Made by a program: the position numbers and the translations under genes. A DNA stretch of 64,000 nt from positions 558,001 through 622,000 of the forward strand of contig NZ_JANRMI010000002.1 of assembly GCF_029531655.1 (NCBI RefSeq). Reading direction: 5' to 3'. The DNA is from Bdellovibrio svalbardensis (GTDB lineage Bacteria > Bdellovibrionota > Bdellovibrionia > Bdellovibrionales > Bdellovibrionaceae). Of the stretch, positions 1 through 64,000 are shown in pieces (position 1 is the stretch's first letter; each line of letters starts with the position of its first letter). The notes under the pieces are model-generated. The model was not told the DNA's origin. It was given only the letters and a program-made list of their open reading frames with translations, and ran no database searches.

Positions 1-11
1 CAGGTTGTGTG

Positions 12-194
12 TTATTTTCCTGGGTGCTCGAAAAGAGTCGGAGTGCTGTGTTTGGAAAGGCTTACTGCGCGTTGAGGTTTGATATCAACATGGCGGCTTA
101 AATATATTCCAGCTGAAACAGCGATGAAGATGACGATAAATGGAATCGATTCGATGAGGTTCATAATAGTATTTCCGTTGTTTCTTTTTTTCAT
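12..194 (-). CDS. small single-span membrane protein, unknown function
   Basis: This 60-residue protein has a basic N-terminus, one hydrophobic segment at about residues 16-32, and a polar tail. It is probably a single-pass inner-membrane peptide. The ATG at 194 is preceded by AGGTGG at good spacing, which argues for a real gene despite its size. It is divergent from the barrel gene at 433. I recognise no family, and the role is unknown. Confidence 0.5.
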   Translation of the reverse strand: MKKRNNGNTIMNLIESIPFIVIFIAVSAGIYLSRHVDIKPQRAVSLSKHSTPTLFEHPGK

Positions 195-432
195 AAATCC
201 ACCTAGTTAACTTTTAATCTAAGCGGGGTAAAAAAATCCTATTAACTGAAGTGGGTAGGATAAAGAAAAAGTAAAAGATGAGCAGTTTAAAGGCAGGAAG
301 TGCCGCAAGTTGGTTGGCTGCTCCCAGTTTGTTCTGGCAGGTCCCGTAGTAGGCCAAAAATCCAGTATTGTCCTCAGACTTTGCTTTGAGTCACCGAATT
401 GTCGAGAATCATTGCTTGGAGGATCCATTCCT

Positions 433-1029
433 ATGAAGTTCGCATTTATTCTTTTCGCCTCATTAATTTCACTTCAAGCTCATGCTGGAATTCTATTCGA
501 ACCGATGGTTTCTTATGAATCAGGCTCCAACAACATCGAATTCACCACGGCCGGTGCCACCATGAGAGGAATGAGCAGTGATAAAAGTACCAATTCGGCT
601 GTGAACTATGGAGCGAGATTGGGTTACCTTTTTTCTTCAGGTTTTTGGTTCGCGGGTGACTATTCTGCGGCAACCTCAGGTAAATCTAAGTTTGACTTGC
701 ACGAAGACAGCTTCGATCGCACGGCGATGGGGGTAGATCTGGGTATGTGGAATGGCCGATGGAATTTTTGGCTGGGATATAACATCAGTGACAAATTAGA
801 ATTCACTCAAGCTACCAATACTGAGAAGGAATATGTTTCTGGGACGTCAATGAAGGTTGGTATCGGCTATCTTCTTTTCAATCATATTGCGTTTAACATT
901 GAGTACACTTACAGAAATTATACTACCGGGGACGAAAAATCGTCAGACATTGCGTTTTCTGATTTCTCAACTTACACAAAAAGCTTTACTCAGCAAAGTT
1001 ACTCTGCTGGTTTGTCATTTCCGTTTTAA
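433..1029 (+). CDS. outer-membrane beta-barrel protein
   Basis: This is a 198-residue exported protein. The signal peptide (residues 1-18) ends in a typical AHA cleavage site. The mature part is made of alternating short strands rich in Tyr, Phe and Gly and ends in a C-terminal Phe, as BAM-inserted porin-like barrels do. The ATG at 433 was chosen because GGAGG lies about 10 bases upstream and the signal peptide starts there; an earlier in-frame start would bury the signal sequence. It resembles small OmpW/OprF-type barrels only in general character. The ligand is unknown. It ends just before a strong terminator. Confidence 0.7.
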   Translation: MKFAFILFASLISLQAHAGILFEPMVSYESGSNNIEFTTAGATMRGMSSDKSTNSAVNYGARLGYLFSSGFWFAGDYSAATSGKSKFDLHEDSFDRTAMGVDLGMWNGRWNFWLGYNISDKLEFTQATNTEKEYVSGTSMKVGIGYLLFNHIAFNIEYTYRNYTTGDEKSSDIAFSDFSTYTKSFTQQSYSAGLSFPF

Positions 1030-1049
1030 ATTTGTCTGATGGTCTTATG

Positions 1050-1083
1050 AAAAAAGCCGCTTAAAAGTGCGGCTTTTTTTTTT
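1050..1083 (+). terminator. bidirectional rho-independent terminator
   Basis: The stem AAAAAGCCGC / GCGGCTTTTT is followed by a long T run and also has an A run on its left side. It can therefore end both the barrel gene on the plus strand and the FKBP gene on the minus strand. Confidence 0.85.
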
Positions 1084-1092
1084 GGTCTGACA

Positions 1093-1434
1093 TCATTCGC
1101 GCGGGCGCACTTCAAGTAACTCCACATAAAATATTAGATTTGAATTCGGCTTGATGAATTTTCCGATTTGTCTTTCGCCGTAAGCTAGATGGGCGGGAAC
1201 GTGCAGTGTGCGTTTGCCGCCTTCTTTCATTCCCATCAGTCCTTGATCCCACCCCTTAATCACACGACCGGACCCAATCACAAATTGAAAAGGGCGGCCA
1301 TGATCAAAGGAAGAGTCAAACTTAGTCCCATCTTCCAAGAATCCTTCGTATTGGCAGATTACCAAAGCTCCCTTCACGGTTTCTTTGCCTGCGCCAACCA
1401 GGGTGTCGGTAATGACTAATTCAGTGATGCTCAT
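1093..1434 (-). CDS. FKBP-type peptidyl-prolyl cis-trans isomerase
   Basis: This is a single FKBP domain of 113 residues with no signal peptide, so it is cytoplasmic. The family catalyses cis-trans isomerisation of prolyl bonds during protein folding. Visible hallmarks are the YEGFLEDGTKFDSS strand region, the FVIGSGRVIKGWDQGL core, the GGKRTL turn and the final FYVELLEV strand. It is the typical length for a stand-alone FKBP. Its start codon overlaps the stop of the upstream MepB-like gene by four bases (1431-1434), so the two are translationally coupled. No functional link between them is known to me. Confidence 0.93.
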   Translation of the reverse strand: MSITELVITDTLVGAGKETVKGALVICQYEGFLEDGTKFDSSFDHGRPFQFVIGSGRVIKGWDQGLMGMKEGGKRTLHVPAHLAYGERQIGKFIKPNSNLIFYVELLEVRPRE

Positions 1435-2006
1435 TTTGATCTTTTCCTATAGAGATATTGAGTTCGCTCCAAGTCCACGGCCTTATTATTGGGAATTTCC
1501 AGAAAAAAATCCAGCTGCCATTGCTGAGTTTTTTTGGCTTGCTTGCTAGTGACTTGATCCCAGGGCGGGTAGACTCGAAGGGCCCGTTTGCCTTCCTTCG
1601 ATGGGGTGGACAGGATCCCATGTTCGATCAAAGCCGACTTGGGAAACACAAATTGCCCGAAGCGGGATCCATTTCGAGTACTAATTACAAAAATGTCTAC
1701 GGGGTCTGAGGAGTCATGAGGCTGGATGGGGCCTGAACCATAGCGTTTCCACAAGGTCACAAACTGTCCCACTTTTGTGGGGGTAATTTTGGCGACGCGA
1801 AATTTTATTGAGAGCTTATTAAGTTCAAAAACATAGGCTCCGTATTCGGCACTTTCCAATTCAGCGGTAGGTGCTGTTGCGAGATAGCCACAAGGATCGA
1901 AAATGAGCTCCTTGGCGGCTAGAAGGTCCTTATGGATAGCTGTGGTTTGAGACCAGGAACGTTTATTTGTCAATTTAAGGAACCTCAAGCTACTGGTGCG
2001 CTTCAT
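1431..2006 (-). CDS. MepB-like family protein
   Basis: The protein has 191 residues from the ATG at 2006; a TTG at 2027 would add seven. The central block AEYGAYVFELN...FRVAKITPTKVGQFVTLWKR, followed by SDPVDIFVIST, GQFVFPKSALIEHG and RVYPPWD, matches the MepB family. That family is named after a Staphylococcus gene next to the MepA efflux pump, and its biochemical role is undefined. No signal peptide is seen. It forms a two-gene unit with the FKBP gene, overlapping it by four bases. The family call is firm; the function is not known. Confidence 0.8.
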   Translation of the reverse strand: MKRTSSLRFLKLTNKRSWSQTTAIHKDLLAAKELIFDPCGYLATAPTAELESAEYGAYVFELNKLSIKFRVAKITPTKVGQFVTLWKRYGSGPIQPHDSSDPVDIFVISTRNGSRFGQFVFPKSALIEHGILSTPSKEGKRALRVYPPWDQVTSKQAKKTQQWQLDFFLEIPNNKAVDLERTQYLYRKRSK

Positions 2007-2217
2007 GAGTTTATGGGAGCTCAGCAACTTAGAATGTTTCAGGCTTTCACACCATGAAATGTCGGAGTTTGGAAAATATTTAAGAAGCGTCTAGAAGCTC
2101 GACACTTCTTGGAAAGGCGTCGAACGTGGCTTGAGCCACAGTGGCGATTTCAGTCGGGAAAATGAGTTTTTAGACCCTTTCGAATCTTGATATTTAATTC
2201 AATCCCCGATGGACTTC

Positions 2218-2246
2218 TTGTCTAAAAAGGACCTCTCTTTTATAAA
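2218..2246 (+). promoter_or_regulatory. sigma-70-type promoter of the glycan operon
   Basis: A TTGTCT -35 box (2218-2223), a 17-base spacer and a TATAAA -10 box (2241-2246) lie upstream of the GTG at 2274. Transcription would start near 2253, and a GGGGAG ribosome site lies at about 2265-2270. Confidence 0.55.
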
Positions 2247-2273
2247 ACCGAGTGTTTAAAACAAGGGGAGTCC

Positions 2274-3581
2274 GTGAATTTTCTAAGCCTCGCGCAAAAA
2301 ATTAAAGATCGCCAAGCTGTTATTGGAATCATTGGATTGGGCTATGTTGGCTTGCCCTTATCTTTGCGATACGCAGATGAGAAATTTCAAGTTCTAGGTT
2401 TTGATATCGATGCTTCCAAAATCGACAAGATCTCCAAAGGTCAAACCTACATCGAACATATCGAGAATGCTTCCATCGCCAAGGCCGTGGCAAGCGGCTT
2501 TAGAGCCACAACGGACTTTACAGAAATTTCCAAAGTCGATGCAATCATCATTTGCGTTCCAACTCCACTGAACAAGTATCGCGAACCCGATTTGAGTTTT
2601 GTGATCGATACGGTCGAAAAGTTCATTCCCTATATGCGACCGGGGCAGATCGTCAGCCTAGAGAGTACTACTTATCCTGGAACTACCGATGAAGAGCTTT
2701 TGCCGCGTATTCAGTCTCGCGGTTTCAAAGTGGGCGAAGACAGCTTCCTTGTGTTTTCCCCAGAGCGCGAAGATCCGGGTCGTAAGGACTATTCAACGAA
2801 GACCATTCCTAAAGTTGTCGGCGGCTATACCTCAAACTGCCTGGAAATCGGTAAGCTTCTTTATGGAGCCGTTATTGATACGGTGGTTCCAGTGAGTTCT
2901 ACCAAAGCGGCAGAGATGACCAAATTGCTTGAGAATATTCACCGTGCCGTGAACATCGGTCTTGTAAATGAGATGAAGATTGTTTGCGACAAGATGGGCC
3001 TAGATATCCATGAGGTGATTGATGCCGCCAGCACGAAGCCGTTTGGCTTTGTGGCTTATAAGCCTGGCCCCGGCCTGGGTGGCCACTGTATTCCTATTGA
3101 TCCCTTCTATTTGACGTGGAAAGCCCGTGAGTATGGTTTGAATACACGATTCATTGAGCTTGCCGGGGAAGTAAACTCCAACATGCCTCAGTACGTGATG
3201 GATAAAATTTCTTATGCACTTAACGAAAGAGAGAAATCTCTTAAAGGGGCCAAGGTATTGGTTCTGGGGATTGCTTATAAAAAGAATGTCGATGATATGC
3301 GCGAAAGCCCGAGTGTGATGATCATGGAGCACCTTCGCGATAAGGGTGCGGTCATTGATTACTTGGATCCCCATGTCCCTGTTTTCCCTAAAATGCGTGA
3401 GCATAAATTCGACTTGAAAAGCATTGAAATGACGTCTGCCAAAATTGCCTCTTATGACTGCGTCTTGGTGGCGACGGATCACGACAAATTTGATTACGAT
3501 ATGATTTTGAATTCCGCTCAAGTGATTGTCGATGCTCGCGGTCGTTACCGTGGCAACCACGCTAAGGTGATTAAGGCGTAG
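2274..3581 (+). CDS. wbpA: UDP-N-acetyl-hexosamine 6-dehydrogenase (WbpA/TviB-like)
   Basis: This 435-residue cytoplasmic NAD-dependent nucleotide-sugar dehydrogenase oxidises C6 of a UDP-hexose to a uronic acid. Residues 19-30 carry the Rossmann motif [10 protein letters not shown]. The SPEREDPGR segment is typical of the UDP-GlcNAc/ManNAc branch rather than the UDP-glucose branch. The catalytic Cys sits in [11 protein letters not shown] (about residue 265). The GTG start at 2274 follows GGGGAG. The gene directly abuts the epimerase at 3582 and opens an operon for uronic-acid sugar precursors. The exact substrate (UDP-GlcNAc versus UDP-ManNAc) cannot be settled from sequence alone. Confidence 0.88.
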
Positions 3582-4553
3582 ATGAGAAAAGTACTCGTCA
3601 CCGGCGTGGCCGGTTTTATAGCAAGCAAAGTCGCTGAGTTTCTACTCGCTGACGGAGTTGAGGTTGTCGGAATTGACAATCTCAACAGCTATTATGACGT
3701 TCGCCTTAAGAATTGGCGTCTTGAACAGCTTCAAGGTCAAAAGATCTTTCATTTTGAAAAAATCGATATTGAAGATCAAAGCGCCCTCAAGCAGCTTTTT
3801 GACCAGCATCAGTTTGATGTTGTATTTAACTTGGCAGCCCGTGCCGGGGTCCGCTACAGCATGGAAAATCCCCATGTCTATATGAGCACCAATGCTCAAG
3901 GATCTTTGAATCTTCTGGAAGAGATGCGCCGAACGGGTGTTAAAAAGTTCATTCTTGCTTCGACTTCTTCGCTGTATGCCGGCTTGGCGATGCCATTTAG
4001 TGAAGAGCTTCCTGTGAATGCGCCGATCTCACCTTATGCAGCCTCTAAAAAGGCGGCCGAGGTCATGGCCTATACCTACCACTATTTATACGGGATTGAT
4101 GTTTCGATTGTTCGCTATTTCACTGTCTTTGGACCCGCCAGCCGCCCGGATATGGCGATCTTCAGATTTATTGAATGGATTGATCGCGGCGAAAAAATTC
4201 AGCTCTTTGGCGATGGAGCCCAATCCCGCGATTTTACCTATGTGGACGATATTGCCCGTGGAACTATTTTGGCAGCGAAACCCCTGGGATATGAGGTGAT
4301 CAATCTCGGTGGCGGACGCAATCCGATCAGCGTGAGCCGTGTGATTGAGGGGATGGAAAAAGGTCTTTCTAAAAAAGCCGTGGTTGATGTTTTGGACTCG
4401 AATAAGTCCGATATGAAACAAACATGGGCTGATATTGCAAAGGCACAACGACTCCTTGGGTGGAAGCCTGAGGTGGATTTTGAGATGGGTTTGGAGCGAA
4501 CGATCGAATGGCATCGTAAGAATACGGCCTGGTTGCAGGAAGTAAGTCTTTAA
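3582..4553 (+). CDS. UDP-glucuronate 4-epimerase (SDR family)
   Basis: This is a 323-residue extended short-chain dehydrogenase. The N-terminal nucleotide motif is TGVAGFIAS. The stretch DNLNSYYDVRLKNWRL is characteristic of UDP-glucuronate 4-epimerases such as LpsL. The catalytic Tyr/Lys pair is in SPYAASK (about residue 150), and the substrate loop is FTVFGPASRPDMAIF. It should convert UDP-GlcA to UDP-GalA, drawing on the dehydrogenase encoded at 4613. Because it abuts the WbpA-like gene with no gap, it could instead act on an N-acetylated uronic acid, as TviC does in Vi antigen synthesis. The UDP-GlcA assignment is more likely from the motifs. Confidence 0.88.
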   Translation: MRKVLVTGVAGFIASKVAEFLLADGVEVVGIDNLNSYYDVRLKNWRLEQLQGQKIFHFEKIDIEDQSALKQLFDQHQFDVVFNLAARAGVRYSMENPHVYMSTNAQGSLNLLEEMRRTGVKKFILASTSSLYAGLAMPFSEELPVNAPISPYAASKKAAEVMAYTYHYLYGIDVSIVRYFTVFGPASRPDMAIFRFIEWIDRGEKIQLFGDGAQSRDFTYVDDIARGTILAAKPLGYEVINLGGGRNPISVSRVIEGMEKGLSKKAVVDVLDSNKSDMKQTWADIAKAQRLLGWKPEVDFEMGLERTIEWHRKNTAWLQEVSL

Positions 4554-4612
4554 ATCGTTAGCTGTGATTTTTATTTGAATATTTGTTTTGTTTTTTGATG
4601 TGAGGGGTTTTT

Positions 4613-6004
4613 ATGCGTATTTCGGTAATTGGTACTGGCTATGTGGGTTTGGTCACTGGAACCTGCTTTGCTGAAAAAGGGAACCAAGTTTTGTGCGCAG
4701 ACATTGATGCAACAAGAATTGAAAAGTTAAATCAAGGCATTGCTCCATTTTATGAGCCAGGTCTTGAAGAGTTGATCAAGAAAAATGCATCTAAAAAGCG
4801 TCTTCACTTTACTGCCAATATTCAAGAGGCCATGGAATCCGCGGAAATGTTAATGATTGCCGTAGGAACTCCGTCTGACTTGGATGGTTCTACCGATTTA
4901 AGTTATGTGATGAGCGTTGCAGAAAGCATCGGTCAACACATGAATGCTGATAAATATGTTGTTGTTAAATCCACTGTTCCAGTGGGAACTTGCGAGGCTG
5001 TTCGCAACGTTATCGAAAGAGTTCTCCGTGCCCGTGGTGTGAACTATAAAGTTCAAATCGTCTCAAATCCTGAGTTCCTGCGCGAAGGTGCCGCTCTCGA
5101 GGACTGTCTCTATCCACCTCGCGTGATCGTTGGTGTCGAAAATGATGAGACTCAACAGGTTATGCTTAATTTGTACCGTCCCTTTGTAGAGGACACATCG
5201 AAAATCCTTTTTGTCGATATCTTCTCGTCCGAAATGACGAAATATGCAGCCAATGCGATGTTGGCAACTCGTATTTCATTCATGAATGAGCTTTCGCGCA
5301 TTTGTGAGGTGACCGGCGCCAATATTGATTTGGTTAAAAAAGGCATGGGTATGGATCCGCGCATTGGTCCGCACTTCTTGAACGCTGGAGTGGGATATGG
5401 CGGTTCTTGCTTCCCTAAAGACGTCAAGGCCCTGATAAAAACAGCACGTAATATCGGCAGCGAACTCAGTATCTTGCAAGCTGTTGAAGAAGTGAATCAG
5501 CAACAACACGATCATTTCTTTAAAAAAGTTCAAGACTACTTCAAAGGTCAGCTTGAAGGAAAAACAATCGCAATGTGGGGGCTCGCATTTAAACCGGGTA
5601 CGGATGACCTTCGTGAGGCTCCGGCACTTCGTTTGATTGAGAAGTTTCTCTATTACGGGGCTCGCGTCAAAGCGGCAGACCCGATCGCTCTTGAAGGAGC
5701 TCGTAAACTACTGAGCTTCGAAAGTCGGGTTGAACTCTTTGATTCCTTCTATGAGGCCCTTAACGGCGCGGACGCTTTGGTGATCGTGACGGAATGGCCT
5801 GAATTTAAGGGCGCAGATCTGAATCAGGTAAAAGCTTCGTTGAAAAACTCTGTCATCTTCGACGGCCGAAATATCTTTTTGCCATCTGAAATGGAAGAGT
5901 TGGGCTTTGACTATATCAGCATCGGTAAAGAGATGGGGTTGGGATTGCAGAAACAAACGGCAATTTTGCAACCTCAGCAAATCACCAATCAGTGGATTAA
6001 CTAG
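4613..6004 (+). CDS. ugd: UDP-glucose 6-dehydrogenase
   Basis: This 463-residue enzyme oxidises UDP-glucose to UDP-glucuronate with two NAD+. The N-terminus has GTGYVGLVTGTCFAEKGN; the middle has STVPVGT and NPEFLREGAA; the catalytic Cys is in GYGGSCFPKDVKAL (about residue 265). The C-terminal UDP-binding domain includes LAFKPGTDDLREAP. All hallmarks of the family are intact. A GAGGGG ribosome site precedes the ATG. It supplies the epimerase just upstream, so the operon can make both UDP-GlcA and UDP-GalA. Confidence 0.95.
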   Translation: MRISVIGTGYVGLVTGTCFAEKGNQVLCADIDATRIEKLNQGIAPFYEPGLEELIKKNASKKRLHFTANIQEAMESAEMLMIAVGTPSDLDGSTDLSYVMSVAESIGQHMNADKYVVVKSTVPVGTCEAVRNVIERVLRARGVNYKVQIVSNPEFLREGAALEDCLYPPRVIVGVENDETQQVMLNLYRPFVEDTSKILFVDIFSSEMTKYAANAMLATRISFMNELSRICEVTGANIDLVKKGMGMDPRIGPHFLNAGVGYGGSCFPKDVKALIKTARNIGSELSILQAVEEVNQQQHDHFFKKVQDYFKGQLEGKTIAMWGLAFKPGTDDLREAPALRLIEKFLYYGARVKAADPIALEGARKLLSFESRVELFDSFYEALNGADALVIVTEWPEFKGADLNQVKASLKNSVIFDGRNIFLPSEMEELGFDYISIGKEMGLGLQKQTAILQPQQITNQWIN

Positions 6005-6020
6005 GTAAGGGAGAGAACGA

Positions 6021-7439
6021 GTGTCGAGATCTCAAACCCAAATCTTTGATGGAATAAGTGGCCTGGTTTTTAAGAAACAACCTTGCTTGGGAAGCTATGC
6101 CAAGGTTGGTTTTTTAAATCCACAAGTGGGCTCTTTGCACATCATCTATGACAGTCAGGCTCCTTGGCTTTTAGCTCTTATTGAAAAGCATTTCGGTAAG
6201 ATCCCCGAGACTTTGACCTATGAGCAAATTCACCAGGTTTTGCGTAAAGTAAAACGTTTTCTATTAATTCAAAAAAGCCTTCAGCATCTGGGACTCAACA
6301 AAACTAGAGTCTTGGGTGGAGTGCGTGAACACTACTATTTTGATGAACCTTTTGCGCTGCTTTCGCAAATCAATATTCTATTGGTTCTTGCCGCAAAGGT
6401 GATGTTCGAGAAGTTTACACGGATTGAAACCAGAATTGTCGCGCTGGAGTCTCTAGAGACCAAAGCTCTTTGTTGGACTTTGGTGATGAAGGTTCATGAT
6501 AACAGAGCCGTTAGCTGCATTTTTGATGCAGCCTTCACATTGCCTCGTCTTCATTTGGAAAAATTTGAGAATGGCTTGTTACTCGGGCACTTCCGTTTGT
6601 TGGAAGAAAGCGTTTTGGTGACGCCTGGCCAGAAGGAATGGACAACTCAGAAGAAGTCTTTGTCTATTTTCGGTGAGCGTGGGCAGGAGCTGCATTTCCA
6701 TGTCATGGGGCGTACACCCGCGGAAAGACGTTTCGAGAATGAAGAGGCGCTTATTGCGGCGGCTCAGGGCTCACAATTGGTTCCAATTGAAATCAATTTC
6801 CATCCGTTCTGGCGTCCGTTGGGCCACACGACTTTACGTATTGGTCGTCATCTGTTTGAACTTTCGGCAACAGGCTGGAAGGCTCACAATCAGGGAGCCA
6901 ATACGGCGCGTGCTTTTATCTTTAATAATCCATTCTTCCGTAAACAATTGGGTCTTTTCTCTGACCAAGGCATGCCACCGATTTCTATTGGTGTGACCTT
7001 GCTTGTTCCTAAGGACAAGGTTGAAGTCTTGCAGGTTATTCTTGAAAACCTGGCGGCCTCTCAAGGGGCTCAGAAGGAAAAGTTCAGTCTTTTGAAGAAC
7101 AACTGTAATCAAGGTATTGTGAGAGTTTTGACTCAGGCGGGGATCGAGGGATTTGATCACAAAGGCTATCTCGAATTCAGTACGGTTTTGACCTATCGCC
7201 AGTTGCTATTGGATCCGCAGTATCCTGTTGAGGGCTTGCGTATTTATCCTTTGCCAAACACGAACTTTGACGAAGCAACCTTGCGCTCATGGATTCCCGC
7301 TTTGCTTTACCGAAATAATACTGTCTCTAGAGAAGTGCGCAGGGCTCTTCCTGTCTTTCCGAGGGACTTCTTTTTCATCAATTGGAAGCGTCTTATGGCG
7401 CAGGTTCAGCGTTTGGGGGGCAGTCATGCGGATCTCTAG
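6021..7439 (+). CDS. unknown protein with a possible permuted papain-fold domain
   Basis: The protein has 472 residues, a GTG start and a GGGAG ribosome site. No signal peptide is visible. The N-terminal half (1-250) is unrecognised. The C-terminal half has GHTTLRIG with His269 and, about 90 residues later, LLKNNCNQGIV with Cys362. A His-before-Cys order with an adjacent Asn is what circularly permuted papain-like folds show (LRAT, YiiX and DUF4105-like groups). This is my inference from motif order only. The gene sits between ugd and the exporter genes in the same orientation, with 16 bases to ugd and a 14-base overlap with the next gene, so it probably works on the same glycan or lipid. It could instead be structural. 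Confidence 0.45.
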   Translation: MSRSQTQIFDGISGLVFKKQPCLGSYAKVGFLNPQVGSLHIIYDSQAPWLLALIEKHFGKIPETLTYEQIHQVLRKVKRFLLIQKSLQHLGLNKTRVLGGVREHYYFDEPFALLSQINILLVLAAKVMFEKFTRIETRIVALESLETKALCWTLVMKVHDNRAVSCIFDAAFTLPRLHLEKFENGLLLGHFRLLEESVLVTPGQKEWTTQKKSLSIFGERGQELHFHVMGRTPAERRFENEEALIAAAQGSQLVPIEINFHPFWRPLGHTTLRIGRHLFELSATGWKAHNQGANTARAFIFNNPFFRKQLGLFSDQGMPPISIGVTLLVPKDKVEVLQVILENLAASQGAQKEKFSLLKNNCNQGIVRVLTQAGIEGFDHKGYLEFSTVLTYRQLLLDPQYPVEGLRIYPLPNTNFDEATLRSWIPALLYRNNTVSREVRRALPVFPRDFFFINWKRLMAQVQRLGGSHADL

Positions 7440-8004
7440 TTTGTCAGTGATCTTCGTTTTGTTGTTGGGCTCTATAGGACAGGCCGCTCCGGTCTTTAAG
7501 TATTTTCTTAATGATAACGATCTGATTGCGGAAAAATGTACCGATGATGGCGAGACAATCAGCAGTAAAATCAGTATGTCTTTCGCCGTGCCAGCGGAAG
7601 ATGTTGTGGAGACTCAACTTCGCGTGAAGGCCTGCACTCACAAGTACGGATTGAAGAAGTTAACATTCAGCTTTGCTTTGCCACTGGCCTTATTCGACGA
7701 AAGTTTGTTGCTGCAAATGCCGATCGAGAAAGCTCAGAAGATCGGCAAAGTGTGGGTCACTCGTGAAGCCAATTTAAAAGGCAAAGCCGTGTTCTCTCTG
7801 TCTCCAGAGTCCTTCGGATCCAAAGCTGACGGCGTGTCATCTATAAGATACTTCGTGGCGATGGATGAGAGTGAACGTCATGCTTTACTTGAGAAAACCC
7901 AAGGTCGCTTTGTTTGGTCCGGCTTAAGTATTGTTTATAAAAAAGGTTTCCTGATGCCCACCGTGAACTTGCGTGGTGATTTGACTGTGGTCGAGGAAGA
8001 GTAA
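7426..8004 (+). CDS. exported protein of unknown function
   Basis: This is a 192-residue protein with a signal peptide (hydrophobic residues 5-18, cleavage near GQAA). The mature part is mixed beta/alpha with two Cys (in AEKCTDD and VKACTHK). I chose the ATG at 7426 because it gives the signal peptide and overlaps the end of the upstream gene by 14 bases. No family is recognised. It ends eight bases before the TolC-like gene, so it is likely a periplasmic accessory of the glycan export set. Confidence 0.6.
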   Translation: MRISSLSVIFVLLLGSIGQAAPVFKYFLNDNDLIAEKCTDDGETISSKISMSFAVPAEDVVETQLRVKACTHKYGLKKLTFSFALPLALFDESLLLQMPIEKAQKIGKVWVTREANLKGKAVFSLSPESFGSKADGVSSIRYFVAMDESERHALLEKTQGRFVWSGLSIVYKKGFLMPTVNLRGDLTVVEEE

Positions 8005-8012
8005 AGATATTC

Positions 8013-9257
8013 ATGGTTAGAGTTCTGTTTCCTTTGATATTACTAACGACAATGAACACCCAGGCGCAAACCGTCTTGGAGTGGAAGCCTTTGCTTCATA
8101 AAGTGTATGGTCAAAACTCAGAGATTCTTTCTTTGCAGAAGCAAAAAGATTCGGCTTACTATCAAAAGTCGGCAGTAAAATCTGACTTTGCTCCGTCTTT
8201 GTTCCTTTTTGCGGATCGCACTCGCCAAGAGGAAAAAACAAGCTTTCGCGATACTGATGTCACGACCGACACCTATGGACTGAAGGCTTCGTGGAACCTC
8301 TTCAATGGGTTCTCCACTTACAATACTGTTCGCAAATATTCTGCTGAAGAAAATCAGAGTGAATCCCAAATCCGTCTTAAGATGGCGGATATTCGTTATC
8401 AACTTCGTCGTGCCTATATTCAATGCCTTATTTCCCAGCGGGCTTTGACAACCTGGAAGCGACTGTTGCAGCTCCAAATCGATCAATTGTCGATTGTTCA
8501 AATTAAATACAACAAAGGTGTCGAGGCCCTGTGGTCTGTTGAGATCTCCAAAGCCAATGTTGAAGTCACAAAGGCGACCATTGAGCTGGAGCTCAATAAC
8601 TTTTCTAAAGCACGTTCAAATATGGAAGTCCTGATCGGCGAGCCCCTTCCTGCAAATATTGAATTGGTTGATGACCTGGATGCACTTCTAAAAACCGAAG
8701 TGAAAGGGGAGTTGTCGCCAAATCACCCCGAGCTGACTTTGTTACAACAACAAGTGGAAGAAGCCGGGGCTGATACCTCGATTCAAAGAGCGGGATATTT
8801 GCCTTCACTCAAAGCCAATTTGCAATGGGCTGATGCGAAAATCGAAAGTCAAGATACGACACATGATAATCAACTCAGTCTGACGTTGACCTTCCCCTTG
8901 TTCGAAGGTTTCTCGACAACAAACCAAACTTCAAAAGCCCGGGCGATCGTATTAGCGCGTGAGTACACACTAACTGACAGTCGTCTGCGCTTGGAGGCCG
9001 ATGTTATACAGGGACGCTCCTTGTATTCTGCGAATTTGAAGTTTCTTAAAGCAAAATCCAGCGAAGTAAAAGCCACGCAATTGTGGTCCCAAACCATCGA
9101 GAAACAATATCGATTGGGTGTCAGAAAGTACTCTGATTGGGATCAGGCACAGACAAAAATGATAACAAGTGAAAGAGATTATCTCTCAAGTTTGAGAGAC
9201 ACCTTGGAAAGCCGTATCCTTTTGGAAAAGACATTGGCTGTAACGGAGGAAATGTGA
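8013..9257 (+). CDS. TolC-family outer-membrane efflux protein
   Basis: A 414-residue outer-membrane factor. It has a signal peptide (1-19, ending TQAQ), then two repeats of long amphipathic helices with the family pattern, including FNGFSTYNTV (repeat 1) and LFEGFSTTNQTSKARA (repeat 2). It is somewhat short for the family. Members form trimeric channels across the outer membrane and periplasm for type I or MacAB-type export. The stop overlaps the HlyD-like start (GTGA at 9254-9257), so it is coupled to its periplasmic and inner-membrane partners. Confidence 0.87.
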   Translation: MVRVLFPLILLTTMNTQAQTVLEWKPLLHKVYGQNSEILSLQKQKDSAYYQKSAVKSDFAPSLFLFADRTRQEEKTSFRDTDVTTDTYGLKASWNLFNGFSTYNTVRKYSAEENQSESQIRLKMADIRYQLRRAYIQCLISQRALTTWKRLLQLQIDQLSIVQIKYNKGVEALWSVEISKANVEVTKATIELELNNFSKARSNMEVLIGEPLPANIELVDDLDALLKTEVKGELSPNHPELTLLQQQVEEAGADTSIQRAGYLPSLKANLQWADAKIESQDTTHDNQLSLTLTFPLFEGFSTTNQTSKARAIVLAREYTLTDSRLRLEADVIQGRSLYSANLKFLKAKSSEVKATQLWSQTIEKQYRLGVRKYSDWDQAQTKMITSERDYLSSLRDTLESRILLEKTLAVTEEM

Positions 9258-10201
9258 AAAAGCAGTGGATAGCCTTATTGGCGGCATCGCTATTATTGGT
9301 GGGGTTTGTCGGATATCGGTCGTTCAAAGCCTCGAATAAGAGCGATTGGAAGAGTATCAAACCTTCTCAAGCCGAATTGGTGATCAAGGTCACAGCCAAC
9401 GGTTCAGTCACTCCTCGCAACAAACTGGTTGTGACGACTCCGATTTCGGGCCGAGTGGATCGCGTTTTGGTCGAAGAAGGCGCTAAAGTTCGCAAAGGGC
9501 AGCAAGTGGCTCTTCTGAGTTCTAGTGATCGCGTGGCTCTGATGGATTCTCTAAATCAAGGTCTTGATGCCGGGGAACAACAACGTCTTAAAGACATGTA
9601 TCGACCAACTCCAATTCTGGCGCCAGCGGCGGGTACTATCGTCCTTCGGGCAGTGAATCAAGGTCAGTCGGTCAACACCGAAACTACACTCTTTGAGATT
9701 TCCGATATGCTTATCGTGATCTCCAAAGTGGATGAAACAGATATTGCAAAAGTTCGGGTTGGACAGGCTGTTGAAATCAGTATTGATGCTTACGCTGGCC
9801 ATAAGTTTGCCGGAATTGTGGATCGTATTGGACAACAAAGCACGGTTACCAATAACGTCACGACTTATGATGTCTTTATTTCTCCGAAAGAGACTTTTCC
9901 GGACAATATCAAATCAGGAATGTCTTCAAGTGTAGACTATCTGATTTCCAAGAAAGACAATGCTCTTTTGATTCCAACCTGGCTTTCTGAGGGGCGTAAG
10001 AATGCTAAAATGGAATTAATGATCGCTGACGCTTCTGGAAAGCCTCAGAAAAAAGAAGTGCTTTTGGGGGAATCCAACGGTGACTCCGTGGAGGTTGTCG
10101 AAGGACTGACCAGTACGGATGAATTGTTATACAAACCATTGACCTATGAAACAGAAACTAAAGGCGCGCCCTTCAGCGTCGGCGGTAAAAAATCAAAATA
10201 A
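9254..10201 (+). CDS. HlyD/MacA-like periplasmic adaptor with a very short hairpin
   Basis: This 315-residue membrane-fusion protein has one N-terminal anchor helix (about 5-22). The first lipoyl half-motif (GRVDRVLVEEGAKVRKGQ) is followed after only about 35 residues by the second (ILAPAAGTIV...NQGQSVN), then beta-barrel and membrane-proximal domains. The usual long alpha-hairpin that docks on TolC is almost absent. E. coli MacA is about 370 residues and has that hairpin. The start is GTG at 9254, overlapping the TolC-like stop; the stop shares one base with the ATG of the MacB-like gene. It clearly belongs to a MacAB-TolC-type set; the substrate is unknown. Confidence 0.85.
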   Translation: MKKQWIALLAASLLLVGFVGYRSFKASNKSDWKSIKPSQAELVIKVTANGSVTPRNKLVVTTPISGRVDRVLVEEGAKVRKGQQVALLSSSDRVALMDSLNQGLDAGEQQRLKDMYRPTPILAPAAGTIVLRAVNQGQSVNTETTLFEISDMLIVISKVDETDIAKVRVGQAVEISIDAYAGHKFAGIVDRIGQQSTVTNNVTTYDVFISPKETFPDNIKSGMSSSVDYLISKKDNALLIPTWLSEGRKNAKMELMIADASGKPQKKEVLLGESNGDSVEVVEGLTSTDELLYKPLTYETETKGAPFSVGGKKSK

Positions 10202-12180
10202 TGAAGCCACTTATCAGTATTCGTAATTTGAAGAAACAATATGTCACCGATGTCGGGGACGGCGAACTTATTGAAGTCGCCGCTTTGGCGGGGGTGGATC
10301 TTGATATTCATCAGGGCGAATTTGTGGCGATCATGGGGCCGTCGGGATCCGGTAAATCCACTTTGATGCAGATCCTCGGTTTATTGGATCGCTCAACAAG
10401 TGGGGAGTTTCATTTAAACGGCCAAGACATTGGGAAAATGAACGATGACCAGTTGGCAGAACTGCGTTCACATCTCATTGGTTTCGTATTTCAATTTTTC
10501 AACCTATTGCCTCGTTCGACCTGCATCGACAATGTCGCTTTGCCAATCATCTATTCAGGCGGGCCCAATCCTCAGGAACGTGCCATTGAACTATTGAAGA
10601 CCGTGGACCTTGGTCACCGTTTGACTCATCGTCCGCATCAGCTTTCAGGTGGTCAACAGCAGCGTGTGGCTATTGCCAGAGCTTTAGCTAACAATCCTAA
10701 AATTATTTTTGCTGACGAACCCACGGGGAATATCTCTTCACAACAAACTGAAGAAGTTCTGAACCTTTTGGATGACCTCAATAAAAAAGGTGTCACGATC
10801 ATTCTAGTGACCCATGAACCGGAAGTAGCGCACCGTGCGCGTCGTTTAATCACCATTCGTGATGGAGTGGTTGAAGGGGATGAAACTCTTCAAGAGCCAA
10901 GAATTCGCTGTACCCAGCCGGAGCAGATCCCGGTGAAAGAGAAAGCTGATTCCTTCCATTGGAAACGTTCCCGTGAAAACCTTCGTATGGCCTGGGGTTC
11001 TTTGACGTTGAATTTGCTTCGCACCAGTCTGGCGACATTAGGGGTGATCATCGGTATTGCCTCCTTCGTTGCCATGGTGGCCATTGGTGAAGGTGCCAAA
11101 AAAGCTGTCGGCGATATGATTTCCTCATTGGGTACGAACATCCTTAATATTCGTGCGGTGAATCCCCGCGGAGCTAAGGGGACTAACGACAACTATCGCA
11201 AGTTTGAGATCAACGATTTCGAAGCATTGCAGCAGTTTGCCAAGACAGTTCCCGCCATCAAGAATGTCGACACTCAAGTTTATGGGGATGTGACGGTCTC
11301 GTATCAAAATAAAAACTCGGTTGTTGAACTTATGGGCGCAACTCCGACAATCGAGGGTATGCAGAATTTCAAGCCGATTATGGGTCGGTTTTTTACCGAA
11401 GATGAAAATCACATGCAGGCTCGCGTGGCCCTCATAGGTCAGACCGTTGCCCAGAATCTATTTGGCGATCAGAATCCGGTGGGTTCGATGATCAAACTTA
11501 ATAAGGCCGAGTACCAAGTCATTGGCCTTTTGCCAAGAAAAGGGGCGACGGCCTATAAGGATCGCGATGAATTGATCATCGTTCCGTTGCGCACGGGTAT
11601 GAACCGAATTCTAGGTCGGAAAAGTTTGGCCGTTATGACAGTTGAAGCCGTGGATTCTGCCTATATGAATCGCGCGCAGGCCAGTGTTGATGATTGGTTC
11701 TATGAATATCGCCAACTCAAAGACGGTGAAGCGAAAAACTATGAAATTCGCAACATGAATGACATTCAACAGCTCTATACCCAATCGACGGGAATTATTT
11801 CCTCAATGCTGAAGGCGATTTCCATTGTCGCGTTGTTGGTGGGTGGAATTGGAATTATGAACGTGATGTTTGTCTCAGTGAAAGAGAGAACACGCGAAGT
11901 GGGTTTAAGGAAAGCCATCGGCGCCAAGCGATTGGATATACTTTCTCAATTCCTGGTCGAGTCTGTGCTGATTGGTCTTTTCGGTGGGATTGTCGGAATG
12001 ATATTAGGTTATCTTTTGTCGATTGCTGCCAGTGAGCTTTTGGATTGGGCGACACTGTTCTCAGTCGGGTCCGTCGTGATTGCTTTTGTATTTTCTTTTG
12101 TGGTGGGATTGGTGTTTGGTTTGTGGCCAGCAAAGCAGGCTTCAGAGCTGTCGCCGATTGAAGCCCTTCGTTACGAATAA
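10201..12180 (+). CDS. MacB-like ABC transporter, fused ATPase and permease
   Basis: A 659-residue half-transporter of the mechanotransmission type. The ATPase domain (1-225) shows Walker A GPSGSGKST, signature LSGGQQQRVAIARAL and Walker B IIFADEPTGN. A linker leads to TM1 (about residue 275), a large periplasmic domain, and three C-terminal FtsX-type helices. This is the MacB domain order and length. MacB homologues drive macrolide, toxin or lipoprotein/glycolipid export from the periplasm through a TolC channel. Here the operon context of uronic-acid sugar enzymes points to a glycan-related substrate rather than an antibiotic, which is inference. Confidence 0.9.
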   Translation: MKPLISIRNLKKQYVTDVGDGELIEVAALAGVDLDIHQGEFVAIMGPSGSGKSTLMQILGLLDRSTSGEFHLNGQDIGKMNDDQLAELRSHLIGFVFQFFNLLPRSTCIDNVALPIIYSGGPNPQERAIELLKTVDLGHRLTHRPHQLSGGQQQRVAIARALANNPKIIFADEPTGNISSQQTEEVLNLLDDLNKKGVTIILVTHEPEVAHRARRLITIRDGVVEGDETLQEPRIRCTQPEQIPVKEKADSFHWKRSRENLRMAWGSLTLNLLRTSLATLGVIIGIASFVAMVAIGEGAKKAVGDMISSLGTNILNIRAVNPRGAKGTNDNYRKFEINDFEALQQFAKTVPAIKNVDTQVYGDVTVSYQNKNSVVELMGATPTIEGMQNFKPIMGRFFTEDENHMQARVALIGQTVAQNLFGDQNPVGSMIKLNKAEYQVIGLLPRKGATAYKDRDELIIVPLRTGMNRILGRKSLAVMTVEAVDSAYMNRAQASVDDWFYEYRQLKDGEAKNYEIRNMNDIQQLYTQSTGIISSMLKAISIVALLVGGIGIMNVMFVSVKERTREVGLRKAIGAKRLDILSQFLVESVLIGLFGGIVGMILGYLLSIAASELLDWATLFSVGSVVIAFVFSFVVGLVFGLWPAKQASELSPIEALRYE

Positions 12181-12222
12181 TAATCTCTAAAAAATTGATT
12201 GTGGCAGGAATGCCGGTGGTTG

Positions 12223-12249
12223 AAGTACTTCGGGGAGCCCGAAGTACTT
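12223..12249. terminator. perfect hairpin between converging glycan operons
   Basis: AAGTACTTCGGG, a GAG loop, and its exact complement form a 12-bp stem. It is followed on the plus strand by TTATTATTT. It lies in the 75-base gap between the macB-like gene and the leftward lyase gene and probably ends the rightward operon. Confidence 0.75.
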
Positions 12250-12255
12250 TATTAT

Positions 12256-13029
12256 TTACTCGCCTTTGAGTTGTTTTGCTGTGGGAGCACGTCGATAGTT
12301 GTCGTGGTAGGCTACCAAAGGGGATGTCGGAGTTTCTCGGCAGTAGACGCCAATTTTCAAATAAGGACCTTTGTCGTCGTTGTATCCAATCGGTCCGCGG
12401 TAGTCGACGATCTGCTGACCGTTTCTCCAAATTTGCACAAGGCCGGTGGCCTCATAAGACCAAAATACTCGAACAACGAAATCGTTCCATTCACCTTTCT
12501 TAAAGGCGCGGTCTTGGTAAAATGTCAGCTCTGGACCGGGAACTCCCTTTTGAATTTTCTCGGCGTTGTAACGGCCTGTAATGGCAAGCTCACCAGTTCC
12601 ACGCAAGCGAATCGCGATGGGTGGATTGCGATCGCCATCGCCTGGGTCTTGCTGGTCATGCCATTGCGCAAAGACGCAAGAGTTGGATTCAGTGACAGGA
12701 AATTCTTCCGGGACATAGAAAGACAGTGAATACCAGGTTTCCTTAAAAAGCGGCGCAAAATAAGGATCACGCAATTCTGAACGGAATCCGCCAGAAACGT
12801 TTTCGTCTTTGCGAAGTTCGAAGCGAACCGCTTTTTTGCCTGAACGCACGACATCACTTTGAATAATTGCCGAATGATCTTGAGGTATGCGCTTGATGTC
12901 CCAGCCGGAAAAGTCACCCTTTTCAAAATCAGAGAAAAAAACTTCAGAAGCCTGCTCTGGAAGTTTTTTACCCATGCCATGGGCTTGCATGGAAGCCAGG
13001 ATAACGAGAGCGATATAAAGGTGATTCAT
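12256..13029 (-). CDS. secreted polysaccharide lyase (heparin-lyase-I-like fold)
   Basis: The protein has 257 residues with a signal peptide (1-18). The mature domain is a beta-jelly roll with FSDFEKGDFSGW near its start, RSELRDP (a typical substrate-binding strand), VFAQWHDQ and KIGVYC near the end. These match the polysaccharide lyase group that includes heparin lyase I and alginate/glucuronan lyases, which cleave uronic-acid polymers by beta-elimination. It is the last gene of the leftward seven-gene operon and overlaps the preceding gene by four bases. A lyase for a uronic-acid polymer fits the nucleotide sugars made by the facing operon. Exact specificity is unknown. Confidence 0.8.
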   Translation of the reverse strand: MNHLYIALVILASMQAHGMGKKLPEQASEVFFSDFEKGDFSGWDIKRIPQDHSAIIQSDVVRSGKKAVRFELRKDENVSGGFRSELRDPYFAPLFKETWYSLSFYVPEEFPVTESNSCVFAQWHDQQDPGDGDRNPPIAIRLRGTGELAITGRYNAEKIQKGVPGPELTFYQDRAFKKGEWNDFVVRVFWSYEATGLVQIWRNGQQIVDYRGPIGYNDDKGPYLKIGVYCRETPTSPLVAYHDNYRRAPTAKQLKGE

Positions 13030-14180
13030 GATTGAATCCTTTCTTTGGTGTTTTTCAAGAGGTATTGAGACGTCTTTTCAGAACCATTCAACTCGACCTC
13101 AAAAGAGGGCCAAGGTTGTTGAAGACGGTCGTTCATAATTTTTGCCAAATTCGCTGTGCCAAGATCTTCATCGTAAATGACGGATAGAAGATTCTGGGAG
13201 GCCATGCGGGACGCCCGCAGATTCTGTTCAATATTTTCCATATAAGGATAGACCAGGGCCGGTGTCTTCGTGTTGAGGATGTTCATCACGGTATTATAAC
13301 CGGCCAGGCTGATAGAAAGAGCCACCTGAGAAAGCTCTTCTTCAAAGTTATGCAAGAAAGTTTCGATCTTCAGCTGCGGATTGGCTTCAGATTTTTGTTT
13401 GAGGGCTGTCTTTAGTTCCACAGAGGCATAGGGGCCTGGGACCACTCTAAAGAGGTAGTCTGAAAAATGCGGAAGTGTTTCAAGGACTGCAAGAACCATT
13501 TTATCGCCGACAACTCCGCCGCCCATGCTGACGAGGATTTCCTTGCGGCGTAAAGAAGCTGTTTTGGTCTTTGGTGTTTCAGCGACAAAACCTGTGTAAT
13601 ATAATTTTTCTTGCAGACTGTTTGCCAGTGAGAATGTTTCTTCCAGTTTGAGAATACGTTCGTCCGAATGCACGAGGACGGCATCATAGTGCTCTTGCAC
13701 CAAGCCCGCCATTTTTTTCTCGCGCTCGTGAGAGTTGGACTTTTCCACCAAAATATCACGAACTGAGGTTGTCACAAATATTTGAGGATTTGCAGATCGA
13801 GCTGCTTTAATAAGATTCACCACCTCGGTCTTAAATTTATTGCGGCCAAAGGGGAAAAGCTCTGTGACGATAACGTCAAAGGAATTGTTTTGCAGAAGTG
13901 ACTCGATAGCAAGGTTGCGTTCGGAGAAGATCTGTTCGGGGCTTTTCAATCCTGCCGGATCATAAAGACTGGAATCTGATTCCTTCATCAAGAGAGGAGA
14001 GAGGAAATGATGATGGTAAGAGCTATTTGTAATGCTCTTACCAACATCGGGTCCTCCTTGAAGGAAGTGCACTTCAAAGTCCTTGATTAAGGATTCAGAA
14101 ATCGCCAGGGAGCGAGTCAAATGACCGATGCCCAAAAGATGCTGGCAATAAAAAAGAAGACGCGGTTTGTTCAAACTCAT
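13026..14180 (-). CDS. glycosyltransferase, GT28/COG4671-like (GT-B fold)
   Basis: Protein of 384 residues from the ATG at 14180, whose ATGA overlaps the stop of the upstream gene. An earlier in-frame start at 14207 would run into that gene. The N-terminus reads LLFYCQHLLGIGHLTRS, a nucleotide-sugar transferase loop like those of MurG-related predicted glycosyltransferases. The C-terminal half has VSMGGGVVGDK and the donor-site stretch SLAGYNTVMNIL...PALVYPY. No signal peptide, so it is cytoplasmic. It is a paralogue of the protein encoded at 15418. Donor and acceptor are unknown. Confidence 0.82.
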   Translation of the reverse strand: MSLNKPRLLFYCQHLLGIGHLTRSLAISESLIKDFEVHFLQGGPDVGKSITNSSYHHHFLSPLLMKESDSSLYDPAGLKSPEQIFSERNLAIESLLQNNSFDVIVTELFPFGRNKFKTEVVNLIKAARSANPQIFVTTSVRDILVEKSNSHEREKKMAGLVQEHYDAVLVHSDERILKLEETFSLANSLQEKLYYTGFVAETPKTKTASLRRKEILVSMGGGVVGDKMVLAVLETLPHFSDYLFRVVPGPYASVELKTALKQKSEANPQLKIETFLHNFEEELSQVALSISLAGYNTVMNILNTKTPALVYPYMENIEQNLRASRMASQNLLSVIYDEDLGTANLAKIMNDRLQQPWPSFEVELNGSEKTSQYLLKNTKERIQS

Positions 14181-15421
14181 TTGTAAGGCCCTAAAAGAGT
14201 TGCGCAATTTTTGATAAGGTTTGAACTGTCGAAAACTCGAGCTACTTTCAAGCGGGCCGCTTTACCTAAATTGCGGGCTTTGTCGGTATTGGAGATGAGA
14301 TCTGTGAGGACCTGAGTCAAGGCCTGAGCATCCTTCTCTTCAATTAGAATCCCATCTTCATTGTGAGAGATAAGTTCCGGGATTCCTGACACATTGGTGG
14401 CGACAACTGGAAGTTCCATCGCCATGGCTTCGGCAACTGTGTTGGGAATGCCGTCGCGGTCACCACTTTCAGTCAACTTAGAGCCACAGATAAAGATCCC
14501 ACCCTGATTCAGGCGCTCAATAATTTGTGGATGAGTGGCGGTGTAGTGAAATTTGATCTCGTTCTGCAGACCCAAAGTATCGCGCAACTGCAAAAGTTCT
14601 TTTTTGAGTTCGCCAGAACCAAAGATGTCATAAGAAAATTCATGACCCTGTTGTTTTAGTGTTTGCAGAGCCGTGAAGATCACGTCGTAGCCCTTTTTTT
14701 CGACCAGACGTCCAACGCTGACAAAACGGCAAAGTTCTGCGCGGGAGTAAGATTTTTCCACAGTAGGTTTAAAGGAATTCAAGTTGATGCCGTGATAGAC
14801 CTTGTGAACTTTATGATGTTGAACGCCAGGAAGCTTTTGCATGAACTCATGATTGTAGCTGGTGCAAGTCATAATGAGTTCAGACCCATTGATGCGTTCA
14901 GTAAGATGTTTTGGAGAGATGGTGTAAATGTCTTTAGCGTGAGCTGAAATTGAATAACGCAATCCTGCGATATTTGCCATGTACCAGGTCATCTCGGTTG
15001 GCGTGTGTGCAAAATGAGAATGCAGGTGGTGAATCGGGGAATTTTGAGTACCCAGGTTTTTCTTAGAGACCAACCATCCAGCCTGCAAGAATCGTTTGAT
15101 CGGGCTGTCATCCCATTGCAGTAAGGACCGGGAGGATGCAATGCTTAAATATTTTAGATAGCGCAAGGGGAAACGCAGAAAGCTTTTTAGGTTTTCTTGT
15201 GCGACAGTGCTGAATTCTTGCCAGATATATTCAGGCACATAGGTCACAGGAGCCTGAATCAAGGAAACAATGGGTTGACGTTCAGGTTCGCGTGCTTTGC
15301 GCATCGAAAGAATTTCGATTTTAAAGCCCTGTTGTTCCAGTAAATAAATTTCTTGCGCGATGAAAGTTTCGCTGACTCGAGGATAGCCTTTTAGAATAAA
15401 GCCTATGGCGGTATTTTTCAT
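14177..15421 (-). CDS. glycosyltransferase family 4
   Basis: This 414-residue GT-B enzyme begins with FILKGYPRVSETFIAQEIYLLE, a common opening of GT4 exopolysaccharide transferases. It has HLHSHFAHTP in the N-terminal domain, VGRLVEKKGYD at the domain junction, and the GT4 EX7E region ESGDRDGIPNTVAEAMA in the C-terminal domain. Retaining transfer from a nucleotide sugar at the cytoplasmic face is expected. Its ATG overlaps the stop of the 15418 gene. It lies between the two COG4671-like transferases, so three sugars may be added in turn. Confidence 0.88.
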   Translation of the reverse strand: MKNTAIGFILKGYPRVSETFIAQEIYLLEQQGFKIEILSMRKAREPERQPIVSLIQAPVTYVPEYIWQEFSTVAQENLKSFLRFPLRYLKYLSIASSRSLLQWDDSPIKRFLQAGWLVSKKNLGTQNSPIHHLHSHFAHTPTEMTWYMANIAGLRYSISAHAKDIYTISPKHLTERINGSELIMTCTSYNHEFMQKLPGVQHHKVHKVYHGINLNSFKPTVEKSYSRAELCRFVSVGRLVEKKGYDVIFTALQTLKQQGHEFSYDIFGSGELKKELLQLRDTLGLQNEIKFHYTATHPQIIERLNQGGIFICGSKLTESGDRDGIPNTVAEAMAMELPVVATNVSGIPELISHNEDGILIEEKDAQALTQVLTDLISNTDKARNLGKAARLKVARVFDSSNLIKNCATLLGPYK

Positions 15422-16581
15422 AAGATGCCTTTAACGAAGAGCTCGCGGAATTCTGAAAGTCCACGTGCTTTAAATGTCGGAGCCTGTTGTTTCTTCTCTA
15501 ATCTGTTTACAATCAAGTTAAGTAAAGTGTCGATCGTGAGGGAATCTGGTGCGAGGTAGTCACAAAGACCCAGTTCACTAAAGACGGAGGCACGGATCAA
15601 TTGCTCTTTGCGGGGCTGGACTCTGGGTAGAATAATGGGTTTCTGGCCCATAACAACCAATTCAGTCATTGTGTTATAGCCGCCCATAGAGACGACCAGG
15701 TCGCTTTGTTGGAAAACGGAGAAAGAGTCACTGACAAAGTCTTTAACCGATAGTTGCGGCATTTGAGTTTGCAGGTCCTGCAATTTTTTAACAGATTCAG
15801 GATTGGCAAAAGGTCCGGCTAAAATATAGGAATTAAAAGGCAATGAGGAAGCTTTTGACTCCAGCATTTGCGTGTAGAGTTTCAAGATGTCGTCGCCGTC
15901 ACCGCCGCCGCCCAAAGTTAATGTCACAGTCGGAAGGGTGTTTTCGAACGGCATTTTAAAAGTGCTATGATTGAGGTTCTCTTCCGGATGCACATAGCCC
16001 ACATACAAAAGCTTTGCAGCAAGTTCCGGGTCCAAATTGTACTCTTTGGCGAAATCATAAACATGCTTTTCGCCATAGATGAGGACGTAGTCGAAGAATC
16101 TCTGCAAGGATTCTTTGGTGTCACGCTTGTTCCATTCGTCTTGGACCGCCTCAGTTTCATCCAGGATATCTCGGAAGCCACAGACCACTTTGCAGTTCTT
16201 TTGCTGGGTTTTGAGATACTCCAAAGTGGGAAGAAGTTCTCGTTTTACCCCGAGGGGCTCTTTGTCGATGATCAGAACGTCAGGTTGGAATGCACGGGCG
16301 GCACTTAGAATCAAAGAAGATCTGAGATTTACAAAGCCGTCGATAGGAATATTCAGACTGCGTGGCACGTACTGGCCGGTGACTTGTTTAGTGAAACCAG
16401 GGAGATTGAGATACTCAATGCCTTGAGACGACGAATAAGCGCTGGCTTTCGGAGACGCACAGATAATTAAAATGGACTTGTCACTGCCAGCGATTTCATT
16501 GGCTAACTTTTGGGTTCTGCGGATATGCCCCAGGCCAAAAGTGTCATGTGAGTAAAAGATAATGCGCTTATGCTTAGACAA
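15418..16581 (-). CDS. glycosyltransferase, GT28/COG4671-like, TTG start
   Basis: Protein of 387 residues. The N-terminal loop is IIFYSHDTFGLGHIRRTQKLA, and the C-terminal half has TLTLGGGGDGDD and VVSMGGYNTMTELV, the donor-binding signature of this group. The start is TTG at 16581; it is supported by AGGAGG about seven bases upstream and by the overlap with the preceding gene. The protein is related to the 13026 gene product over its length, so the operon carries a diverged pair. The sugar specificities are unknown. Confidence 0.82.
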   Translation of the reverse strand: MSKHKRIIFYSHDTFGLGHIRRTQKLANEIAGSDKSILIICASPKASAYSSSQGIEYLNLPGFTKQVTGQYVPRSLNIPIDGFVNLRSSLILSAARAFQPDVLIIDKEPLGVKRELLPTLEYLKTQQKNCKVVCGFRDILDETEAVQDEWNKRDTKESLQRFFDYVLIYGEKHVYDFAKEYNLDPELAAKLLYVGYVHPEENLNHSTFKMPFENTLPTVTLTLGGGGDGDDILKLYTQMLESKASSLPFNSYILAGPFANPESVKKLQDLQTQMPQLSVKDFVSDSFSVFQQSDLVVSMGGYNTMTELVVMGQKPIILPRVQPRKEQLIRASVFSELGLCDYLAPDSLTIDTLLNLIVNRLEKKQQAPTFKARGLSEFRELFVKGIL

Positions 16582-17269
16582 GGGTGGCCTCCTGGGCAGA
16601 CCAAATATCTTTGTAGCTGAGAACAGGAATTCCTTTGGATTTTACTTCCATCAGAAATAGATCGAGAGTTTCGAAATCAGTGTCTTCCATGTGTTTATGG
16701 TGCAACATGACTCCGCAAAGAGCGCTGTTTTGCCATTGGCTTTCAACCTGTTGCCAAATTCCCTGTGGCGAAGTGATTTTGCCTTTTTTGGAAGTGTGAA
16801 CGTCGACATGAATGTTGATCTCAAGAAGGCCAGGAACCTGGGCTGCTTTGTCTCCATCGCGGGAAAGAACTTTGAATCCCGATTCTTTTAGAACGGGAAT
16901 GAAGTCGTCATCGATACGATTCCATGGCGGTGTGAAGGCCTCAAAATAGAGATCAGGAAAAAGATCACGTGTGATCTGCAAAGACTTCTGCAGGTCATGT
17001 GAGACACCTTCGAGGGTTCTCTGGCTGCCGAACTCGGCTTTCTTGCCCTGGGTTTGGTGATCCAAGTGCGAGTAGCCATGGGAGTGAATCTCCAAAAGTC
17101 CCTTATCTTGAGAGAAGGCGCCTTTCTTGTAGCTGTCATGACAGTACAAAGGAATTGCGGCCGTACAGAGAACGATTTCATGCTTTCGGAAAAGATTCAT
17201 CAATCTTTCGAATTGTTGGGGCATCCATCCGAGGTCATCGTTACGGAAGAATAGAGACTTTTGATTCAT
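16574..17269 (-). CDS. polysaccharide deacetylase-like (NodB-fold, CE4) protein
   Basis: This 231-residue protein has no signal peptide. It shows the CE4 motifs in order: FFRNDD near residue 8 (metal-binding Asp pair), HSHGYSHLDH at about 63 (metal His ligands), FTPPWNRI at about 115, and MLHHKHM near the end. It would remove an N- or O-acetyl group from a sugar or lipid-linked sugar in the cytoplasm. Its start overlaps the stop of the ATP-grasp-like gene (ATGA), and its stop overlaps the next gene's TTG by eight bases. Short cytoplasmic members are also found acting on lipid-linked intermediates. Confidence 0.78.
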   Translation of the reverse strand: MNQKSLFFRNDDLGWMPQQFERLMNLFRKHEIVLCTAAIPLYCHDSYKKGAFSQDKGLLEIHSHGYSHLDHQTQGKKAEFGSQRTLEGVSHDLQKSLQITRDLFPDLYFEAFTPPWNRIDDDFIPVLKESGFKVLSRDGDKAAQVPGLLEINIHVDVHTSKKGKITSPQGIWQQVESQWQNSALCGVMLHHKHMEDTDFETLDLFLMEVKSKGIPVLSYKDIWSAQEATLV

Positions 17270-18207
17270 CGTATACCCTCAATATATTTTTTCTTAAGGT
17301 GCTTGGTGATATTTCCCAGATCGTGGCGCAGGAGTATTCCCGAGAGCCCTCGAAAGCGGACATTCTTCTTCTTTTCAATAATTCGCGTATAGGCGCCCAT
17401 CAGTTGGGGGCGGGATAGAAAACCTGTCCATTGGCCAGGGACGCCTCTGTTGGTGTTAATCTCTAAGATGCGAATTGTTCCATTATCAAAAACCAAGAGA
17501 TCCAGGCCCCAAGCCTGACCCGCTAGAAATTCCTTGGGAAGTTGGTTTAAAAAATCCTGAACGAAATCCTGCGCCCAATAGAACTTTTGAGAGTTCTTGA
17601 TTTCATTCATAGACCAGCGAGAGAAGGAAGCTCCCTTGATCACATCGTCCTCGTAGGTATGGATACGAATTTCTTCGTAGTGCTTGGCCTTTTCAATCAA
17701 GGGATAGCCCGCCAGAGTGCCGATGTTTTCCTGAAGAAGGAATTCCTCGCCGCTGGCAACCTTGTCGATGAGCTCTGCATAATGGGGTTTTGTCGCAAAA
17801 AGGGTCTGCATCAGTTCAGGTTGTTTTGAATGCAGAGCTTTTAAAATCGCGTTCGTTGAGAAAAGATAGAGACCTTTTTCTCCACCCGTATTGATCACGG
17901 TAGTTGGTTTCAATACGGCCTCAGTGGGAAACTCTGATCTTAAGGCGATTTCAATTTTTTCGAGAGGTGCTAACTCTTGCTCAGCAGTGAGCAGTGCATG
18001 TTTGTTGAAAAACTCACGCAGGCCCATGGTGTGAGGATGGTACAAGTGCAGCCCTGATTTGATATTGGCAGACAAAGCTTTATACAAATAAAGCTTGTCG
18101 GTGAAAAGTCCCGTGCGCTCTGAAACTTCAACCAGGTTATGTGTATACAATGCCTTGAGCCAGTCATTGCGAACCGGGCGGCAAGAGATGGGTTTTAGAT
18201 TTTTCAC
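17266..18207 (-). CDS. ATP-grasp-like protein of unknown substrate
   Basis: This 313-residue cytoplasmic protein has the look of an ATP-grasp ligase. Mid-protein it has AVLKPTTVINTGGEKG, and late it has GLDLLVFDNGTIRILEINTNRG, where the acidic/Asn residues usually bind Mg-ATP. ATP-grasp enzymes join a carboxylate to an amine or thiol. In a uronic-acid glycan locus it could amidate or attach an amino acid to a sugar carboxylate; this is inference. The GTG start at 18207 overlaps the ABC exporter stop (GTGA). A close family name is not recognised, so specificity is open. Confidence 0.6.
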   Translation of the reverse strand: MKNLKPISCRPVRNDWLKALYTHNLVEVSERTGLFTDKLYLYKALSANIKSGLHLYHPHTMGLREFFNKHALLTAEQELAPLEKIEIALRSEFPTEAVLKPTTVINTGGEKGLYLFSTNAILKALHSKQPELMQTLFATKPHYAELIDKVASGEEFLLQENIGTLAGYPLIEKAKHYEEIRIHTYEDDVIKGASFSRWSMNEIKNSQKFYWAQDFVQDFLNQLPKEFLAGQAWGLDLLVFDNGTIRILEINTNRGVPGQWTGFLSRPQLMGAYTRIIEKKKNVRFRGLSGILLRHDLGNITKHLKKKYIEGIR

Positions 18208-20018
18208 GCTTGCACCTCTGCCTGTAGGAGTTGTCGGTAGTAGAGGTTTGTTTCCAGTAGCAGACTGTGGGATTCGAGCAGAGGTTCCTGCTGCTTATGG
18301 AAGAACAGCACTTCATTTGCAAAATCGAACTCCTGAACCCGGTGGGTTGAGAACAAAACAAGTTCTTTGCAATCTGCAAGCTGACGTAAGGACTTCATCA
18401 CGTGAGTGGCTGAAACCGGATCCAAGCCTGAAGTAGGCTCGTCGAAAACAAAGATAGACGCGGAGGCTGCACGTAAGAAACCCCGAGCCAGACTCAGACG
18501 TTTGCTTTGACCGCCGGAAAGTTGAACACCGGCTTCGCCAATCATTGTTTCCAGGCCTTGCGGAAGTTGGCGGACAAATTCCGCAGCATTGACTTGCTCC
18601 AAAGCCTGCCAGATTTGGGCTTCCGTGACGGATTCTTTCAGAGCCAAAGTAAGATTGTCCCTGACGCTGATCGAGAGGAAGAAGGGATCTTGTGAGATCA
18701 AGCAAACGTGGCGGCGCAGGTCGTTGAGGCGAATATCTTGCAGCGGTATCCCATTGATCAGGATGCGACCCGAAGTTGGGTCATTAAGGCGATTGAAGAG
18801 CTTGATGAAAGTGCTTTTACCGACGCCCGAAGAACCGACCAGGGCAATGAGTCTGTTTTTTTGAAGGTGCAAATTGAGGTTCTTAAGAATGGGTTCACCT
18901 TGAGAGTACTTGAAGCCAACTTGCTCGAACTCGATGGCGGTTGTGGAGTGTTCCATTGAGTTCTGGGCTGTAGAAATCTCAAGAGTCCCATCAACCTCAG
19001 GGAAGTTCTTTTGTTCTTCAAAAAGTTCTTGAATGCGTTCAAGGCTGGCAGAGGCTTTTCCATAGCGGGAAATAAAGTTCGCGATTTCCCCCACAGGACG
19101 ATTGAGGGCTTCAAGGTAGCTAACAAAGGCAAAGAGGGTGCCCAAGGTCAGGTTGCCTTCCAGAATGGCATAACCACCCAAGAGCAAAACCAAGGCACGT
19201 ATAACGTGGCGGGATCCAGAAAATGTTCCGTTCAAAAGAGCGCCAAAGAATTTGCTTTTCAGAAACGATTTGTTGATCTCGTTTTGACCATGCTTGAGTC
19301 TGGAAATGGCGTCGCCTTCGCCGCGAAGGGATTTGATAAGCGACATCGCCGAAAGAGTTTGCATGGTCTCATGTTCAAATTTGTTGGTTTTCGATCGATA
19401 GTCTTTCTCGTGCAGTTTGATTCTATTCGAGATGATCGTGATGGAGATATAGAATGCTGGAATCAACAGCAACATCAACAATGCAAAGCGGGTGTTGATA
19501 ATGAACATGGATGCCACAGCAAAGATCAAGCTTGGAAGTGAGCGGAAAAGAACTACGAAGCTGGATGAGACAAAGAGCTCTAAGTTTTGGGTGTCGCCAG
19601 ATATTCTTCCTAGCAAGTCGACTTTGCGTTTTCCTTCGAGATAAGAAAACTGGCGAGTGACGAGCTCATTGAGTAAATTCAAACGAACGCTGGTGACCAA
19701 GCGGGAGACGCTGAAGTTGGTGAAGCGTTCATCTAGAAATTCCAAACCGGTCATGCCAATGCCGATGATGAGGCTGGCTAGAACGGCGAGGTTTAGGATG
19801 TTCGCCCGTGAGATTTCGAAGCTGAAGAATTTGATCAGTTCACTGGGATGTACATTCGCAGTCAGAGCATGATCTAGAGCAAAGCGAATCGGCAGTGGGA
19901 AGAGCACGAGAAACAGCGATTGAGCGAATAAAACAAGGCAGCAAAGGGCTATCAGCCCCTTTTGTCGTTCAAGCTCATTTCTTAAAAATCGGTATTGCGA
20001 TCGCATCAGAAGAGGCAC
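18204..20018 (-). CDS. MsbA-like ABC exporter (fused permease and ATPase)
   Basis: A 604-residue type IV ABC half-exporter. Six membrane helices fill residues 1-310. The ATPase domain has Walker A GSSGVGKST, signature LSGGQSKRLSLARG and Walker B IFVFDEPTSGLD. A homodimer would flip or export a lipid-linked glycan or another amphipathic substrate across the inner membrane. It is the first gene of the leftward operon. The start may be GTG at 20018 or ATG at 20006. The divergent histidine phosphatase begins 68 bases away, so the promoter lies in 20019-20086. Confidence 0.85.
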   Translation of the reverse strand: MPLLMRSQYRFLRNELERQKGLIALCCLVLFAQSLFLVLFPLPIRFALDHALTANVHPSELIKFFSFEISRANILNLAVLASLIIGIGMTGLEFLDERFTNFSVSRLVTSVRLNLLNELVTRQFSYLEGKRKVDLLGRISGDTQNLELFVSSSFVVLFRSLPSLIFAVASMFIINTRFALLMLLLIPAFYISITIISNRIKLHEKDYRSKTNKFEHETMQTLSAMSLIKSLRGEGDAISRLKHGQNEINKSFLKSKFFGALLNGTFSGSRHVIRALVLLLGGYAILEGNLTLGTLFAFVSYLEALNRPVGEIANFISRYGKASASLERIQELFEEQKNFPEVDGTLEISTAQNSMEHSTTAIEFEQVGFKYSQGEPILKNLNLHLQKNRLIALVGSSGVGKSTFIKLFNRLNDPTSGRILINGIPLQDIRLNDLRRHVCLISQDPFFLSISVRDNLTLALKESVTEAQIWQALEQVNAAEFVRQLPQGLETMIGEAGVQLSGGQSKRLSLARGFLRAASASIFVFDEPTSGLDPVSATHVMKSLRQLADCKELVLFSTHRVQEFDFANEVLFFHKQQEPLLESHSLLLETNLYYRQLLQAEVQA

Positions 20019-20086
20019 TATACTCTTCGCATAGGGAAGTGCCCAGCAAGGGGTGAGGCTTTGGGAAAAATTTCAGGAGTTTCCGT

Positions 20087-20674
20087 ATGATCGACATTGT
20101 TCTCATTCGCCATGCTCCGACTGCTTGGAACGAACAAGGTCTCTATCAGGGGCGAACCGATATCCCGCTATCTGAAGCTGGAATTAAGCAATTTGAGGGC
20201 TTTGAACAGAGCGAAAAATGGAAAAATTACAGGATTTTTTCAAGCCCTTTGGTTCGTGCGACCCAGACAGCGAACCTATTGTTTCCTAAGGCTAATCTAG
20301 AAATTGATTCACGTCTTATCGAGATGGATTTCGGCTCTTTGGAGGGGACTTCGATAGAAGCTCGCAAGGAGAATGAAGACTATGCTCCTCCGTCCTACGG
20401 TTGGAGGGGGTGGGACTCGGGGCCTTCTTCTGCTGAAACCTATGCTCAAGTAGCGACTCGATTTCTGAGTTGGGTTGAGGAGGCGGCACTGCTCCAGAAA
20501 AACGTGGTAGCGATCACCCACAAAGGTGTGATTTTGGCGGCGATGGGGCTTGCTTATCAATGGGATATGAAATCCAAAAGACCGTTCAAGATTAAGAAAG
20601 ATGCTTATCAGGTTCTGACTTACTCCAAAGAGTTTGGTTTGAAAGTTCGCCTGGAAAATCAGTCTCTGTCTTAA
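20087..20674 (+). CDS. histidine phosphatase family protein
   Basis: This 195-residue cytoplasmic protein belongs to the phosphoglycerate-mutase-like branch. The catalytic His is in VLIRHAPTAWNEQG near residue 9, and the second His is in VAITHKGVILA near residue 145. Arg in SSPLVRATQTA and Glu in the EMDFGSLEG loop complete the pocket. RHA instead of RHG is seen in alpha-ribazole-phosphatase-like members. It is divergent from the ABC exporter gene and could dephosphorylate an intermediate of the same pathway, but this rests on position only. Confidence 0.85.
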   Translation: MIDIVLIRHAPTAWNEQGLYQGRTDIPLSEAGIKQFEGFEQSEKWKNYRIFSSPLVRATQTANLLFPKANLEIDSRLIEMDFGSLEGTSIEARKENEDYAPPSYGWRGWDSGPSSAETYAQVATRFLSWVEEAALLQKNVVAITHKGVILAAMGLAYQWDMKSKRPFKIKKDAYQVLTYSKEFGLKVRLENQSLS

Positions 20675-20932
20675 AGTTAGATTTCTTCTTTTTATTCAAT
20701 TCAAATATATTTTTCTGAATGCGCGTGGCTCGCAGAAGTGTAGCTCGTTGTGATTTATTTTACATTGAGCCATATCTATTGGGACCACATTTTACAGAGT
20801 GAAAAAGTCACTTTTTGAAAAGTAAAAATGTATTCCTGCATTTTGAAAACTCTTTGGTAGAGCTTGGGTATTTGAAAAAATATGCTCGCCCCCCATGAGC
20901 AATATCGCTCAAAAAAAACACCAGGAGGATTT

Positions 20933-21301
20933 ATGAAAATGTTTTTATCAGCCATCGTTTTGAGTTTGGCCTTCACCAGCACAATGGCCCACGCATTGGA
21001 AGGAAGCGCTGTCATTAATAGAGATGGAACAATTGGAATTATGCAGGTTGGTGGTGATTGTCCACCGCAACCAACAAGTGAAGATATGAAGACAATGAGT
21101 ACCTGCAACCCTGGAACAAATGAATGTCCTGCGAACTATGAAGAACAGGCGAAATATTGCTGGGGCGGGTGGAGTCGTGGTTTCTACCACTGCGGAACTA
21201 TTTGCAGAGCTCCCATCGAGCATGAAGGAAATGGTGGTAAGCGCGATGGGGGAGGTCATCGTGGTGGTCACGATGGACATGAAGATCACGGTCGTGATTA
21301 G
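20933..21301 (+). CDS. secreted Gly/His-rich protein, possible metal binder
   Basis: This 122-residue protein has a signal peptide (1-21, ending AHA). The mature domain has several Cys (GDCPPQ, STCNPG, NECPAN, KYCWGG, YHCGTICR), followed by a C-terminal tail made almost only of Gly, His, Asp and Arg. Such a tail suggests binding of divalent metals, by analogy. The ATG at 20933 was chosen for its AGGAGG ribosome site and signal peptide. It is a single gene closed by a bidirectional terminator. The family is not recognised. Confidence 0.62.
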   Translation: MKMFLSAIVLSLAFTSTMAHALEGSAVINRDGTIGIMQVGGDCPPQPTSEDMKTMSTCNPGTNECPANYEEQAKYCWGGWSRGFYHCGTICRAPIEHEGNGGKRDGGGHRGGHDGHEDHGRD

Positions 21302-21327
21302 GTCGTAAATGATATTTAAATAAATTG

Positions 21328-21358
21328 AAAATGACCTCTCCCAGTGAGAGGTCATTTT
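21328..21358. terminator. bidirectional terminator between convergent genes
   Basis: AAAATGACCTCTC and its exact complement enclose a five-base loop, with A and T runs at both flanks. It serves the Gly/His-rich gene on the left and the small charged gene on the right. Confidence 0.85.
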
Positions 21359-21361
21359 ATT

Positions 21362-21553
21362 TTAACGAGTTCGCTTGCCTCTTCTGGATTTGCTGTCTTC
21401 AAACTCACTCGGACGTGCCTGACTGGGATTGCGGCGTGGAGATTCAAAATCCTCCTCTTCGTCAAAGAGGTCGTTTTCATGACTGACCAATTGGTCTTCT
21501 TTCTTTGAAATCTTTTTTCGACTTTTGCTGGGCGATGCTTTTCGGGTGCGCAT
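21362..21553 (-). CDS. small charged protein, unknown
   Basis: This is a 63-residue protein made of basic ends (RKASPSKSRKK at the start, SRRGKRTR at the end) around an acidic centre (DLFDEEEDFE). It has no membrane segment or Cys and is probably disordered. AAGGAG at seven bases before the ATG and a shared terminator support a real gene. A nucleic-acid-binding role is possible from composition alone. Confidence 0.6.
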   Translation of the reverse strand: MRTRKASPSKSRKKISKKEDQLVSHENDLFDEEEDFESPRRNPSQARPSEFEDSKSRRGKRTR

Positions 21554-21803
21554 TATTCACTCCTTCTTGGGCTGTCTTGAGTATGTGAACAAAAGGGGAT
21601 GGGTTCAATTATCTATGAGTGGATTTGAGTAGAGACAGTCCTGGGTTTTGCGTGGCCGCATAAGTGAAGTCGATCGTGGTGGTGCTTAGGAGCTTCTGGG
21701 TGGATTTGTGACAAAATAATTTTAACAAAAGTAAATAAACCTGTTTTAATCCACGATTTTGTTAGATATGTTTCCCTCTCGATAAGCTTTTAAGGGGGGA
21801 TTT

Positions 21804-22556
21804 ATGCGTATTTTGTTAGCGCTATTTGTGACAGTGTTTGGTCTTTCAGCGGGTGCGGATGGGGGTTCTTCGAAGAGAGTTTTGTTGCAACCCCTCAGCC
21901 CGTCCACTTTGTCAGCGGGAAAATTGAGTTATTCGTTTCAGTTGTTCGATGATGAAAATAAAAAGAATATTCTCGAACAGGATTTGACAGAGTCGCACAC
22001 TAAAAAGCTGCACTTCATTGTCTATGATGCCGCACTGAAAGAGTTCAGCCATGTTCACCCTGAATTTGATGGTCAAAAATGGAATACGGAGCTCGTTCTT
22101 CCTGTGAATGGGAACTACTTCTTGTGGGCTCAGGGGAAGTTGGAAGACGGAACTGACTTTTCGTCTTTAACGCAAGCTCAGGTTGTTGGCGGGGCTGAAG
22201 CCTGGCCGATTACATCTGTTGGGGATTTCCGGAAAGGCACGGATCGCGAGACAACCGTGGAGATTTCCAGCTCTAAGCTAAGAGCTGGAAAGATGGCTAT
22301 GTTAAACTATAAAGTCACTCGCGAGGACGGACTTTCTCCTGTCATCACTCCTTATTTAGGTGCGAATGCTCACGTGATTGCGGTTTCTCCGGATGGTGAT
22401 GAAATGGTGCATGTGCATCCGATGGATGGCAGCTCGCCTGACATGGGAATGTTACACACGACGTTCCCAGTTCCGGGTGATTACCGTATTTGGATTCAGT
22501 TAATTGATCGTAATGAGATCAAGACCATTCCTTTGTCGGTGACTGTTGTCAAATAG
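21804..22556 (+). CDS. secreted two-domain protein with HVHP motifs
   Basis: A 250-residue protein with a signal peptide (1-18). The mature part contains two similar immunoglobulin-like units. Each carries a strand with a conserved His followed by HVHP: LHFIVYDAALKEFSHVHPE in the first and HVIAVSPDGDEMVHVHP in the second. Proteins with this pattern are often found near copper or heavy-metal resistance genes, so periplasmic metal binding is likely but not shown. It stands alone here. A poly-G ribosome site (aagggggg) precedes the ATG. Confidence 0.62.
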   Translation: MRILLALFVTVFGLSAGADGGSSKRVLLQPLSPSTLSAGKLSYSFQLFDDENKKNILEQDLTESHTKKLHFIVYDAALKEFSHVHPEFDGQKWNTELVLPVNGNYFLWAQGKLEDGTDFSSLTQAQVVGGAEAWPITSVGDFRKGTDRETTVEISSSKLRAGKMAMLNYKVTREDGLSPVITPYLGANAHVIAVSPDGDEMVHVHPMDGSSPDMGMLHTTFPVPGDYRIWIQLIDRNEIKTIPLSVTVVK

Positions 22557-22626
22557 CCGAAGCTGACTTCTGAAGGCTTTGGCTGATTTTCTTGAGCTTC
22601 CCGCGAGTTGTGCTTTTAATATCTTT

Positions 22627-23472
22627 ATGATCTTAAAATTTGCCTCAGCGACGATTCAGAAAATTGCATTTGGATTTGCTGGCTTCATTGCACTTTATGC
22701 TCTTCTTGGCTTTTTCGTTGTTCCCTATGTTGTGAAACAGGAAGCGGTAAAGACTGTCGAGTCCAAGTTCGGAGTGAAGCCCGAAATAAAAAAGATTTCA
22801 TTCAATCCCTTTATCTTTGAGTTGACGGTAGAGGGATTTGAGATGCCTGCAGCGGTTGGAACAGACAGTTCGCAGAGTCGTCTTAAGTTCGATCTGTTTT
22901 CCCTCAATATGTCGATCTTTCCTTTGTTGAAAAAGGAAATTCATTTAAGTTCTGTGATTCTAAAAAATGCTCAATTGCAATTCATTATACTAAGCAACGG
23001 AACAACGAACTGGGTTGTTAAAGAAGATAAAAACAAAAAGCCCGAAGCACCTTTCGACTGGATTTTAAATTTTGAGCATATTCAAATTGAAAAAAGTGGT
23101 CTGGATTTTATTGATCGCACCCACGTGAGTCCTTTGGAGCTGCCATTGGGACCTATCAGTTTGCAGGCGTCTAATATCAGCACCTCACTTGGTGCCAACA
23201 CGGACCTTAATAGTTTGCTTATCTCTGTAGGGGACAAGGGGCATGTAAAGATCAATGGATCCCTTCGCATGAAGCCCTTTTCAGCGGCCGTCCATCTGGA
23301 TGTCGCTGAGTTTCCGTTGGACTTCGTCACTGCTTACCTTTCTGACAAAACTCTTTTGAGTCTAAAAAAGGGCAATATCGATATTTTGGGAAATGTGAAA
23401 TATGAAAAAGGGAATGTTCTTTTTGAAGGCAGCTCGCAGGTTAACGATTTGAGCCTTGAGGAAAAAGGGTGA
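22627..23472 (+). CDS. DUF748 / AsmA-like protein, N-terminal half (frameshifted)
   Basis: From the ATG at 22627 this half has 281 residues. It starts with one membrane anchor (about residues 10-35), followed by FVVPYVVKQEAVKTVESKFGV and the start of the long beta-strand repeats of DUF748/AsmA-like proteins. These bridge or act near the inner membrane in envelope maintenance or lipid transport. It stops at TGA 23470-23472 in the middle of a repeat. The next frame (+1) continues the same repeat without loss, so this and the next entry are one protein. A longer start at 22579 (TTG) is less likely. Confidence 0.72.
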   Translation: MILKFASATIQKIAFGFAGFIALYALLGFFVVPYVVKQEAVKTVESKFGVKPEIKKISFNPFIFELTVEGFEMPAAVGTDSSQSRLKFDLFSLNMSIFPLLKKEIHLSSVILKNAQLQFIILSNGTTNWVVKEDKNKKPEAPFDWILNFEHIQIEKSGLDFIDRTHVSPLELPLGPISLQASNISTSLGANTDLNSLLISVGDKGHVKINGSLRMKPFSAAVHLDVAEFPLDFVTAYLSDKTLLSLKKGNIDILGNVKYEKGNVLFEGSSQVNDLSLEEKG

Positions 23473-24859
23473 TGAGCTTCCCGTGGTGAGCTGGGAGAAG
23501 ATGCAAATTAAGGAAATTAAGTTTCAAACTGTTCCAATGAGCCTTCGGGTGCAGGAGGTGAATCTTCTCAAACCTCGCACTGAAATTGTTCTGCGAAAAG
23601 ATGGAACTCTGAATTTTAAAGACTTCATGCGATCCTCAAGGGCCGCCTCCGGCTCACCTCCGTCTTCGGGGGGAGCGCCCAAGTCTGAAGAGGGGGCTTC
23701 TTCCTCTTTTGACTATCTTGTGAATAAAGTGACTATTTCAGATGGTTTATTGGACTATACGGATCAACAGATTAGGCCTCGGTTTTCATCTCATATTCAC
23801 GGCCTGGAAGGGCAGATAGGACCTGTATCAGTCAACCTGATGGATAAGATGAACGTGACCCTGGCGGGCTTGGTTGAAGCCTATGGAAAGTTTGAAGGAA
23901 AGGGCTATTTCATTCCCGGAATCAAAACACCCAGTTTGAATCTTGATATGAGGTTTCATAATATCGAACTCACCACATTCACGCCCTATTCTGGCAAGTT
24001 TGCTGGTTATGAAATTAGTAAAGGAAAACTTTTTTTAGATATCAATTACACTTTGGTGAATAATCAAATCAAAGGGAAGAATCAGGTTTTGCTTGATCAA
24101 TTTACTCTCGGGAACAAGATCGAGAGTGAAAATTCGACACACTGGCCGGTGAAGCTTGCGCTGGCGCTGATGAAAGATCGAAATGGACAAATTAAATTTA
24201 AATTGCCTGTTGAGGGAGATGTTCATTCGCCTTCATTCTCTTGGGGGAATCTTATTTGGACTGCGATAAAGAATATGGTCATTAATATTGTCGCAGCTCC
24301 GTTTGATTTTATCGCAAGTCTTGTAGGAGGAGGTCCCGAGTTGCAGACGTTATTGTTTGAACCAGGTACGAGTTCCCTGCAGCAGGGTGAAACGGAGAAG
24401 TTTCAGAAGATTGCGAGGATATTGGAAGAGCGTCCTGGATTGGCTATGGAGATCAAGGGCCAGTATCAAGATTTGGACGCTGAAGTTCTGCAGCATAACA
24501 ACATCAATAGAAATCTTGAGCCATTTTTGAAAAAAAATAAAGGAGATCGTCCGGCCGCCTTGCGTGCGATGGCTCAATCAATTTTTAAGAAAGAGGACTT
24601 CAACAATCTTGTCACCACTTATCAGGCTGCTCATGGTGTGGATGAAATCGGTTTGGCGCAAGAGCTCGAGAATAAACTCGCAGCAACCGTTGTTGTTTCG
24701 GACGATGAGTTGAAGGCCTTGGCGCTCTCTCGAGGAAAAGTTGTCATGGCGGGTCTTTCAGTGCAGAAGGTTAATTTGGAGCGATTGTATTTGTTAGCAG
24801 GAACCCGTGCTGAAAAAGGCAAGCCCTCGCAAGTTTTGCTGAATCTGAAAGAAAGATAA
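23456..24859 (+). CDS. DUF748 / AsmA-like protein, C-terminal half (frameshifted)
   Basis: This half has about 465 residues that continue the DUF748 repeats from GDELPVVSWEKM. A Ser/Pro/Gly-rich linker (near residue 65 of this half) is followed by more repeats. A final OmpA-like segment carries LLFEPGTSSLQQGE, normal for DUF748 proteins. Read with the first half, the protein is about 743 residues, a usual length for a member with this tail. It has no ribosome site of its own at the apparent TTG start at 23456, so it is not an independent gene. It is expressed only by frameshifting or not at all, unless the break is a sequence error. Confidence 0.72.
   Translation: MRKKGDELPVVSWEKMQIKEIKFQTVPMSLRVQEVNLLKPRTEIVLRKDGTLNFKDFMRSSRAASGSPPSSGGAPKSEEGASSSFDYLVNKVTISDGLLDYTDQQIRPRFSSHIHGLEGQIGPVSVNLMDKMNVTLAGLVEAYGKFEGKGYFIPGIKTPSLNLDMRFHNIELTTFTPYSGKFAGYEISKGKLFLDINYTLVNNQIKGKNQVLLDQFTLGNKIESENSTHWPVKLALALMKDRNGQIKFKLPVEGDVHSPSFSWGNLIWTAIKNMVINIVAAPFDFIASLVGGGPELQTLLFEPGTSSLQQGETEKFQKIARILEERPGLAMEIKGQYQDLDAEVLQHNNINRNLEPFLKKNKGDRPAALRAMAQSIFKKEDFNNLVTTYQAAHGVDEIGLAQELENKLAATVVVSDDELKALALSRGKVVMAGLSVQKVNLERLYLLAGTRAEKGKPSQVLLNLKER
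23458..23474 (+). other. +1 frameshift site in the DUF748 gene
   Basis: The zero-frame codons are GAG GAA AAA GGG TGA; the continuing frame reads GGT GAT GAG. Removing one base of the A5G3 run restores a full protein. The site looks somewhat like a prfB-type +1 site, with GAGG five bases before a GGG codon next to UGA. A simple indel is the more likely explanation. Confidence 0.7.
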
Positions 24860-25007
24860 TGAAAAGTCGTGTTGTCCCTTTAAGGCCAGTTTGAATTGAC
24901 ACGAAGAGCGTTGAACTTCGGCAGGTTTGGCAGGTACTGATTGCAGCTGTTCAGTTTTAAGCTCACTCTTGCGAATAAGAAACCTTATAGTCTAAAGGAG
25001 TTTTCTT

Positions 25008-25466
25008 ATGAAACTAAAAGCAATTCTTTCTGTGATTCTGGTGAGCGGTCTTTATTCTTCAGCTCAGGCGGCATGTGGCGATGAATCAAGCCGTTCTTTT
25101 ATGGGCGATGAAGCCATCACCCTGACATATATTTTAAAAAACTCAACGATTGCTGTGAAATCAACCTCCGGAAATACCACAACCTGGTCTCTGGCGAAGC
25201 TTGTGTGCAGGCAGACCAACCGTGGTGTTATGCCTGACTTGATGCCCGTCTATAATTGTTCAACGCCTTCGGGGATCGGGCCCATCACGGCAAAGTCTTT
25301 GTTTGATGCGATGTCAGAGTTAGGTGTTATGCCTGATGGAAGTGCGGGCCACGTTAATGAGCAGGCTAAAACAATTAAATGCAAAGTGAATAAAGATGGT
25401 TCCGGAGGAACGGCGATCAATCCACGCTGTACTTTGATTGCCGCCTGGGGTGATGAGTGCGGTTAA
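25008..25466 (+). CDS. secreted Cys-containing protein, unknown
   Basis: A 152-residue protein with a signal peptide (1-21, ending AQA). The mature domain has six or more Cys (QAACGD, KLVCRQ, YNCSTP, TIKCKV, PRCTL, DECG), suggesting disulfide bonds in the periplasm. AAAGGAG precedes the ATG at good spacing. No family is recognised and the neighbours give no hint. Confidence 0.6.
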   Translation: MKLKAILSVILVSGLYSSAQAACGDESSRSFMGDEAITLTYILKNSTIAVKSTSGNTTTWSLAKLVCRQTNRGVMPDLMPVYNCSTPSGIGPITAKSLFDAMSELGVMPDGSAGHVNEQAKTIKCKVNKDGSGGTAINPRCTLIAAWGDECG

Positions 25467-25609
25467 AATCCTAGAGTGCCCGAGGGTCATGTGTGTTTGC
25501 AAAAGGGGTCCCTTTAGTCTCGAAAGTTGCATGGTTTGTGGTTTTGAAGTGGCCCTCGGTCCGTTTCTTAAGCTTGGAGAATTTGCTATGCTTGAGTGAG
25601 GAGGTGGTT

Positions 25610-25801
25610 ATGTCTCGCCATCATAAAAATCGAGGATTTAGTCAGACGAGCAAGAAATACGACGGTGAATTAAAGGCACTCCATCAACAAGTTCGCAGCA
25701 AACAAATCGATCACTCTGCAGAGACCCATGGAAGTGAAGAAGAGGCCTCTGAAAACAAAGATGCAAAGCATTCAAGCTCCGGCTTTAAAAAAGGAAAATA
25801 G
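25610..25801 (+). CDS. small basic hydrophilic protein, unknown
   Basis: A 63-residue protein rich in Lys, His, Ser and Glu, probably disordered and with no membrane segment. The ATG at 25610 is preceded by GAGGAGG, a strong ribosome site that decides the start over earlier in-frame codons. It resembles other small charged proteins such as the one at 21362 in composition only. Confidence 0.55.
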   Translation: MSRHHKNRGFSQTSKKYDGELKALHQQVRSKQIDHSAETHGSEEEASENKDAKHSSSGFKKGK

Positions 25802-25904
25802 ATTTCTATAATATTGTCGATGACACATTAAGGTGGTGATGGTCCAATACTGTGGCAAACCAGTTGCAATGCAATTTCAATCCAATTGCAAGGTGAGGAG
25901 CAGT

Positions 25905-26498
25905 ATGCATAAAGGCCGTCTAGAAGCTTTTAGTGATGGTGTTTTGGCCATCATCATTACTATTATGGTGTTGGAATTGAAAGTCCCGCATACGGAAGAT
26001 ATCTCGGGTTTGGTTCCTCTAATCCCGGTATTTATTAGTTATCTCATTAGTTTTGTTTTTATCGGCATCTACTGGAATAACCACCATCATCTTTTACATT
26101 CAGTCCAGAAGGTCAATGGTTCAATACTTTGGGCAAATATGCATTTGCTCTTTTGGCTTTCTTTGATTCCATTTACTACGGCCTGGATGGGGGAGAATCA
26201 TTTTCCCACATGGCCGGTGGCGCTTTATGGCGTGAACTTGATGTTCAGTGGGATTGCCTACTTTATTCTGACGAGATGTTTGATTGCTTATCACGGTCCC
26301 AAATCAGATCTGGCAATTGCCATCGAAGGGGATTTCAAGGGAAAGATTTCTGTCGTTCTTTATAGTATTGCTATTGGCATGGCTTTCGTAAATTCGTGGG
26401 TTTCCTATGCGATCTATTTTGCAGTCGCGATCATGTGGTTGGTGCCGGATCGTCGAATTGAAAGAGTTCTTGAAAACCACGAGAAATCTAAAGGCTAG
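25905..26498 (+). CDS. TMEM175-like (DUF1211) potassium channel family protein
   Basis: A 197-residue inner-membrane protein with about six helices. The hallmark FSDGVLAIIITIMVLEL lies in the first helix; the FSD motif lines the pore in bacterial TMEM175 channels. The second conserved patch is SFVFIGIYWNNHHHLLH. Bacterial members form tetrameric K+-conducting channels. The ATG at 25905 has GAGGAG upstream; earlier in-frame codons would add a non-conserved extension. It ends ten bases before the terminase-like gene, so they may be co-transcribed. Confidence 0.88.
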   Translation: MHKGRLEAFSDGVLAIIITIMVLELKVPHTEDISGLVPLIPVFISYLISFVFIGIYWNNHHHLLHSVQKVNGSILWANMHLLFWLSLIPFTTAWMGENHFPTWPVALYGVNLMFSGIAYFILTRCLIAYHGPKSDLAIAIEGDFKGKISVVLYSIAIGMAFVNSWVSYAIYFAVAIMWLVPDRRIERVLENHEKSKG

Positions 26499-26507
26499 GA
26501 AGAGACA

Positions 26508-26816
26508 ATGAGAATCAGGCAGGTAGGGTTTTCTTCAAGATTGAAGGCCCATAGAAAAATACTAACGTTGGAAACTTTGAAGTTCATTGCGGAGTTTCGT
26601 AAAGACGGCGATGCGCGGCTTGCAGCTTTTCGTTCTGGGGTTCCTGAAAACTATGCTTCCAAACAAGGTCAATGGCTGAAGAAGCATCCCATTGTGCTGG
26701 CTTCTCATGAAGCGGAGCTGGATGAACGGGAGCTTTTAAAGCTTCACAAAGCTATTGCCGAGATTGACCGGCAAATGGAGATTTGCAAAGAACTGTTGGG
26801 GCTGGAAGATTTCTAG
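26508..26816 (+). CDS. orphan terminase-small-subunit-like DNA-binding protein
   Basis: A 102-residue protein. The pattern LKFIAEFRKDGDARLAAFRSG, then a short turn, then YASKQGQWLKKHP resembles the N-terminal helix-turn-helix of phage terminase small subunits (TxxAxxxAGxS...A..G..LL..P). A charged C-terminal helix (AELDERELLKLHKAIAEID) may oligomerise. No large terminase or other phage gene is near. AGGAAGAG precedes the ATG. It may be a domesticated DNA-binding protein. The family call is by motif only. Confidence 0.5.
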   Translation: MRIRQVGFSSRLKAHRKILTLETLKFIAEFRKDGDARLAAFRSGVPENYASKQGQWLKKHPIVLASHEAELDERELLKLHKAIAEIDRQMEICKELLGLEDF

Positions 26817-26827
26817 CTGGCTGTATC

Positions 26828-27031
26828 CTAGTAATGAGGCGGCTTTTCGCCTGCGGGTCCAATTTCTTCGCCCGTTACATTGCCTTCACGGATGCGTTTT
26901 ACCAAAGATGACAGAATCGCTTCTAATTGGTCTATCTTTTTCTGCTGCTGATACATGACCTGATGAAGCTCTTCTAAAAGAACCTCTTGTTGAAGTATTT
27001 TCGTTTCAATATCAATAAAGCGTTTTTCCAT
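26828..27031 (-). CDS. slyX: SlyX family protein
   Basis: This 67-residue coiled-coil protein has the SlyX layout: a helix starting MEKRFIDIETKILQQE, then QQQKKIDQLEAIL, then a flexible tail ending in the family signature PPHY. SlyX is a short cytoplasmic protein found next to fkpA/slyD-type genes in many bacteria, and its function is unclear. Here it is convergent with the terminase-like gene, with an 11-base gap. Length and signature make the assignment firm. Confidence 0.9.
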   Translation of the reverse strand: MEKRFIDIETKILQQEVLLEELHQVMYQQQKKIDQLEAILSSLVKRIREGNVTGEEIGPAGEKPPHY

Positions 27032-27174
27032 ATTTTCCGTTTTCCGCAGAAGATTTGTGAGGCAGCATTTATTCCCATTTTTGTCAGGAATTGTAAATAC
27101 TAATTATAGTTATCTTTGCCTGAAGATAAGTTCTTCATTCATAATTTTAGTCAATTCCCCGGATGGAGGAGCTG

Positions 27175-29004
27175 ATGTGGAAATTTGGCCTATTTCTTTT
27201 AGTGCTCGGTTTTTCATTCGCCACTCGGGCGAAAGCTGAAGGTGACCAGGCATTCACTAAGCCTCTCTTTTTTTTGGTAGATGATTCCCAGGTGCGAATT
27301 CAAAATCCTGTCGTGCAGTATGATCTGGAAACTGATCATGGCAACTCACTCATGCTGGGGCCTCTGCAGTTCACCAATGAGTCTCTAAAAGTGCAAATTG
27401 AGGAGGATATCTTAAGAGTCTCCTGGGACACCCGTTTCGTCGCAGAAGGCGAGTTGTCGATAGTAGACACCTCCGGGAAAGTGCTGTGGCGGGTGAGAGC
27501 TAACAGAAATAGTTCTGGCGAAGGTTTGTGGAAGTTCCAGGGCTGGAGAGGTGACCAGGGCCCACGTTGGAAGAGTGGTGATCATTTGCGGTTTTGTTTG
27601 AGGGCAGATTTTCCTAAGGGATTTTCATCGATATGCACTCAGGGCTATGGCGTTGAAGTTTCAGAGGCGAAGCTTCGTCCGGAATATCTCAAGGGCGCTG
27701 TCGTTCCCCGGGTGATAGTTTTGAACGAAGAAAAAATGAACCTGAAGGGAGCTGTCGAAGTCACCACAGAAAAGCCAATACATTTTTTGGCGACAATCAA
27801 ATCCGGCGCAACCTATGAGTTTTTATCTGAAGTGCAAAGGTTGGATTTAAAGGATATTATCGAAAGTGAGAAGAAGGATTTTGTCTCTATAAAGGGGCGC
27901 GGGGCTATTCCTTTAGATAAGGAAGCCAAGGTCATTCCAGGCATTGAATACGGGGCGGTTACGAAGGCTCTGGGGTTTGAGCGTACTATTGCAGAGCCTA
28001 AACCATTATGGCAGGTGGATCTTCCGATTAGAGATGCGAGGCTGCCCGTGCCAGGCACGGCGGGGGGAGTGTTTGTTTATCCTTTGGAAATTCAATCTTA
28101 TCCACGCTCTAAAGATCGTTTATTTATTCATCGCGACTCTTTAAGCGGGACTTATCGGGACAAGGATAAGATCTTGGTGAAGGTGTCCAAGGACATCCAA
28201 GTGCCAAATCTGAAGGCGGTTGATGTAACAAATCACTCAATCCTGAGGCAGTGGCAATTTTCAGCGGGCAACAGATTTGAAGAAAATTATCCAGAGCTGC
28301 TCGTTCAGGATGGTCAACAAAGTCATAAAGCCTATCTTGAAGTCTACCGTGGGGCTCCTGGTGAAATCAGTTTGCGATTGAGTGGAATTAACTCCTCAGA
28401 AGGCGAGAGTTCATTGGTGGGAGAGGCGCATTTGTCCTATTGGTTTAATGATCTATTGGATTGGCAGAACTATTGGTTTTCAAAGCAAAGATGGGGTGTT
28501 TCCGCCAAGTACTTTGTGGCTCTATCAAAGCTGGCCGTGGAGGTTGGAGGTGGTCCGACCCAGCAAGTTGATTTGACGTCCTTGCAGTTGGATATGCGCT
28601 ATCGTTTTTCACCAGGGTTATGGGAGCGAGACGAAACTGTCGGTGCGATTTTGGCCTATGAGGGATTGATGCTCGGTGATGCCAAAGTTAAAAAAGCAGG
28701 GGCGGGGCTTTTTTGGGCTCGTTCAATGCCACGGGCGATTGATGGGTTGTTGAACAAAATTTCTTTTCTGAATCATCCGAAGTTTGTCGACATGGAGTAC
28801 ATTCAGTTTTTTAACGCTTTGGATTCGGGGACTTCGGTAGGTTCAGATTTTGTAGTGAATTTTCATGGCAAAGTTATGTGGGCACCCGAGTTGTTTGGTG
28901 AGGCTGGATTCGGAATTAAAAGTTACTCTTTCACCAATGCGAATGGATCGGGAGCCTCCCTGGATACTTTCTATTTAACTTTAGGTATGGGGTATAACTT
29001 CTAG
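27175..29004 (+). CDS. large outer-membrane beta-barrel protein, unknown
   Basis: The protein has 609 residues and a signal peptide (1-20, cleavage near ATRAKA). The first half is beta-rich and globular. The second half has amphipathic strands and the last stretch FYLTLGMGYNF ends in Phe, as outer-membrane barrels do. The ATG at 27175 was chosen over the ATG at 27163 because GGAGGA lies at 27165-27170. No family is recognised. The stop overlaps the stop of the convergent copper-binding gene by four bases. Confidence 0.62.
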   Translation: MWKFGLFLLVLGFSFATRAKAEGDQAFTKPLFFLVDDSQVRIQNPVVQYDLETDHGNSLMLGPLQFTNESLKVQIEEDILRVSWDTRFVAEGELSIVDTSGKVLWRVRANRNSSGEGLWKFQGWRGDQGPRWKSGDHLRFCLRADFPKGFSSICTQGYGVEVSEAKLRPEYLKGAVVPRVIVLNEEKMNLKGAVEVTTEKPIHFLATIKSGATYEFLSEVQRLDLKDIIESEKKDFVSIKGRGAIPLDKEAKVIPGIEYGAVTKALGFERTIAEPKPLWQVDLPIRDARLPVPGTAGGVFVYPLEIQSYPRSKDRLFIHRDSLSGTYRDKDKILVKVSKDIQVPNLKAVDVTNHSILRQWQFSAGNRFEENYPELLVQDGQQSHKAYLEVYRGAPGEISLRLSGINSSEGESSLVGEAHLSYWFNDLLDWQNYWFSKQRWGVSAKYFVALSKLAVEVGGGPTQQVDLTSLQLDMRYRFSPGLWERDETVGAILAYEGLMLGDAKVKKAGAGLFWARSMPRAIDGLLNKISFLNHPKFVDMEYIQFFNALDSGTSVGSDFVVNFHGKVMWAPELFGEAGFGIKSYSFTNANGSGASLDTFYLTLGMGYNF

Positions 29005-29387
29005 TGAACTAACATTCTATTACAGCTTTCGGCGGTCTTGCGACAGATCTCTGCGCCTTCGACCATGATCGCGTCGTTTTTGGAGAGGGCATCGCAGTCC
29101 GCGGCACAGGCCGTACTAACTTCAGCAGAAAGACGGCAGAGGTCATGATAGAATTCTGAATCTAAAGTCATCAGTTTTGCGTTGGTTTCACAAATGATCG
29201 AACAGACGTGCAGAATATTGATATGCTCCGACGTGGCATGTTCCCCTCCAACATCCAGGCAGTGGGGAATTAATTGGAGACAGAGACGTGAGCATTCCGT
29301 GCAGTTGTCGATACAGTCCTGGAGAATCGAATTCGCTTGTTCTAACTGATTGTCGCCTTGCCCAGGGGATAGTTTATCTTCAGACAT
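29001..29387 (-). CDS. four-helix-bundle copper-storage-like protein (Csp/DUF326)
   Basis: This 128-residue protein has no signal peptide. It carries about thirteen Cys spaced along four predicted helices (CIDNCTECSRLC, HVCSIICE, DLCRL, ACAADCD, ICRKTAESC), the pattern of Csp proteins that store many Cu(I) ions inside a bundle. Lack of a leader suggests a cytosolic Csp3-type role. GGAGGG precedes the ATG. Copper-handling partners are not adjacent, but other possible metal proteins lie within 20 kb. Confidence 0.85.
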   Translation of the reverse strand: MSEDKLSPGQGDNQLEQANSILQDCIDNCTECSRLCLQLIPHCLDVGGEHATSEHINILHVCSIICETNAKLMTLDSEFYHDLCRLSAEVSTACAADCDALSKNDAIMVEGAEICRKTAESCNRMLVH

Positions 29388-29549
29388 TACGCCCTCCCGA
29401 TAAGATACCTTTTAAGGGTAAAAGGGCTGTTAATAAGTGCAAGCTTTCGGGTTTTGTTTTGTGGAGACTCATTAGAGGTGGACAATTGCGGTGGACAAAG
29501 GGAATCTTTGTGCATTAGGTATGTGTAAATCAGCATATAAAGGACTTCT

Positions 29550-29810
29550 ATGAATCAGGAAGAAAATCAGCCGCCCGTAGAAATTCAAAAAGACAACTTA
29601 AGCGCTGAGGCTCTTGAAGGAATTATTGAGTCTTATATTTTGCGGGAAGGAACGGACTATGGCGTTCAAGAGGTTTCTTTCGATAAAAAGAAAGAACAGA
29701 TTGCTCGTCAAATTGATAAAAAAGAAATCCGCATTGTCTTTGATTTTAATACCGAGTCAGTCACATTGATGACCAGCTATGAATGGTTGAAGTTAAATAA
29801 AAAATCCTAA
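29550..29810 (+). CDS. yheU: YheU family protein (UPF0270)
   Basis: An 86-residue protein. The core LSAEALEGIIESYILREGTDYG, followed by a Lys-rich helix and a strand pair ending in a VTLMTSYEW-like stretch, matches YheU/UPF0270. The function of this family is unknown. It is a few residues longer than the E. coli form at the N-terminus. AAGGAC precedes the ATG. It stands alone, with 83 bases to the STAS-like gene. Confidence 0.85.
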   Translation: MNQEENQPPVEIQKDNLSAEALEGIIESYILREGTDYGVQEVSFDKKKEQIARQIDKKEIRIVFDFNTESVTLMTSYEWLKLNKKS

Positions 29811-29893
29811 AATGTCCGCATGAATTTCCGGGTCTGGGTTTGTTGGAAAAATTAGAAATCTGATAATCAACATGGTAGCTTCGAAGTACCAAT

Positions 29894-30379
29894 ATGCCTC
29901 TAAAAATAAATACAGTCCTTATTGATGAAACCGTTGTTCTGACTTTGCAGGGAAGTCTGAATGAATACTCTTCAGAACTCCAGGAAATTGAAGTTCACGC
30001 ATCCTTTGATCTGAGTTTGGATTTAAGATATTTAACCGCCATCAACTCCATTGGAATCCGTAACTTTCAAAAATGGATTAATAAGATACAATCTAAAAGG
30101 ATCATTTTCCTTCGTTGTCCCAGAAGCTTTGTTCATCAACTGAACCTGGTTCATGGCTTTTTACCCGAGAGATCTGAAATCAGAAGCTTTTATGTGACCT
30201 ACTATTCCGAAGCCACTGGGGCGGAAGTTGAGAAGCTTTTCATTCGTGGTATCGACTATGATGTGATCGATGGGCAGTTTATGCTGAATGCAACTGAAGT
30301 ACGTGATGCCTATGGGAATTTGATGGAGCTTGATGATATCAAGGGACAGTACTTCAAGTTTTTAAGTTATTATAAATAA
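29894..30379 (+). CDS. STAS-domain-like protein
   Basis: A 161-residue cytoplasmic protein. The first 100 residues follow the STAS plan (strand TVVLTLQGSLNE, then LDLRYLTAINSIGIRNFQKWI, where a Ser sits at the usual phosphorylation position, then IIFLRCP). The last 60 residues are an extra domain of unknown type. STAS proteins commonly act as anti-sigma-factor antagonists. No kinase or phosphatase partner is adjacent. The ribosome site is weak. A clean terminator follows. Confidence 0.65.
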   Translation: MPLKINTVLIDETVVLTLQGSLNEYSSELQEIEVHASFDLSLDLRYLTAINSIGIRNFQKWINKIQSKRIIFLRCPRSFVHQLNLVHGFLPERSEIRSFYVTYYSEATGAEVEKLFIRGIDYDVIDGQFMLNATEVRDAYGNLMELDDIKGQYFKFLSYYK

Positions 30380-30403
30380 GGGAGTCAGCGGACTCCCTTA
30401 TTT
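30374..30403. terminator. bidirectional rho-independent terminator
   Basis: AAATAAGGGAGTC, an AGCG loop and its exact complement end in a T-rich run. The hairpin sits between the convergent STAS-like and TTHB210-like genes. Confidence 0.8.
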
Positions 30404-30409
30404 AATATT

Positions 30410-31150
30410 TCACATTTCTAGCTGAGAAAAATGTCTGATTTCAACTGAGATAATATCTTGAACACAGTCGTAGCTGACCATATATCGAGAGGGATAGTAC
30501 CCACTCTTGGCAACTTTATTTGGCATAGGAACATCGGCGTCAACTGAACCATGATTAAGCAGGAATTCCCTTGTGATCATGGGTTCTACGAAATTAACCT
30601 GTCCATTGTAGAAGCCATAAATGAAAGTTGAAGTGAACGGCTGTCCGTGAAATTCAGGGGAGCGAGTGTCAAACCAGTGCCATCCCATCATAGGAACGCC
30701 TGCCGGAGTTGGAGCGTAATATTGAGGTAGATAGTCAGGGGCTGGTTGTTTCATGCAAGGAGCCTCGTCGTCACCGGTACAAGTGATTTTCATGCGATCC
30801 TCATTCGACATCATATAGAAGTGAAAATCGAAATGAGGGGCGCCGTAAATTTCCTGAGGTTCGTGTCCATGGGGGTTCCAATTGAGTAGAACATGTTCGT
30901 AAGGAGGCAGTTTGTAAGCTTCGGGCAGTGAAAGAACATAGGCGTATTCGTGCTCTGTGTCTGGAAGTCCGTCAAGAGCCCCGCCGGTAAGAGAAACTCC
31001 CAAAGACACGGGTTTTTTGTCCCGATCGACTTCGATATAGGTGCGGAAAAGACCTTTGCCGACGGCAACGCCGCTTCCCCAGTACCGTGTGTTTGCGTAA
31101 GTAAGAGCGCTAAATAAACTGAGCCCAATAACAAGTGCGAAAAACTTCAT
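30410..31150 (-). CDS. exported TTHB210-like (DUF5602) protein
   Basis: A 246-residue protein with a signal peptide (1-19, ending TYA). The mature part has PHFDFHFYM, GWHWFDTRSPEFHGQPFT and TFIYGFYNGQVNFVEPMIT, the conserved blocks of the TTHB210-like/DUF5602 family. The family is rich in His and may bind metal; its role is unknown. The ATG at 31150 was chosen because it opens the signal peptide and has GGAGAG upstream. It stands alone. Confidence 0.75.
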   Translation of the reverse strand: MKFFALVIGLSLFSALTYANTRYWGSGVAVGKGLFRTYIEVDRDKKPVSLGVSLTGGALDGLPDTEHEYAYVLSLPEAYKLPPYEHVLLNWNPHGHEPQEIYGAPHFDFHFYMMSNEDRMKITCTGDDEAPCMKQPAPDYLPQYYAPTPAGVPMMGWHWFDTRSPEFHGQPFTSTFIYGFYNGQVNFVEPMITREFLLNHGSVDADVPMPNKVAKSGYYPSRYMVSYDCVQDIISVEIRHFSQLEM

Positions 31151-31304
31151 GAATCTCTCCTTGTGTAAATATCTCCGTGGGGAGATATGCTGACGATTTC
31201 TTTTGATCACTAGAATCGCGTAAATAGACAAGGATGCAAAAATAATTGAGAGGATATTGGAAATTACAAATTCTTAGTTCTGAAACTTGTTGAAGGGCGA
31301 TCGT

Positions 31305-31796
31305 TTAGCTGAGGATGCCGACCTGAACGAGGTGAGGTGATAGCAGTCTGACAATTTCTTGCGGGTTGATCTCGACAAGGAAGCCTCTTTTTCCCCCATT
31401 GATATAGATTTTTTGTAGATCTAAAATTGTTTTTTCCATGTAAACCGGCATCTTCTTTTTGGTTCCAAAAGGAGAAGTGCCGCCGACTTGATAGCCGGAG
31501 TGGCGATCTGCAACATCAGGTTTGCAGGGAGAAACGGTTTTTACTCCAATGTCTCTTGCCAGCTGCTTGGTGGAAACTTGCATATCTCCATGCATAAGTA
31601 TGATCAAGGGCTCTTTGTTCTCATTCTCCATAATCAGAGTTTTCACGACGGCATGTTCTGGAACACCCAATTCACGCGACGAGACGGAAGTGCCACCTTT
31701 TTCTTCATACTTAAAAAGATGAGGCGTGAAGGTGACTTTTTGATCTAGCAATTGGCGGATAGCCAGTGTCATTGGGTACTTTTCATTGTCAGTCAT
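31305..31796 (-). CDS. ybaK: YbaK/EbsC-type Cys-tRNA(Pro) deacylase
   Basis: A 163-residue cytoplasmic editing-domain protein that hydrolyses Cys-tRNA(Pro). Typical features are VKTLIMENENKEPLIILMHGDMQVS, KLAR-like and VTGY-like turns (here TKQLARDIGVK and GYQVGGTSPFG), and the closing INGGKRGFLVEINP. The ATG at 31796 lies within the stop region of the antiporter gene, overlapping it by eight bases; a TTG at 31817 is possible but less likely. The coupling to an antiporter has no known meaning. Confidence 0.9.
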   Translation of the reverse strand: MTDNEKYPMTLAIRQLLDQKVTFTPHLFKYEEKGGTSVSSRELGVPEHAVVKTLIMENENKEPLIILMHGDMQVSTKQLARDIGVKTVSPCKPDVADRHSGYQVGGTSPFGTKKKMPVYMEKTILDLQKIYINGGKRGFLVEINPQEIVRLLSPHLVQVGILS

Positions 31797-33591
31797 GGAG
31801 TTCTTTTCCTGGTTCAATATATGTTTTTTCAGAGTCTTCCTTCAAGACCTGTGCAAGCTGTTGCATTCCTTGGCGAGAAACGTCGAGGAATACTTTCTGG
31901 TCGAAGCGAACTTTGAATTGCTCCTGAAGCATCAACTCGTCATGCAGTCGGAAGCGTTCAATCATTTTTTCCGCTCTTGCTTTGGGTATTCCAAGATCAA
32001 TCAAAAGGTCTTGAGTCAGGCTTAAGCTGGAGTCTAAAGTCTCGCGACGAATGTGTTCAATTCCCAAGTCCATCAATTCAAAGACATGCTGACGGTTTCG
32101 GGCCCTGGCATAGACTTTCAGGTGAGGATACTCTTGGCGAACTGTTGTGGCGATTTGTGTCGCAACAGTCATGTCGTCCACCGCAATAATAAAATATTTT
32201 GCGCGGGCGGCTCCCGCTGATTGCAGCAGCTCTTTGCGGGAGGCATCTCCGTAATAGACCTGGTGACTAAAACGGCGCAGCAGTTCAATCTGCTCCGGGT
32301 CGTGGTCGATCGCTGTGAAGCCGATGTCTTGAGTTCTAAGAATACGTCCGAAGATTTGTCCAAAGCGACCAAATCCTGCAATGATAACAGGATTGTCGGC
32401 TTGGAAACGGTCATAGTTTTTCTCGCCAGGTGTGACCAAGCGACGTTGCTGGAAACGATCGTTAATCAAAATAATAAAAGGGCTGAGGATCATCGAAAGG
32501 GTGATGATCAAGGTCAGGATCTGCGTGCCCTCCAAAGAGAGGACTTTTGCGGTTTGCCCAACGCCAAGAATCACAAACGCGAATTCCCCGCCTTGAACCA
32601 GATAAACTGAAAGATTCTGTGAGGCATCTGCTTTCAGCTTCATGAAGCGCCCTACACCGTAGATGAGCAATCCCTTGATGCCCATGTAGAGAATCGTAAG
32701 GCAAACAATCAGGAGTGGCTTTTCCAGTATCAGTAAAAGATTGACCGACATGCCGACGGAAATAAAGAAGAGCCCCATAAGTAGTCCCTTGAAGGGTTCA
32801 AGGTCTGCTTCCAGTTCGTGGCGGTATTCTGATTCAGAAAGAAAGACTCCAGCTAAGAAGGCCCCGAGAGCCATCGACAGACCCGCTCTTTCCATGAGGT
32901 AAGCGACGCCAATGACAATGAGCAAGGTGACGCCAGTGAAAAGTTCCCGACTGCGCAGGGTAGCGACCTGTCTGAGGAAAGGCCCTAGGAGGGTTCGGCT
33001 AAAAATGGCAAAACCAGTGAAAGTAAAAAGAAAGGCGCCCCAATTCACATGCGGCATGCCGTCGATAATTTGCGGATTCAATGAAAGACTTGGGATGATC
33101 GCCAGAGCAGGGATGGCCGCCACGTCCTGCATGAGGAGTATGGCAAAGGAAGAACGACCGAATTCAGTGTTCAAAACTTTTCGTTCGCTCAAAGACTGCA
33201 AAGAAAAAGCCGTTGAAGAAAGGGAAAGTGCAAAACCCACAACCCAGCTGGCGGGCCAAGACAACCCGAAGAAATTCGCCAAAGCTGCAAAAGCCAAGGT
33301 ACAGAAGATGATCTGTAGCCCGCCAAAGCCCAATAGTGTCTTCTTCAGGGCCCATATTTTTTTGGGCTGCAATTCAAGGCCGATAAGAAATAAAAGAAAG
33401 ACGACGCCAAATTCAGATAGATTTTGAGTGTAAGTGTAGTCGGTGATGAGCCCGCTCAGTTGAGGGCCAATCAAAATTCCTGCTGTCAGATATCCTAAGA
33501 TGCTTCCTAGGCCCATTCGTTGAAATGCCCAAACAAGAACAACGGAGGAACCTAGGAATAAAATAACGTGAAGCAGGTGAGTGTGAGCCAT
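31789..33591 (-). CDS. CPA2-type cation/proton antiporter with TrkA-N domain (Kef-like)
   Basis: This 600-residue inner-membrane protein has 12-13 helices in residues 1-385, with the family motif EFGVVFLLFLIGLELQPK and later GGEFAFVILG. A cytoplasmic Rossmann domain (VIIAGFGRFGQIFGRIL at about 400) binds NAD(H) or a nucleotide. This is the KefB/KefC plan, for K+ or Na+ efflux in exchange for H+. The ATG at 33591 gives the usual short N-terminus; TTG at 33606 is the alternative. It is upstream of and coupled to ybaK. Confidence 0.9.
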   Translation of the reverse strand: MAHTHLLHVILFLGSSVVLVWAFQRMGLGSILGYLTAGILIGPQLSGLITDYTYTQNLSEFGVVFLLFLIGLELQPKKIWALKKTLLGFGGLQIIFCTLAFAALANFFGLSWPASWVVGFALSLSSTAFSLQSLSERKVLNTEFGRSSFAILLMQDVAAIPALAIIPSLSLNPQIIDGMPHVNWGAFLFTFTGFAIFSRTLLGPFLRQVATLRSRELFTGVTLLIVIGVAYLMERAGLSMALGAFLAGVFLSESEYRHELEADLEPFKGLLMGLFFISVGMSVNLLLILEKPLLIVCLTILYMGIKGLLIYGVGRFMKLKADASQNLSVYLVQGGEFAFVILGVGQTAKVLSLEGTQILTLIITLSMILSPFIILINDRFQQRRLVTPGEKNYDRFQADNPVIIAGFGRFGQIFGRILRTQDIGFTAIDHDPEQIELLRRFSHQVYYGDASRKELLQSAGAARAKYFIIAVDDMTVATQIATTVRQEYPHLKVYARARNRQHVFELMDLGIEHIRRETLDSSLSLTQDLLIDLGIPKARAEKMIERFRLHDELMLQEQFKVRFDQKVFLDVSRQGMQQLAQVLKEDSEKTYIEPGKELHD

Positions 33592-33649
33592 GACATAGCC
33601 TAGCAAGAGGGGTTATGAGTGGCAAAGCGTTTGTGTGAGGCAGATCAAC

Positions 33650-34630
33650 CTACAGGCCGACTTCCTTGAATGAGTTATTGATGACCGAGCATTCCATTGG
33701 AGACAACTGGTGAAGACATTCTCCAATCACTTCCCGGGCGTAATCCTGGAACTGTGAGTTCTCAGTGAGTCTTTCTGTCATCACAACATAAAATATCGGT
33801 GATGCTTTTGCCCAACCCAATTGTTGAACTATCAAAGCCGTTGCGCGGTTAGGAATTCCTGAAAGAGCATGAACTCCGCAGTTGTCATTTTTCATTGTGG
33901 GTCTGCAATCCTGTCCCAGGTCCGCAGGAATCTGCGACATATGCGCAGGTTGTGAGCTGAGGCCTCTTTCTGGGTGAAGCATGTCTCTGAGGGCAACAAC
34001 AGGGTAGCCGCGTTTATTGGAAGCCGCTGCTTTGAGGTCGTCGGAAATAATCGTCTCTCCAATAAGGAAGTCATCAGCCCCGCGCCCTGTTCTAACTTGA
34101 ACCATTTGACCGAAGAAGTCCGCCAAATGCTCATTCAAAGCACCACTTTGTCCCTCGTATTTAAGTTTGGAAGAGAATTGAACCACGGCGTGAGTGTATT
34201 CATGAGCGATTACGTCCACTGCGCCCGTGAACTTTTTAAGTCCATCGCTTTCGCCGCCCCCGAACAGAAACTTCTTTCCATCCCAGGCTGCATTTTGCTT
34301 GAGACCAAAAAGGTCAATCAGGTTTCCACCCAAGCGAACCACGGCTTCAACATTGCTGCCGCGTCCGTCGAAGGAATCGCGACCGAAGGTGTTCTTATAG
34401 AAGTCACGAGTGAGGGTGATGTTTTCATTCGCACGTTTCGCTTCGTCGCTGATAAAAAGTCTTTTCCAGATGGCTCCAACTCTTTGCCCATTGGTAAGGA
34501 CTCTGACGCCCTTGTTATCACCGATACCTGCGAGGGGGTTTAGTCCTGCATCGTAGATGATGACATCCCCAGCTTTGGCAGAGATTGAAACAAAAATGAG
34601 ACCAGCAGCTAACAAACGTGAAAATTTCAT
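33650..34630 (-). CDS. minimal secreted M4-type (thermolysin-like) metallopeptidase
   Basis: The protein has 326 residues with a signal peptide (1-20). The thermolysin zinc motif HEYTH is near residue 147, the third ligand Glu is in LNEHLADFFG, and the transition-state His is in NCGVHALSGIPNRA, so the active site is complete. There is no long propeptide or FTP/PepSY domain; mature M4 enzymes normally follow about 200 residues of pro-region. It should be an extracellular or periplasmic endopeptidase. It is a single gene, 58 bases from the Kef-like gene. Lack of a propeptide is the odd feature. Confidence 0.85.
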   Translation of the reverse strand: MKFSRLLAAGLIFVSISAKAGDVIIYDAGLNPLAGIGDNKGVRVLTNGQRVGAIWKRLFISDEAKRANENITLTRDFYKNTFGRDSFDGRGSNVEAVVRLGGNLIDLFGLKQNAAWDGKKFLFGGGESDGLKKFTGAVDVIAHEYTHAVVQFSSKLKYEGQSGALNEHLADFFGQMVQVRTGRGADDFLIGETIISDDLKAAASNKRGYPVVALRDMLHPERGLSSQPAHMSQIPADLGQDCRPTMKNDNCGVHALSGIPNRATALIVQQLGWAKASPIFYVVMTERLTENSQFQDYAREVIGECLHQLSPMECSVINNSFKEVGL

Positions 34631-34781
34631 GATCACCTCGAATGAAGACGGGTTCTAGCATAAATGTGAGAAAATCCACTAGTGAGGGGAACTAACATTG
34701 ATCTTTTTACCAAAGTGTCTAGTTCGTGGCCAGAAGAGCATTAGAGAAGCTCTTGGGGAGTGACCTATTACTGATCGGGCC

Positions 34782-34871
34782 ATGAAAGAATCTCCAGGCA
34801 GTCGAAAAGTTGTTTCGATTGGCGGTGGAAACACCTATGGTGGACGCGTTCGTGTTTATACAAATGACTAA
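34782..34871 (+). CDS. possible 29-residue upstream ORF
   Basis: An ATG at 34782 opens a 29-codon reading frame (SRKVVSIGGGNTYGGRVRV in its centre) that stops ten bases before the S1 protease start; its stop touches the protease's AAGGAG ribosome site. The composition looks protein-like. No clear ribosome site precedes it. It could be a leader peptide or chance. Confidence 0.25.
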   Translation: MKESPGSRKVVSIGGGNTYGGRVRVYTND

Positions 34872-34880
34872 GGAGAATCC

Positions 34881-35696
34881 ATGAAAAGTCTAAAGTATTT
34901 GCTCTTGTCCTCATTGGTGCTGGCAGCATGTTCTGATAAGTCAGCGAACCAGGTTGGAGTTGTTGATACACAATCCAATTCAAGTATTATTGGTGGATCG
35001 GAAGTTAAAGCAGGCGACCGCGAAATGGTTTCTACTGTGGGGCTATACGATAAAGCTGGCAAATTCCTTTGCACAGGAACTCTGATCAGCGGAAATTTGG
35101 TTTTAACAGCCGCTCATTGCATCGGTGAAGATCCAACCCAAATGGTCGTAATCTTCAAAGATAAATTTAGCAATGCAAAACCTGAAGATATGCGCCCCGT
35201 TATCGCAGCGAAACGTCACGATAAGTATCAGCCAGAACAAAGACTTAATACCGCTGACATCGCAGTGGTACGTTTTAATCCGGGTGCAGGAATTCCTGCG
35301 GGATATAACACGGCAAAAGTACTTCGTGATTTCTCTTTGTTATCTCCTGGAGCAAAAATTATCGCTGTAGGTTATGGCTTGAACTGGTCATGGGTCATCA
35401 CAAAAGGTGCCGGAACATTAAGAACAGTTGAATTGGAAGTTGAAAATCCAGCGTTCTCTGAAACTGAAATCTCTCTTCAACAATCGTTGAAAAAGGGAAT
35501 TTGCAGTGGAGACTCTGGTGGCCCTGGTTATATAGATATTGGTGGGCAACTTTATGTTTGGGGAGTTGTTAGCAGAGGCGCTGCTTTGAACATTCCTTTG
35601 ACTCCAAAGTGCGCAATGACGTCTATCTACACTAGAGTGGATGTTTATGCTCCGTTCATTATTGATGCCGCGAAAGCATTGAACGCTCTTAACTAA
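34881..35696 (+). CDS. trypsin-like (S1) serine protease, lipoprotein
   Basis: The protein has 271 residues. The lipobox LAAC (about residues 14-17) predicts a lipid-anchored protein. SIIGGSEV marks the usual activation site. The triad is complete: His in LTAAHCIG, Asp in NTADIAVVRF, Ser in CSGDSGGPG. S1 peptidases of this type are common in Bdellovibrio and are thought to help digest prey; that role is inference here. AAGGAG precedes the ATG and a strong terminator follows. Confidence 0.9.
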   Translation: MKSLKYLLLSSLVLAACSDKSANQVGVVDTQSNSSIIGGSEVKAGDREMVSTVGLYDKAGKFLCTGTLISGNLVLTAAHCIGEDPTQMVVIFKDKFSNAKPEDMRPVIAAKRHDKYQPEQRLNTADIAVVRFNPGAGIPAGYNTAKVLRDFSLLSPGAKIIAVGYGLNWSWVITKGAGTLRTVELEVENPAFSETEISLQQSLKKGICSGDSGGPGYIDIGGQLYVWGVVSRGAALNIPLTPKCAMTSIYTRVDVYAPFIIDAAKALNALN

Positions 35697-35717
35697 TTAT
35701 TGTCAGATCAGTCTTCA

Positions 35718-35774
35718 AAGCTCTGCTGTCTTTGGCACTTCTAAAGGCCAAATGATCTAAGCAGAGCTTTTTTT
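35718..35774 (+). terminator. branched rho-independent terminator
   Basis: An outer stem, AAAGCTCTGCT with AGCAGAGCTTT, encloses an inner stem (TTTGGC / GCCAAA). A T7 tract follows. It ends the S1 protease gene. Confidence 0.78.
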
Positions 35775-35869
35775 ATTTCTTTGTCTTCCCGCAAGCTATT
35801 GCCTGTCTTCCATCACGTTTGTTCACGCCGATATCTTGATTCCTGCGAATCATTTACGATGATCGTACT

Positions 35870-38800
35870 ATGCGCATCTCAGACGTCTCTATTAAAAATG
35901 CCGTCTTTTCATGGATGCTGTTTGCAGCATTTATAATCTTTGGATTTATCTCTTTTATGCGAATGGGTGTCAGTCAGTTGCCCGACGTGGACTTTCCGGT
36001 TGTGAATGTCAGTTTGACTTTGCAGGGGGCCGCTCCAGAAATTATGGAGACCAGCGTTGTCGACCCTGTTGAAGATGCATTGTCATCTGTCGAAGGGGTG
36101 GAGCGAATTACCTCAGTCAGTAAGACGGGAATTGCGAATATTACGATTGAGTTTGAGTTGAATCGGAATATTGATTCGGCATTGCAAGAGGTTCAGACCA
36201 AGGTGGCGCAAGCTCAGAAATTGATGCCGACGAACGTGGATCCACCGGTGATTACCAAGATCAATCCTGACGATCAGCCGATTATTTGGCTCGCGTTGAC
36301 TTATGAAAAAAATGACCCGTACTTTATGATGAGCTATGCGAAAGACTACCTGAAGGATCGCTTCACGATAGTGCCAGGGGTGGGCGATATTGTTTTAGGT
36401 GGTTACACAGATCCAGCCATGCGCATTTGGCTCAATTCCAAAAAGCTTTTACGAAATAATATTTCTGTCACGGATGTTTTGAGTTCCATTAATTCTCAGC
36501 ATGCAGAAATTCCCGGTGGATTTATTCAAAACCCCTTGAAGTCGTTCAATGTTCGCACTCTTGGGGAGTTTACCAGTAGTTCTGGTTTTGATGAATTGGT
36601 TATTAACAAACGCGCTGGACAGGTGATTCAGGATCCTTTCAATGTGGTGAAACTTAAAAATTTGGGCTACGCCAAAGAAGGATTGTCGGAAGTCTATCGG
36701 ATTTCCCGATTTGATGGAGTTCAGGCTTTGGGATTGGGTATTAAAAAGCAACTGGGGTCTAATGCCGTGGCGGTCGCCACGGCTGTAAAAAATAAGATCG
36801 CAGAAATTCAAGGAGCTCTTCCCCCAGGCATGAAGCTTCATATTAACTTTGATTCCACTCGATATATTGAACAAGCGATTGAGGAAATGATTAAGCACCT
36901 AGCCTTGGCGGTGCTTTTGACTTCTTTGGTGTGTTGGGTGTTTTTGGGAAGTTGGACGGCGACGTTGAATGTGTTGCTGGCAATTCCAACGTCGATAATG
37001 GGGGCCTTTATTGGTCTCTACTTTGCGGGCTTTACATTAAATACCTTTACATTGTTGGGCTTAACCTTGGCGATCGGTATCGTTGTCGATGATGCCATCA
37101 TGGTTTTAGAAAACATATTTAGGTACAATGAGCGGGGGCTTCGGCCCATTGACTCTGCCATTATTGGCGCTCGCGAAATCACCTTTGCCGCCCTCGCGGC
37201 CAGTGTCGCAATCATTGCGATCTTTTTACCCGTGGCCTTCATGAAAGGTGTGATTGGAAAGTTCTTTCTTCAATATGGCGTGACGATCTCGCTAGCGGTC
37301 TTGCTGTCACTCATTGAGTCGCTGACAATCACTCCCATGCGCTGTTCCAGTTTTGTTCATCAAGGTGCGCGAACCACGCGAATAGGCAAAGCCTTTGAAA
37401 TGGGGATGGAAAAATGGCGGGAGTTTTATGCGAAATCCTTGGATTGGACGTTGACCCATCGTTGGACCGTCTTAGTGGGCTCTGTGATTTTTGTGGGTAC
37501 TTCTTTTTTTTCAGTGGGCTTCCTAAATAAAGAAATGACCCCCGTTCAAGATCAAGGTCTTTTCATTCTGCGCCTTTCTGTCCCAGTCGGCTCCTCCTTA
37601 GCCTATACCGACACCAAAGCCAAAGAGATTGAAAAATGGCTGCGTACTCGTTCTGAACTGAGTCATCTCTATGTTGCGGTGGGAGGTCTTGGCTCGGGGG
37701 GAGGGAGTGATTCGAATACGGGGATGATGTTTGTAACTTTGAAAGATCGCGGATCTCGGGGCGTTGATCCCAAGCTTGGCCGAGAACTATCTCAGCAAGA
37801 GTTTATGGGGGTGGCTCGCAAAGAGCTTTCTAAGATTCCCGATGTGCAAGTCTATATGATGGATCTGTCAACGCGTGGATTTTCCACCGGGAAAGGTTAT
37901 CCCATTGAATTCACCTTGCAAGGTCCTGAGTGGGACAAGCTCGCAGAGCTGAATAATAAAATGAAAGATGATATGGTTAAATCAGGATTGATGGTCGATG
38001 TCGACTCGGACTATCTGGAAGGGATGCCAGAGGTCCAAGTGGTGCCGGCCCGCGAGCAAGCGGCTTTGCGTGGAATCAGTGTGGATGCCATCGGTAATAC
38101 CGTGCAAGCGATGATTGGAGGAGTAAAGAACGGCCAATATACGAAGAACGGGCATCGTTATGACATTTATGTTCAGTTAGAAAAGCGAGAGGATCCCAGA
38201 GAAGAGTTTAATGATCTCTTGGTGGCCAACGATCGTAATAATTTGATTCCCTTGCAAAAGGTGACTCAATTAAATACCAAACTCAGTCTTCAGCAAATTT
38301 CCCGTGTGAATCGGCAAAGAGCGATCACGATTTACGGCAATTTGGCGCCCGGAGCTTCTCAGCAAAAAGCGTTGGATTTTATTGCTGAAAAAGGCAAGTT
38401 GTTACCACCCACTTACTTTGTAGAGCAATCAGGAGCCGCCAAAACATTTAAAGAATCCTTCAACAGTCTGCTGTTCGCTTTGGCGATGGGTATTATTATT
38501 GCCTATATGGTTCTGGCCAGTCAGTTCAACTCGTTCTTGGATCCGCTGACTGTCCTAATGGCCCTGCCATTTAGTTTTAGCGGCGCATTTTTTGGTCTCA
38601 TATTGATGGGACAGACGATCAATATGTACTCGATGATCGGTCTTTTATTGTTGATGGGGATTGTTAAAAAGAATTCAATCTTACTGATTGATTTCACCAA
38701 TGCGGTTCGTGATCGTCGTGAGTCGGCGACCGCCATTGAAGCCTTGAAGGAAGCCTGTCCCGTTCGGTTGCGGCCGATTGTAATGACTTCGGTTGCGACC

Positions 38801-39154
38801 ATCGCGGCGGCGATCCCCTCTGCCTTGGCTCGTGGTGCCGGATCTGAAACCTTTAAGCCCATGGCTATTACATTGATCGGCGGCGTCTTGGTTTCGACAC
38901 TACTGACTCTGTATGCGGTTCCTGTCACTTATTCACTGGTCGATCGATTTAGAAAACGGGACGTGCGGAAGCATGATGTTGCGGAAGCCTTTGATCGAGT
39001 CGGTGATGCCACTTCGCTCACCTTTAATGAAGAGCCCGATGTTTCGCCATCGGAGCCTGTTTCTTCGGAAGTTGCCGCCGCCGAAAAAGAGTTTTTAAAC
39101 GATGAAGTCCCTGAGCAGCGACATAAAAGAAAATTTTCTGATCTATTCCACTGA
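35870..39154 (+). CDS. RND-family efflux transporter, inner-membrane pump
   Basis: A 1094-residue proton-driven pump with twelve membrane helices and two large periplasmic loops. The proton-relay Asp pair is in ITLAIGIVVDDAIMVLENI (helix 4), and the second half has GLLLLMGIVKKNSILLIDF. It resembles the MdtB/AcrB group (VGRGTAQ-like drug pumps). The C-terminal tail (about 60 residues, acidic then basic) is longer than usual. No membrane-fusion or TolC gene is adjacent, so partners must be encoded elsewhere; the HlyD/TolC pair at 8-10 kb belongs to a MacB set. Confidence 0.93.
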   Translation: MRISDVSIKNAVFSWMLFAAFIIFGFISFMRMGVSQLPDVDFPVVNVSLTLQGAAPEIMETSVVDPVEDALSSVEGVERITSVSKTGIANITIEFELNRNIDSALQEVQTKVAQAQKLMPTNVDPPVITKINPDDQPIIWLALTYEKNDPYFMMSYAKDYLKDRFTIVPGVGDIVLGGYTDPAMRIWLNSKKLLRNNISVTDVLSSINSQHAEIPGGFIQNPLKSFNVRTLGEFTSSSGFDELVINKRAGQVIQDPFNVVKLKNLGYAKEGLSEVYRISRFDGVQALGLGIKKQLGSNAVAVATAVKNKIAEIQGALPPGMKLHINFDSTRYIEQAIEEMIKHLALAVLLTSLVCWVFLGSWTATLNVLLAIPTSIMGAFIGLYFAGFTLNTFTLLGLTLAIGIVVDDAIMVLENIFRYNERGLRPIDSAIIGAREITFAALAASVAIIAIFLPVAFMKGVIGKFFLQYGVTISLAVLLSLIESLTITPMRCSSFVHQGARTTRIGKAFEMGMEKWREFYAKSLDWTLTHRWTVLVGSVIFVGTSFFSVGFLNKEMTPVQDQGLFILRLSVPVGSSLAYTDTKAKEIEKWLRTRSELSHLYVAVGGLGSGGGSDSNTGMMFVTLKDRGSRGVDPKLGRELSQQEFMGVARKELSKIPDVQVYMMDLSTRGFSTGKGYPIEFTLQGPEWDKLAELNNKMKDDMVKSGLMVDVDSDYLEGMPEVQVVPAREQAALRGISVDAIGNTVQAMIGGVKNGQYTKNGHRYDIYVQLEKREDPREEFNDLLVANDRNNLIPLQKVTQLNTKLSLQQISRVNRQRAITIYGNLAPGASQQKALDFIAEKGKLLPPTYFVEQSGAAKTFKESFNSLLFALAMGIIIAYMVLASQFNSFLDPLTVLMALPFSFSGAFFGLILMGQTINMYSMIGLLLLMGIVKKNSILLIDFTNAVRDRRESATAIEALKEACPVRLRPIVMTSVATIAAAIPSALARGAGSETFKPMAITLIGGVLVSTLLTLYAVPVTYSLVDRFRKRDVRKHDVAEAFDRVGDATSLTFNEEPDVSPSEPVSSEVAAAEKEFLNDEVPEQRHKRKFSDLFH

Positions 39155-39290
39155 GGCATTTACCAGAAGAATGCGGTAAACGGAACAGTGGAGCTATGTC
39201 TTTCACCCACCTGGCTACCATGTCAGATCAAATCCCTTTAACACTGAAAATACGAAAACATTTTTAACAGTTTCTAAACAGGAGAAGATC

Positions 39291-39791
39291 ATGAAAAGGA
39301 TTTTAGTTGTTCTCGTTCTCACAATGACAGGTGTGTTTGCACAAGCAAATGACGACATGACGACTCAGGGTAAATTGAGTTGGACTTGTGGCCTGGCTTT
39401 CAAAGGTTCGTCCATGGGCGTAAAAGTGATTGTTGGTAAATTCACGACCGAATCTGTGGGGACATTGAAGTGTATAGACCTTGAAGGCAATCATTTCCAA
39501 CGCGATGTCAAAGTGACAATGGATTCTCACTTTATTGGCCCGGTGGTGGGGTTGGGGTACTTTAAGTTCGCCGGTCTATCTTCAGAGATCAGTTTGTTTA
39601 ATTGCAGCCCAGAAGTTTTGTTTGGCAACTACCTAGTGGCACAGGGACAGGGTGCGATTATTGGTGGCGCGGGAACCTTCGCAGCCGTGCGAGTAAAACC
39701 ACCTGAAATTGCTGTGAATATCGCATTGAAGCTTGTTAAGGGTTTGGGCGTGCAGGTCGGTATTGAAAGAATGAAAATTTCTCCGCTTTAG
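39291..39791 (+). CDS. exported Gly-rich protein, unknown
   Basis: A 166-residue protein with a signal peptide (1-19, ending AQA). The mature part is beta-rich, with GAIIGGAGTFAAV near the end and Cys in SWTCGL, LKCIDL and NCSPE. The layout recalls periplasmic DUF992-like proteins, but I do not claim membership. A good ribosome site (AGGAGA) precedes the ATG. It stands alone, convergent with the barrel gene 21 bases away. Confidence 0.55.
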   Translation: MKRILVVLVLTMTGVFAQANDDMTTQGKLSWTCGLAFKGSSMGVKVIVGKFTTESVGTLKCIDLEGNHFQRDVKVTMDSHFIGPVVGLGYFKFAGLSSEISLFNCSPEVLFGNYLVAQGQGAIIGGAGTFAAVRVKPPEIAVNIALKLVKGLGVQVGIERMKISPL

Positions 39792-39812
39792 AAGATGAAA
39801 AATCGCCGGCTA

Positions 39813-40712
39813 TCAACGCTGCCAACGCTGTTGATAGCTGAGCGTCACTGTTTTGGATAGGCTCGAGTTTTCCGGGCTGCCAAAAAGTGTTTGATCGGAA
39901 TACGAAGCGGTGAGTGTGGATTCCATACTCAGCATATAGTTGGCTACAAAAGACCAGGTCATATTTTTTTGTAAATAGCCAGTGGATGTCTGCGCTCCTT
40001 TAATTTCTATGGCGTCTTCATTCAGCATGGAGAGGCTATTTCCCAAACGCAAAGCACCCTTACTCCAGCCAAATCCCAATGTGGCGCTATGACCCCAGCC
40101 TGGTATCGCTTCAATATCGCCTCCGGCGGAAGCACTGGTAAACTGGCGAGCAAAGGATTTGTGAAGCTCTGCGCTGGCGTGTGCATCCCAGGCGTTGAAT
40201 GTTTTTGTGAAGACCAGCCCGCTTCCAGCCGTGAAGAAACCGCGCCCCCGGGAATCGGTGGCGAAGTTGTTGCTGGCGTCATAAATGGACGGAGATGTGG
40301 GCAAAGTTAGCTGCAGGAAGCCCCAGCCTTTGGGTTTCCACTTGGAATAACCAAGCTCAGGCAAAAATTCGTAACCGAGTCCCGTGGAGATGTCGCCAAG
40401 CCCCGTGCTGCTTTCTGCTTCCACTTTGCGATAGATGACGGGAATTGAAAACCCAGCTTGCAATGAATCAGAAATCAAGGTGGCACCTTCAATTTTAAAG
40501 GTCTCACTTTGGTTCTGATCCTTTCGGCGCATCCATTTCCCATTTGGTAGAACGTCATCGGTGACTTGCCCATGGCTGAGCGAGGTGGTTACTTGGGCTT
40601 TGTCATCGCCTAGAATAAGTGCAGGGAAGGCGAAGCCTCCGCCACAGCAACTCGCAGCGAATGACGTCGATGTGACCAATAAAAGAAAACCGGATAGGAA
40701 GAAGTTGATCAT
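39813..40712 (-). CDS. outer-membrane barrel-like protein with CCGGG motif
   Basis: This 299-residue protein has a signal peptide (1-19). The mature N-terminus starts directly with SCCGGGFAFPALILGDDKAQ, a pattern seen in a group of delta-proteobacterial outer-membrane proteins of unknown role. The rest is a run of amphipathic strands, likely a barrel. The paired Cys at the very start may be a metal or heme site; this is inference. It is the last gene of a three-gene leftward operon, overlapping the lipoprotein gene by four bases. Confidence 0.62.
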   Translation of the reverse strand: MINFFLSGFLLLVTSTSFAASCCGGGFAFPALILGDDKAQVTTSLSHGQVTDDVLPNGKWMRRKDQNQSETFKIEGATLISDSLQAGFSIPVIYRKVEAESSTGLGDISTGLGYEFLPELGYSKWKPKGWGFLQLTLPTSPSIYDASNNFATDSRGRGFFTAGSGLVFTKTFNAWDAHASAELHKSFARQFTSASAGGDIEAIPGWGHSATLGFGWSKGALRLGNSLSMLNEDAIEIKGAQTSTGYLQKNMTWSFVANYMLSMESTLTASYSDQTLFGSPENSSLSKTVTLSYQQRWQR

Positions 40713-41134
40713 AGAGTGAGCTTTACAGTGGCTTGGTCAAAAATCGTCGTTGTGTCTTTGATGTAGAATCGAATTTCCCAGTCTCCCGGCATAATAAAAA
40801 AGACTTTATTGATTCTAAAAACACCCTCTTCAATTTTTTCGATTTTGACCGGGGAAGAACCATGTCCCATGGAAGGCATCCACAAAACAGCGGAAAGTGT
40901 TTGAGAAGGATTTTTCAGGGGGAGTGAGAGCTTCACGATGAATTCTGATTCGGCAGGAGATTGAGGGCCTTTGGTCCATTCGAGTTGAGCACAATTTTGG
41001 CTATTGGCGAATATAAAATCACAGTTGCTGGATTGCTCTGGTGAGTCTTGCTTGGTATTTTGCTGCGGATCGAGATAGTCCGGGCGTGCGCAGGCGACAA
41101 GCAATAGGGTGATGGTGACGAAAAAGATTTTCAT
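40709..41134 (-). CDS. lipoprotein with YtkA-like domain
   Basis: This 141-residue lipoprotein has the lipobox LVAC near residue 14. The C-terminal 90 residues match the YtkA-like/FixH-type immunoglobulin fold: VKLSLPLKN..., then WMPSMGHGSSPV, then MPGDWEIRFYI. The His/Met-rich MPSMGHG loop is the likely metal (copper) site in this family. It is flanked by a redoxin and a CCGGG barrel, and the gaps are 3 bases and a 4-base overlap. A periplasmic copper-delivery role is plausible from the trio. Confidence 0.75.
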   Translation of the reverse strand: MKIFFVTITLLLVACARPDYLDPQQNTKQDSPEQSSNCDFIFANSQNCAQLEWTKGPQSPAESEFIVKLSLPLKNPSQTLSAVLWMPSMGHGSSPVKIEKIEEGVFRINKVFFIMPGDWEIRFYIKDTTTIFDQATVKLTL

Positions 41135-41137
41135 GAA

Positions 41138-41692
41138 TTATTCCTCACGCTGGATAAAGCAACCCAAAGCTCGGCCTTCTTTGATTCTGGGAGTTTTGCC
41201 ATTCTGAATGTCGTCCAAGACTTCTTTAAGAAACTGCCTTTTTGAGGAAGGGCCGACATGGCTGTCTGTGACTCCTCCTTGATAAAGAATTTCACCTTTC
41301 GAGTTCAAAACAAAGGCATGGGGTGTTTTGAGTGCACCTAAATGATTAGCCCAAGTGCTTTTGTTATCTTGAAGAATTGGAAAATTTAAATGCGCACTTT
41401 CAAAATGAACGGACGAGTCTTTGATGCTTTCGTCTGCATTGGAATGGATGCCAACAAAAGAAAATTCTTTAAATTCAGTGGATAGTTTATTTAACAGGTC
41501 TTCGTGACTGGCAGAGCAGGGGCATTTGGCTGATAGAAAAACCAAGACTGTGCCTTTATTGGAACTTGCGACATCTACTTTAAGGGACTTGTTATTTACC
41601 AGATCCAAGCCTTCAAGATGAGTAAGAGGTGGCGTAGCAAAACTAAAGCTTTGCAACAAAAGACAACTGACGAAAATAAATGCACTTTTCAT
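41138..41692 (-). CDS. exported thioredoxin-fold redoxin (AhpC/TSA-type)
   Basis: This 184-residue protein has a signal peptide (1-20). The thioredoxin-fold domain carries the reactive motif AKCPCSASHE (two Cys, CxC) and later TPHAFVLNSKGEILYQGG. A C-terminal ALGCFIQ Cys is typical of the redoxin branch found with copper or cytochrome genes. It should be a periplasmic thiol or disulfide reductant. The ATG at 41692 opens the signal peptide; the ribosome site is weak. It heads the operon with the YtkA-like lipoprotein. Confidence 0.75.
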   Translation of the reverse strand: MKSAFIFVSCLLLQSFSFATPPLTHLEGLDLVNNKSLKVDVASSNKGTVLVFLSAKCPCSASHEDLLNKLSTEFKEFSFVGIHSNADESIKDSSVHFESAHLNFPILQDNKSTWANHLGALKTPHAFVLNSKGEILYQGGVTDSHVGPSSKRQFLKEVLDDIQNGKTPRIKEGRALGCFIQREE

Positions 41693-41820
41693 AAGCATTT
41701 TACTAGCACGGCGAAGCATCTCTGCCCACGCCACAAATAGTTGCTCCTTGCGACGCGCAGCGCTTCATTCTGAGTGGATCCTGCATTGCCGCGAGGGCCA
41801 GGCTTCGCTAAAATTTCAGC

Positions 41821-43911
41821 ATGTTTAGACAACTTAAAGATTATTTCATCCGTTTTAGACAATATAAGCGCAGTGGCCTGATTCACAGTGATTTGGATGT
41901 TCTTCTGAATTCTGCAGCAACGCAAAGAAGTTTGGAAGACAAGCTGCAATGGCTGGTGAAGCTTTTGCAGTGGGTTCGTTATGAAGGCAATATAGATGCT
42001 CATATTGAAAAAGAGGCGGGCAAAGTCCCTGCTGCGCGCCTGCGCTATCTTTTGATGATCTTGGATCGAAATCCAACTTGGAAAGTTGAGACCGCAAAAA
42101 TACTGCGTGCTGTGATTAAGAATGTCGGCGGTATTGAACTCTATACAGAGACCGGTTTGCCTCGAGAAGTGGGAGTGATCGGCGAAGTGTGGGATCGTCT
42201 TATTATGAAGATGTTGCCGACGCCACCCTTGGATCATGAATTGGGTTACCTTTTCTGGGCTCTTTTCCCAGACGCGAAGGATCCACTTTGGTTGGCCTCT
42301 ATTGATCATCAGACGTTTGATAAATTGGTGGATCTTTTTAACTATGAAGTTGCTGCAGTTGAGGGGGATTGGAATCGGCTGCATACCGATTTGGAAGATG
42401 CCTTGGCCTACTTGGTGATTCAAGTTCGCGCGATAGGTCTTTCGCCGGCCTTCAGACATCGCTTGGATAAAGCGAACTTTCGCGATTCAGCTTTCTTTGC
42501 CCTGGTGCGGGGACTCGAGGAATTTCATATTGCCTATCAGGAAAATGACCGCCAGGTTTTCTTGGAAAAAGCTTCCCGCTTTCGTTTGTTGATATGGGAA
42601 TGCCGTCGTGAATTGGCGCAGGTTCATAAACATTTGGATGAGTTTGGTGTCAGCATCAATCTGGTATTTCAAATCGCTCGGATTCAGGCCTATTTGAAAC
42701 GGGTCGACAGTCTTGTTGAAATTCTCATCACAGAGAAATTGGATGCGAAGAAGGTGACTCAGTTCCTTGCAACCTTGGTTGAGGAAAATCAGGAGCTTCG
42801 TAGCGTGAAGTCATTGATCTCTCAGAATGTCAGTTTGCTTGCCCGAAAGGTTGTTGAGCGGGCGGCGGAGACTGGGGAGCACTATATCACTCGCACTCGC
42901 GAAGAATATCGCAAGATGGTGAGTGCCGCCGCTGGCGGTGGTGCGATTACGGCGATCACAGTTTATTTAAAGACCGGCATTCTGGCTTTGGGGCTTTCTG
43001 GTTTTATGGAAGGTGTTTTTTCTTCAGTGAATTATGCTTTGAGTTTCTGCGTGATTCATTTGGCGGGTTTTACTTTGGGAACCAAGCAGCCCGCAATGAC
43101 GGCACCTGCTTTGGCGGCAAAGATGCAGGATGTGGGAACTCCCGAAGGGATGGAAAGTCTTGTTGATGAAATTGCTCATTTAATCCGGTCGCAAGTCGCG
43201 GCAATATCGGGCAACGTATTGATGGTTGTTCCTGTGACTTTATTTATTGATGCTGCTTTCTTTTTTACCCTTGGAAAACACGTTATGTCCTTCGAAACAG
43301 CTCACCATGCCTTTGAGGCTGTCGACGTCCTGGGGCCGGCGGCGCTTTATGCGGCTTTCACGGGGATTCTATTATGGCTTTCAAGCTTGGCTGCGGGATG
43401 GGGAGATAATTGGTTTGCTCTTTATTCCCTGCGAAAGACATTGGCGCGCAGTCCAACTTTAAGAACAGTATTTGGAAAAATGAATGCCCGCCGTATCGCG
43501 GTCTTTTTCGAGAAGAACATATCAGGTCTTTTAGGGAATATCGTTTTGGGTGTGATGCTGGGGATGACTCCACAGATCTTGCGCTTTGTTGGAATTTCCT
43601 TGGATGTACGTCACGTCACATTGTCATCGGGTTCCATGGGGGCCGCGATCTCAGTGATGGGTGTGCAGTATATGAAGACGGCAGAGTTCTGGCGAGCCAT
43701 GATTGGAATCCTTAGTGTGGGGGTTCTGAACGTCTCAGTCAGTTTTGGGATGGCCTTGTGGGTGGCTATTCGTGCTCGTGGCATTAAGACGCCTCAACGT
43801 CGTGCCATTCGAAAAGCTGTCTTTAAAAGATTGATTCAACATCCTTTGAGCTTCTTGCTTCCGGTAGGAACGACAGTGGCAAAATCTTCTACTGAGGGGC
43901 ACGGTCACTAA
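41821..43911 (+). CDS. Gcr-type 'site-specific recombinase' family membrane protein
   Basis: A 696-residue protein. Residues 1-350 are helical and soluble; residues 370-680 hold about six membrane helices, including a stretch near FFEKNISGLLGNIVLGVMLG and the family motif SLDVRHVTLSSGSMGAAI. This matches the Pfam family named 'site-specific recombinase' after Neisseria Gcr. The membrane half and the absence of any known recombinase active site make the name doubtful. The stop shares a base with the GT2 start, so the two are coupled; a role in envelope synthesis is more likely than recombination. Confidence 0.78.
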   Translation: MFRQLKDYFIRFRQYKRSGLIHSDLDVLLNSAATQRSLEDKLQWLVKLLQWVRYEGNIDAHIEKEAGKVPAARLRYLLMILDRNPTWKVETAKILRAVIKNVGGIELYTETGLPREVGVIGEVWDRLIMKMLPTPPLDHELGYLFWALFPDAKDPLWLASIDHQTFDKLVDLFNYEVAAVEGDWNRLHTDLEDALAYLVIQVRAIGLSPAFRHRLDKANFRDSAFFALVRGLEEFHIAYQENDRQVFLEKASRFRLLIWECRRELAQVHKHLDEFGVSINLVFQIARIQAYLKRVDSLVEILITEKLDAKKVTQFLATLVEENQELRSVKSLISQNVSLLARKVVERAAETGEHYITRTREEYRKMVSAAAGGGAITAITVYLKTGILALGLSGFMEGVFSSVNYALSFCVIHLAGFTLGTKQPAMTAPALAAKMQDVGTPEGMESLVDEIAHLIRSQVAAISGNVLMVVPVTLFIDAAFFFTLGKHVMSFETAHHAFEAVDVLGPAALYAAFTGILLWLSSLAAGWGDNWFALYSLRKTLARSPTLRTVFGKMNARRIAVFFEKNISGLLGNIVLGVMLGMTPQILRFVGISLDVRHVTLSSGSMGAAISVMGVQYMKTAEFWRAMIGILSVGVLNVSVSFGMALWVAIRARGIKTPQRRAIRKAVFKRLIQHPLSFLLPVGTTVAKSSTEGHGH

Positions 43912-44630
43912 TGAAAGAACTATCTGTTGTGATCCCGGCGTATAATGAAGAGAGTCGACTTCCTCAGACTTTGGAAGTCTTACGCAAGCTTTGCAATGAG
44001 CAGGCTTTACAATGGCAGCTTCGTGAAGTTCTGGTGAGTGACGATGGTTCTTTGGATGGCACAGCGGCCTTCGTAAATAATTTTGCCAAGAGTTGGCCTT
44101 TGTTGAAGCTTGTGAATCTTCCGCAAAATCAAGGCAAAGGGGCTGCAGTTCGCTTGGGAATGCAGCAGGCACAGTCTGAGTGGATTTTGATTGCTGATGC
44201 AGACATGGCCACGCCTTGGGAGGAGATGAATAAGTTTGCGCAGATTTGTGAAGGTTTTGATTTGGTTATGGGATCTCGCGCGCTGGCCCAAAGTGAAATC
44301 ACCGTGCGCCAACACTGGATTCGTCAAAGCATGGGAAAGACTTTTAATAAGATATTAAAGAGTTTGGTGAATCTTCCTTATCAAGACACTCAATGCGGTT
44401 TTAAACTCGTGCGCAATGATGCAAGTTTCAGAAAAGATATTCTGACGAAGTTGAGTGTGGATCGCTTCGCATGGGACGTGGAATTGATTCTACAAATGCA
44501 GAAAAACAAAAAACGCATCTTAGAATCTCCCATTCGTTGGAGTCATCAAGAAGCCTCTCGCGTGCGTATGTTTAGAGATAGCTTAGAGATGTTTTTCACC
44601 GTGGTGAAATTGCGCCTCCGTCTGAAATAG
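43911..44630 (+). CDS. GT2 glycosyltransferase, dolichyl-phosphate-glucosyltransferase-like
   Basis: A 239-residue GT-A enzyme without membrane helices. It has the N-terminal ELSVVIPAYNEESRLPQTL, a VSDDGSLDGT nucleotide-binding loop, NQGKGAAVRLGMQQA, and the metal-binding ADADMATP. The best family match is the dolichyl-phosphate beta-glucosyltransferase group, which loads a sugar on a polyprenyl phosphate. Its ATG overlaps the stop of the Gcr-type gene (TAATG), suggesting joint action on a lipid-linked sugar at the membrane. Confidence 0.88.
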   Translation: MKELSVVIPAYNEESRLPQTLEVLRKLCNEQALQWQLREVLVSDDGSLDGTAAFVNNFAKSWPLLKLVNLPQNQGKGAAVRLGMQQAQSEWILIADADMATPWEEMNKFAQICEGFDLVMGSRALAQSEITVRQHWIRQSMGKTFNKILKSLVNLPYQDTQCGFKLVRNDASFRKDILTKLSVDRFAWDVELILQMQKNKKRILESPIRWSHQEASRVRMFRDSLEMFFTVVKLRLRLK

Positions 44631-44770
44631 TCATTTCAGTATTCCTCGGTCGCTGTGAAATTTTAATTAAGATCCCTTAGAGTTGGGTTAATTGCGTTCG
44701 CAATGCGTTATTTGCAATGAATTAATTTTAAGCAGATGTATTGGGTCAAAAGCATAGCATCTATAAGCAT

Positions 44771-44983
44771 ATGTTATAGTAAGCCCTGAACTGGTTCTAT
44801 TTTTGAACTGGGGTTCCAAATTGGAACCGAGATTAAATGTCAGACTTTTTAAGATTTTTTTGGGAAAAATTATTTTTAGGTGGTTCCAAAAGAGTACTTG
44901 ATAAAAGATTCAAGGTGAAATGAACTCCCTCTTCATAAGGACTCCTATAGGCTGGAGTCCACGGAATTAGGGGGGACCTAATA
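44771..44983 (+). promoter_or_regulatory. candidate promoter and long structured 5' leader of the first subtilase gene
   Basis: An extended -10-like TGTTATAGT ends at 44780. After it come GAAC/GTTC repeats, a GGTTCCAA/TTGGAACC dyad (44812-44828), a hairpin GGACTCC/GGAGTCC (44939-44960), and the shared CCACGGAATT block (44959-44968) before GGGGGG and the ATG. The rest of the 353-base gap (44631-44770) shows nothing clear. The high coding bias downstream fits a strong leader. Confidence 0.4.
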
Positions 44984-46615
44984 ATGAAACTTAATGTGTT
45001 TTCACTTATCCTGTCAGTGTTGCTTGCTACGTCGGCTCAAGCTAGCCAACGTGTGATCGTGATCATGAAAGATCAACAATCCTTTAAAGCTGCTCATATG
45101 GCATTTAGAACAAACGGTGCATATGCTTTGAAGGGCTCTGGCATCAAATCTTCTTTGGCTACTGTTGATGGTCAAGTTGAAGCGTCTTTAGAAAACCTCA
45201 ACACATTGATCGTTAACGCGAAAAATGATTCTGAGATTTCTAAATTGCAAGCTGATCCGTCAGTTGCATACGTAGAAAAAGAAGTTTTCCACGAAGCTCC
45301 ACGTCCAGTTGCTGGATGGTTGGCAGCTCCGGCTCCTACAACTCCAAAACAAGTTCCAGGAGCTAAAACTCCATGGGGTATCTTGGCTGTTAAAGCTCCA
45401 CAAGCGTGGGCAGTTTCTAAGCAAGGTGCTGGCGCACGTGTACTAGTTCTAGACACTGGTATCGATGCAAACCATCCTTCTTTGAAAGCTAACTACGAGC
45501 AAGGTAAAGACTTCACAGGCGCAAGCTCTGGTGCTGATGTAACTGACCTTGTTGGTCACGGTTCACACTGCTCTGGTACTATCGCTGGTGTGATGGATTC
45601 TTCAGGCTTCACAGGTGTTGCTCCAAAAGCAAAAATCTTGATGGGTCGTGTTTGTGCTGAAAACGGTTGCTCAAACGTAGCTATCGCTTCTGGTATCAAC
45701 TGGGGTATTTCTCAAAAAGTTGATGTGATCTCTATGTCTTTGGGTGGCGCTTGGTCGACTCCTGCAGAAAGAGATGCAGTTGCTAAAGCTGATAAAGCGG
45801 GTGTGACTGTAGTTGCTGCTTCTGGTAACGACGGTTCAAATAAAGTTTCTTACCCTGCAGCTCTTCCATCTGTTATCGCAGTGGGTGCAGTTGACAACAA
45901 CTTGAAAAAAGCTGACTTCTCTCAATACGGTAAAGAGCTTGCAATCGTAGCTCCTGGTGTTGATGTTATCTCGACTGTTCCACAAGGTACTGGTCGTGAG
46001 TCTTCTGTAACTTTGTTTGTTGGTCAAAAATCTGCAAAGGTTAACTCTGCAACTTTCCAAGGCGCTCGCGAAGTTTTGAATGGCGAAACGAACGTATTGG
46101 TTGATTGCGGTCTTGGTAAACCTGAAGACTTCACTGGTAAAGATGTTAAAGGCAAATATGCTTTGATCTCTCGCGGTGAAATCGCATTCGGAGACAAAAT
46201 CAAGAATGCTATTGCAGCAGGTGCAACTGGCGCTGTGATCTACAACAATGCTCCTGGTTTGCTTCAAGGTTCTTTGACTGCTGATGGTTCAACTCTTCCA
46301 GCTGCAGTGTTCATGATCGAGCAAACTGTTGGTCAACAATTGGTTGCTGCTTTGAAGGCTAAAACACCTGTTAAAGCAACTGTACAAACTGTTGCAACTG
46401 ACTACGCTTCTTTCCAAGGTACTTCTATGGCGACTCCGCACGTAGCTGGTGTTGTGGCTTTGATCAAAGCAACAAACAAAACACTAACTGGCGCGCAAGT
46501 TAAAGAAATCTTGAAAAAGACTGCAACTGCTTTGGGTCCAAACTCTAACAATGAGTACGGCGCAGGTATGGTTAATGCTGAAGCTGCAGTAAATGCTGCT
46601 GCTCAAGTAAAATAA
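44984..46615 (+). CDS. secreted S8 subtilisin-like protease with PA domain
   Basis: The protein has 543 residues. A signal peptide (1-20) and an I9-type propeptide (about 20-105, with RVIVIMKD and VAYVEKEVF) precede the S8 domain. The triad is complete: Asp157 in LDTGID, His192 in GHGSHC, Ser481 in GTSMATP; the oxyanion Asn is in ASGND. A PA domain is inserted at about 350-450. Codon use is strongly biased to GCT, GGT and AAA, much more than in neighbours, which suggests high expression. The next gene is its paralogue, and the leaders share a block. Confidence 0.95.
   Translation: MKLNVFSLILSVLLATSAQASQRVIVIMKDQQSFKAAHMAFRTNGAYALKGSGIKSSLATVDGQVEASLENLNTLIVNAKNDSEISKLQADPSVAYVEKEVFHEAPRPVAGWLAAPAPTTPKQVPGAKTPWGILAVKAPQAWAVSKQGAGARVLVLDTGIDANHPSLKANYEQGKDFTGASSGADVTDLVGHGSHCSGTIAGVMDSSGFTGVAPKAKILMGRVCAENGCSNVAIASGINWGISQKVDVISMSLGGAWSTPAERDAVAKADKAGVTVVAASGNDGSNKVSYPAALPSVIAVGAVDNNLKKADFSQYGKELAIVAPGVDVISTVPQGTGRESSVTLFVGQKSAKVNSATFQGAREVLNGETNVLVDCGLGKPEDFTGKDVKGKYALISRGEIAFGDKIKNAIAAGATGAVIYNNAPGLLQGSLTADGSTLPAAVFMIEQTVGQQLVAALKAKTPVKATVQTVATDYASFQGTSMATPHVAGVVALIKATNKTLTGAQVKEILKKTATALGPNSNNEYGAGMVNAEAAVNAAAQVK
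46427..46461 (+). repeat. 35-base identity shared with the paralogous subtilase, copy 1
   Basis: This stretch covers the active-site Ser region and is identical to 48240-48274 in the second subtilase, although synonymous codons differ on both sides. It may reflect gene conversion or strong constraint. Confidence 0.75.
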
Positions 46616-46642
46616 TCATAAGCAAAATTAGATATGATTTTT

Positions 46643-46671
46643 AAAAAGGCTCCCATTCGGGGGCCTTTTTT
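46643..46671 (+). terminator. rho-independent terminator after the first subtilase gene
   Basis: AAAAAGGC with a short loop and the complement GCCTTTTT, followed by more T. It separates the two subtilase genes, so the second has its own promoter. Confidence 0.8.
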
Positions 46672-46756
46672 CGTTTAAAGGCATTGTTTGCTTTCTTAAC
46701 ATCTCCTAGTCGTAACTTGAAAATCAATCTCTCCTGAAATGAACTTTTGGTTCGAG

Positions 46757-46803
46757 GATCTCAACGGTTGAGATCTTTTTGAACTGCCACGGAATTGGGG
46801 AGA
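46757..46803 (+). promoter_or_regulatory. hairpin and conserved leader block before the second subtilase gene
   Basis: GATCTCAA / TTGAGATC with a CGG loop (46757-46775) is followed by T5 and then the CCACGGAATTGGGGAGA block that also precedes the first subtilase gene. The hairpin plus T run could act as an attenuator. GAAC...GGTTC lies just before it, as in the first leader. Confidence 0.45.
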
Positions 46804-46808
46804 TACAA

Positions 46809-48428
46809 ATGAAACTAACCATGTTTTCGGTATTTTTGTCCGTAATACTTTCATCAGCGGCCTTTGCTGAGCAGAGAGTGATTGTAGTGATGAAAGACGC
46901 AAAGTCCTTTCACGCAGCGAATCTGGCTTACAAAAACAAAGATCTCACTCTTTGGAAAAGTGTGAGAATGGATGAAGAAGCTCTTAAAGGCGTCGAGCAC
47001 AGTCTGGAAAATCTAAAAACCTTTATTGTGATGGCCAAGGACCAAGCAGAGATCGCAAGATTGAAAGCCAATCCGGCAGTCGCGATTGTCGAAGAAGAGG
47101 TGTTTCATCCTTTGCCGCAGCCGATGCAAGGTTTCTTAGGACGTCCAATGCCTTCAGTAACATTGCCGGGGGCCAAAACTCCGTGGGGTATAATGGCGGT
47201 GAAGGCGCCAGCGGCTTGGGATAAATCCAAGTCTGGGGAGGGTGCCCGGGTCTTGGTTCTAGATACAGGGATTGATAAGGATCATCCGGCAATCAAGGCG
47301 AACTTTGAGCGTGGACAGGATTTTACAGGTCGTAGCACGGGGAGTGATTTCTCAGATGTTGTGGGACATGGAACTCATGTGTCGGGAACTGTTGCAGGGG
47401 TTCTTAATGAAGAGACTGGTTTCACAGGCGTGGCCCCGAAAGCAAAACTTCTGATGGGCCGAGTGTGCTCTAATCTTGGCTGCTCGAGTTCTGCCATCGT
47501 TCAAGGGATCAACTGGGGTATTTCACAAAAAGTGGATGTGATCTCAATGTCTCTGGGTGGCGCGTGGTCGACACCTGCGGAAAGAGACGCTGTGAACAAA
47601 GCAGATGGTGCTGGTTTGAGTATTGTTGCGGCTTCGGGTAACGATGGCTCAGGAAAAGTTTCCTTCCCTGCGGCTTTGTCTACGGTTGTAGCCGTCGGAG
47701 CAGTTAGCGAAGATCTTGTAAGAGCGGACTTCTCGCAATATGGTCCAGAGCTTGCGGTTGTTGCTCCAGGAGTTGAGGTTCTTTCATCAGTTCCGCGTGG
47801 TACGGGTCGTGATGCCGAAACTTCCATAGATACGGGTGCTAGCAATGACAAGGTAAAGTCGACGTCTTTCCAGGGAGCTCGTGAAGTTTTCACGCCAGAG
47901 ACGAAAGAGTTGGTGGCGGCAGGTCTTGGGAAGCCAGAAGATTTCAAAAACATCGACGTTAAAGGAAAGTACGCTTTGGTCTCTCGCGGGGAGATTTTCT
48001 TTGCCGATAAAGCCAAGAACGCGGCGGCCGCGGGAGCCTTGGGAATCATTATTTACAATAATGCTCCAGGTTTAATTCAAGGTGCATTGACGGCAGACGG
48101 CTCGACCTTGCCGGTAGTGGCATTTATGATTGAGCAAACTGTCGGGCAAAATGTGCTGTCTATGCTAGGGGCTGGTAAGGTTGTTAAAGCAACCGTACGC
48201 ACAATTGCAACAGACTATACGGAATTCCAAGGAACTTCGATGGCGACTCCGCACGTAGCTGGTGTTGTGGCTTTAATGAAAGCAGCAAATCCAAGACTTA
48301 AGGGCGCTCAAGTCAAAGCGATTCTTAAGCAATCAGCGACTCCAATGGCACCGAATGATAAAAACCAATATGGTGCAGGATTGGTGAATGCAGAAGCAGC
48401 TGTAAACGCAGCCATGCAGGCACGCTAG
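46809..48428 (+). CDS. secreted S8 subtilisin-like protease with PA domain, paralogue
   Basis: Protein of 539 residues with the same domain order as its neighbour: signal peptide (1-20), I9 propeptide, S8 domain with Asp152, His187 and Ser477, and a PA insertion. The ATG at 46809 has GGGGAG upstream. The protein is closely similar to the 44984 product through the whole catalytic part, but codon use is ordinary. This suggests an old duplication with different expression. It probably shares substrates with the first copy. Confidence 0.94.
   Translation: MKLTMFSVFLSVILSSAAFAEQRVIVVMKDAKSFHAANLAYKNKDLTLWKSVRMDEEALKGVEHSLENLKTFIVMAKDQAEIARLKANPAVAIVEEEVFHPLPQPMQGFLGRPMPSVTLPGAKTPWGIMAVKAPAAWDKSKSGEGARVLVLDTGIDKDHPAIKANFERGQDFTGRSTGSDFSDVVGHGTHVSGTVAGVLNEETGFTGVAPKAKLLMGRVCSNLGCSSSAIVQGINWGISQKVDVISMSLGGAWSTPAERDAVNKADGAGLSIVAASGNDGSGKVSFPAALSTVVAVGAVSEDLVRADFSQYGPELAVVAPGVEVLSSVPRGTGRDAETSIDTGASNDKVKSTSFQGAREVFTPETKELVAAGLGKPEDFKNIDVKGKYALVSRGEIFFADKAKNAAAAGALGIIIYNNAPGLIQGALTADGSTLPVVAFMIEQTVGQNVLSMLGAGKVVKATVRTIATDYTEFQGTSMATPHVAGVVALMKAANPRLKGAQVKAILKQSATPMAPNDKNQYGAGLVNAEAAVNAAMQAR
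48240..48274 (+). repeat. 35-base identity shared with the first subtilase, copy 2
   Basis: Identical to 46427-46461 at the nucleotide level, in the active-site Ser region. The bases just outside differ in several synonymous positions. Confidence 0.75.
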
Positions 48429-48430
48429 TA

Positions 48431-49036
48431 CTAATTCAGGGCCTCGGTGTTGATGCATCGGGGACCTTGATCCGTGACGAGGCACAAGGATTTTGGAAGG
48501 TGCACTCCAAAGGGGTGCACCAATTCAAAGCCATTGTCATCAGGATGGCGAAGATACCAGCAGGTTGGAACCAGCGCCATCGCTGCATTAAGGCTGCGAT
48601 GTTTGAGGTTTGATAGATCTTCTGACGGGCCATTTTTTCTATTGGTGTTTGACGAGACCAACTCGAGTCCATGAGATTTTAATCGGTAGACTGAAACCTG
48701 GGTCTCTACCTGGGATTCCTCTCCAGATAAGATCGTCTGGATTGTTTTTTGGTGTTGAGCCACATCTAAAATATATGAAATTTGAAGGTCGCTGTTGGAT
48801 TGCAGGTGATGGGACTTCAAATGGGTTGCGATGAGCTTTATGTCGCGATCTGAGAGGTTTTGTGATTCGCCTGTTATCTTAACGTTGCAGTACTCTTGCT
48901 TCTCATATTTTACCAAGGCCTCAATTTCGTCCTTCTTTTTTAGGATATCCTCAATTTCGTTCGCAACCGCGGCCACGCTGATCAGGGAGCTGGCAAATGT
49001 TATGAGTAAAGCTTTTAAGAGGTTGCGATTTTTCAT
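48431..49036 (-). CDS. exported protein of unknown function
   Basis: A 201-residue protein with a signal peptide (1-26, ending AVA). It has a short helical Lys/Glu-rich segment after the leader, Cys in QEYCNVK, PTCWYL, LCLVTD and PRCINT, and beta-rich parts between. The ATG at 49036 opens the signal peptide. No family is recognised. It is convergent with the second subtilase, leaving two bases between stops, so its mRNA may overlap the subtilase 3' end. Confidence 0.55.
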   Translation of the reverse strand: MKNRNLLKALLITFASSLISVAAVANEIEDILKKKDEIEALVKYEKQEYCNVKITGESQNLSDRDIKLIATHLKSHHLQSNSDLQISYILDVAQHQKTIQTILSGEESQVETQVSVYRLKSHGLELVSSNTNRKNGPSEDLSNLKHRSLNAAMALVPTCWYLRHPDDNGFELVHPFGVHLPKSLCLVTDQGPRCINTEALN

Positions 49037-49232
49037 TGGGGACCTTTTAAAGAAAGTGGCCTGATAATCCTTCAAATAGCCTCATTGCAAATCGGAGACT
49101 CGCTGATGTTTCATTTAATTGCATATAAGGAAGCTGGAGTGTCTAAAAAAACAACGCCGGAGCGCAGAATGGCGAGAGTGCGAGGGTCGCTTTTTGTTTG
49201 CTCCTGAGGCTGGTTATTAACATACTTTTTAT

Positions 49233-51455
49233 ATGCAACATCTTCCTACGGCTATTACAGATCTCGCGCTCATTTTAGGTACTGCAGGCTTCGTCACCCT
49301 TTTGTTTAAAAAACTGAAGCAGCCCATTGTTTTGGGCTATCTTGTGGCCGGCTTTTTGGTGGGGCCTAAGACTTCTATGTTCCCGTCGATCTCGGGTTCT
49401 GAGGGTGTGCAGCTTTGGGCTGATATCGGTGTGATCTTTCTTCTTTTCGCTTTGGGCTTGGAGTTCAGTTTTAAGAAACTTCTTCGGGTTGGTGGTGCCT
49501 CCAGTATTGCGGCCTTATTTGAAGTGACCTGCATGATCTTGTTTGGGTTTTTCACGGGAAAACTTCTGGGCTGGAGTTTCATGGACAGTTTGTTTTTGGG
49601 AGGGATTCTTAGTATCTCTTCCACCTCGATTGTCGTGCGAACTTTGGAGGAGTTAGGTTTCAAGAATCGTCGCTTTGTCGGCGTACTTTTCGGGATCCTG
49701 GTCATTGAAGATTTGGTGGCGGTTTTGTTGTTGGTTCTATTAACCACTGTCGCTGTGACTCGCAATTTCGCGGGCATGGAAATGCTGTATTCCAGTTTGA
49801 AGTTGGCCTTCTTCCTGAGTCTGTGGTTCGTGACGGGAATCTTTTTGTTGCCGAGTTTTCTTAAAAGAGTCCAAAAACTTCTAAATGAAGAAACTATTTT
49901 GGTTGTGGCGGTGGGGCTTTGTCTATTGATGGTGGTCTTTGCCAACAACGTCGGATTTTCATCGGCATTGGGGGCCTTCATCACAGGATCGGTTTTGGCG
50001 GAAACAATTGAAGGTGAGCGTATTCACCATCTGATTACGCCACTGAAGAATCTATTTTCAGCCGTATTTTTTATTTCGGTAGGCATGTTGATTGATCCGG
50101 TGGTTTTGCAAGAGCACTGGCAATTGATTTTGCTTCTGTCAGCCGTCGTGATCATTGGCAAGACTTTTGCCGTGACAGCAGGGGCCGTGTTGTCAGGTCA
50201 GACTTTGAAGTCGTCGTTACAAACCGGAATGAGTATTGCGCAAATCGGTGAGTTTTCTTTTATTATTGCTACCGTGGGGATGAGTTTGAAGGTCGTGAGT
50301 GCTCAGCTTTATCCTTTAGCTGTTGCGGTGTGTGTGGTGACGGCTTTTACCACGCCATATATGATTCAGGCTTCAGGCATGGTCTATCGAATGCTTGAAA
50401 AGATTTTGCCAGCTCCTGTTATTGCCACTTTAGATCGCTACAGTGTAATTTCTTTTTCTCTTGCTTCGAATAAAGAATATCGAGAGCAAGTGAGAGCTTA
50501 TGTTTTGAAAATCTTCCTGAACTCCGTGATTGTTATTGCCGTATTTCTATTAATGTCCCGAGTGGTTTTGCCATTCATGCTGGAAAGACAAATGGAAGAG
50601 GGATCTGCGAAATTCCTCACCTTGTCTTTGACCTTGATAGCGAGTGCCCCGTTCTTGTGGGCCTTGGCCTTTGGTAGGACCAAACATTTCGATGCTCTGT
50701 TGGCAGAACAAGGTAAAGGCAATCACAATTATGTTTTTTTGATCTCGCGGATTATGATCGCAGTCGGCTTGATAGCGGCGATGGTTGCGCAGTTTGTACC
50801 TGGCTTGTGGGCCTTGGGAATTACAATTTGGATGGTCGTTGTTGTTGGCTATGTTTTCGCGACGAAACTTAAGGAAATCTATCAGTGGTTTGAGAATCGC
50901 TTTCTTTCTAATCTGACGGATGACGTTCAGAAGGTTCACGCCAAAAAGCACAGCCATACACTGGCACCGTGGGATGGTCATATCACGGAGTTTGCAATTC
51001 CTTCAGAGGCTCCTTATGTTGGTCAGCCCCTGCATGAACTGGGCGTGCGTGAAAAATTTGGGGTCACAATCGCTTTGATTGAGCGGGGACGAAAGCGTAT
51101 TGCAGCACCAAAGGGACGTGAAAGCCTGATGCCTCATGATAAGGTTTTTGTAATCGGAACCGATGAGCAGCTTATGCGCTTTAAAGCCTTTGTAGATTCG
51201 GAAGAAGTGGTCAGCAGCTTACAGGTTCAGGAGACTCCGGAATATAGTTTGGAGCAATATTTGGTGCGTGAGAACTCGGTCTTTGTTGAGAAGTCGATCC
51301 GGGAGTGTGGTTTGCGTGAAAAAACCCAAGGACTTGTGGTTGGACTGGAGCGCGAAGGTCGGCGTATTTTAAATCCCGATGCGGTGGAAGTTCTAAAAAC
51401 CGGTGATTTGTTGTGGATTGTCGGCGATCGAAATAAAATCTTAGAATTGAAATAA
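49233..51455 (+). CDS. CPA2-type cation/proton antiporter with tandem TrkA-C domains
   Basis: This 740-residue inner-membrane antiporter has about 13 helices with the usual IGVIFLLFALGLEFSFK and SSALGAFITGSVLAET motifs (residues 1-400). More membrane helices follow (about 420-540), then two TrkA-C-like ligand domains at about 585-660 and 670-740 (APYVGQPLHELGVREKFG; then VFVEKSIRECGLREKTQG). It lacks the TrkA-N Rossmann domain of the Kef-like protein at 31.8-33.6 kb. Expected role: K+ or Na+ extrusion gated by a ligand. It ends in a shared hairpin with the ALDH gene. Confidence 0.9.
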   Translation: MQHLPTAITDLALILGTAGFVTLLFKKLKQPIVLGYLVAGFLVGPKTSMFPSISGSEGVQLWADIGVIFLLFALGLEFSFKKLLRVGGASSIAALFEVTCMILFGFFTGKLLGWSFMDSLFLGGILSISSTSIVVRTLEELGFKNRRFVGVLFGILVIEDLVAVLLLVLLTTVAVTRNFAGMEMLYSSLKLAFFLSLWFVTGIFLLPSFLKRVQKLLNEETILVVAVGLCLLMVVFANNVGFSSALGAFITGSVLAETIEGERIHHLITPLKNLFSAVFFISVGMLIDPVVLQEHWQLILLLSAVVIIGKTFAVTAGAVLSGQTLKSSLQTGMSIAQIGEFSFIIATVGMSLKVVSAQLYPLAVAVCVVTAFTTPYMIQASGMVYRMLEKILPAPVIATLDRYSVISFSLASNKEYREQVRAYVLKIFLNSVIVIAVFLLMSRVVLPFMLERQMEEGSAKFLTLSLTLIASAPFLWALAFGRTKHFDALLAEQGKGNHNYVFLISRIMIAVGLIAAMVAQFVPGLWALGITIWMVVVVGYVFATKLKEIYQWFENRFLSNLTDDVQKVHAKKHSHTLAPWDGHITEFAIPSEAPYVGQPLHELGVREKFGVTIALIERGRKRIAAPKGRESLMPHDKVFVIGTDEQLMRFKAFVDSEEVVSSLQVQETPEYSLEQYLVRENSVFVEKSIRECGLREKTQGLVVGLEREGRRILNPDAVEVLKTGDLLWIVGDRNKILELK

Positions 51456-51481
51456 CTAGAGTTGAGAATGCTCAACTCTAG
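51456..51481. other. 11-bp hairpin shared by two convergent gene ends
   Basis: CTAGAGTTGAG, an AATG loop and the exact complement begin right after the antiporter stop and include the ALDH stop codon (51478-51480). No T run follows on either strand, so it may protect 3' ends or pause polymerase rather than terminate by itself. Confidence 0.5.
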
Positions 51482-52881
51482 AGCTTCCAGCGAATCATAT
51501 TTTTAATGATTTCCAGCTTTTGCGACGTGTAGGGCGGGTAGATCATTCCCAATAGCTTTGCGCCCCAACTTTGTCGCAATATTCCTTTCGCGTGCGAAAA
51601 AGTGCGGAACCCATGAATTCCATGACAGTTGCCCATGCCGCTGTCGCCGACTCCGCCAAAAGGTAGATAGCCATTCGCCAGATGAATAACAGAGTCATTA
51701 ATAACCAAACCTCCGGATGAAGTTTCTCGGGTCAGTTGTTCGATGTTCATTTCACTGTGAGAGTAGATGTAGAGCGCGAGTGGCTTGGGGCGTTCATTGA
51801 TAAAGTGAATAACTTCAGAAAAATCTTTGTATTTCATAATTGGTAAGATAGGACCGAAGATCTCTTCTTGCATCAGGCGGCTGTGCACATCGACGTTATC
51901 GATCACAGTCGGTGCGAGGAAATTTGCAGTGACATCAATATCGCCGCCATAAAGAATTTGGCCCTCATTAGCCAGGGAGTCTTCGAGCATCTCTTTCAGG
52001 CGCGTGGTGTGCTTGTTGGAAATGATTCGAGCGAAGTCTTTGTTGGCTTTTCGCGCCTCAGGAGTTTTTCCGTAAATTCGGTTTAAATTTTCTCTGAGTG
52101 CGGCAATGAACTGGCTATACACTGATTCTTGGACAAAAAGATAATCAGGTGCCACGCAGGTTTGTCCTGCGTTTAGGAATTTCGCCCAAATGATTTTTGT
52201 CGCAGCAAGATTCAGATCGGCAGTGATGTCGACAATGGTCGGAGACTTTCCACCGAGTTCCAGGGTGACGCTGCTCAGATTTTTAGCGGCAGCCTCCATG
52301 ACAATTTTTCCCACGGTCGTGCTGCCAGTAAAGAAGATATGATCAAAAGGCAGTTTCAAAAGTGCCTGTGTGTTTTCCACGCCGCCTTCGACGACGGTGA
52401 TATGTTCTTCGGCGAAAGTCGCTTTGATTAAGCGAGCTAAAAGAGCACTCGTGTGGGAGGCTAATTCAGAGGGTTTTAGAACCACCGTGTTGCCAGCGGC
52501 AATAGCAGAGATCATTGGCCCCAAGGTTAAGAACAACGGGTAGTTCCAAGGTGCGATAATCAAGCAAACGCCGCGTGGTTCATAGTGAATAAAGTTTTGT
52601 GTGCCTTTTAAAAAAAGCGGTGCGGAGACTTTTTCAGCCGTCATCCACTGACGAAGTTGCTTTTGCGCATGTCGAATTTCAATCAACAACGGATAGATTT
52701 CACTCGTTAAAGTTTCCATCTCAGGTTTGGCGAAATCGTTCTTAAGAGCTTCGACAAAGTCCTTTTGGTGTGCATCAATCATCAGCTCTAAATTCTTAAG
52801 ATGTTCCAAGCGAATTTCCACAGGATCTTTGCGAAGCTGCAGACTGAAATGTTTTTGATGAAGATAGAGCTGTTCAAACAT
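51478..52881 (-). CDS. aldehyde dehydrogenase family protein
   Basis: This 467-residue cytoplasmic NAD(P)-dependent enzyme belongs to the short class 3 (ALDH3-like) type. Motifs seen: IIAPWNYPLFLTLGP, FTGSTTVGKIV (NAD loop), VTLELGGKSP (catalytic Glu), NAGQTCVAPDY (catalytic Cys), EIFGPILPI. The short length and C-terminal hydrophobic/basic tail (LGMIYPPYTSQK...RWKL) fit this class, which oxidises fatty or aromatic aldehydes. All active residues are intact. It lies upstream of nothing clear; the C26 gene follows in the same direction 68 bases away. Confidence 0.93.
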   Translation of the reverse strand: MFEQLYLHQKHFSLQLRKDPVEIRLEHLKNLELMIDAHQKDFVEALKNDFAKPEMETLTSEIYPLLIEIRHAQKQLRQWMTAEKVSAPLFLKGTQNFIHYEPRGVCLIIAPWNYPLFLTLGPMISAIAAGNTVVLKPSELASHTSALLARLIKATFAEEHITVVEGGVENTQALLKLPFDHIFFTGSTTVGKIVMEAAAKNLSSVTLELGGKSPTIVDITADLNLAATKIIWAKFLNAGQTCVAPDYLFVQESVYSQFIAALRENLNRIYGKTPEARKANKDFARIISNKHTTRLKEMLEDSLANEGQILYGGDIDVTANFLAPTVIDNVDVHSRLMQEEIFGPILPIMKYKDFSEVIHFINERPKPLALYIYSHSEMNIEQLTRETSSGGLVINDSVIHLANGYLPFGGVGDSGMGNCHGIHGFRTFSHAKGILRQSWGAKLLGMIYPPYTSQKLEIIKNMIRWKL

Positions 52882-52949
52882 AGCTCTATGTTAGAGGAGG
52901 CATTAGTTGAAGCAATAGATTTTTTAATTGCTGTAAGGCAAAGGGGACA

Positions 52950-53930
52950 TTATCCGCGTTTTCGCTGGGCCAGGGCTCTAAGAAGTATTTCGGCCCCCAA
53001 GTCGTTGTTCATAAGTTCTGGGTGGAATTGAAGCAACAAACCACGGCCGTTTTTGAATTCAGTGGCTTCGGTGACACCATCTGGTGCGCGGGCGGCGATT
53101 TCTAAAAGGCCTCCCTCACGGTAAACGACAGACTGATGATGGATGGAGTTAACAATCAATTGCCCGTCAGCAGGGGTGATGGATTTTAGAATATTGTGTT
53201 GCGTGTTTTGAATCTCAATAGGGTGCCAGTCGTTAGCATGAGCTACGGTGTTACCAACCTGATGTGGAAGGTCTTGGATTAATTCATACCCTAAAGCCAC
53301 AGAAGCGATCTGTGATCCGCGGCAAATACCCAACAGAAATCCATTCTCTTGCTCGACGTAGGAGCGAATCAAAGAGGCTTCAAATTGATCTCTGCCGGGA
53401 ATGACTTTGCGGCAATGCTCATTGATCTGCTTGTACAGCGAAGGATCGACGTCATCTCCTCCCATGGCAACCATGAAGGGAAAGTGCTTTGAAATCAGAG
53501 CGAAGAGTTCTTTGGTTTCCTCGCAAGTCAGGCCCAGATTGACATTGATGGGAAGAATAAAGCTGCGCTCTTTGGCTACGGAGAACACTTTTTGAAATCC
53601 CAAAACTCGCGGTGAGTGCAGGGAGTAATCGTAGGGAAGGTTGGCGATCATGAGAACGCGTGGTTCCCATGAAGCTTCTTCCAGAAGGCTAAAACCACGC
53701 AGAGGAAGTTGCGGCAATTTGTTTTCAAATAAATTCATCATGCAGGCATTTTTCGACAGTTCAGTCAGGTAGCGGAAAGCAGCCTGTTCCGGAGTCTCGT
53801 CATGGCGAACGGGAAGCACCATCGGAGCCAGCGTGGCTCCAGAATCCCATTCGTAAAGTCGAAGAGTCTGCGTAGTAGACATAGTTGATGAACTTATCGG
53901 AAATCCGTAGTGATTCATAATGGCATTCAA
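52950..53930 (-). CDS. class I glutamine amidotransferase-like hydrolase (peptidase C26)
   Basis: A 326-residue protein. The C-terminal 200 residues form a C26/PuuD-like domain: MGGDDVDPSLY, then the nucleophile Cys in LLGICRGSQIASVALG, then HHQSV and LQFHPE(LM) with the His-Glu pair. PuuD-like enzymes cleave gamma-glutamyl bonds. The first 110 residues are an unusual extension before the catalytic domain; PuuD is only about 254 residues. Starts at 53930, 53918 and 53882 are all possible, and no good ribosome site decides. It follows the ALDH gene's direction. Confidence 0.8.
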   Translation of the reverse strand: MNAIMNHYGFPISSSTMSTTQTLRLYEWDSGATLAPMVLPVRHDETPEQAAFRYLTELSKNACMMNLFENKLPQLPLRGFSLLEEASWEPRVLMIANLPYDYSLHSPRVLGFQKVFSVAKERSFILPINVNLGLTCEETKELFALISKHFPFMVAMGGDDVDPSLYKQINEHCRKVIPGRDQFEASLIRSYVEQENGFLLGICRGSQIASVALGYELIQDLPHQVGNTVAHANDWHPIEIQNTQHNILKSITPADGQLIVNSIHHQSVVYREGGLLEIAARAPDGVTEATEFKNGRGLLLQFHPELMNNDLGAEILLRALAQRKRG

Positions 53931-54002
53931 TTGTGGCAGAAGTGGAAACTGGAGGGAGGTCTAGAAGCATCGCGGCAGATGGCTTCGGGGCGGTTTTTGG
54001 AC

Positions 54003-54031
54003 AAAAAAATGGGGGAGCTCATCGCTCCCCC
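54003..54031 (-). terminator. terminator of the 39-residue protein gene
   Basis: On the minus strand, GGGGGAGC, a five-base loop and GCTCCCCC are followed by ATTTTTTTG. It lies 60 bases after the stop of the small gene at 54091-54210. The rest of the 53931-54090 stretch shows nothing else. Confidence 0.8.
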
Positions 54032-54090
54032 GGATCGTATAGAGGGGAACCACCAAACCCTCTTGCGACCACCAAAAATATATTTAAAAG

Positions 54091-54210
54091 CTACTTTTTG
54101 TTTCGAATCGCCACTCTTGTGGGCTGGCGACCTACCGTCATCCACAAGGAGTACAGTACGACTCCAGAGTAAAAGAGGCAGAACATTGCTACATCATGTA
54201 ATTCAATCAT
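54091..54210 (-). CDS. 39-residue single-span membrane protein
   Basis: A reading frame of 39 codons from the ATG at 54210. GGAGG lies six bases upstream of it, a near-ideal ribosome site. A hydrophobic span (about residues 7-25, VAMFCLFYSGVVLYSLWM) is followed by a basic tail ending in RNKK, so it should be a small N-out/C-in membrane protein. It has its own terminator. Standard gene calls would miss it. The family is unknown. Confidence 0.6.
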   Translation of the reverse strand: MIELHDVAMFCLFYSGVVLYSLWMTVGRQPTRVAIRNKK

Positions 54211-54313
54211 ACGCGTCCTCCAATCTTGGCAATCTCGTTTTGTTCTCCTTAAGTCGGCCTTCCTTGGCCTCGAAAACTTGAAGTGCCATCCTAGCGTCCT
54301 CTTGTTTTCGTCT

Positions 54314-54333
54314 TAAGAGCATCCATGCTCTTA
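54314..54333. repeat. perfect dyad TAAGAGCAT / ATGCTCTTA
   Basis: Nine-base arms with a CC spacer, about 100 bases upstream of the small membrane protein start on the minus strand. The core AGAGCAT...ATGCTCT matches the core of the hairpin at 56236 and partly that at 57150, so it could be an operator-like site. Confidence 0.45.
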
Positions 54334-54433
54334 TTGGTATGACTGGGAAGGTGTCCGCAGGGGTTAAAAATATTTTGCTAAATTTGTGGGCAGATATGGT
54401 CTAGGTTTGAAAACAGTGCTGCATTGCAACCTA

Positions 54434-54463
54434 TTGACTCTAAGGGGCTAAAATGATTAATTA
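54434..54463 (+). promoter_or_regulatory. possible promoter of the tRNA-Leu gene
   Basis: TTGACT (54434-54439) and TAATTA (54458-54463) are separated by 18 bases, and the tRNA starts 33 bases later. The -10 match is weak. Confidence 0.35.
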
Positions 54464-54496
54464 GTTCTTCCCTCTATCAGAATTTCTTATAGGTGC

Positions 54497-54578
54497 GCGC
54501 GAGTGGTGGAATGGTAGACACGTACGTTTGAGGGGCGTATGCGCAAGCGTGGGGGTTCAAGTCCCCCCTCGCGCACCA
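54497..54578 (+). tRNA. tRNA-Leu (anticodon GAG)
   Basis: The acceptor stem GCGCGAG pairs with CTCGCGC, the anticodon stem TACGT/GCGTA holds the loop TTGAGGG with anticodon GAG, and the T arm is GGGGGTTCAAGTCCCCC. A short variable arm (TGCGCAAGCG) marks a class II tRNA. CCA is encoded at 54576-54578. The D arm is GTGGTGGAATGGTAGACAC, normal for Leu. Confidence 0.95.
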
Positions 54579-54590
54579 AATTAGAAATAT

Positions 54591-54620
54591 AAAAAGCTGA
54601 CCTTGGAGTCGGCTTTTTTT
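54591..54620 (+). terminator. terminator after tRNA-Leu
   Basis: AAAAAGCTGAC, a six-base loop and GTCGGCTTTTTTT form a stem with one G-T pair and a T run right after the tRNA. The 54621-54783 stretch up to the next gene shows no further feature. Confidence 0.8.
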
Positions 54621-54783
54621 ATGTCCGAAATCTGCAGTCACTGAACGTCGCAACTGATCGACAAACTCAAATTATAATGGGATGCGGGTCTTCTATTTTC
54701 CCGAATTGAGACACTCATTTTTATGGTTCAGTGTTTGCAATCATACAACTTGAAAAGAAAATTAGGAAAAAAGGAAGGTCAAA

Positions 54784-56190
54784 ATGAGGACTACGAGTGC
54801 GACTGTAAAACAAATATTGGCACTTCTTATTAGCTCACTCCCAATTGCCGGTTTTGCGCAATTTACTTCCACAGAGCTTCCAGATTCAATGCGATCCATG
54901 GTGATTCCTTCCTTGCCACTTCTTTGCTCGCTAGATCATTTAAATCCTTCCGCGTATCAAAATGAGTTGGCCAAAATTGCTTCAACTCCAGGCGTTGCAA
55001 GTAAACCACAATGCAATGGTGATGAGTGGAAAACGGTATGCTCCCTGACCTTCACTAATAAAACTGCAGTAAAACTTGTTTTCGCGACGGATGAAAATCG
55101 TGGCGATAGTTACCGCGCAATCAAAATTATGGATCAAGCAAGAAGTGAAATATTCAGCGCTATAAATGCTTATCACTTCATATACGAAGGTTACTTTTCA
55201 ACAGACTGTAAGAAATTAACACGTTCGAAATATTTCACTTTAGATCGGTTGGGGAATCGCGAAAAGATTCGAAGCTATGAAAATGGGGCGGTCAGCGATT
55301 TTCCCATTAATGTGCCTGTTAAAAAGTTGGAAGAAATATATAGTCCAAACACGCTATTGAGACTGCAGCAACAGTACAAGAATTCAACTCGTCCTGTCTA
55401 TGTGGGAGTTATGGGTGGTGGCGTAGATTACAATCACCCGGCTGTCGCTTTCAACATTGATCGCAATCCTGAGATTGGATGGGATGTTATTTTCTCGAAT
55501 AATCTTCCCTTTGAAGTAGGCTTTGAGGTGATGCATGGATTCTTCAGAGATCCCCACGAAACGACGGTCTCCGCAATTATTGCGCAAGACAATCCTCAAT
55601 TAAGAATTATTCCATTGAAAACATCCGGAGACCTCTCTGGAAACGGAAATATTCGTCTTATTGATTACGCTCAAAAACGTGGAGTCAAAGTGGTGAACAT
55701 GAGTTTTGTTTATCAGCTTGAGCTATGGGATAAGGGTGACCTGAAGCCTGCAATCGATTCCCACAAAAATATACTCTTTGTTACCGGCGCTGGGAATATG
55801 GGCAAAGATTTAAGCGCACTTGATACTAGAAATTTTCCGGCAGCATACAAAGCAGACAATGTCTTGACTGTTGGAGCCATCGATAAAGCTGGAGATGTCG
55901 CAGACTACTCCAACTACGGTTCATTGGTAGATGTCTTAGCCCCTGGTGATGCAATAAATATCTCGTCGGAGGAAGAGCATAAAAATAAACCGGTCCAGGG
56001 AACCTCCTACGCTGCGCCGAGAGTTGCCAAGTTAGCGGCGAAAATATTCTCGATACGCCCGGATCTAAGCCCGCTTCAGGTACGTGAAATAATTTGTTCA
56101 ACTGCAGAGATGAAGAGCTATCTGCGAGACAAAGTGCGGTTCGGAGTAATTAATGAGCAAAGGGCTCTGCAGATGGCGGCGCAGCATTAA
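54784..56190 (+). CDS. S8 subtilisin-like protein with the catalytic Asp replaced by Gly
   Basis: The protein has 468 residues with a signal peptide (1-25, ending GFAQ) and a long pro-region without an I9 match. In the S8 domain the Asp motif is VGVMGGGVDYNHP, with Gly211 where the catalytic Asp should be. His258 (DPHETTV), oxyanion Asn338 (GAGNMG) and Ser408 (GTSYAAP) are kept, but the HGTH block is degraded to HETT. There is no PA domain. It may be a pseudoenzyme or use Asp215. A long AT-rich leader and a hairpin terminator frame it. Confidence 0.85.
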   Translation: MRTTSATVKQILALLISSLPIAGFAQFTSTELPDSMRSMVIPSLPLLCSLDHLNPSAYQNELAKIASTPGVASKPQCNGDEWKTVCSLTFTNKTAVKLVFATDENRGDSYRAIKIMDQARSEIFSAINAYHFIYEGYFSTDCKKLTRSKYFTLDRLGNREKIRSYENGAVSDFPINVPVKKLEEIYSPNTLLRLQQQYKNSTRPVYVGVMGGGVDYNHPAVAFNIDRNPEIGWDVIFSNNLPFEVGFEVMHGFFRDPHETTVSAIIAQDNPQLRIIPLKTSGDLSGNGNIRLIDYAQKRGVKVVNMSFVYQLELWDKGDLKPAIDSHKNILFVTGAGNMGKDLSALDTRNFPAAYKADNVLTVGAIDKAGDVADYSNYGSLVDVLAPGDAINISSEEEHKNKPVQGTSYAAPRVAKLAAKIFSIRPDLSPLQVREIICSTAEMKSYLRDKVRFGVINEQRALQMAAQH

Positions 56191-56235
56191 TCACGCTTGG
56201 ACGTGTGTCGCATCGTAGCGAAAACTGCAATAGAT

Positions 56236-56268
56236 CTTTGAGAGCATAAATGCTCTCAAAGTTTTGTC
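56236..56268 (+). terminator. perfect 12-bp hairpin terminator upstream of the TIGR02147 gene
   Basis: CTTTGAGAGCAT, an AA spacer and its exact complement (56236-56261), followed by TTTTGTC. It ends the subtilase-like gene and lies 43 bases before the TIGR02147 start. Its arm TTGAGAGCA is also in the hairpin at 57150, on the other side of that gene. Confidence 0.7.
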
Positions 56269-56304
56269 TTTACTCTCAATTATGTTTGCGCGGTAATAAT
56301 TTGG

Positions 56305-57141
56305 ATGAGCACTAACACTCCAAAGAAACCACAGCTTAAAGATTATCTCGATGTTTCTCACTATCTTAAAGATCTTTATGGTTATCGCAAAGCCACTGAA
56401 GATGGATTTTCTTATGAGTCTTGGGCCCAAGAGGTGGGCTTTCAGCATCGTTCGTTCTTACGTCAGGTAGTGATCGGCCGGCGTGCCTTGACTGATGCCA
56501 CCGCCAAGCAACTGGGTGAGCGTCTTTTCTTCACCAAGCCCGAGCAGGAACATTTCCAAACTCTGGCACGCTATTCAAAGTGTCGTACCAAACAAGAGCG
56601 CGATGTTTACGGGCAGCGCTTGATGCAGATTTTGAAGGACAACTACTATCAAACAGAGGTGGAAGTCTCAGAAGATTTCCTGGGATCTCCGATGGTTCCG
56701 CGGTTGCAGGTTCTGCTTAGCCTGGGTGATAAATCCCGCTCTATTAAAGACCTTTCTCAAGCCCTTCAGGCAGACCCTCTGGAAATTGAAAAGGGCTTGC
56801 TGGTTTTGCTTCGTCTGAATTTAGTGGAGCTTGATGGTGACAACTATAAGGCCACAGTGAATAGCTTTAAGGTTCCTGCGGAGTTGGGCAGTGAAGTTCT
56901 TTTGGATTATCATAAAAAGATTCTGCAAGATGCGATCGCAGCACGAAACCTGCCCCACGATCAACGCAGGTATAAAAGCTTATTGATGGCTATGTCCCCC
57001 GAAGAGTTTGAACAATTCTTGAATAACATGAATGCGTTCGCCAAAGAACAACTGCAGAAATTCGACAATCCCAGCGTTGAGGGGCGTCGCCTTTTCCAAG
57101 TGAACTTGAACCTATTTTCAGTCAGCACTGAACTCACTTAA
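56305..57141 (+). CDS. TIGR02147 family protein, likely transcriptional regulator
   Basis: A 278-residue protein. The N-terminal helix-turn-helix region (PQLKDYLDVSHYLKDLYGYRK, then SYESWAQEVGFQHRSFLRQV) and the DUF4423-type C-terminal part (SIKDLSQALQADPLEIEKGLLVL...RLFQVNLNLFSVS) match TIGR02147, a family almost limited to Bdellovibrio and Fibrobacter. The C-terminal part contains a winged-helix-like segment. Members are thought to be regulators; targets are unknown. Two hairpins with a shared arm flank the gene. Confidence 0.88.
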   Translation: MSTNTPKKPQLKDYLDVSHYLKDLYGYRKATEDGFSYESWAQEVGFQHRSFLRQVVIGRRALTDATAKQLGERLFFTKPEQEHFQTLARYSKCRTKQERDVYGQRLMQILKDNYYQTEVEVSEDFLGSPMVPRLQVLLSLGDKSRSIKDLSQALQADPLEIEKGLLVLLRLNLVELDGDNYKATVNSFKVPAELGSEVLLDYHKKILQDAIAARNLPHDQRRYKSLLMAMSPEEFEQFLNNMNAFAKEQLQKFDNPSVEGRRLFQVNLNLFSVSTELT

Positions 57142-57149
57142 CTTAAGTG

Positions 57150-57198
57150 CATCTTGAGAGCAGGCCTGCTCTCAAGATGTTGAAAAGTCTCCTTTTTT
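57150..57198 (+). terminator. 30-base perfect palindrome terminator downstream of the TIGR02147 gene
   Basis: CATCTTGAGAGCAGG and its exact complement (57150-57179) without a loop spacer, then a T7 tract at about 57192. The arm core TTGAGAGCA equals that at 56236. It ends the regulator gene and could also be an operator. Confidence 0.7.
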
Positions 57199-57373
57199 TA
57201 CTCTTTGCCCAATTTTTCGTCAGTCATCTATCCATTCGAATTTGTTAAGTAGCTGGAATCACGAGAAGCGCGTGGCTGGCATTGCCCTTGCTTTGGTACT
57301 CAATCAAATTATTAAAAACTTGAGGCCTCCGCTTCGGCGCGCTCCGCAAGTTCACATATACCAAGAGGTAAAT

Positions 57374-57841
57374 ATGAAAAAGCTTTTCGTTGGACTCCTT
57401 GCATTCGCGATGTTGTCATCTGCTCACGCTGCAAAAACTTCCGGCACGGGCCAGATCGGTTCTGGCAACGTAAACATTAGTAAAGAAGACTTCCTTGATA
57501 GCTATATCGTGGGCAAACTTGCTATTGAAGGACCATATTATGCGGTTGAATTCAAAGTGAATGCCGCTGGCGATCGTATCGTTTTCAGAAATGGCAATAT
57601 GGATGAAGTTAGCCCAAATGAAGACTGCGTAGGTAATGGTATTTCTATCAAGAAAAACATCATGAGCCTTGCCGTTGCGTGCAAAAGCATGGGTGGCGCA
57701 ACACTGAACTTTGATATTAATGTTGAAGGCCTGACAAAAGAAGCTTTAGCAAAAGGCGCGAAAGTAATGGTTCGCAGTGAAGCAACTCAAGGCCAATGGG
57801 TTCCATTCAATATCATCCAAAGAAAGAAATCTTTCTTTTAA
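57374..57841 (+). CDS. exported beta-rich protein, unknown
   Basis: A 155-residue protein with a signal peptide (1-19, ending AHA). The mature domain has strands and two Cys (NEDCVGNG, AVACKSMG), consistent with one disulfide. The ATG at 57374 has AAGAGG upstream and opens the signal peptide; an earlier in-frame start would add a poorly conserved stretch. It is closed by a bidirectional terminator. No family is recognised. Confidence 0.6.
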   Translation: MKKLFVGLLAFAMLSSAHAAKTSGTGQIGSGNVNISKEDFLDSYIVGKLAIEGPYYAVEFKVNAAGDRIVFRNGNMDEVSPNEDCVGNGISIKKNIMSLAVACKSMGGATLNFDINVEGLTKEALAKGAKVMVRSEATQGQWVPFNIIQRKKSFF

Positions 57842-57866
57842 TAAAACAAAAAGAAATACTCTCGAG

Positions 57867-57899
57867 AAAAGCCTGAGCCTCCAAGCTCAGGCTTTTTTA
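57867..57899. terminator. bidirectional terminator between convergent genes
   Basis: AAAAGCCTGAGC, a six-base loop and GCTCAGGCTTTT with T and A runs at the flanks. It serves the exported protein gene and the DUF3703 gene, whose stop codon lies at its edge. Confidence 0.85.
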
Positions 57900-58241
57900 T
57901 TTATTGTTCAACAGATTCTGAAGATCTTCAGGGATGGGCATTGGTTGGAATAAGCCTGCGTTAGATAAGCCGGTATTGCCCTTCGGTGCTTTCCTTAAAA
58001 TTGAACCTGGTGCTGCAAGTAAAAGGCGTGGGATTTGGCCGATCATTTCTTTTGCGTTTAAGGTCTTAATGCCGAAGATAAACATCCAGGTGTGAACACG
58101 CAGATGTGGGCCTGCGTAAAACTGACCCAACACGTGCGCACGCGCTAAATGATGCCAAGTAAGGGTCGGATCAGAATCGCTCATTGCGTCTTTCGCCTTT
58201 TGAAGTTCAAACTCAAAGCTATTTCGAAGTTTAGGTGACAT
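57897..58241 (-). CDS. DUF3703 family protein
   Basis: A 114-residue cytoplasmic helical protein. The pattern WHHLARAHVLGQFYAGPHLRVH, then LNAKEMIGQIPRLLLAAPGS, then APKGNTG and FQPMPIPEDLQNLL matches DUF3703 with its full length and order. Function unknown. The His residues of the RAHVLGQ...HLRVH core could bind metal. It lies 60 bases from the end of the leftward propeller operon and reads in the same direction, so it may be its last gene. Confidence 0.85.
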   Translation of the reverse strand: MSPKLRNSFEFELQKAKDAMSDSDPTLTWHHLARAHVLGQFYAGPHLRVHTWMFIFGIKTLNAKEMIGQIPRLLLAAPGSILRKAPKGNTGLSNAGLFQPMPIPEDLQNLLNNK

Positions 58242-58301
58242 GCTTAAAGTGTTTCAATTTTCTTGAACGGTGTAAAGAGATACCTAATGCTGGCAAGGAG
58301 T

Positions 58302-59750
58302 CTACTTAATCCGAAGAGCTCGGAGGACGCCCTCTTTGTCGGCAAGAATCCACAGGTCTTTAAAAAAGACCACGTTAGAAAAAGTTCCTTTCCAAGGGGC
58401 ATTTTCTTTAGTTGTGGGTTTCCAAGTAAAAAGCAGATTTTGATTTTGCCGTGAGTAGATGTAAAGGCCCTCTATTCCTGGAAGAATCAAACGATCTTGA
58501 GAATCTAAGACCACAGAAGCATAGCTTTCATTTCGAGTTGGAACAGAGATGGTCCAGTCTAAAGATTTGGTGTGCAAGTTGAACTGATAGATCTTTCCAT
58601 AAAGATCAGAAACTATCAGGTGGTCTCCTGTTACAGTCGGCTGGCTGATTAGCGCACCAGTGGTGTTGAAGGCAAAGTATTCCTGGCCGGTTTGGCGGTC
58701 ATAGCAAGTTAACTGCCCATAATGAGTGTTCTTGTAGACATCGCCAACACCGAAGCAGATTTTGTCTTTCCAAAATGCAGGAATGCCCCATGAAGATGTT
58801 GGTAAATATTTTTCCCATACAATCGCGCCGGTTTGAATATTCAGGGAAAAAACTTTGGTGGCGGTTTCGGCATAACCCATCTCGAGTCCCGTTCCGACAT
58901 AAACTCTTTCAGAGTCTGCAAGAGGATGAGAATCCACATGACCTACAGGGGCTTGCCATATCTTTTCCATGGTCACGGGATCAATCGCATAAAGGCCGTC
59001 TTTCCCGGCCGGAGCCAAAAGAACGGCGCGATCTGCAATGTGTGCAACAACTGCGGATCTTTCGATATGTCCTTGAGTTTGAAATGCTTTAAGAAAGGCT
59101 CCACTTTTTAGATCGAAAGAGTACAGGCGAGCATGGTGGGTGTCGTGTACGCCCTCTCCGGCATAGATCTTCTGTTGCCAGAATGTCGGAGAGGTCATGA
59201 CAGGTTTGCCAATTTCGAATTTTCTTATAACTTTTCCATTTTCCAAATCAACTTCTATCAGGCGACCATTTTGAGTGCCTGCAAAAAGAGAATTCCCTGT
59301 GACTTGTGGAGATGCAAAAATCAATTCTTTTAGATTATTTTCCCAAACAAGATCCACAGACGAAATTGTCGCGCTAGCAACTTTTGGTGAAGTCTCTGTT
59401 AATGAATTGGTTGGGGTAAGCGTGTTTTCATATTGAAGATTTGTAGTCCGAGCCGGCGAGTTCTGAAAATGAACCCACCACAACGGATAAGGTCCCGCCA
59501 GGACATATTTCCCTGCGCTGATTGCGCCATAGACCAGAAGATTACTCAGGAGCGCCAGCAGTAGTACTTTTGGTTTCATCAGAACTTCAAAGATTCTTTT
59601 AGGTCCTTCGGCTTTAAGTTGTATACCAAACAAGGCCGCAACCCAGGTTGCAACACTTGTCAGGATCATCCCGACCACGGTTAATGGTAAAACCACCGTT
59701 GGGATGATCGCCAGCTTAATGGGCTCGTTTAATGAGGCCGTGATTTCCAT
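58302..59750 (-). CDS. membrane-anchored PQQ-type beta-propeller protein
   Basis: About 482 residues from the ATG at 59750; GTG starts at 59762 or 59768 are also possible. The N-terminal 95 residues hold about two or three membrane helices. The rest is a BamB/PQQ-like propeller with repeats such as NSLFAGTQNGRLIEVDLENGKVIRKF and DRQTGQEYFAFNT. The propeller would face the periplasm. It may sense or bind a partner instead of acting as a dehydrogenase, since no catalytic Asp/Glu pair is apparent. Its start lies inside the end of the dikinase gene, so they are coupled. Confidence 0.75.
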   Translation of the reverse strand: MEITASLNEPIKLAIIPTVVLPLTVVGMILTSVATWVAALFGIQLKAEGPKRIFEVLMKPKVLLLALLSNLLVYGAISAGKYVLAGPYPLWWVHFQNSPARTTNLQYENTLTPTNSLTETSPKVASATISSVDLVWENNLKELIFASPQVTGNSLFAGTQNGRLIEVDLENGKVIRKFEIGKPVMTSPTFWQQKIYAGEGVHDTHHARLYSFDLKSGAFLKAFQTQGHIERSAVVAHIADRAVLLAPAGKDGLYAIDPVTMEKIWQAPVGHVDSHPLADSERVYVGTGLEMGYAETATKVFSLNIQTGAIVWEKYLPTSSWGIPAFWKDKICFGVGDVYKNTHYGQLTCYDRQTGQEYFAFNTTGALISQPTVTGDHLIVSDLYGKIYQFNLHTKSLDWTISVPTRNESYASVVLDSQDRLILPGIEGLYIYSRQNQNLLFTWKPTTKENAPWKGTFSNVVFFKDLWILADKEGVLRALRIK

Positions 59751-62058
59751 CAACCCAAACACGTTCACCTTCTTTAAAAATAGAATTTAAGGCGCGAACT
59801 TCGCCCACTGCGGGAAGACCCATTTCGCGAGCGACAATAGCACAATGAGATAGCACGCCACCGCGTGAAACAACAACAGCTTTCGCTCTTGCGAACAGTG
59901 GAGTCCATCCAGGATCTGTTGCTTCTGCAATCAAGACATAATTGTCAGGCCAGCTATCTAAGTCTTCGCCTTCGGGATTGTCGACAAAGTGAACGATGCC
60001 ACTGCTGACTCCTGGAGACAAAGAAACTCCTGTTATAACAGAATTGTCTTTCTTTGGCGGAGTTTGGTTGAGTACCTCTTGGAGCTCTTGCAAAGAGAAC
60101 ATCATCGGCAGGTCTACGGACTTCATGACCTGTGCTTCTTCTTTTCTTTTCTGAATGATCGAATGAAAAGATTTTTTATCTTGCTGTCGCTCTAAAGACA
60201 ACAGTTCGTCCAGACTAAGCCAGAAGACTTCGTCATTGCTGAATCCTGTTTCATTTCCAATAGAAGAAGCCAGCCAGCGAATTTGTGCATAGGGCTTCAT
60301 CAGCGCCATCTTGATCTCTTCGCGAATCTGCATCAACTTTTGGAGTTCCTGCCATTCATGCAGAAAAACGGGTCGACGCAATGTGGAGATTTCTCCAAGG
60401 ATTTCCTTTTGAAGATCTTCGGCTGAAGTTTTAGAGTGGCTTGCCTGCTGTTTGCTTGTGTGCTTAGGACGACTTGTTTCCAGCCAGCGAGGATTGGCAA
60501 GATCAAGTTCACCGGGGCCTCGATGGCCATATTGAGATAGAAACATTTGCCATTGGCTTTCATTGTTTTGAATCGCAGACAGGTCATTGTGCATTTTGTT
60601 GGCGATAGTTTCCAGCCCACGGCCTGTCAGCAAGTAGATTGTTTCAGCAGCTTTTTCTTTACCCAAATCTTTGGTCAATAGAGCCAGAAGGCCTTGGGTA
60701 GTCGATTCGATCAAAAGCGTAAGTAGGAATGTGCTTTGTAAGTAGTTTTGAGAAAAGGCCTGAGTCAACTTTCGCAATTCACGTTTTTTGCCTTCAAGAT
60801 CAATACTCTGACATTGTTTAAAAAGAAAAACAGGGTCGATATTATAACTCGGGATATTTTTTGCGGCAGCCAAACCCCTCTTGGCAAGCTCGCTGCGATT
60901 CGTCTGAATGGTCCAGGCAACCCGAATCATTTGCGCAATTCCCAAAGGTGCTCGCAACAAAACGGCAGGGGTGAGTTTTCTCCAACAGAATTCCAGGTGA
61001 GGACGGGGAAAGAACATCAGCTTATAAGGCGAGGTTCCAAAGTAGATGGGCTCCAGTGATTTAAGATTTAGATAAAGGCGACCATAGACTTTTTCGAGAA
61101 GGCTGAAGTGCGATTCATTTTTACCAAAGCCCTCGTAGCCCAAGGATTTGAGAGCCAGATCGAAAGAGTGATCTTTCTCAAAGGCACTGCGCCAGATGTC
61201 GTAGGAGAGTTCGCTGGGGATGCCGGTCCACTCTGCAAAGGTATGGCCGTCCCAGGCGCTGTCGGCAGGATAGCTTTTAGTGACTTTTTGCCATTCATTG
61301 CTGAGAACTTCTTTTCGCGATGTCGAAGTCCCCTTGGCCGTGATCGGACGAGATTGTAAAATCCAAAATTGTCCCTCTTGATCGATGGCCCATTCAATAT
61401 CAGCTAAATAGCCAAAGGCCTTTTCAATTTCTTGTCCCCAATGCACGACAGTCTCGAGGTATTCTTTTTTCCAATTGTGGGGAGTGTCAGGAGTCATCTC
61501 TTGAGAGAATCGATAAGGGGTCACTTGACCTGAAACTAACTGCTCGCCTTGTCCCTCGACCATCTCAACCAGCCAGGATGAATTCTCAGATCGCGGATCT
61601 TGAGAAAAATAGACTCCAGAGAACTGCGAGTTGATCATGCGCTGAATAAGAACATGCATGGGAATCTGAGGTTGCTGAAAGTGTTCGGCGTAGGATTGGC
61701 TGGGAACTCTGTGGACAGCTTCGAAGCAGGTACTGACGGCGTTAGAAAGATCTTCCGGAGTCTTCACGTTGAGGATCGTAATGAATTGTCCCGCATAACT
61801 GACTTCGGTGCCATCCTCACCCGAAGCGGAGCTGCGCACAGCAACGGGAAAAGAACCTTGATCTTTCCACCAGTTGAATAATTCAGACATGTCTTTGAGA
61901 TCAGTGGGTTGTTGAAAAAGAACCGCTCCTGGGGGAACAGGAAAGTTCTTCTGTGCAAGTATAGCCAGCGCCGAGGCTTTTCCTCCCATAAGAGCTAGCT
62001 CTTGGGGGAGGGCTTTTTTCAGTTCTTGAAATAATGGAGCTGCCTCGGTGACTGTCAT
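59716..62058 (-). CDS. dikinase-type phosphotransferase, rifampin-phosphotransferase-like architecture
   Basis: A 780-residue protein. The N-terminal PPDK-type ATP-grasp domain carries VRSSASGEDG and VSYAGQF (about residues 74-95). A long helical middle region (about 320-670) is unrecognised. The C-terminal swivelling domain has the phosphorylated His in GGVLSHCAIVAREMGLPAVG, near residue 745. The PEP-binding TIM barrel of PpsA/PPDK is missing, so the order is the same as in rifampin phosphotransferases. The middle domain should define an acceptor, not known here. It sits in an operon with a CBS protein and a propeller. Confidence 0.82.
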   Translation of the reverse strand: MTVTEAAPLFQELKKALPQELALMGGKASALAILAQKNFPVPPGAVLFQQPTDLKDMSELFNWWKDQGSFPVAVRSSASGEDGTEVSYAGQFITILNVKTPEDLSNAVSTCFEAVHRVPSQSYAEHFQQPQIPMHVLIQRMINSQFSGVYFSQDPRSENSSWLVEMVEGQGEQLVSGQVTPYRFSQEMTPDTPHNWKKEYLETVVHWGQEIEKAFGYLADIEWAIDQEGQFWILQSRPITAKGTSTSRKEVLSNEWQKVTKSYPADSAWDGHTFAEWTGIPSELSYDIWRSAFEKDHSFDLALKSLGYEGFGKNESHFSLLEKVYGRLYLNLKSLEPIYFGTSPYKLMFFPRPHLEFCWRKLTPAVLLRAPLGIAQMIRVAWTIQTNRSELAKRGLAAAKNIPSYNIDPVFLFKQCQSIDLEGKKRELRKLTQAFSQNYLQSTFLLTLLIESTTQGLLALLTKDLGKEKAAETIYLLTGRGLETIANKMHNDLSAIQNNESQWQMFLSQYGHRGPGELDLANPRWLETSRPKHTSKQQASHSKTSAEDLQKEILGEISTLRRPVFLHEWQELQKLMQIREEIKMALMKPYAQIRWLASSIGNETGFSNDEVFWLSLDELLSLERQQDKKSFHSIIQKRKEEAQVMKSVDLPMMFSLQELQEVLNQTPPKKDNSVITGVSLSPGVSSGIVHFVDNPEGEDLDSWPDNYVLIAEATDPGWTPLFARAKAVVVSRGGVLSHCAIVAREMGLPAVGEVRALNSIFKEGERVWVDGNHGLIKRAH

Positions 62059-62062
62059 AAAA

Positions 62063-62527
62063 TCAAATACCTGCTTGCGCTGCTAAGTCGATGGATCTTT
62101 GCAAAACTGGATTTACCAGAAACTCACTTAGGATCCATTTTGCAGAGTGGTCATCTTTTAAAAGTTGGGACAAAAGAAGTAGCATATCTTCGCTGGTCAC
62201 GATTCCCGCCACTTCGCTCTTGTCTGTAATCAAAAAGGCAGAGAGTTTATTGTCAATCATTGACTTAACTACCGTGCGCACTGGGGTGCTGATGTCAAAA
62301 CAGCGCACAGGGGAACTCATGAGTGAATAAATGGGCGTCGTGGAGTGGGGAGCTTTTAAAAGATCACGGTCGGAAATAATGCCGACGATATAATCCGTGG
62401 TATCTTCTATGACTGGCAGATGGCGAATCCATTCTGAGTTCATAACACTGTAGGCTTCTGCCGCAGTGGCGTTTTTACTGATAGTAATTAAGCTATGGGT
62501 CATGTTGTTTTTGAGTTCAGGTTTCAT
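62063..62527 (-). CDS. tandem CBS-domain protein
   Basis: A 154-residue cytoplasmic protein with two CBS motifs: ATAAEAYSVMNSEWIRHLPVIEDTTD...GIISDRDLL, then TPVRTVVKSMIDNKLSAFLITDKSEVAGIVTSEDML. Such pairs bind AMP, ATP or other nucleotides and tune a partner enzyme. The stop is four bases before the dikinase start, so it is a likely nucleotide-sensing partner of the ATP-using dikinase. Its start overlaps the stop of the small protein gene by four bases. Confidence 0.92.
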   Translation of the reverse strand: MKPELKNNMTHSLITISKNATAAEAYSVMNSEWIRHLPVIEDTTDYIVGIISDRDLLKAPHSTTPIYSLMSSPVRCFDISTPVRTVVKSMIDNKLSAFLITDKSEVAGIVTSEDMLLLLSQLLKDDHSAKWILSEFLVNPVLQRSIDLAAQAGI

Positions 62528-62910
62528 GGTGTCTCCTGGTTATTAGATTTGGTCCAAACATAAGTCAGCTCTTCTTCTCCCAGTGGTAGATCCATATAAA
62601 GAGCTTCATTGCTGATTCGAACAGGTGTTGTGGATACTTGTCCTAAAAGCATGTCTGAGTCCTGGGAGCAGCTTGGAGAGTTCTCTGGATTCACCCAGAC
62701 AACAGTTTGTTTGAGAATTTTTCCGTCATATTCATACTGAGCTTTGCGCTCGCAGAAACCGGATTCATGCTTACGTGAATAGTGAAGGGTGTTGATCTGT
62801 GGGCTTTCAAAATGAAGAGTCATCACCAGATCGGGGTTGGGTTTGGGCATTGGGGATCCATTGTAAATTAAGCTGCTGAAAAACCAGAGTCCTATGATCA
62901 GCGAGTTCAT
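62524..62910 (-). CDS. small exported or anchored protein, unknown
   Basis: A 128-residue protein with a short hydrophobic N-terminal segment (1-16, no clear cleavage site) and then beta-rich sequence. Cys occur in GFCERK and PSCSQD. It overlaps its neighbours by four bases on both sides, so it is part of the operon, but no family is recognised. It could be a periplasmic partner of the M4-like protein upstream. Confidence 0.55.
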   Translation of the reverse strand: MNSLIIGLWFFSSLIYNGSPMPKPNPDLVMTLHFESPQINTLHYSRKHESGFCERKAQYEYDGKILKQTVVWVNPENSPSCSQDSDMLLGQVSTTPVRISNEALYMDLPLGEEELTYVWTKSNNQETP

Positions 62911-64000
62911 TGTGGGAATCCTCGTTTGTTAAGAATGGCTTGGGCGCGAGTCAGTTCTTCGGATGTAAGATATTCTTGAAGTGCATTTCGGCATTCTGTA
63001 TTGAAGTCGGTAAATTGGCTGACGGGATTGAGATGGCTGAGGGTTTTAAGAGCGACCATGCGTATTTTTACTTCGCCGATGTTTTGGCTCAGCTCCCAAA
63101 GAAGTCCGCTGAAGATCAAGCTGTCTCCATAAAGTAAGCCGCTTTGCTCAGACCACTTCTTGGTATTTTCAACAGAACGTTTAAAGGGACCTTGAAGGTA
63201 AGATGATTCACCCAAGTAAGGGCGGCCGAGCAGCTGCGCCGTAAAGAAATCCGCGAAGGCTTCATTCAGTGAGCCGCCTTGTCCCTCGTGGGGAAGATGC
63301 GCCAAAGTGTCAACCACGGCGTGGAACACTTCATGGGAGACAATGCTGGGATCCTGGGGAATTCTGCCATAGACCACATCATCACCAGCACCCAGACGAA
63401 TTTTTCCGTCATAGTAAAAAGCGGCATTGGTTTTTTGAGGTGCACCGACATGGATCTGAATATCAAGAGGTATAGAAATTTCTATTTTTAGTACGTCACG
63501 AATCCAATCCAAGGTTTTGCCGACATAGTAATAGACTTGAATTTGATCAAACCGAGGGTCTTCAGGATTGAAGCGCAGAGTTTTTTCGTTTTCAGCAAAG
63601 GGTGTAGAGATGAGTGATGTGATCAAATACAAAGGATTTGAAAGAGCTGGCTTGAAGCTCAGATTTTTTATGGAGACTTCTTTCAGTTCGCTGAATTTTG
63701 GTCCGCGGGGGAAAATAACCGCAGCTCCATCGAAAAGATTTGTGCCGGCAGTTTTAACGGATAAGACTTTCAGGTCTTTGTCAAATTTAAGAATATAAGG
63801 CGTTCCATCTTGTGCAAAGAATAGAAGACGCCACATGATTTGATTGTGCTCGTCAATGACCGGCTCCAAAGTCTTGAGGTCAGCCTTGGTGACATTGATA
63901 AATTGATTGAGAATCTTTTTATGAAGAGCTTCGCTGACTTTATAGTCTTGATGGTTCAAATGGTTAAGTTTTTCCGCCTTACTATTGTAGTTGGAATGCA
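62907..64000 (-). CDS. M4-like metallopeptidase-fold protein, partial at window edge
   Basis: At least 364 residues; the frame runs past the window end without a stop, and the first in-frame start-like codon (TTG, 63959) is probably not the true start. The zinc motif HEVFH and the third ligand in LNEAFADFF are present. Where thermolysin has the transition-state His in GGVHxxSG, this protein reads GDSLIFSG, with Leu. Activity may be lost or changed. The N-terminal region looks like an FTP/PepSY-type pro-domain. It heads the five-gene operon. Confidence 0.75.
   Translation of the reverse strand, partial: HSNYNSKAEKLNHLNHQDYKVSEALHKKILNQFINVTKADLKTLEPVIDEHNQIMWRLLFFAQDGTPYILKFDKDLKVLSVKTAGTNLFDGAAVIFPRGPKFSELKEVSIKNLSFKPALSNPLYLITSLISTPFAENEKTLRFNPEDPRFDQIQVYYYVGKTLDWIRDVLKIEISIPLDIQIHVGAPQKTNAAFYYDGKIRLGAGDDVVYGRIPQDPSIVSHEVFHAVVDTLAHLPHEGQGGSLNEAFADFFTAQLLGRPYLGESSYLQGPFKRSVENTKKWSEQSGLLYGDSLIFSGLLWELSQNIGEVKIRMVALKTLSHLNPVSQFTDFNTECRNALQEYLTSEELTRAQAILNKRGFPQ

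Follow-up and report, generated by a model that had tools for sequence, protein, structure and literature searches.

We found a subtilisin-like (S8) protein in Bdellovibrio svalbardensis that has glycine at the position of the catalytic aspartate, and that we are inclined to regard as a secreted pseudoprotease of the subtilisin fold, derived from an active S8 protease of the Bdellovibrionota type, with the retained fold proposed to bind rather than to cut. Its gene lies in the window, by which we mean the whole stretch of 64,000 nucleotides that was analysed (assembly GCF_029531655.1, contig NZ_JANRMI010000002.1, positions 558,001 to 622,000 of the forward strand). The features of the gene and its immediate flanks, in window coordinates, are these:

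54497..54578, + strand: tRNA-Leu (GAG), directly upstream of the pseudo-subtilase gene (ARAGORN)
54784..56190, + strand: pseudo-subtilase gene, 468 codons (468 aa), with the frame open throughout
54784..54858, + strand: putative Sec signal peptide, residues 1-25 (MRTTSATVKQILALLISSLPIAGFA), read from the sequence
54859..55383, + strand: N-terminal region, residues 26-200, a possible propeptide, of no known family and with low model confidence
55390..56181, + strand: subtilisin-fold domain, residues 203-466 (PF00082; structure model and PDB match 3vv3, Z 32)
55414..55416, + strand: GGT codon of Gly211, at the catalytic Asp position (sequence and alignment)
55426..55428, + strand: Asp215, second acid of the DxGxD motif (alignment)
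55555..55557, + strand: His258, at the catalytic base position, retained (motif reading and alignment)
55558..55566, + strand: Glu259-Thr260-Thr261, replacing Gly-Thr-His (alignment)
55795..55797, + strand: Asn338, at the oxyanion-hole position, retained (motif reading and alignment)
56005..56007, + strand: Ser408, at the nucleophile position, retained in GTSYAAP (motif reading and alignment)
56236..56261, + strand: hairpin resembling an intrinsic terminator, followed by a T run

In a profile search, the 468-aa protein matches PF00082 over residues 205-453 (E 6.2e-31), and its AlphaFold2 model has good confidence for the greater part of the catalytic domain, with weak loops at 247-254 and 311-316 and poor quality before residue 193. 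When this model was compared with solved structures, the best match was deseasin MCP-01 (3vv3; Z 32.2, rmsd 2.1 A over 250 residues), with other subtilases next; this deseasin, the closest solved structure by both sequence and fold, differs in being an active protease with the Asp motif VIDTGVDYSHP. Since its N-terminus resembles a signal peptide, we infer that the pseudo-subtilase is exported. The N-terminal region is modelled with a mean pLDDT of 37, which is unusable for fold assignment; it is partly common to the nearest relative (the BroJett040 protein described below), and a search of 141 genomes of the order returned no convincing match to it. One hit in genome G018 (E 0.002), which falls among ORFs resembling repeat-containing lipoproteins, was set aside as chance.

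The active-site motifs of the protein read V207-G-V-M-G211-G-G-V-D215, D256-P-H258-E-T-T261, G337-N338 (GAGN) and G406-T-S408-Y. This confirms what the sequence-only reading had picked out, namely Gly211 in the motif VGVMGGGVD, the retention of His258, Asn338 and Ser408, and the change of HGTH to HETT; the retained residues also hold up in the alignment. For comparison, we assembled 75 S8 proteins, drawn from the same genome, from other members of its genus, family and order, and from phyla further away; this set was not sampled at random from the subtilases, but it contains everything nearest to the pseudo-subtilase. The column of the catalytic Asp could be aligned in 72 relatives and is Asp in 72/72; of three others, two can be read directly as IIDTG and ILDNG, and the third is truncated at the end of its locus. 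Gly211 is thereby unlike all 74 readable relatives, Asp is present in all 15 other S8 genes of the B. svalbardensis genome, and its loss is unique to the pseudo-subtilase among the relatives compared. Among 389 genomes searched, an exact DNA pattern encoding the GGG variant is present in this one only, although that pattern is too narrow to serve as a survey.

Further substitutions surround the one at the Asp position. The residue after the catalytic His (alignment column 68) is Glu259 here and Gly, Ala or Ser in 75/75 relatives, and the second His of HGTH (column 70) is replaced by Thr261, a residue never found at that column in the relatives. The equivalent of savinase Ala152 is Gly in the pseudo-subtilase and Ala or Ser in 75/75 relatives, and the substrate-cleft strand SLGG reads SFVY. 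In subtilases, the acid, base and oxyanion segments constitute the structural catalytic core, and in savinase the C-alpha of the Gly that follows His64 is in packing contact with the Gly34 carbonyl, at 3.2 A (PMC11593635); by this packing, Glu259 should disturb the acid-base zone of the pseudo-subtilase. The protein has the fold and profile of the S8 family together with its His, Ser and oxyanion Asn and lacks the Asp of DxGxD, so that by sequence criteria it is an S8 homologue and no active S8 peptidase. With a triad residue lost and the fold otherwise intact, it also belongs with the serine protease homologues.

The nearest relative by E-value is an S8 protein from a sibling genus (MAG Oligoflexia bacterium BroJett040; L021, the same as L072), which is co-linear with the pseudo-subtilase over residues 138-463 at 32% identity and has the IYSP linker and GVDYNHPA in common with it. 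It differs in its intact Asp (IGIIDIGVD), HGTH and GTSM, and judging by these motifs is presumably an active protease. With the columns of the Asp and His motifs excluded from tree building, the pseudo-subtilase falls in a 15-row group (support 83) with the BroJett040 protein, a paralogue from its own genome (G000:C1:294709-296181; L050/L152) and the relatives of that paralogue in the genus; the paralogue and its relatives have N-terminal extensions of their own and intact D/H/N/S in all aligned members. Because all other members of the group have Asp, the loss maps to the terminal branch of the pseudo-subtilase. One member reads VIDGGVDYNHP, which makes a change from GAT to GGT plausible as a single step, GGT at codon 211 being one A-to-G transition away from GAT. 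No orthologue was found in the 23 other species of the genus searched; the viral contigs scanned held no relative, and all that the plasmid collection searched gave were distant subtilases of the ordinary sort, with coverage of the protein below 80% in every case.

We propose that the catalytic Asp was lost, and the segment around the catalytic His remodelled, on the protein's own terminal branch. Without the Asp, the His-Ser pair would be unpolarised and, with Glu259 disturbing the acid-base zone, little or no ordinary peptidase activity would be expected. The retained fold might then act by binding, its old cleft most likely taking up peptides, propeptides or protease inhibitors, and such binding could tune the roughly 15 active sibling subtilases; these last two proposals together form the weakest step. 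Most likely, then, the protein is a former protease that has been put to use in binding or regulation. Some features weigh against a pseudoprotease: His, Ser and the oxyanion Asn are all retained, as would not be required of a protease retired long ago, and with them some residual or triggered activity is conceivable; with SFVY in place of SLGG in the cleft strand, binding of extended peptides in the old cleft may depart from the usual mode; no orthologue with Gly211 turned up in the 23 other species of the genus; and there is no partner gene or operon at the locus.

The same observations could instead describe a subtilase of recent acquisition or duplication whose function is being lost as the gene turns into a pseudogene, with the active-site changes among the first to escape selection. 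We consider this unlikely, though well worth weighing: the gene is confined to one species among 24 of the genus, lies beside a tRNA-Leu with a variable 3' flank, has a GC content of 42% and a GC3 of 0.40, below most neighbouring genes, lacks a conserved partner, and needs just the one transition for D211G. Against such decay, its 468-codon frame is open, and the pattern of its losses differs from that of the active-type BroJett040 relative. Taking columns conserved at 80% or more, and counting those within four positions of a catalytic residue as belonging to the active site, the pseudo-subtilase has lost 6/16 conserved active-site positions and the relative 0/16 (Fisher two-sided p = 0.018), which, as a comparison of one protein pair with small counts, is modest evidence. 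Conserved positions elsewhere are kept as well as in the relative (20/25 vs 17/25). Taken by itself, the pseudo-subtilase shows no significant excess of losses at active-site positions (Fisher one-sided p = 0.19 to 0.28). The end branches of the two proteins in the tree are alike (1.19 for the pseudo-subtilase and 1.07 for the relative), which indicates no general acceleration. Losses around the active site combined with a kept scaffold would thus favour a maintained pseudoprotease over random decay.

A slow or cofactor-gated protease, in which, as in engineered D32G subtilisin, a small anion (nitrite, formate or azide-like) fills the space of the Asp and Ser408 and His258 work with that anion, is improbable. 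The D32G form of subtilisin BPN' is activated by nitrite or azide, and weakly by formate and chloride (PMC7935941), and the engineered anion-triggered BPN' enzymes (D32A/D32G; 3BGO, 6UBE) resemble the pseudo-subtilase in that Gly or Ala takes the place of the Asp while His and Ser are retained (PMC7935941). The full residue pattern, with Gly or Ala at Asp32 and His64, Asn155 and Ser221 kept, is found here as Gly211 with His258, Asn338 and Ser408. Comparisons of the protein by sequence and by structure returned, among others, the engineered anion-triggered entries 6ube, 3f49 and 3bgo, but these matches mostly reflect the common subtilisin fold. Those enzymes are designed, whereas the pseudo-subtilase adds Glu after the His, Thr in HGTH and Val in the SLGG strand; the negative charge of Glu259, at a position that is G/A/S in 75/75 relatives, could repel an anion, and no natural precedent for anion gating was found in the literature searched. 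A natural counterpart of the engineered anion-gated subtilisins, either dependent on an anion (nitrite, formate) or using a relocated Glu259, would be distinctly improbable.

Very improbable, too, is an active enzyme whose acid has moved, such that His258 is polarised by Asp215, by Glu259 or, as in sedolisins, by a residue of the His helix. A Gly/Glu swap accompanying D211G is conceivable, given that Glu259 adjoins His258 and is absent from the 75 relatives, and the sedolisins show that the acid can shift to the base segment; they use Glu as the base, with the acid four residues later in the same helix (PMC11593635). In the pseudo-subtilase, the base would be His258 and the residue at +4 is Val262, while Glu259 is at i+1 and not i+4, and we rejected the sedolisin or serine-carboxyl proteinase (S53) arrangement. 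Asp215, which the sequence-only reading had put forward as a possible substitute acid, turned out to be the ordinary second acid of DxGxD (Asp in 53/72 and Glu in 4/72 aligned relatives); it accompanies the normal catalytic Asp in most relatives and is therefore not compensatory. Of the two readings offered at that stage, the one that invoked Asp215 does not stand, and the pseudoprotease is supported by the unique loss of Asp, the further active-site changes and the intact scaffold. An assembly or sequencing error at codon 211 is scarcely credible: the species is represented by one assembly, but that assembly has 10 contigs and is 99.94% complete, the frame is intact, and G259E and H261T occur at near-invariant positions in the same site, so that several independent substitutions (D211G, G259E, H261T) make a single sequencing error unlikely.

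Subtilase pseudoproteases are already known from bacteria, and the present probable one is species-specific. A survey of 91 prokaryotic genomes classed 8/227 subtilisin-like proteins as inactive homologues (PMC2605481), and CspA and CspC of Clostridioides difficile are subtilisin-like pseudoproteases with regulatory roles (PMC6636752). The likeness is that these, too, are bacterial proteins of the subtilisin type in which triad residues have been lost; their action is non-catalytic (PMC6636752). CspC differs in keeping Asp and losing His (Thr170) and Ser (Gly485), the reverse of the pattern in the pseudo-subtilase, in acting in spore germination, and in carrying a jelly-roll insert of about 130 residues; an insert of the Csp type is absent from the pseudo-subtilase, whose subtilase domain is confined to residues 203-466. 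Secreted proteases are numerous in predatory bacteria of this type, and little is known of how these enzymes are controlled; for B. bacteriovorus, 15 subtilisin-like gene products have been counted (PMC2605481). A pseudoprotease among such proteases could be a regulator or an inhibitor sponge, and, in addition, the pseudo-subtilase carries in nature the very substitution with which anion-gated subtilisins have been engineered.

The pseudo-subtilase gene is located directly 3' of tRNA-Leu(GAG), and the sequence past the 3' end of this tRNA varies between species of the genus, several of which have KefB, aldehyde dehydrogenase and C26-type genes near it. This setting would fit acquisition of the gene at a tRNA hot spot. 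In G011, a further species of the genus, a divergent subtilase-like gene with an intact Asp (ILDNGF) is located just 5' of the same tRNA-Leu(GAG) (L145 9398-10868); the pseudo-subtilase is 3' of the tRNA, and the two proteins are only distantly similar. The C26-type gene by the tRNA in the window has a 76%-identical copy in a further genome (G005:C1:2340949-2341923; L123), with one in-frame TAA inside the matched stretch.

From its flanks, the pseudo-subtilase gene appears to be a stand-alone unit. We considered an operon with the downstream TIGR02147 gene and rejected it, as the terminator-like hairpin stands between them and as, in other species, the TIGR02147 gene pairs with a small secreted gene with no adjoining subtilase. 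That pair, in which the gene for a small secreted GQIGSGNV protein comes after one of the TIGR02147 family, occupies 56305-57841 of the window and is kept in at least three other species (L052-L054), again without a neighbouring subtilase. Directly 5' of the start of the small secreted protein (57374-57841) is a near-palindromic stem-loop at 57317-57352 (AACTTGAGGCCTCCGC-TTCG-GCGCGCTCCGCAAGTT), which has no further copy in this genome; related genes in two other species have a similar leader ahead of them, visible in translation as PPLRRALRVHI (twice in L052 and once in L053), and the stem-loop is possibly a conserved 5' UTR element. Elsewhere in the window (44984-48428) are two tandem subtilases with PA domains, which had been read as carrying normal motifs at 45-48 kb and do have D/H/N/S intact in both; a third close relative of theirs is found at another place in this genome (G000:C3:36983).
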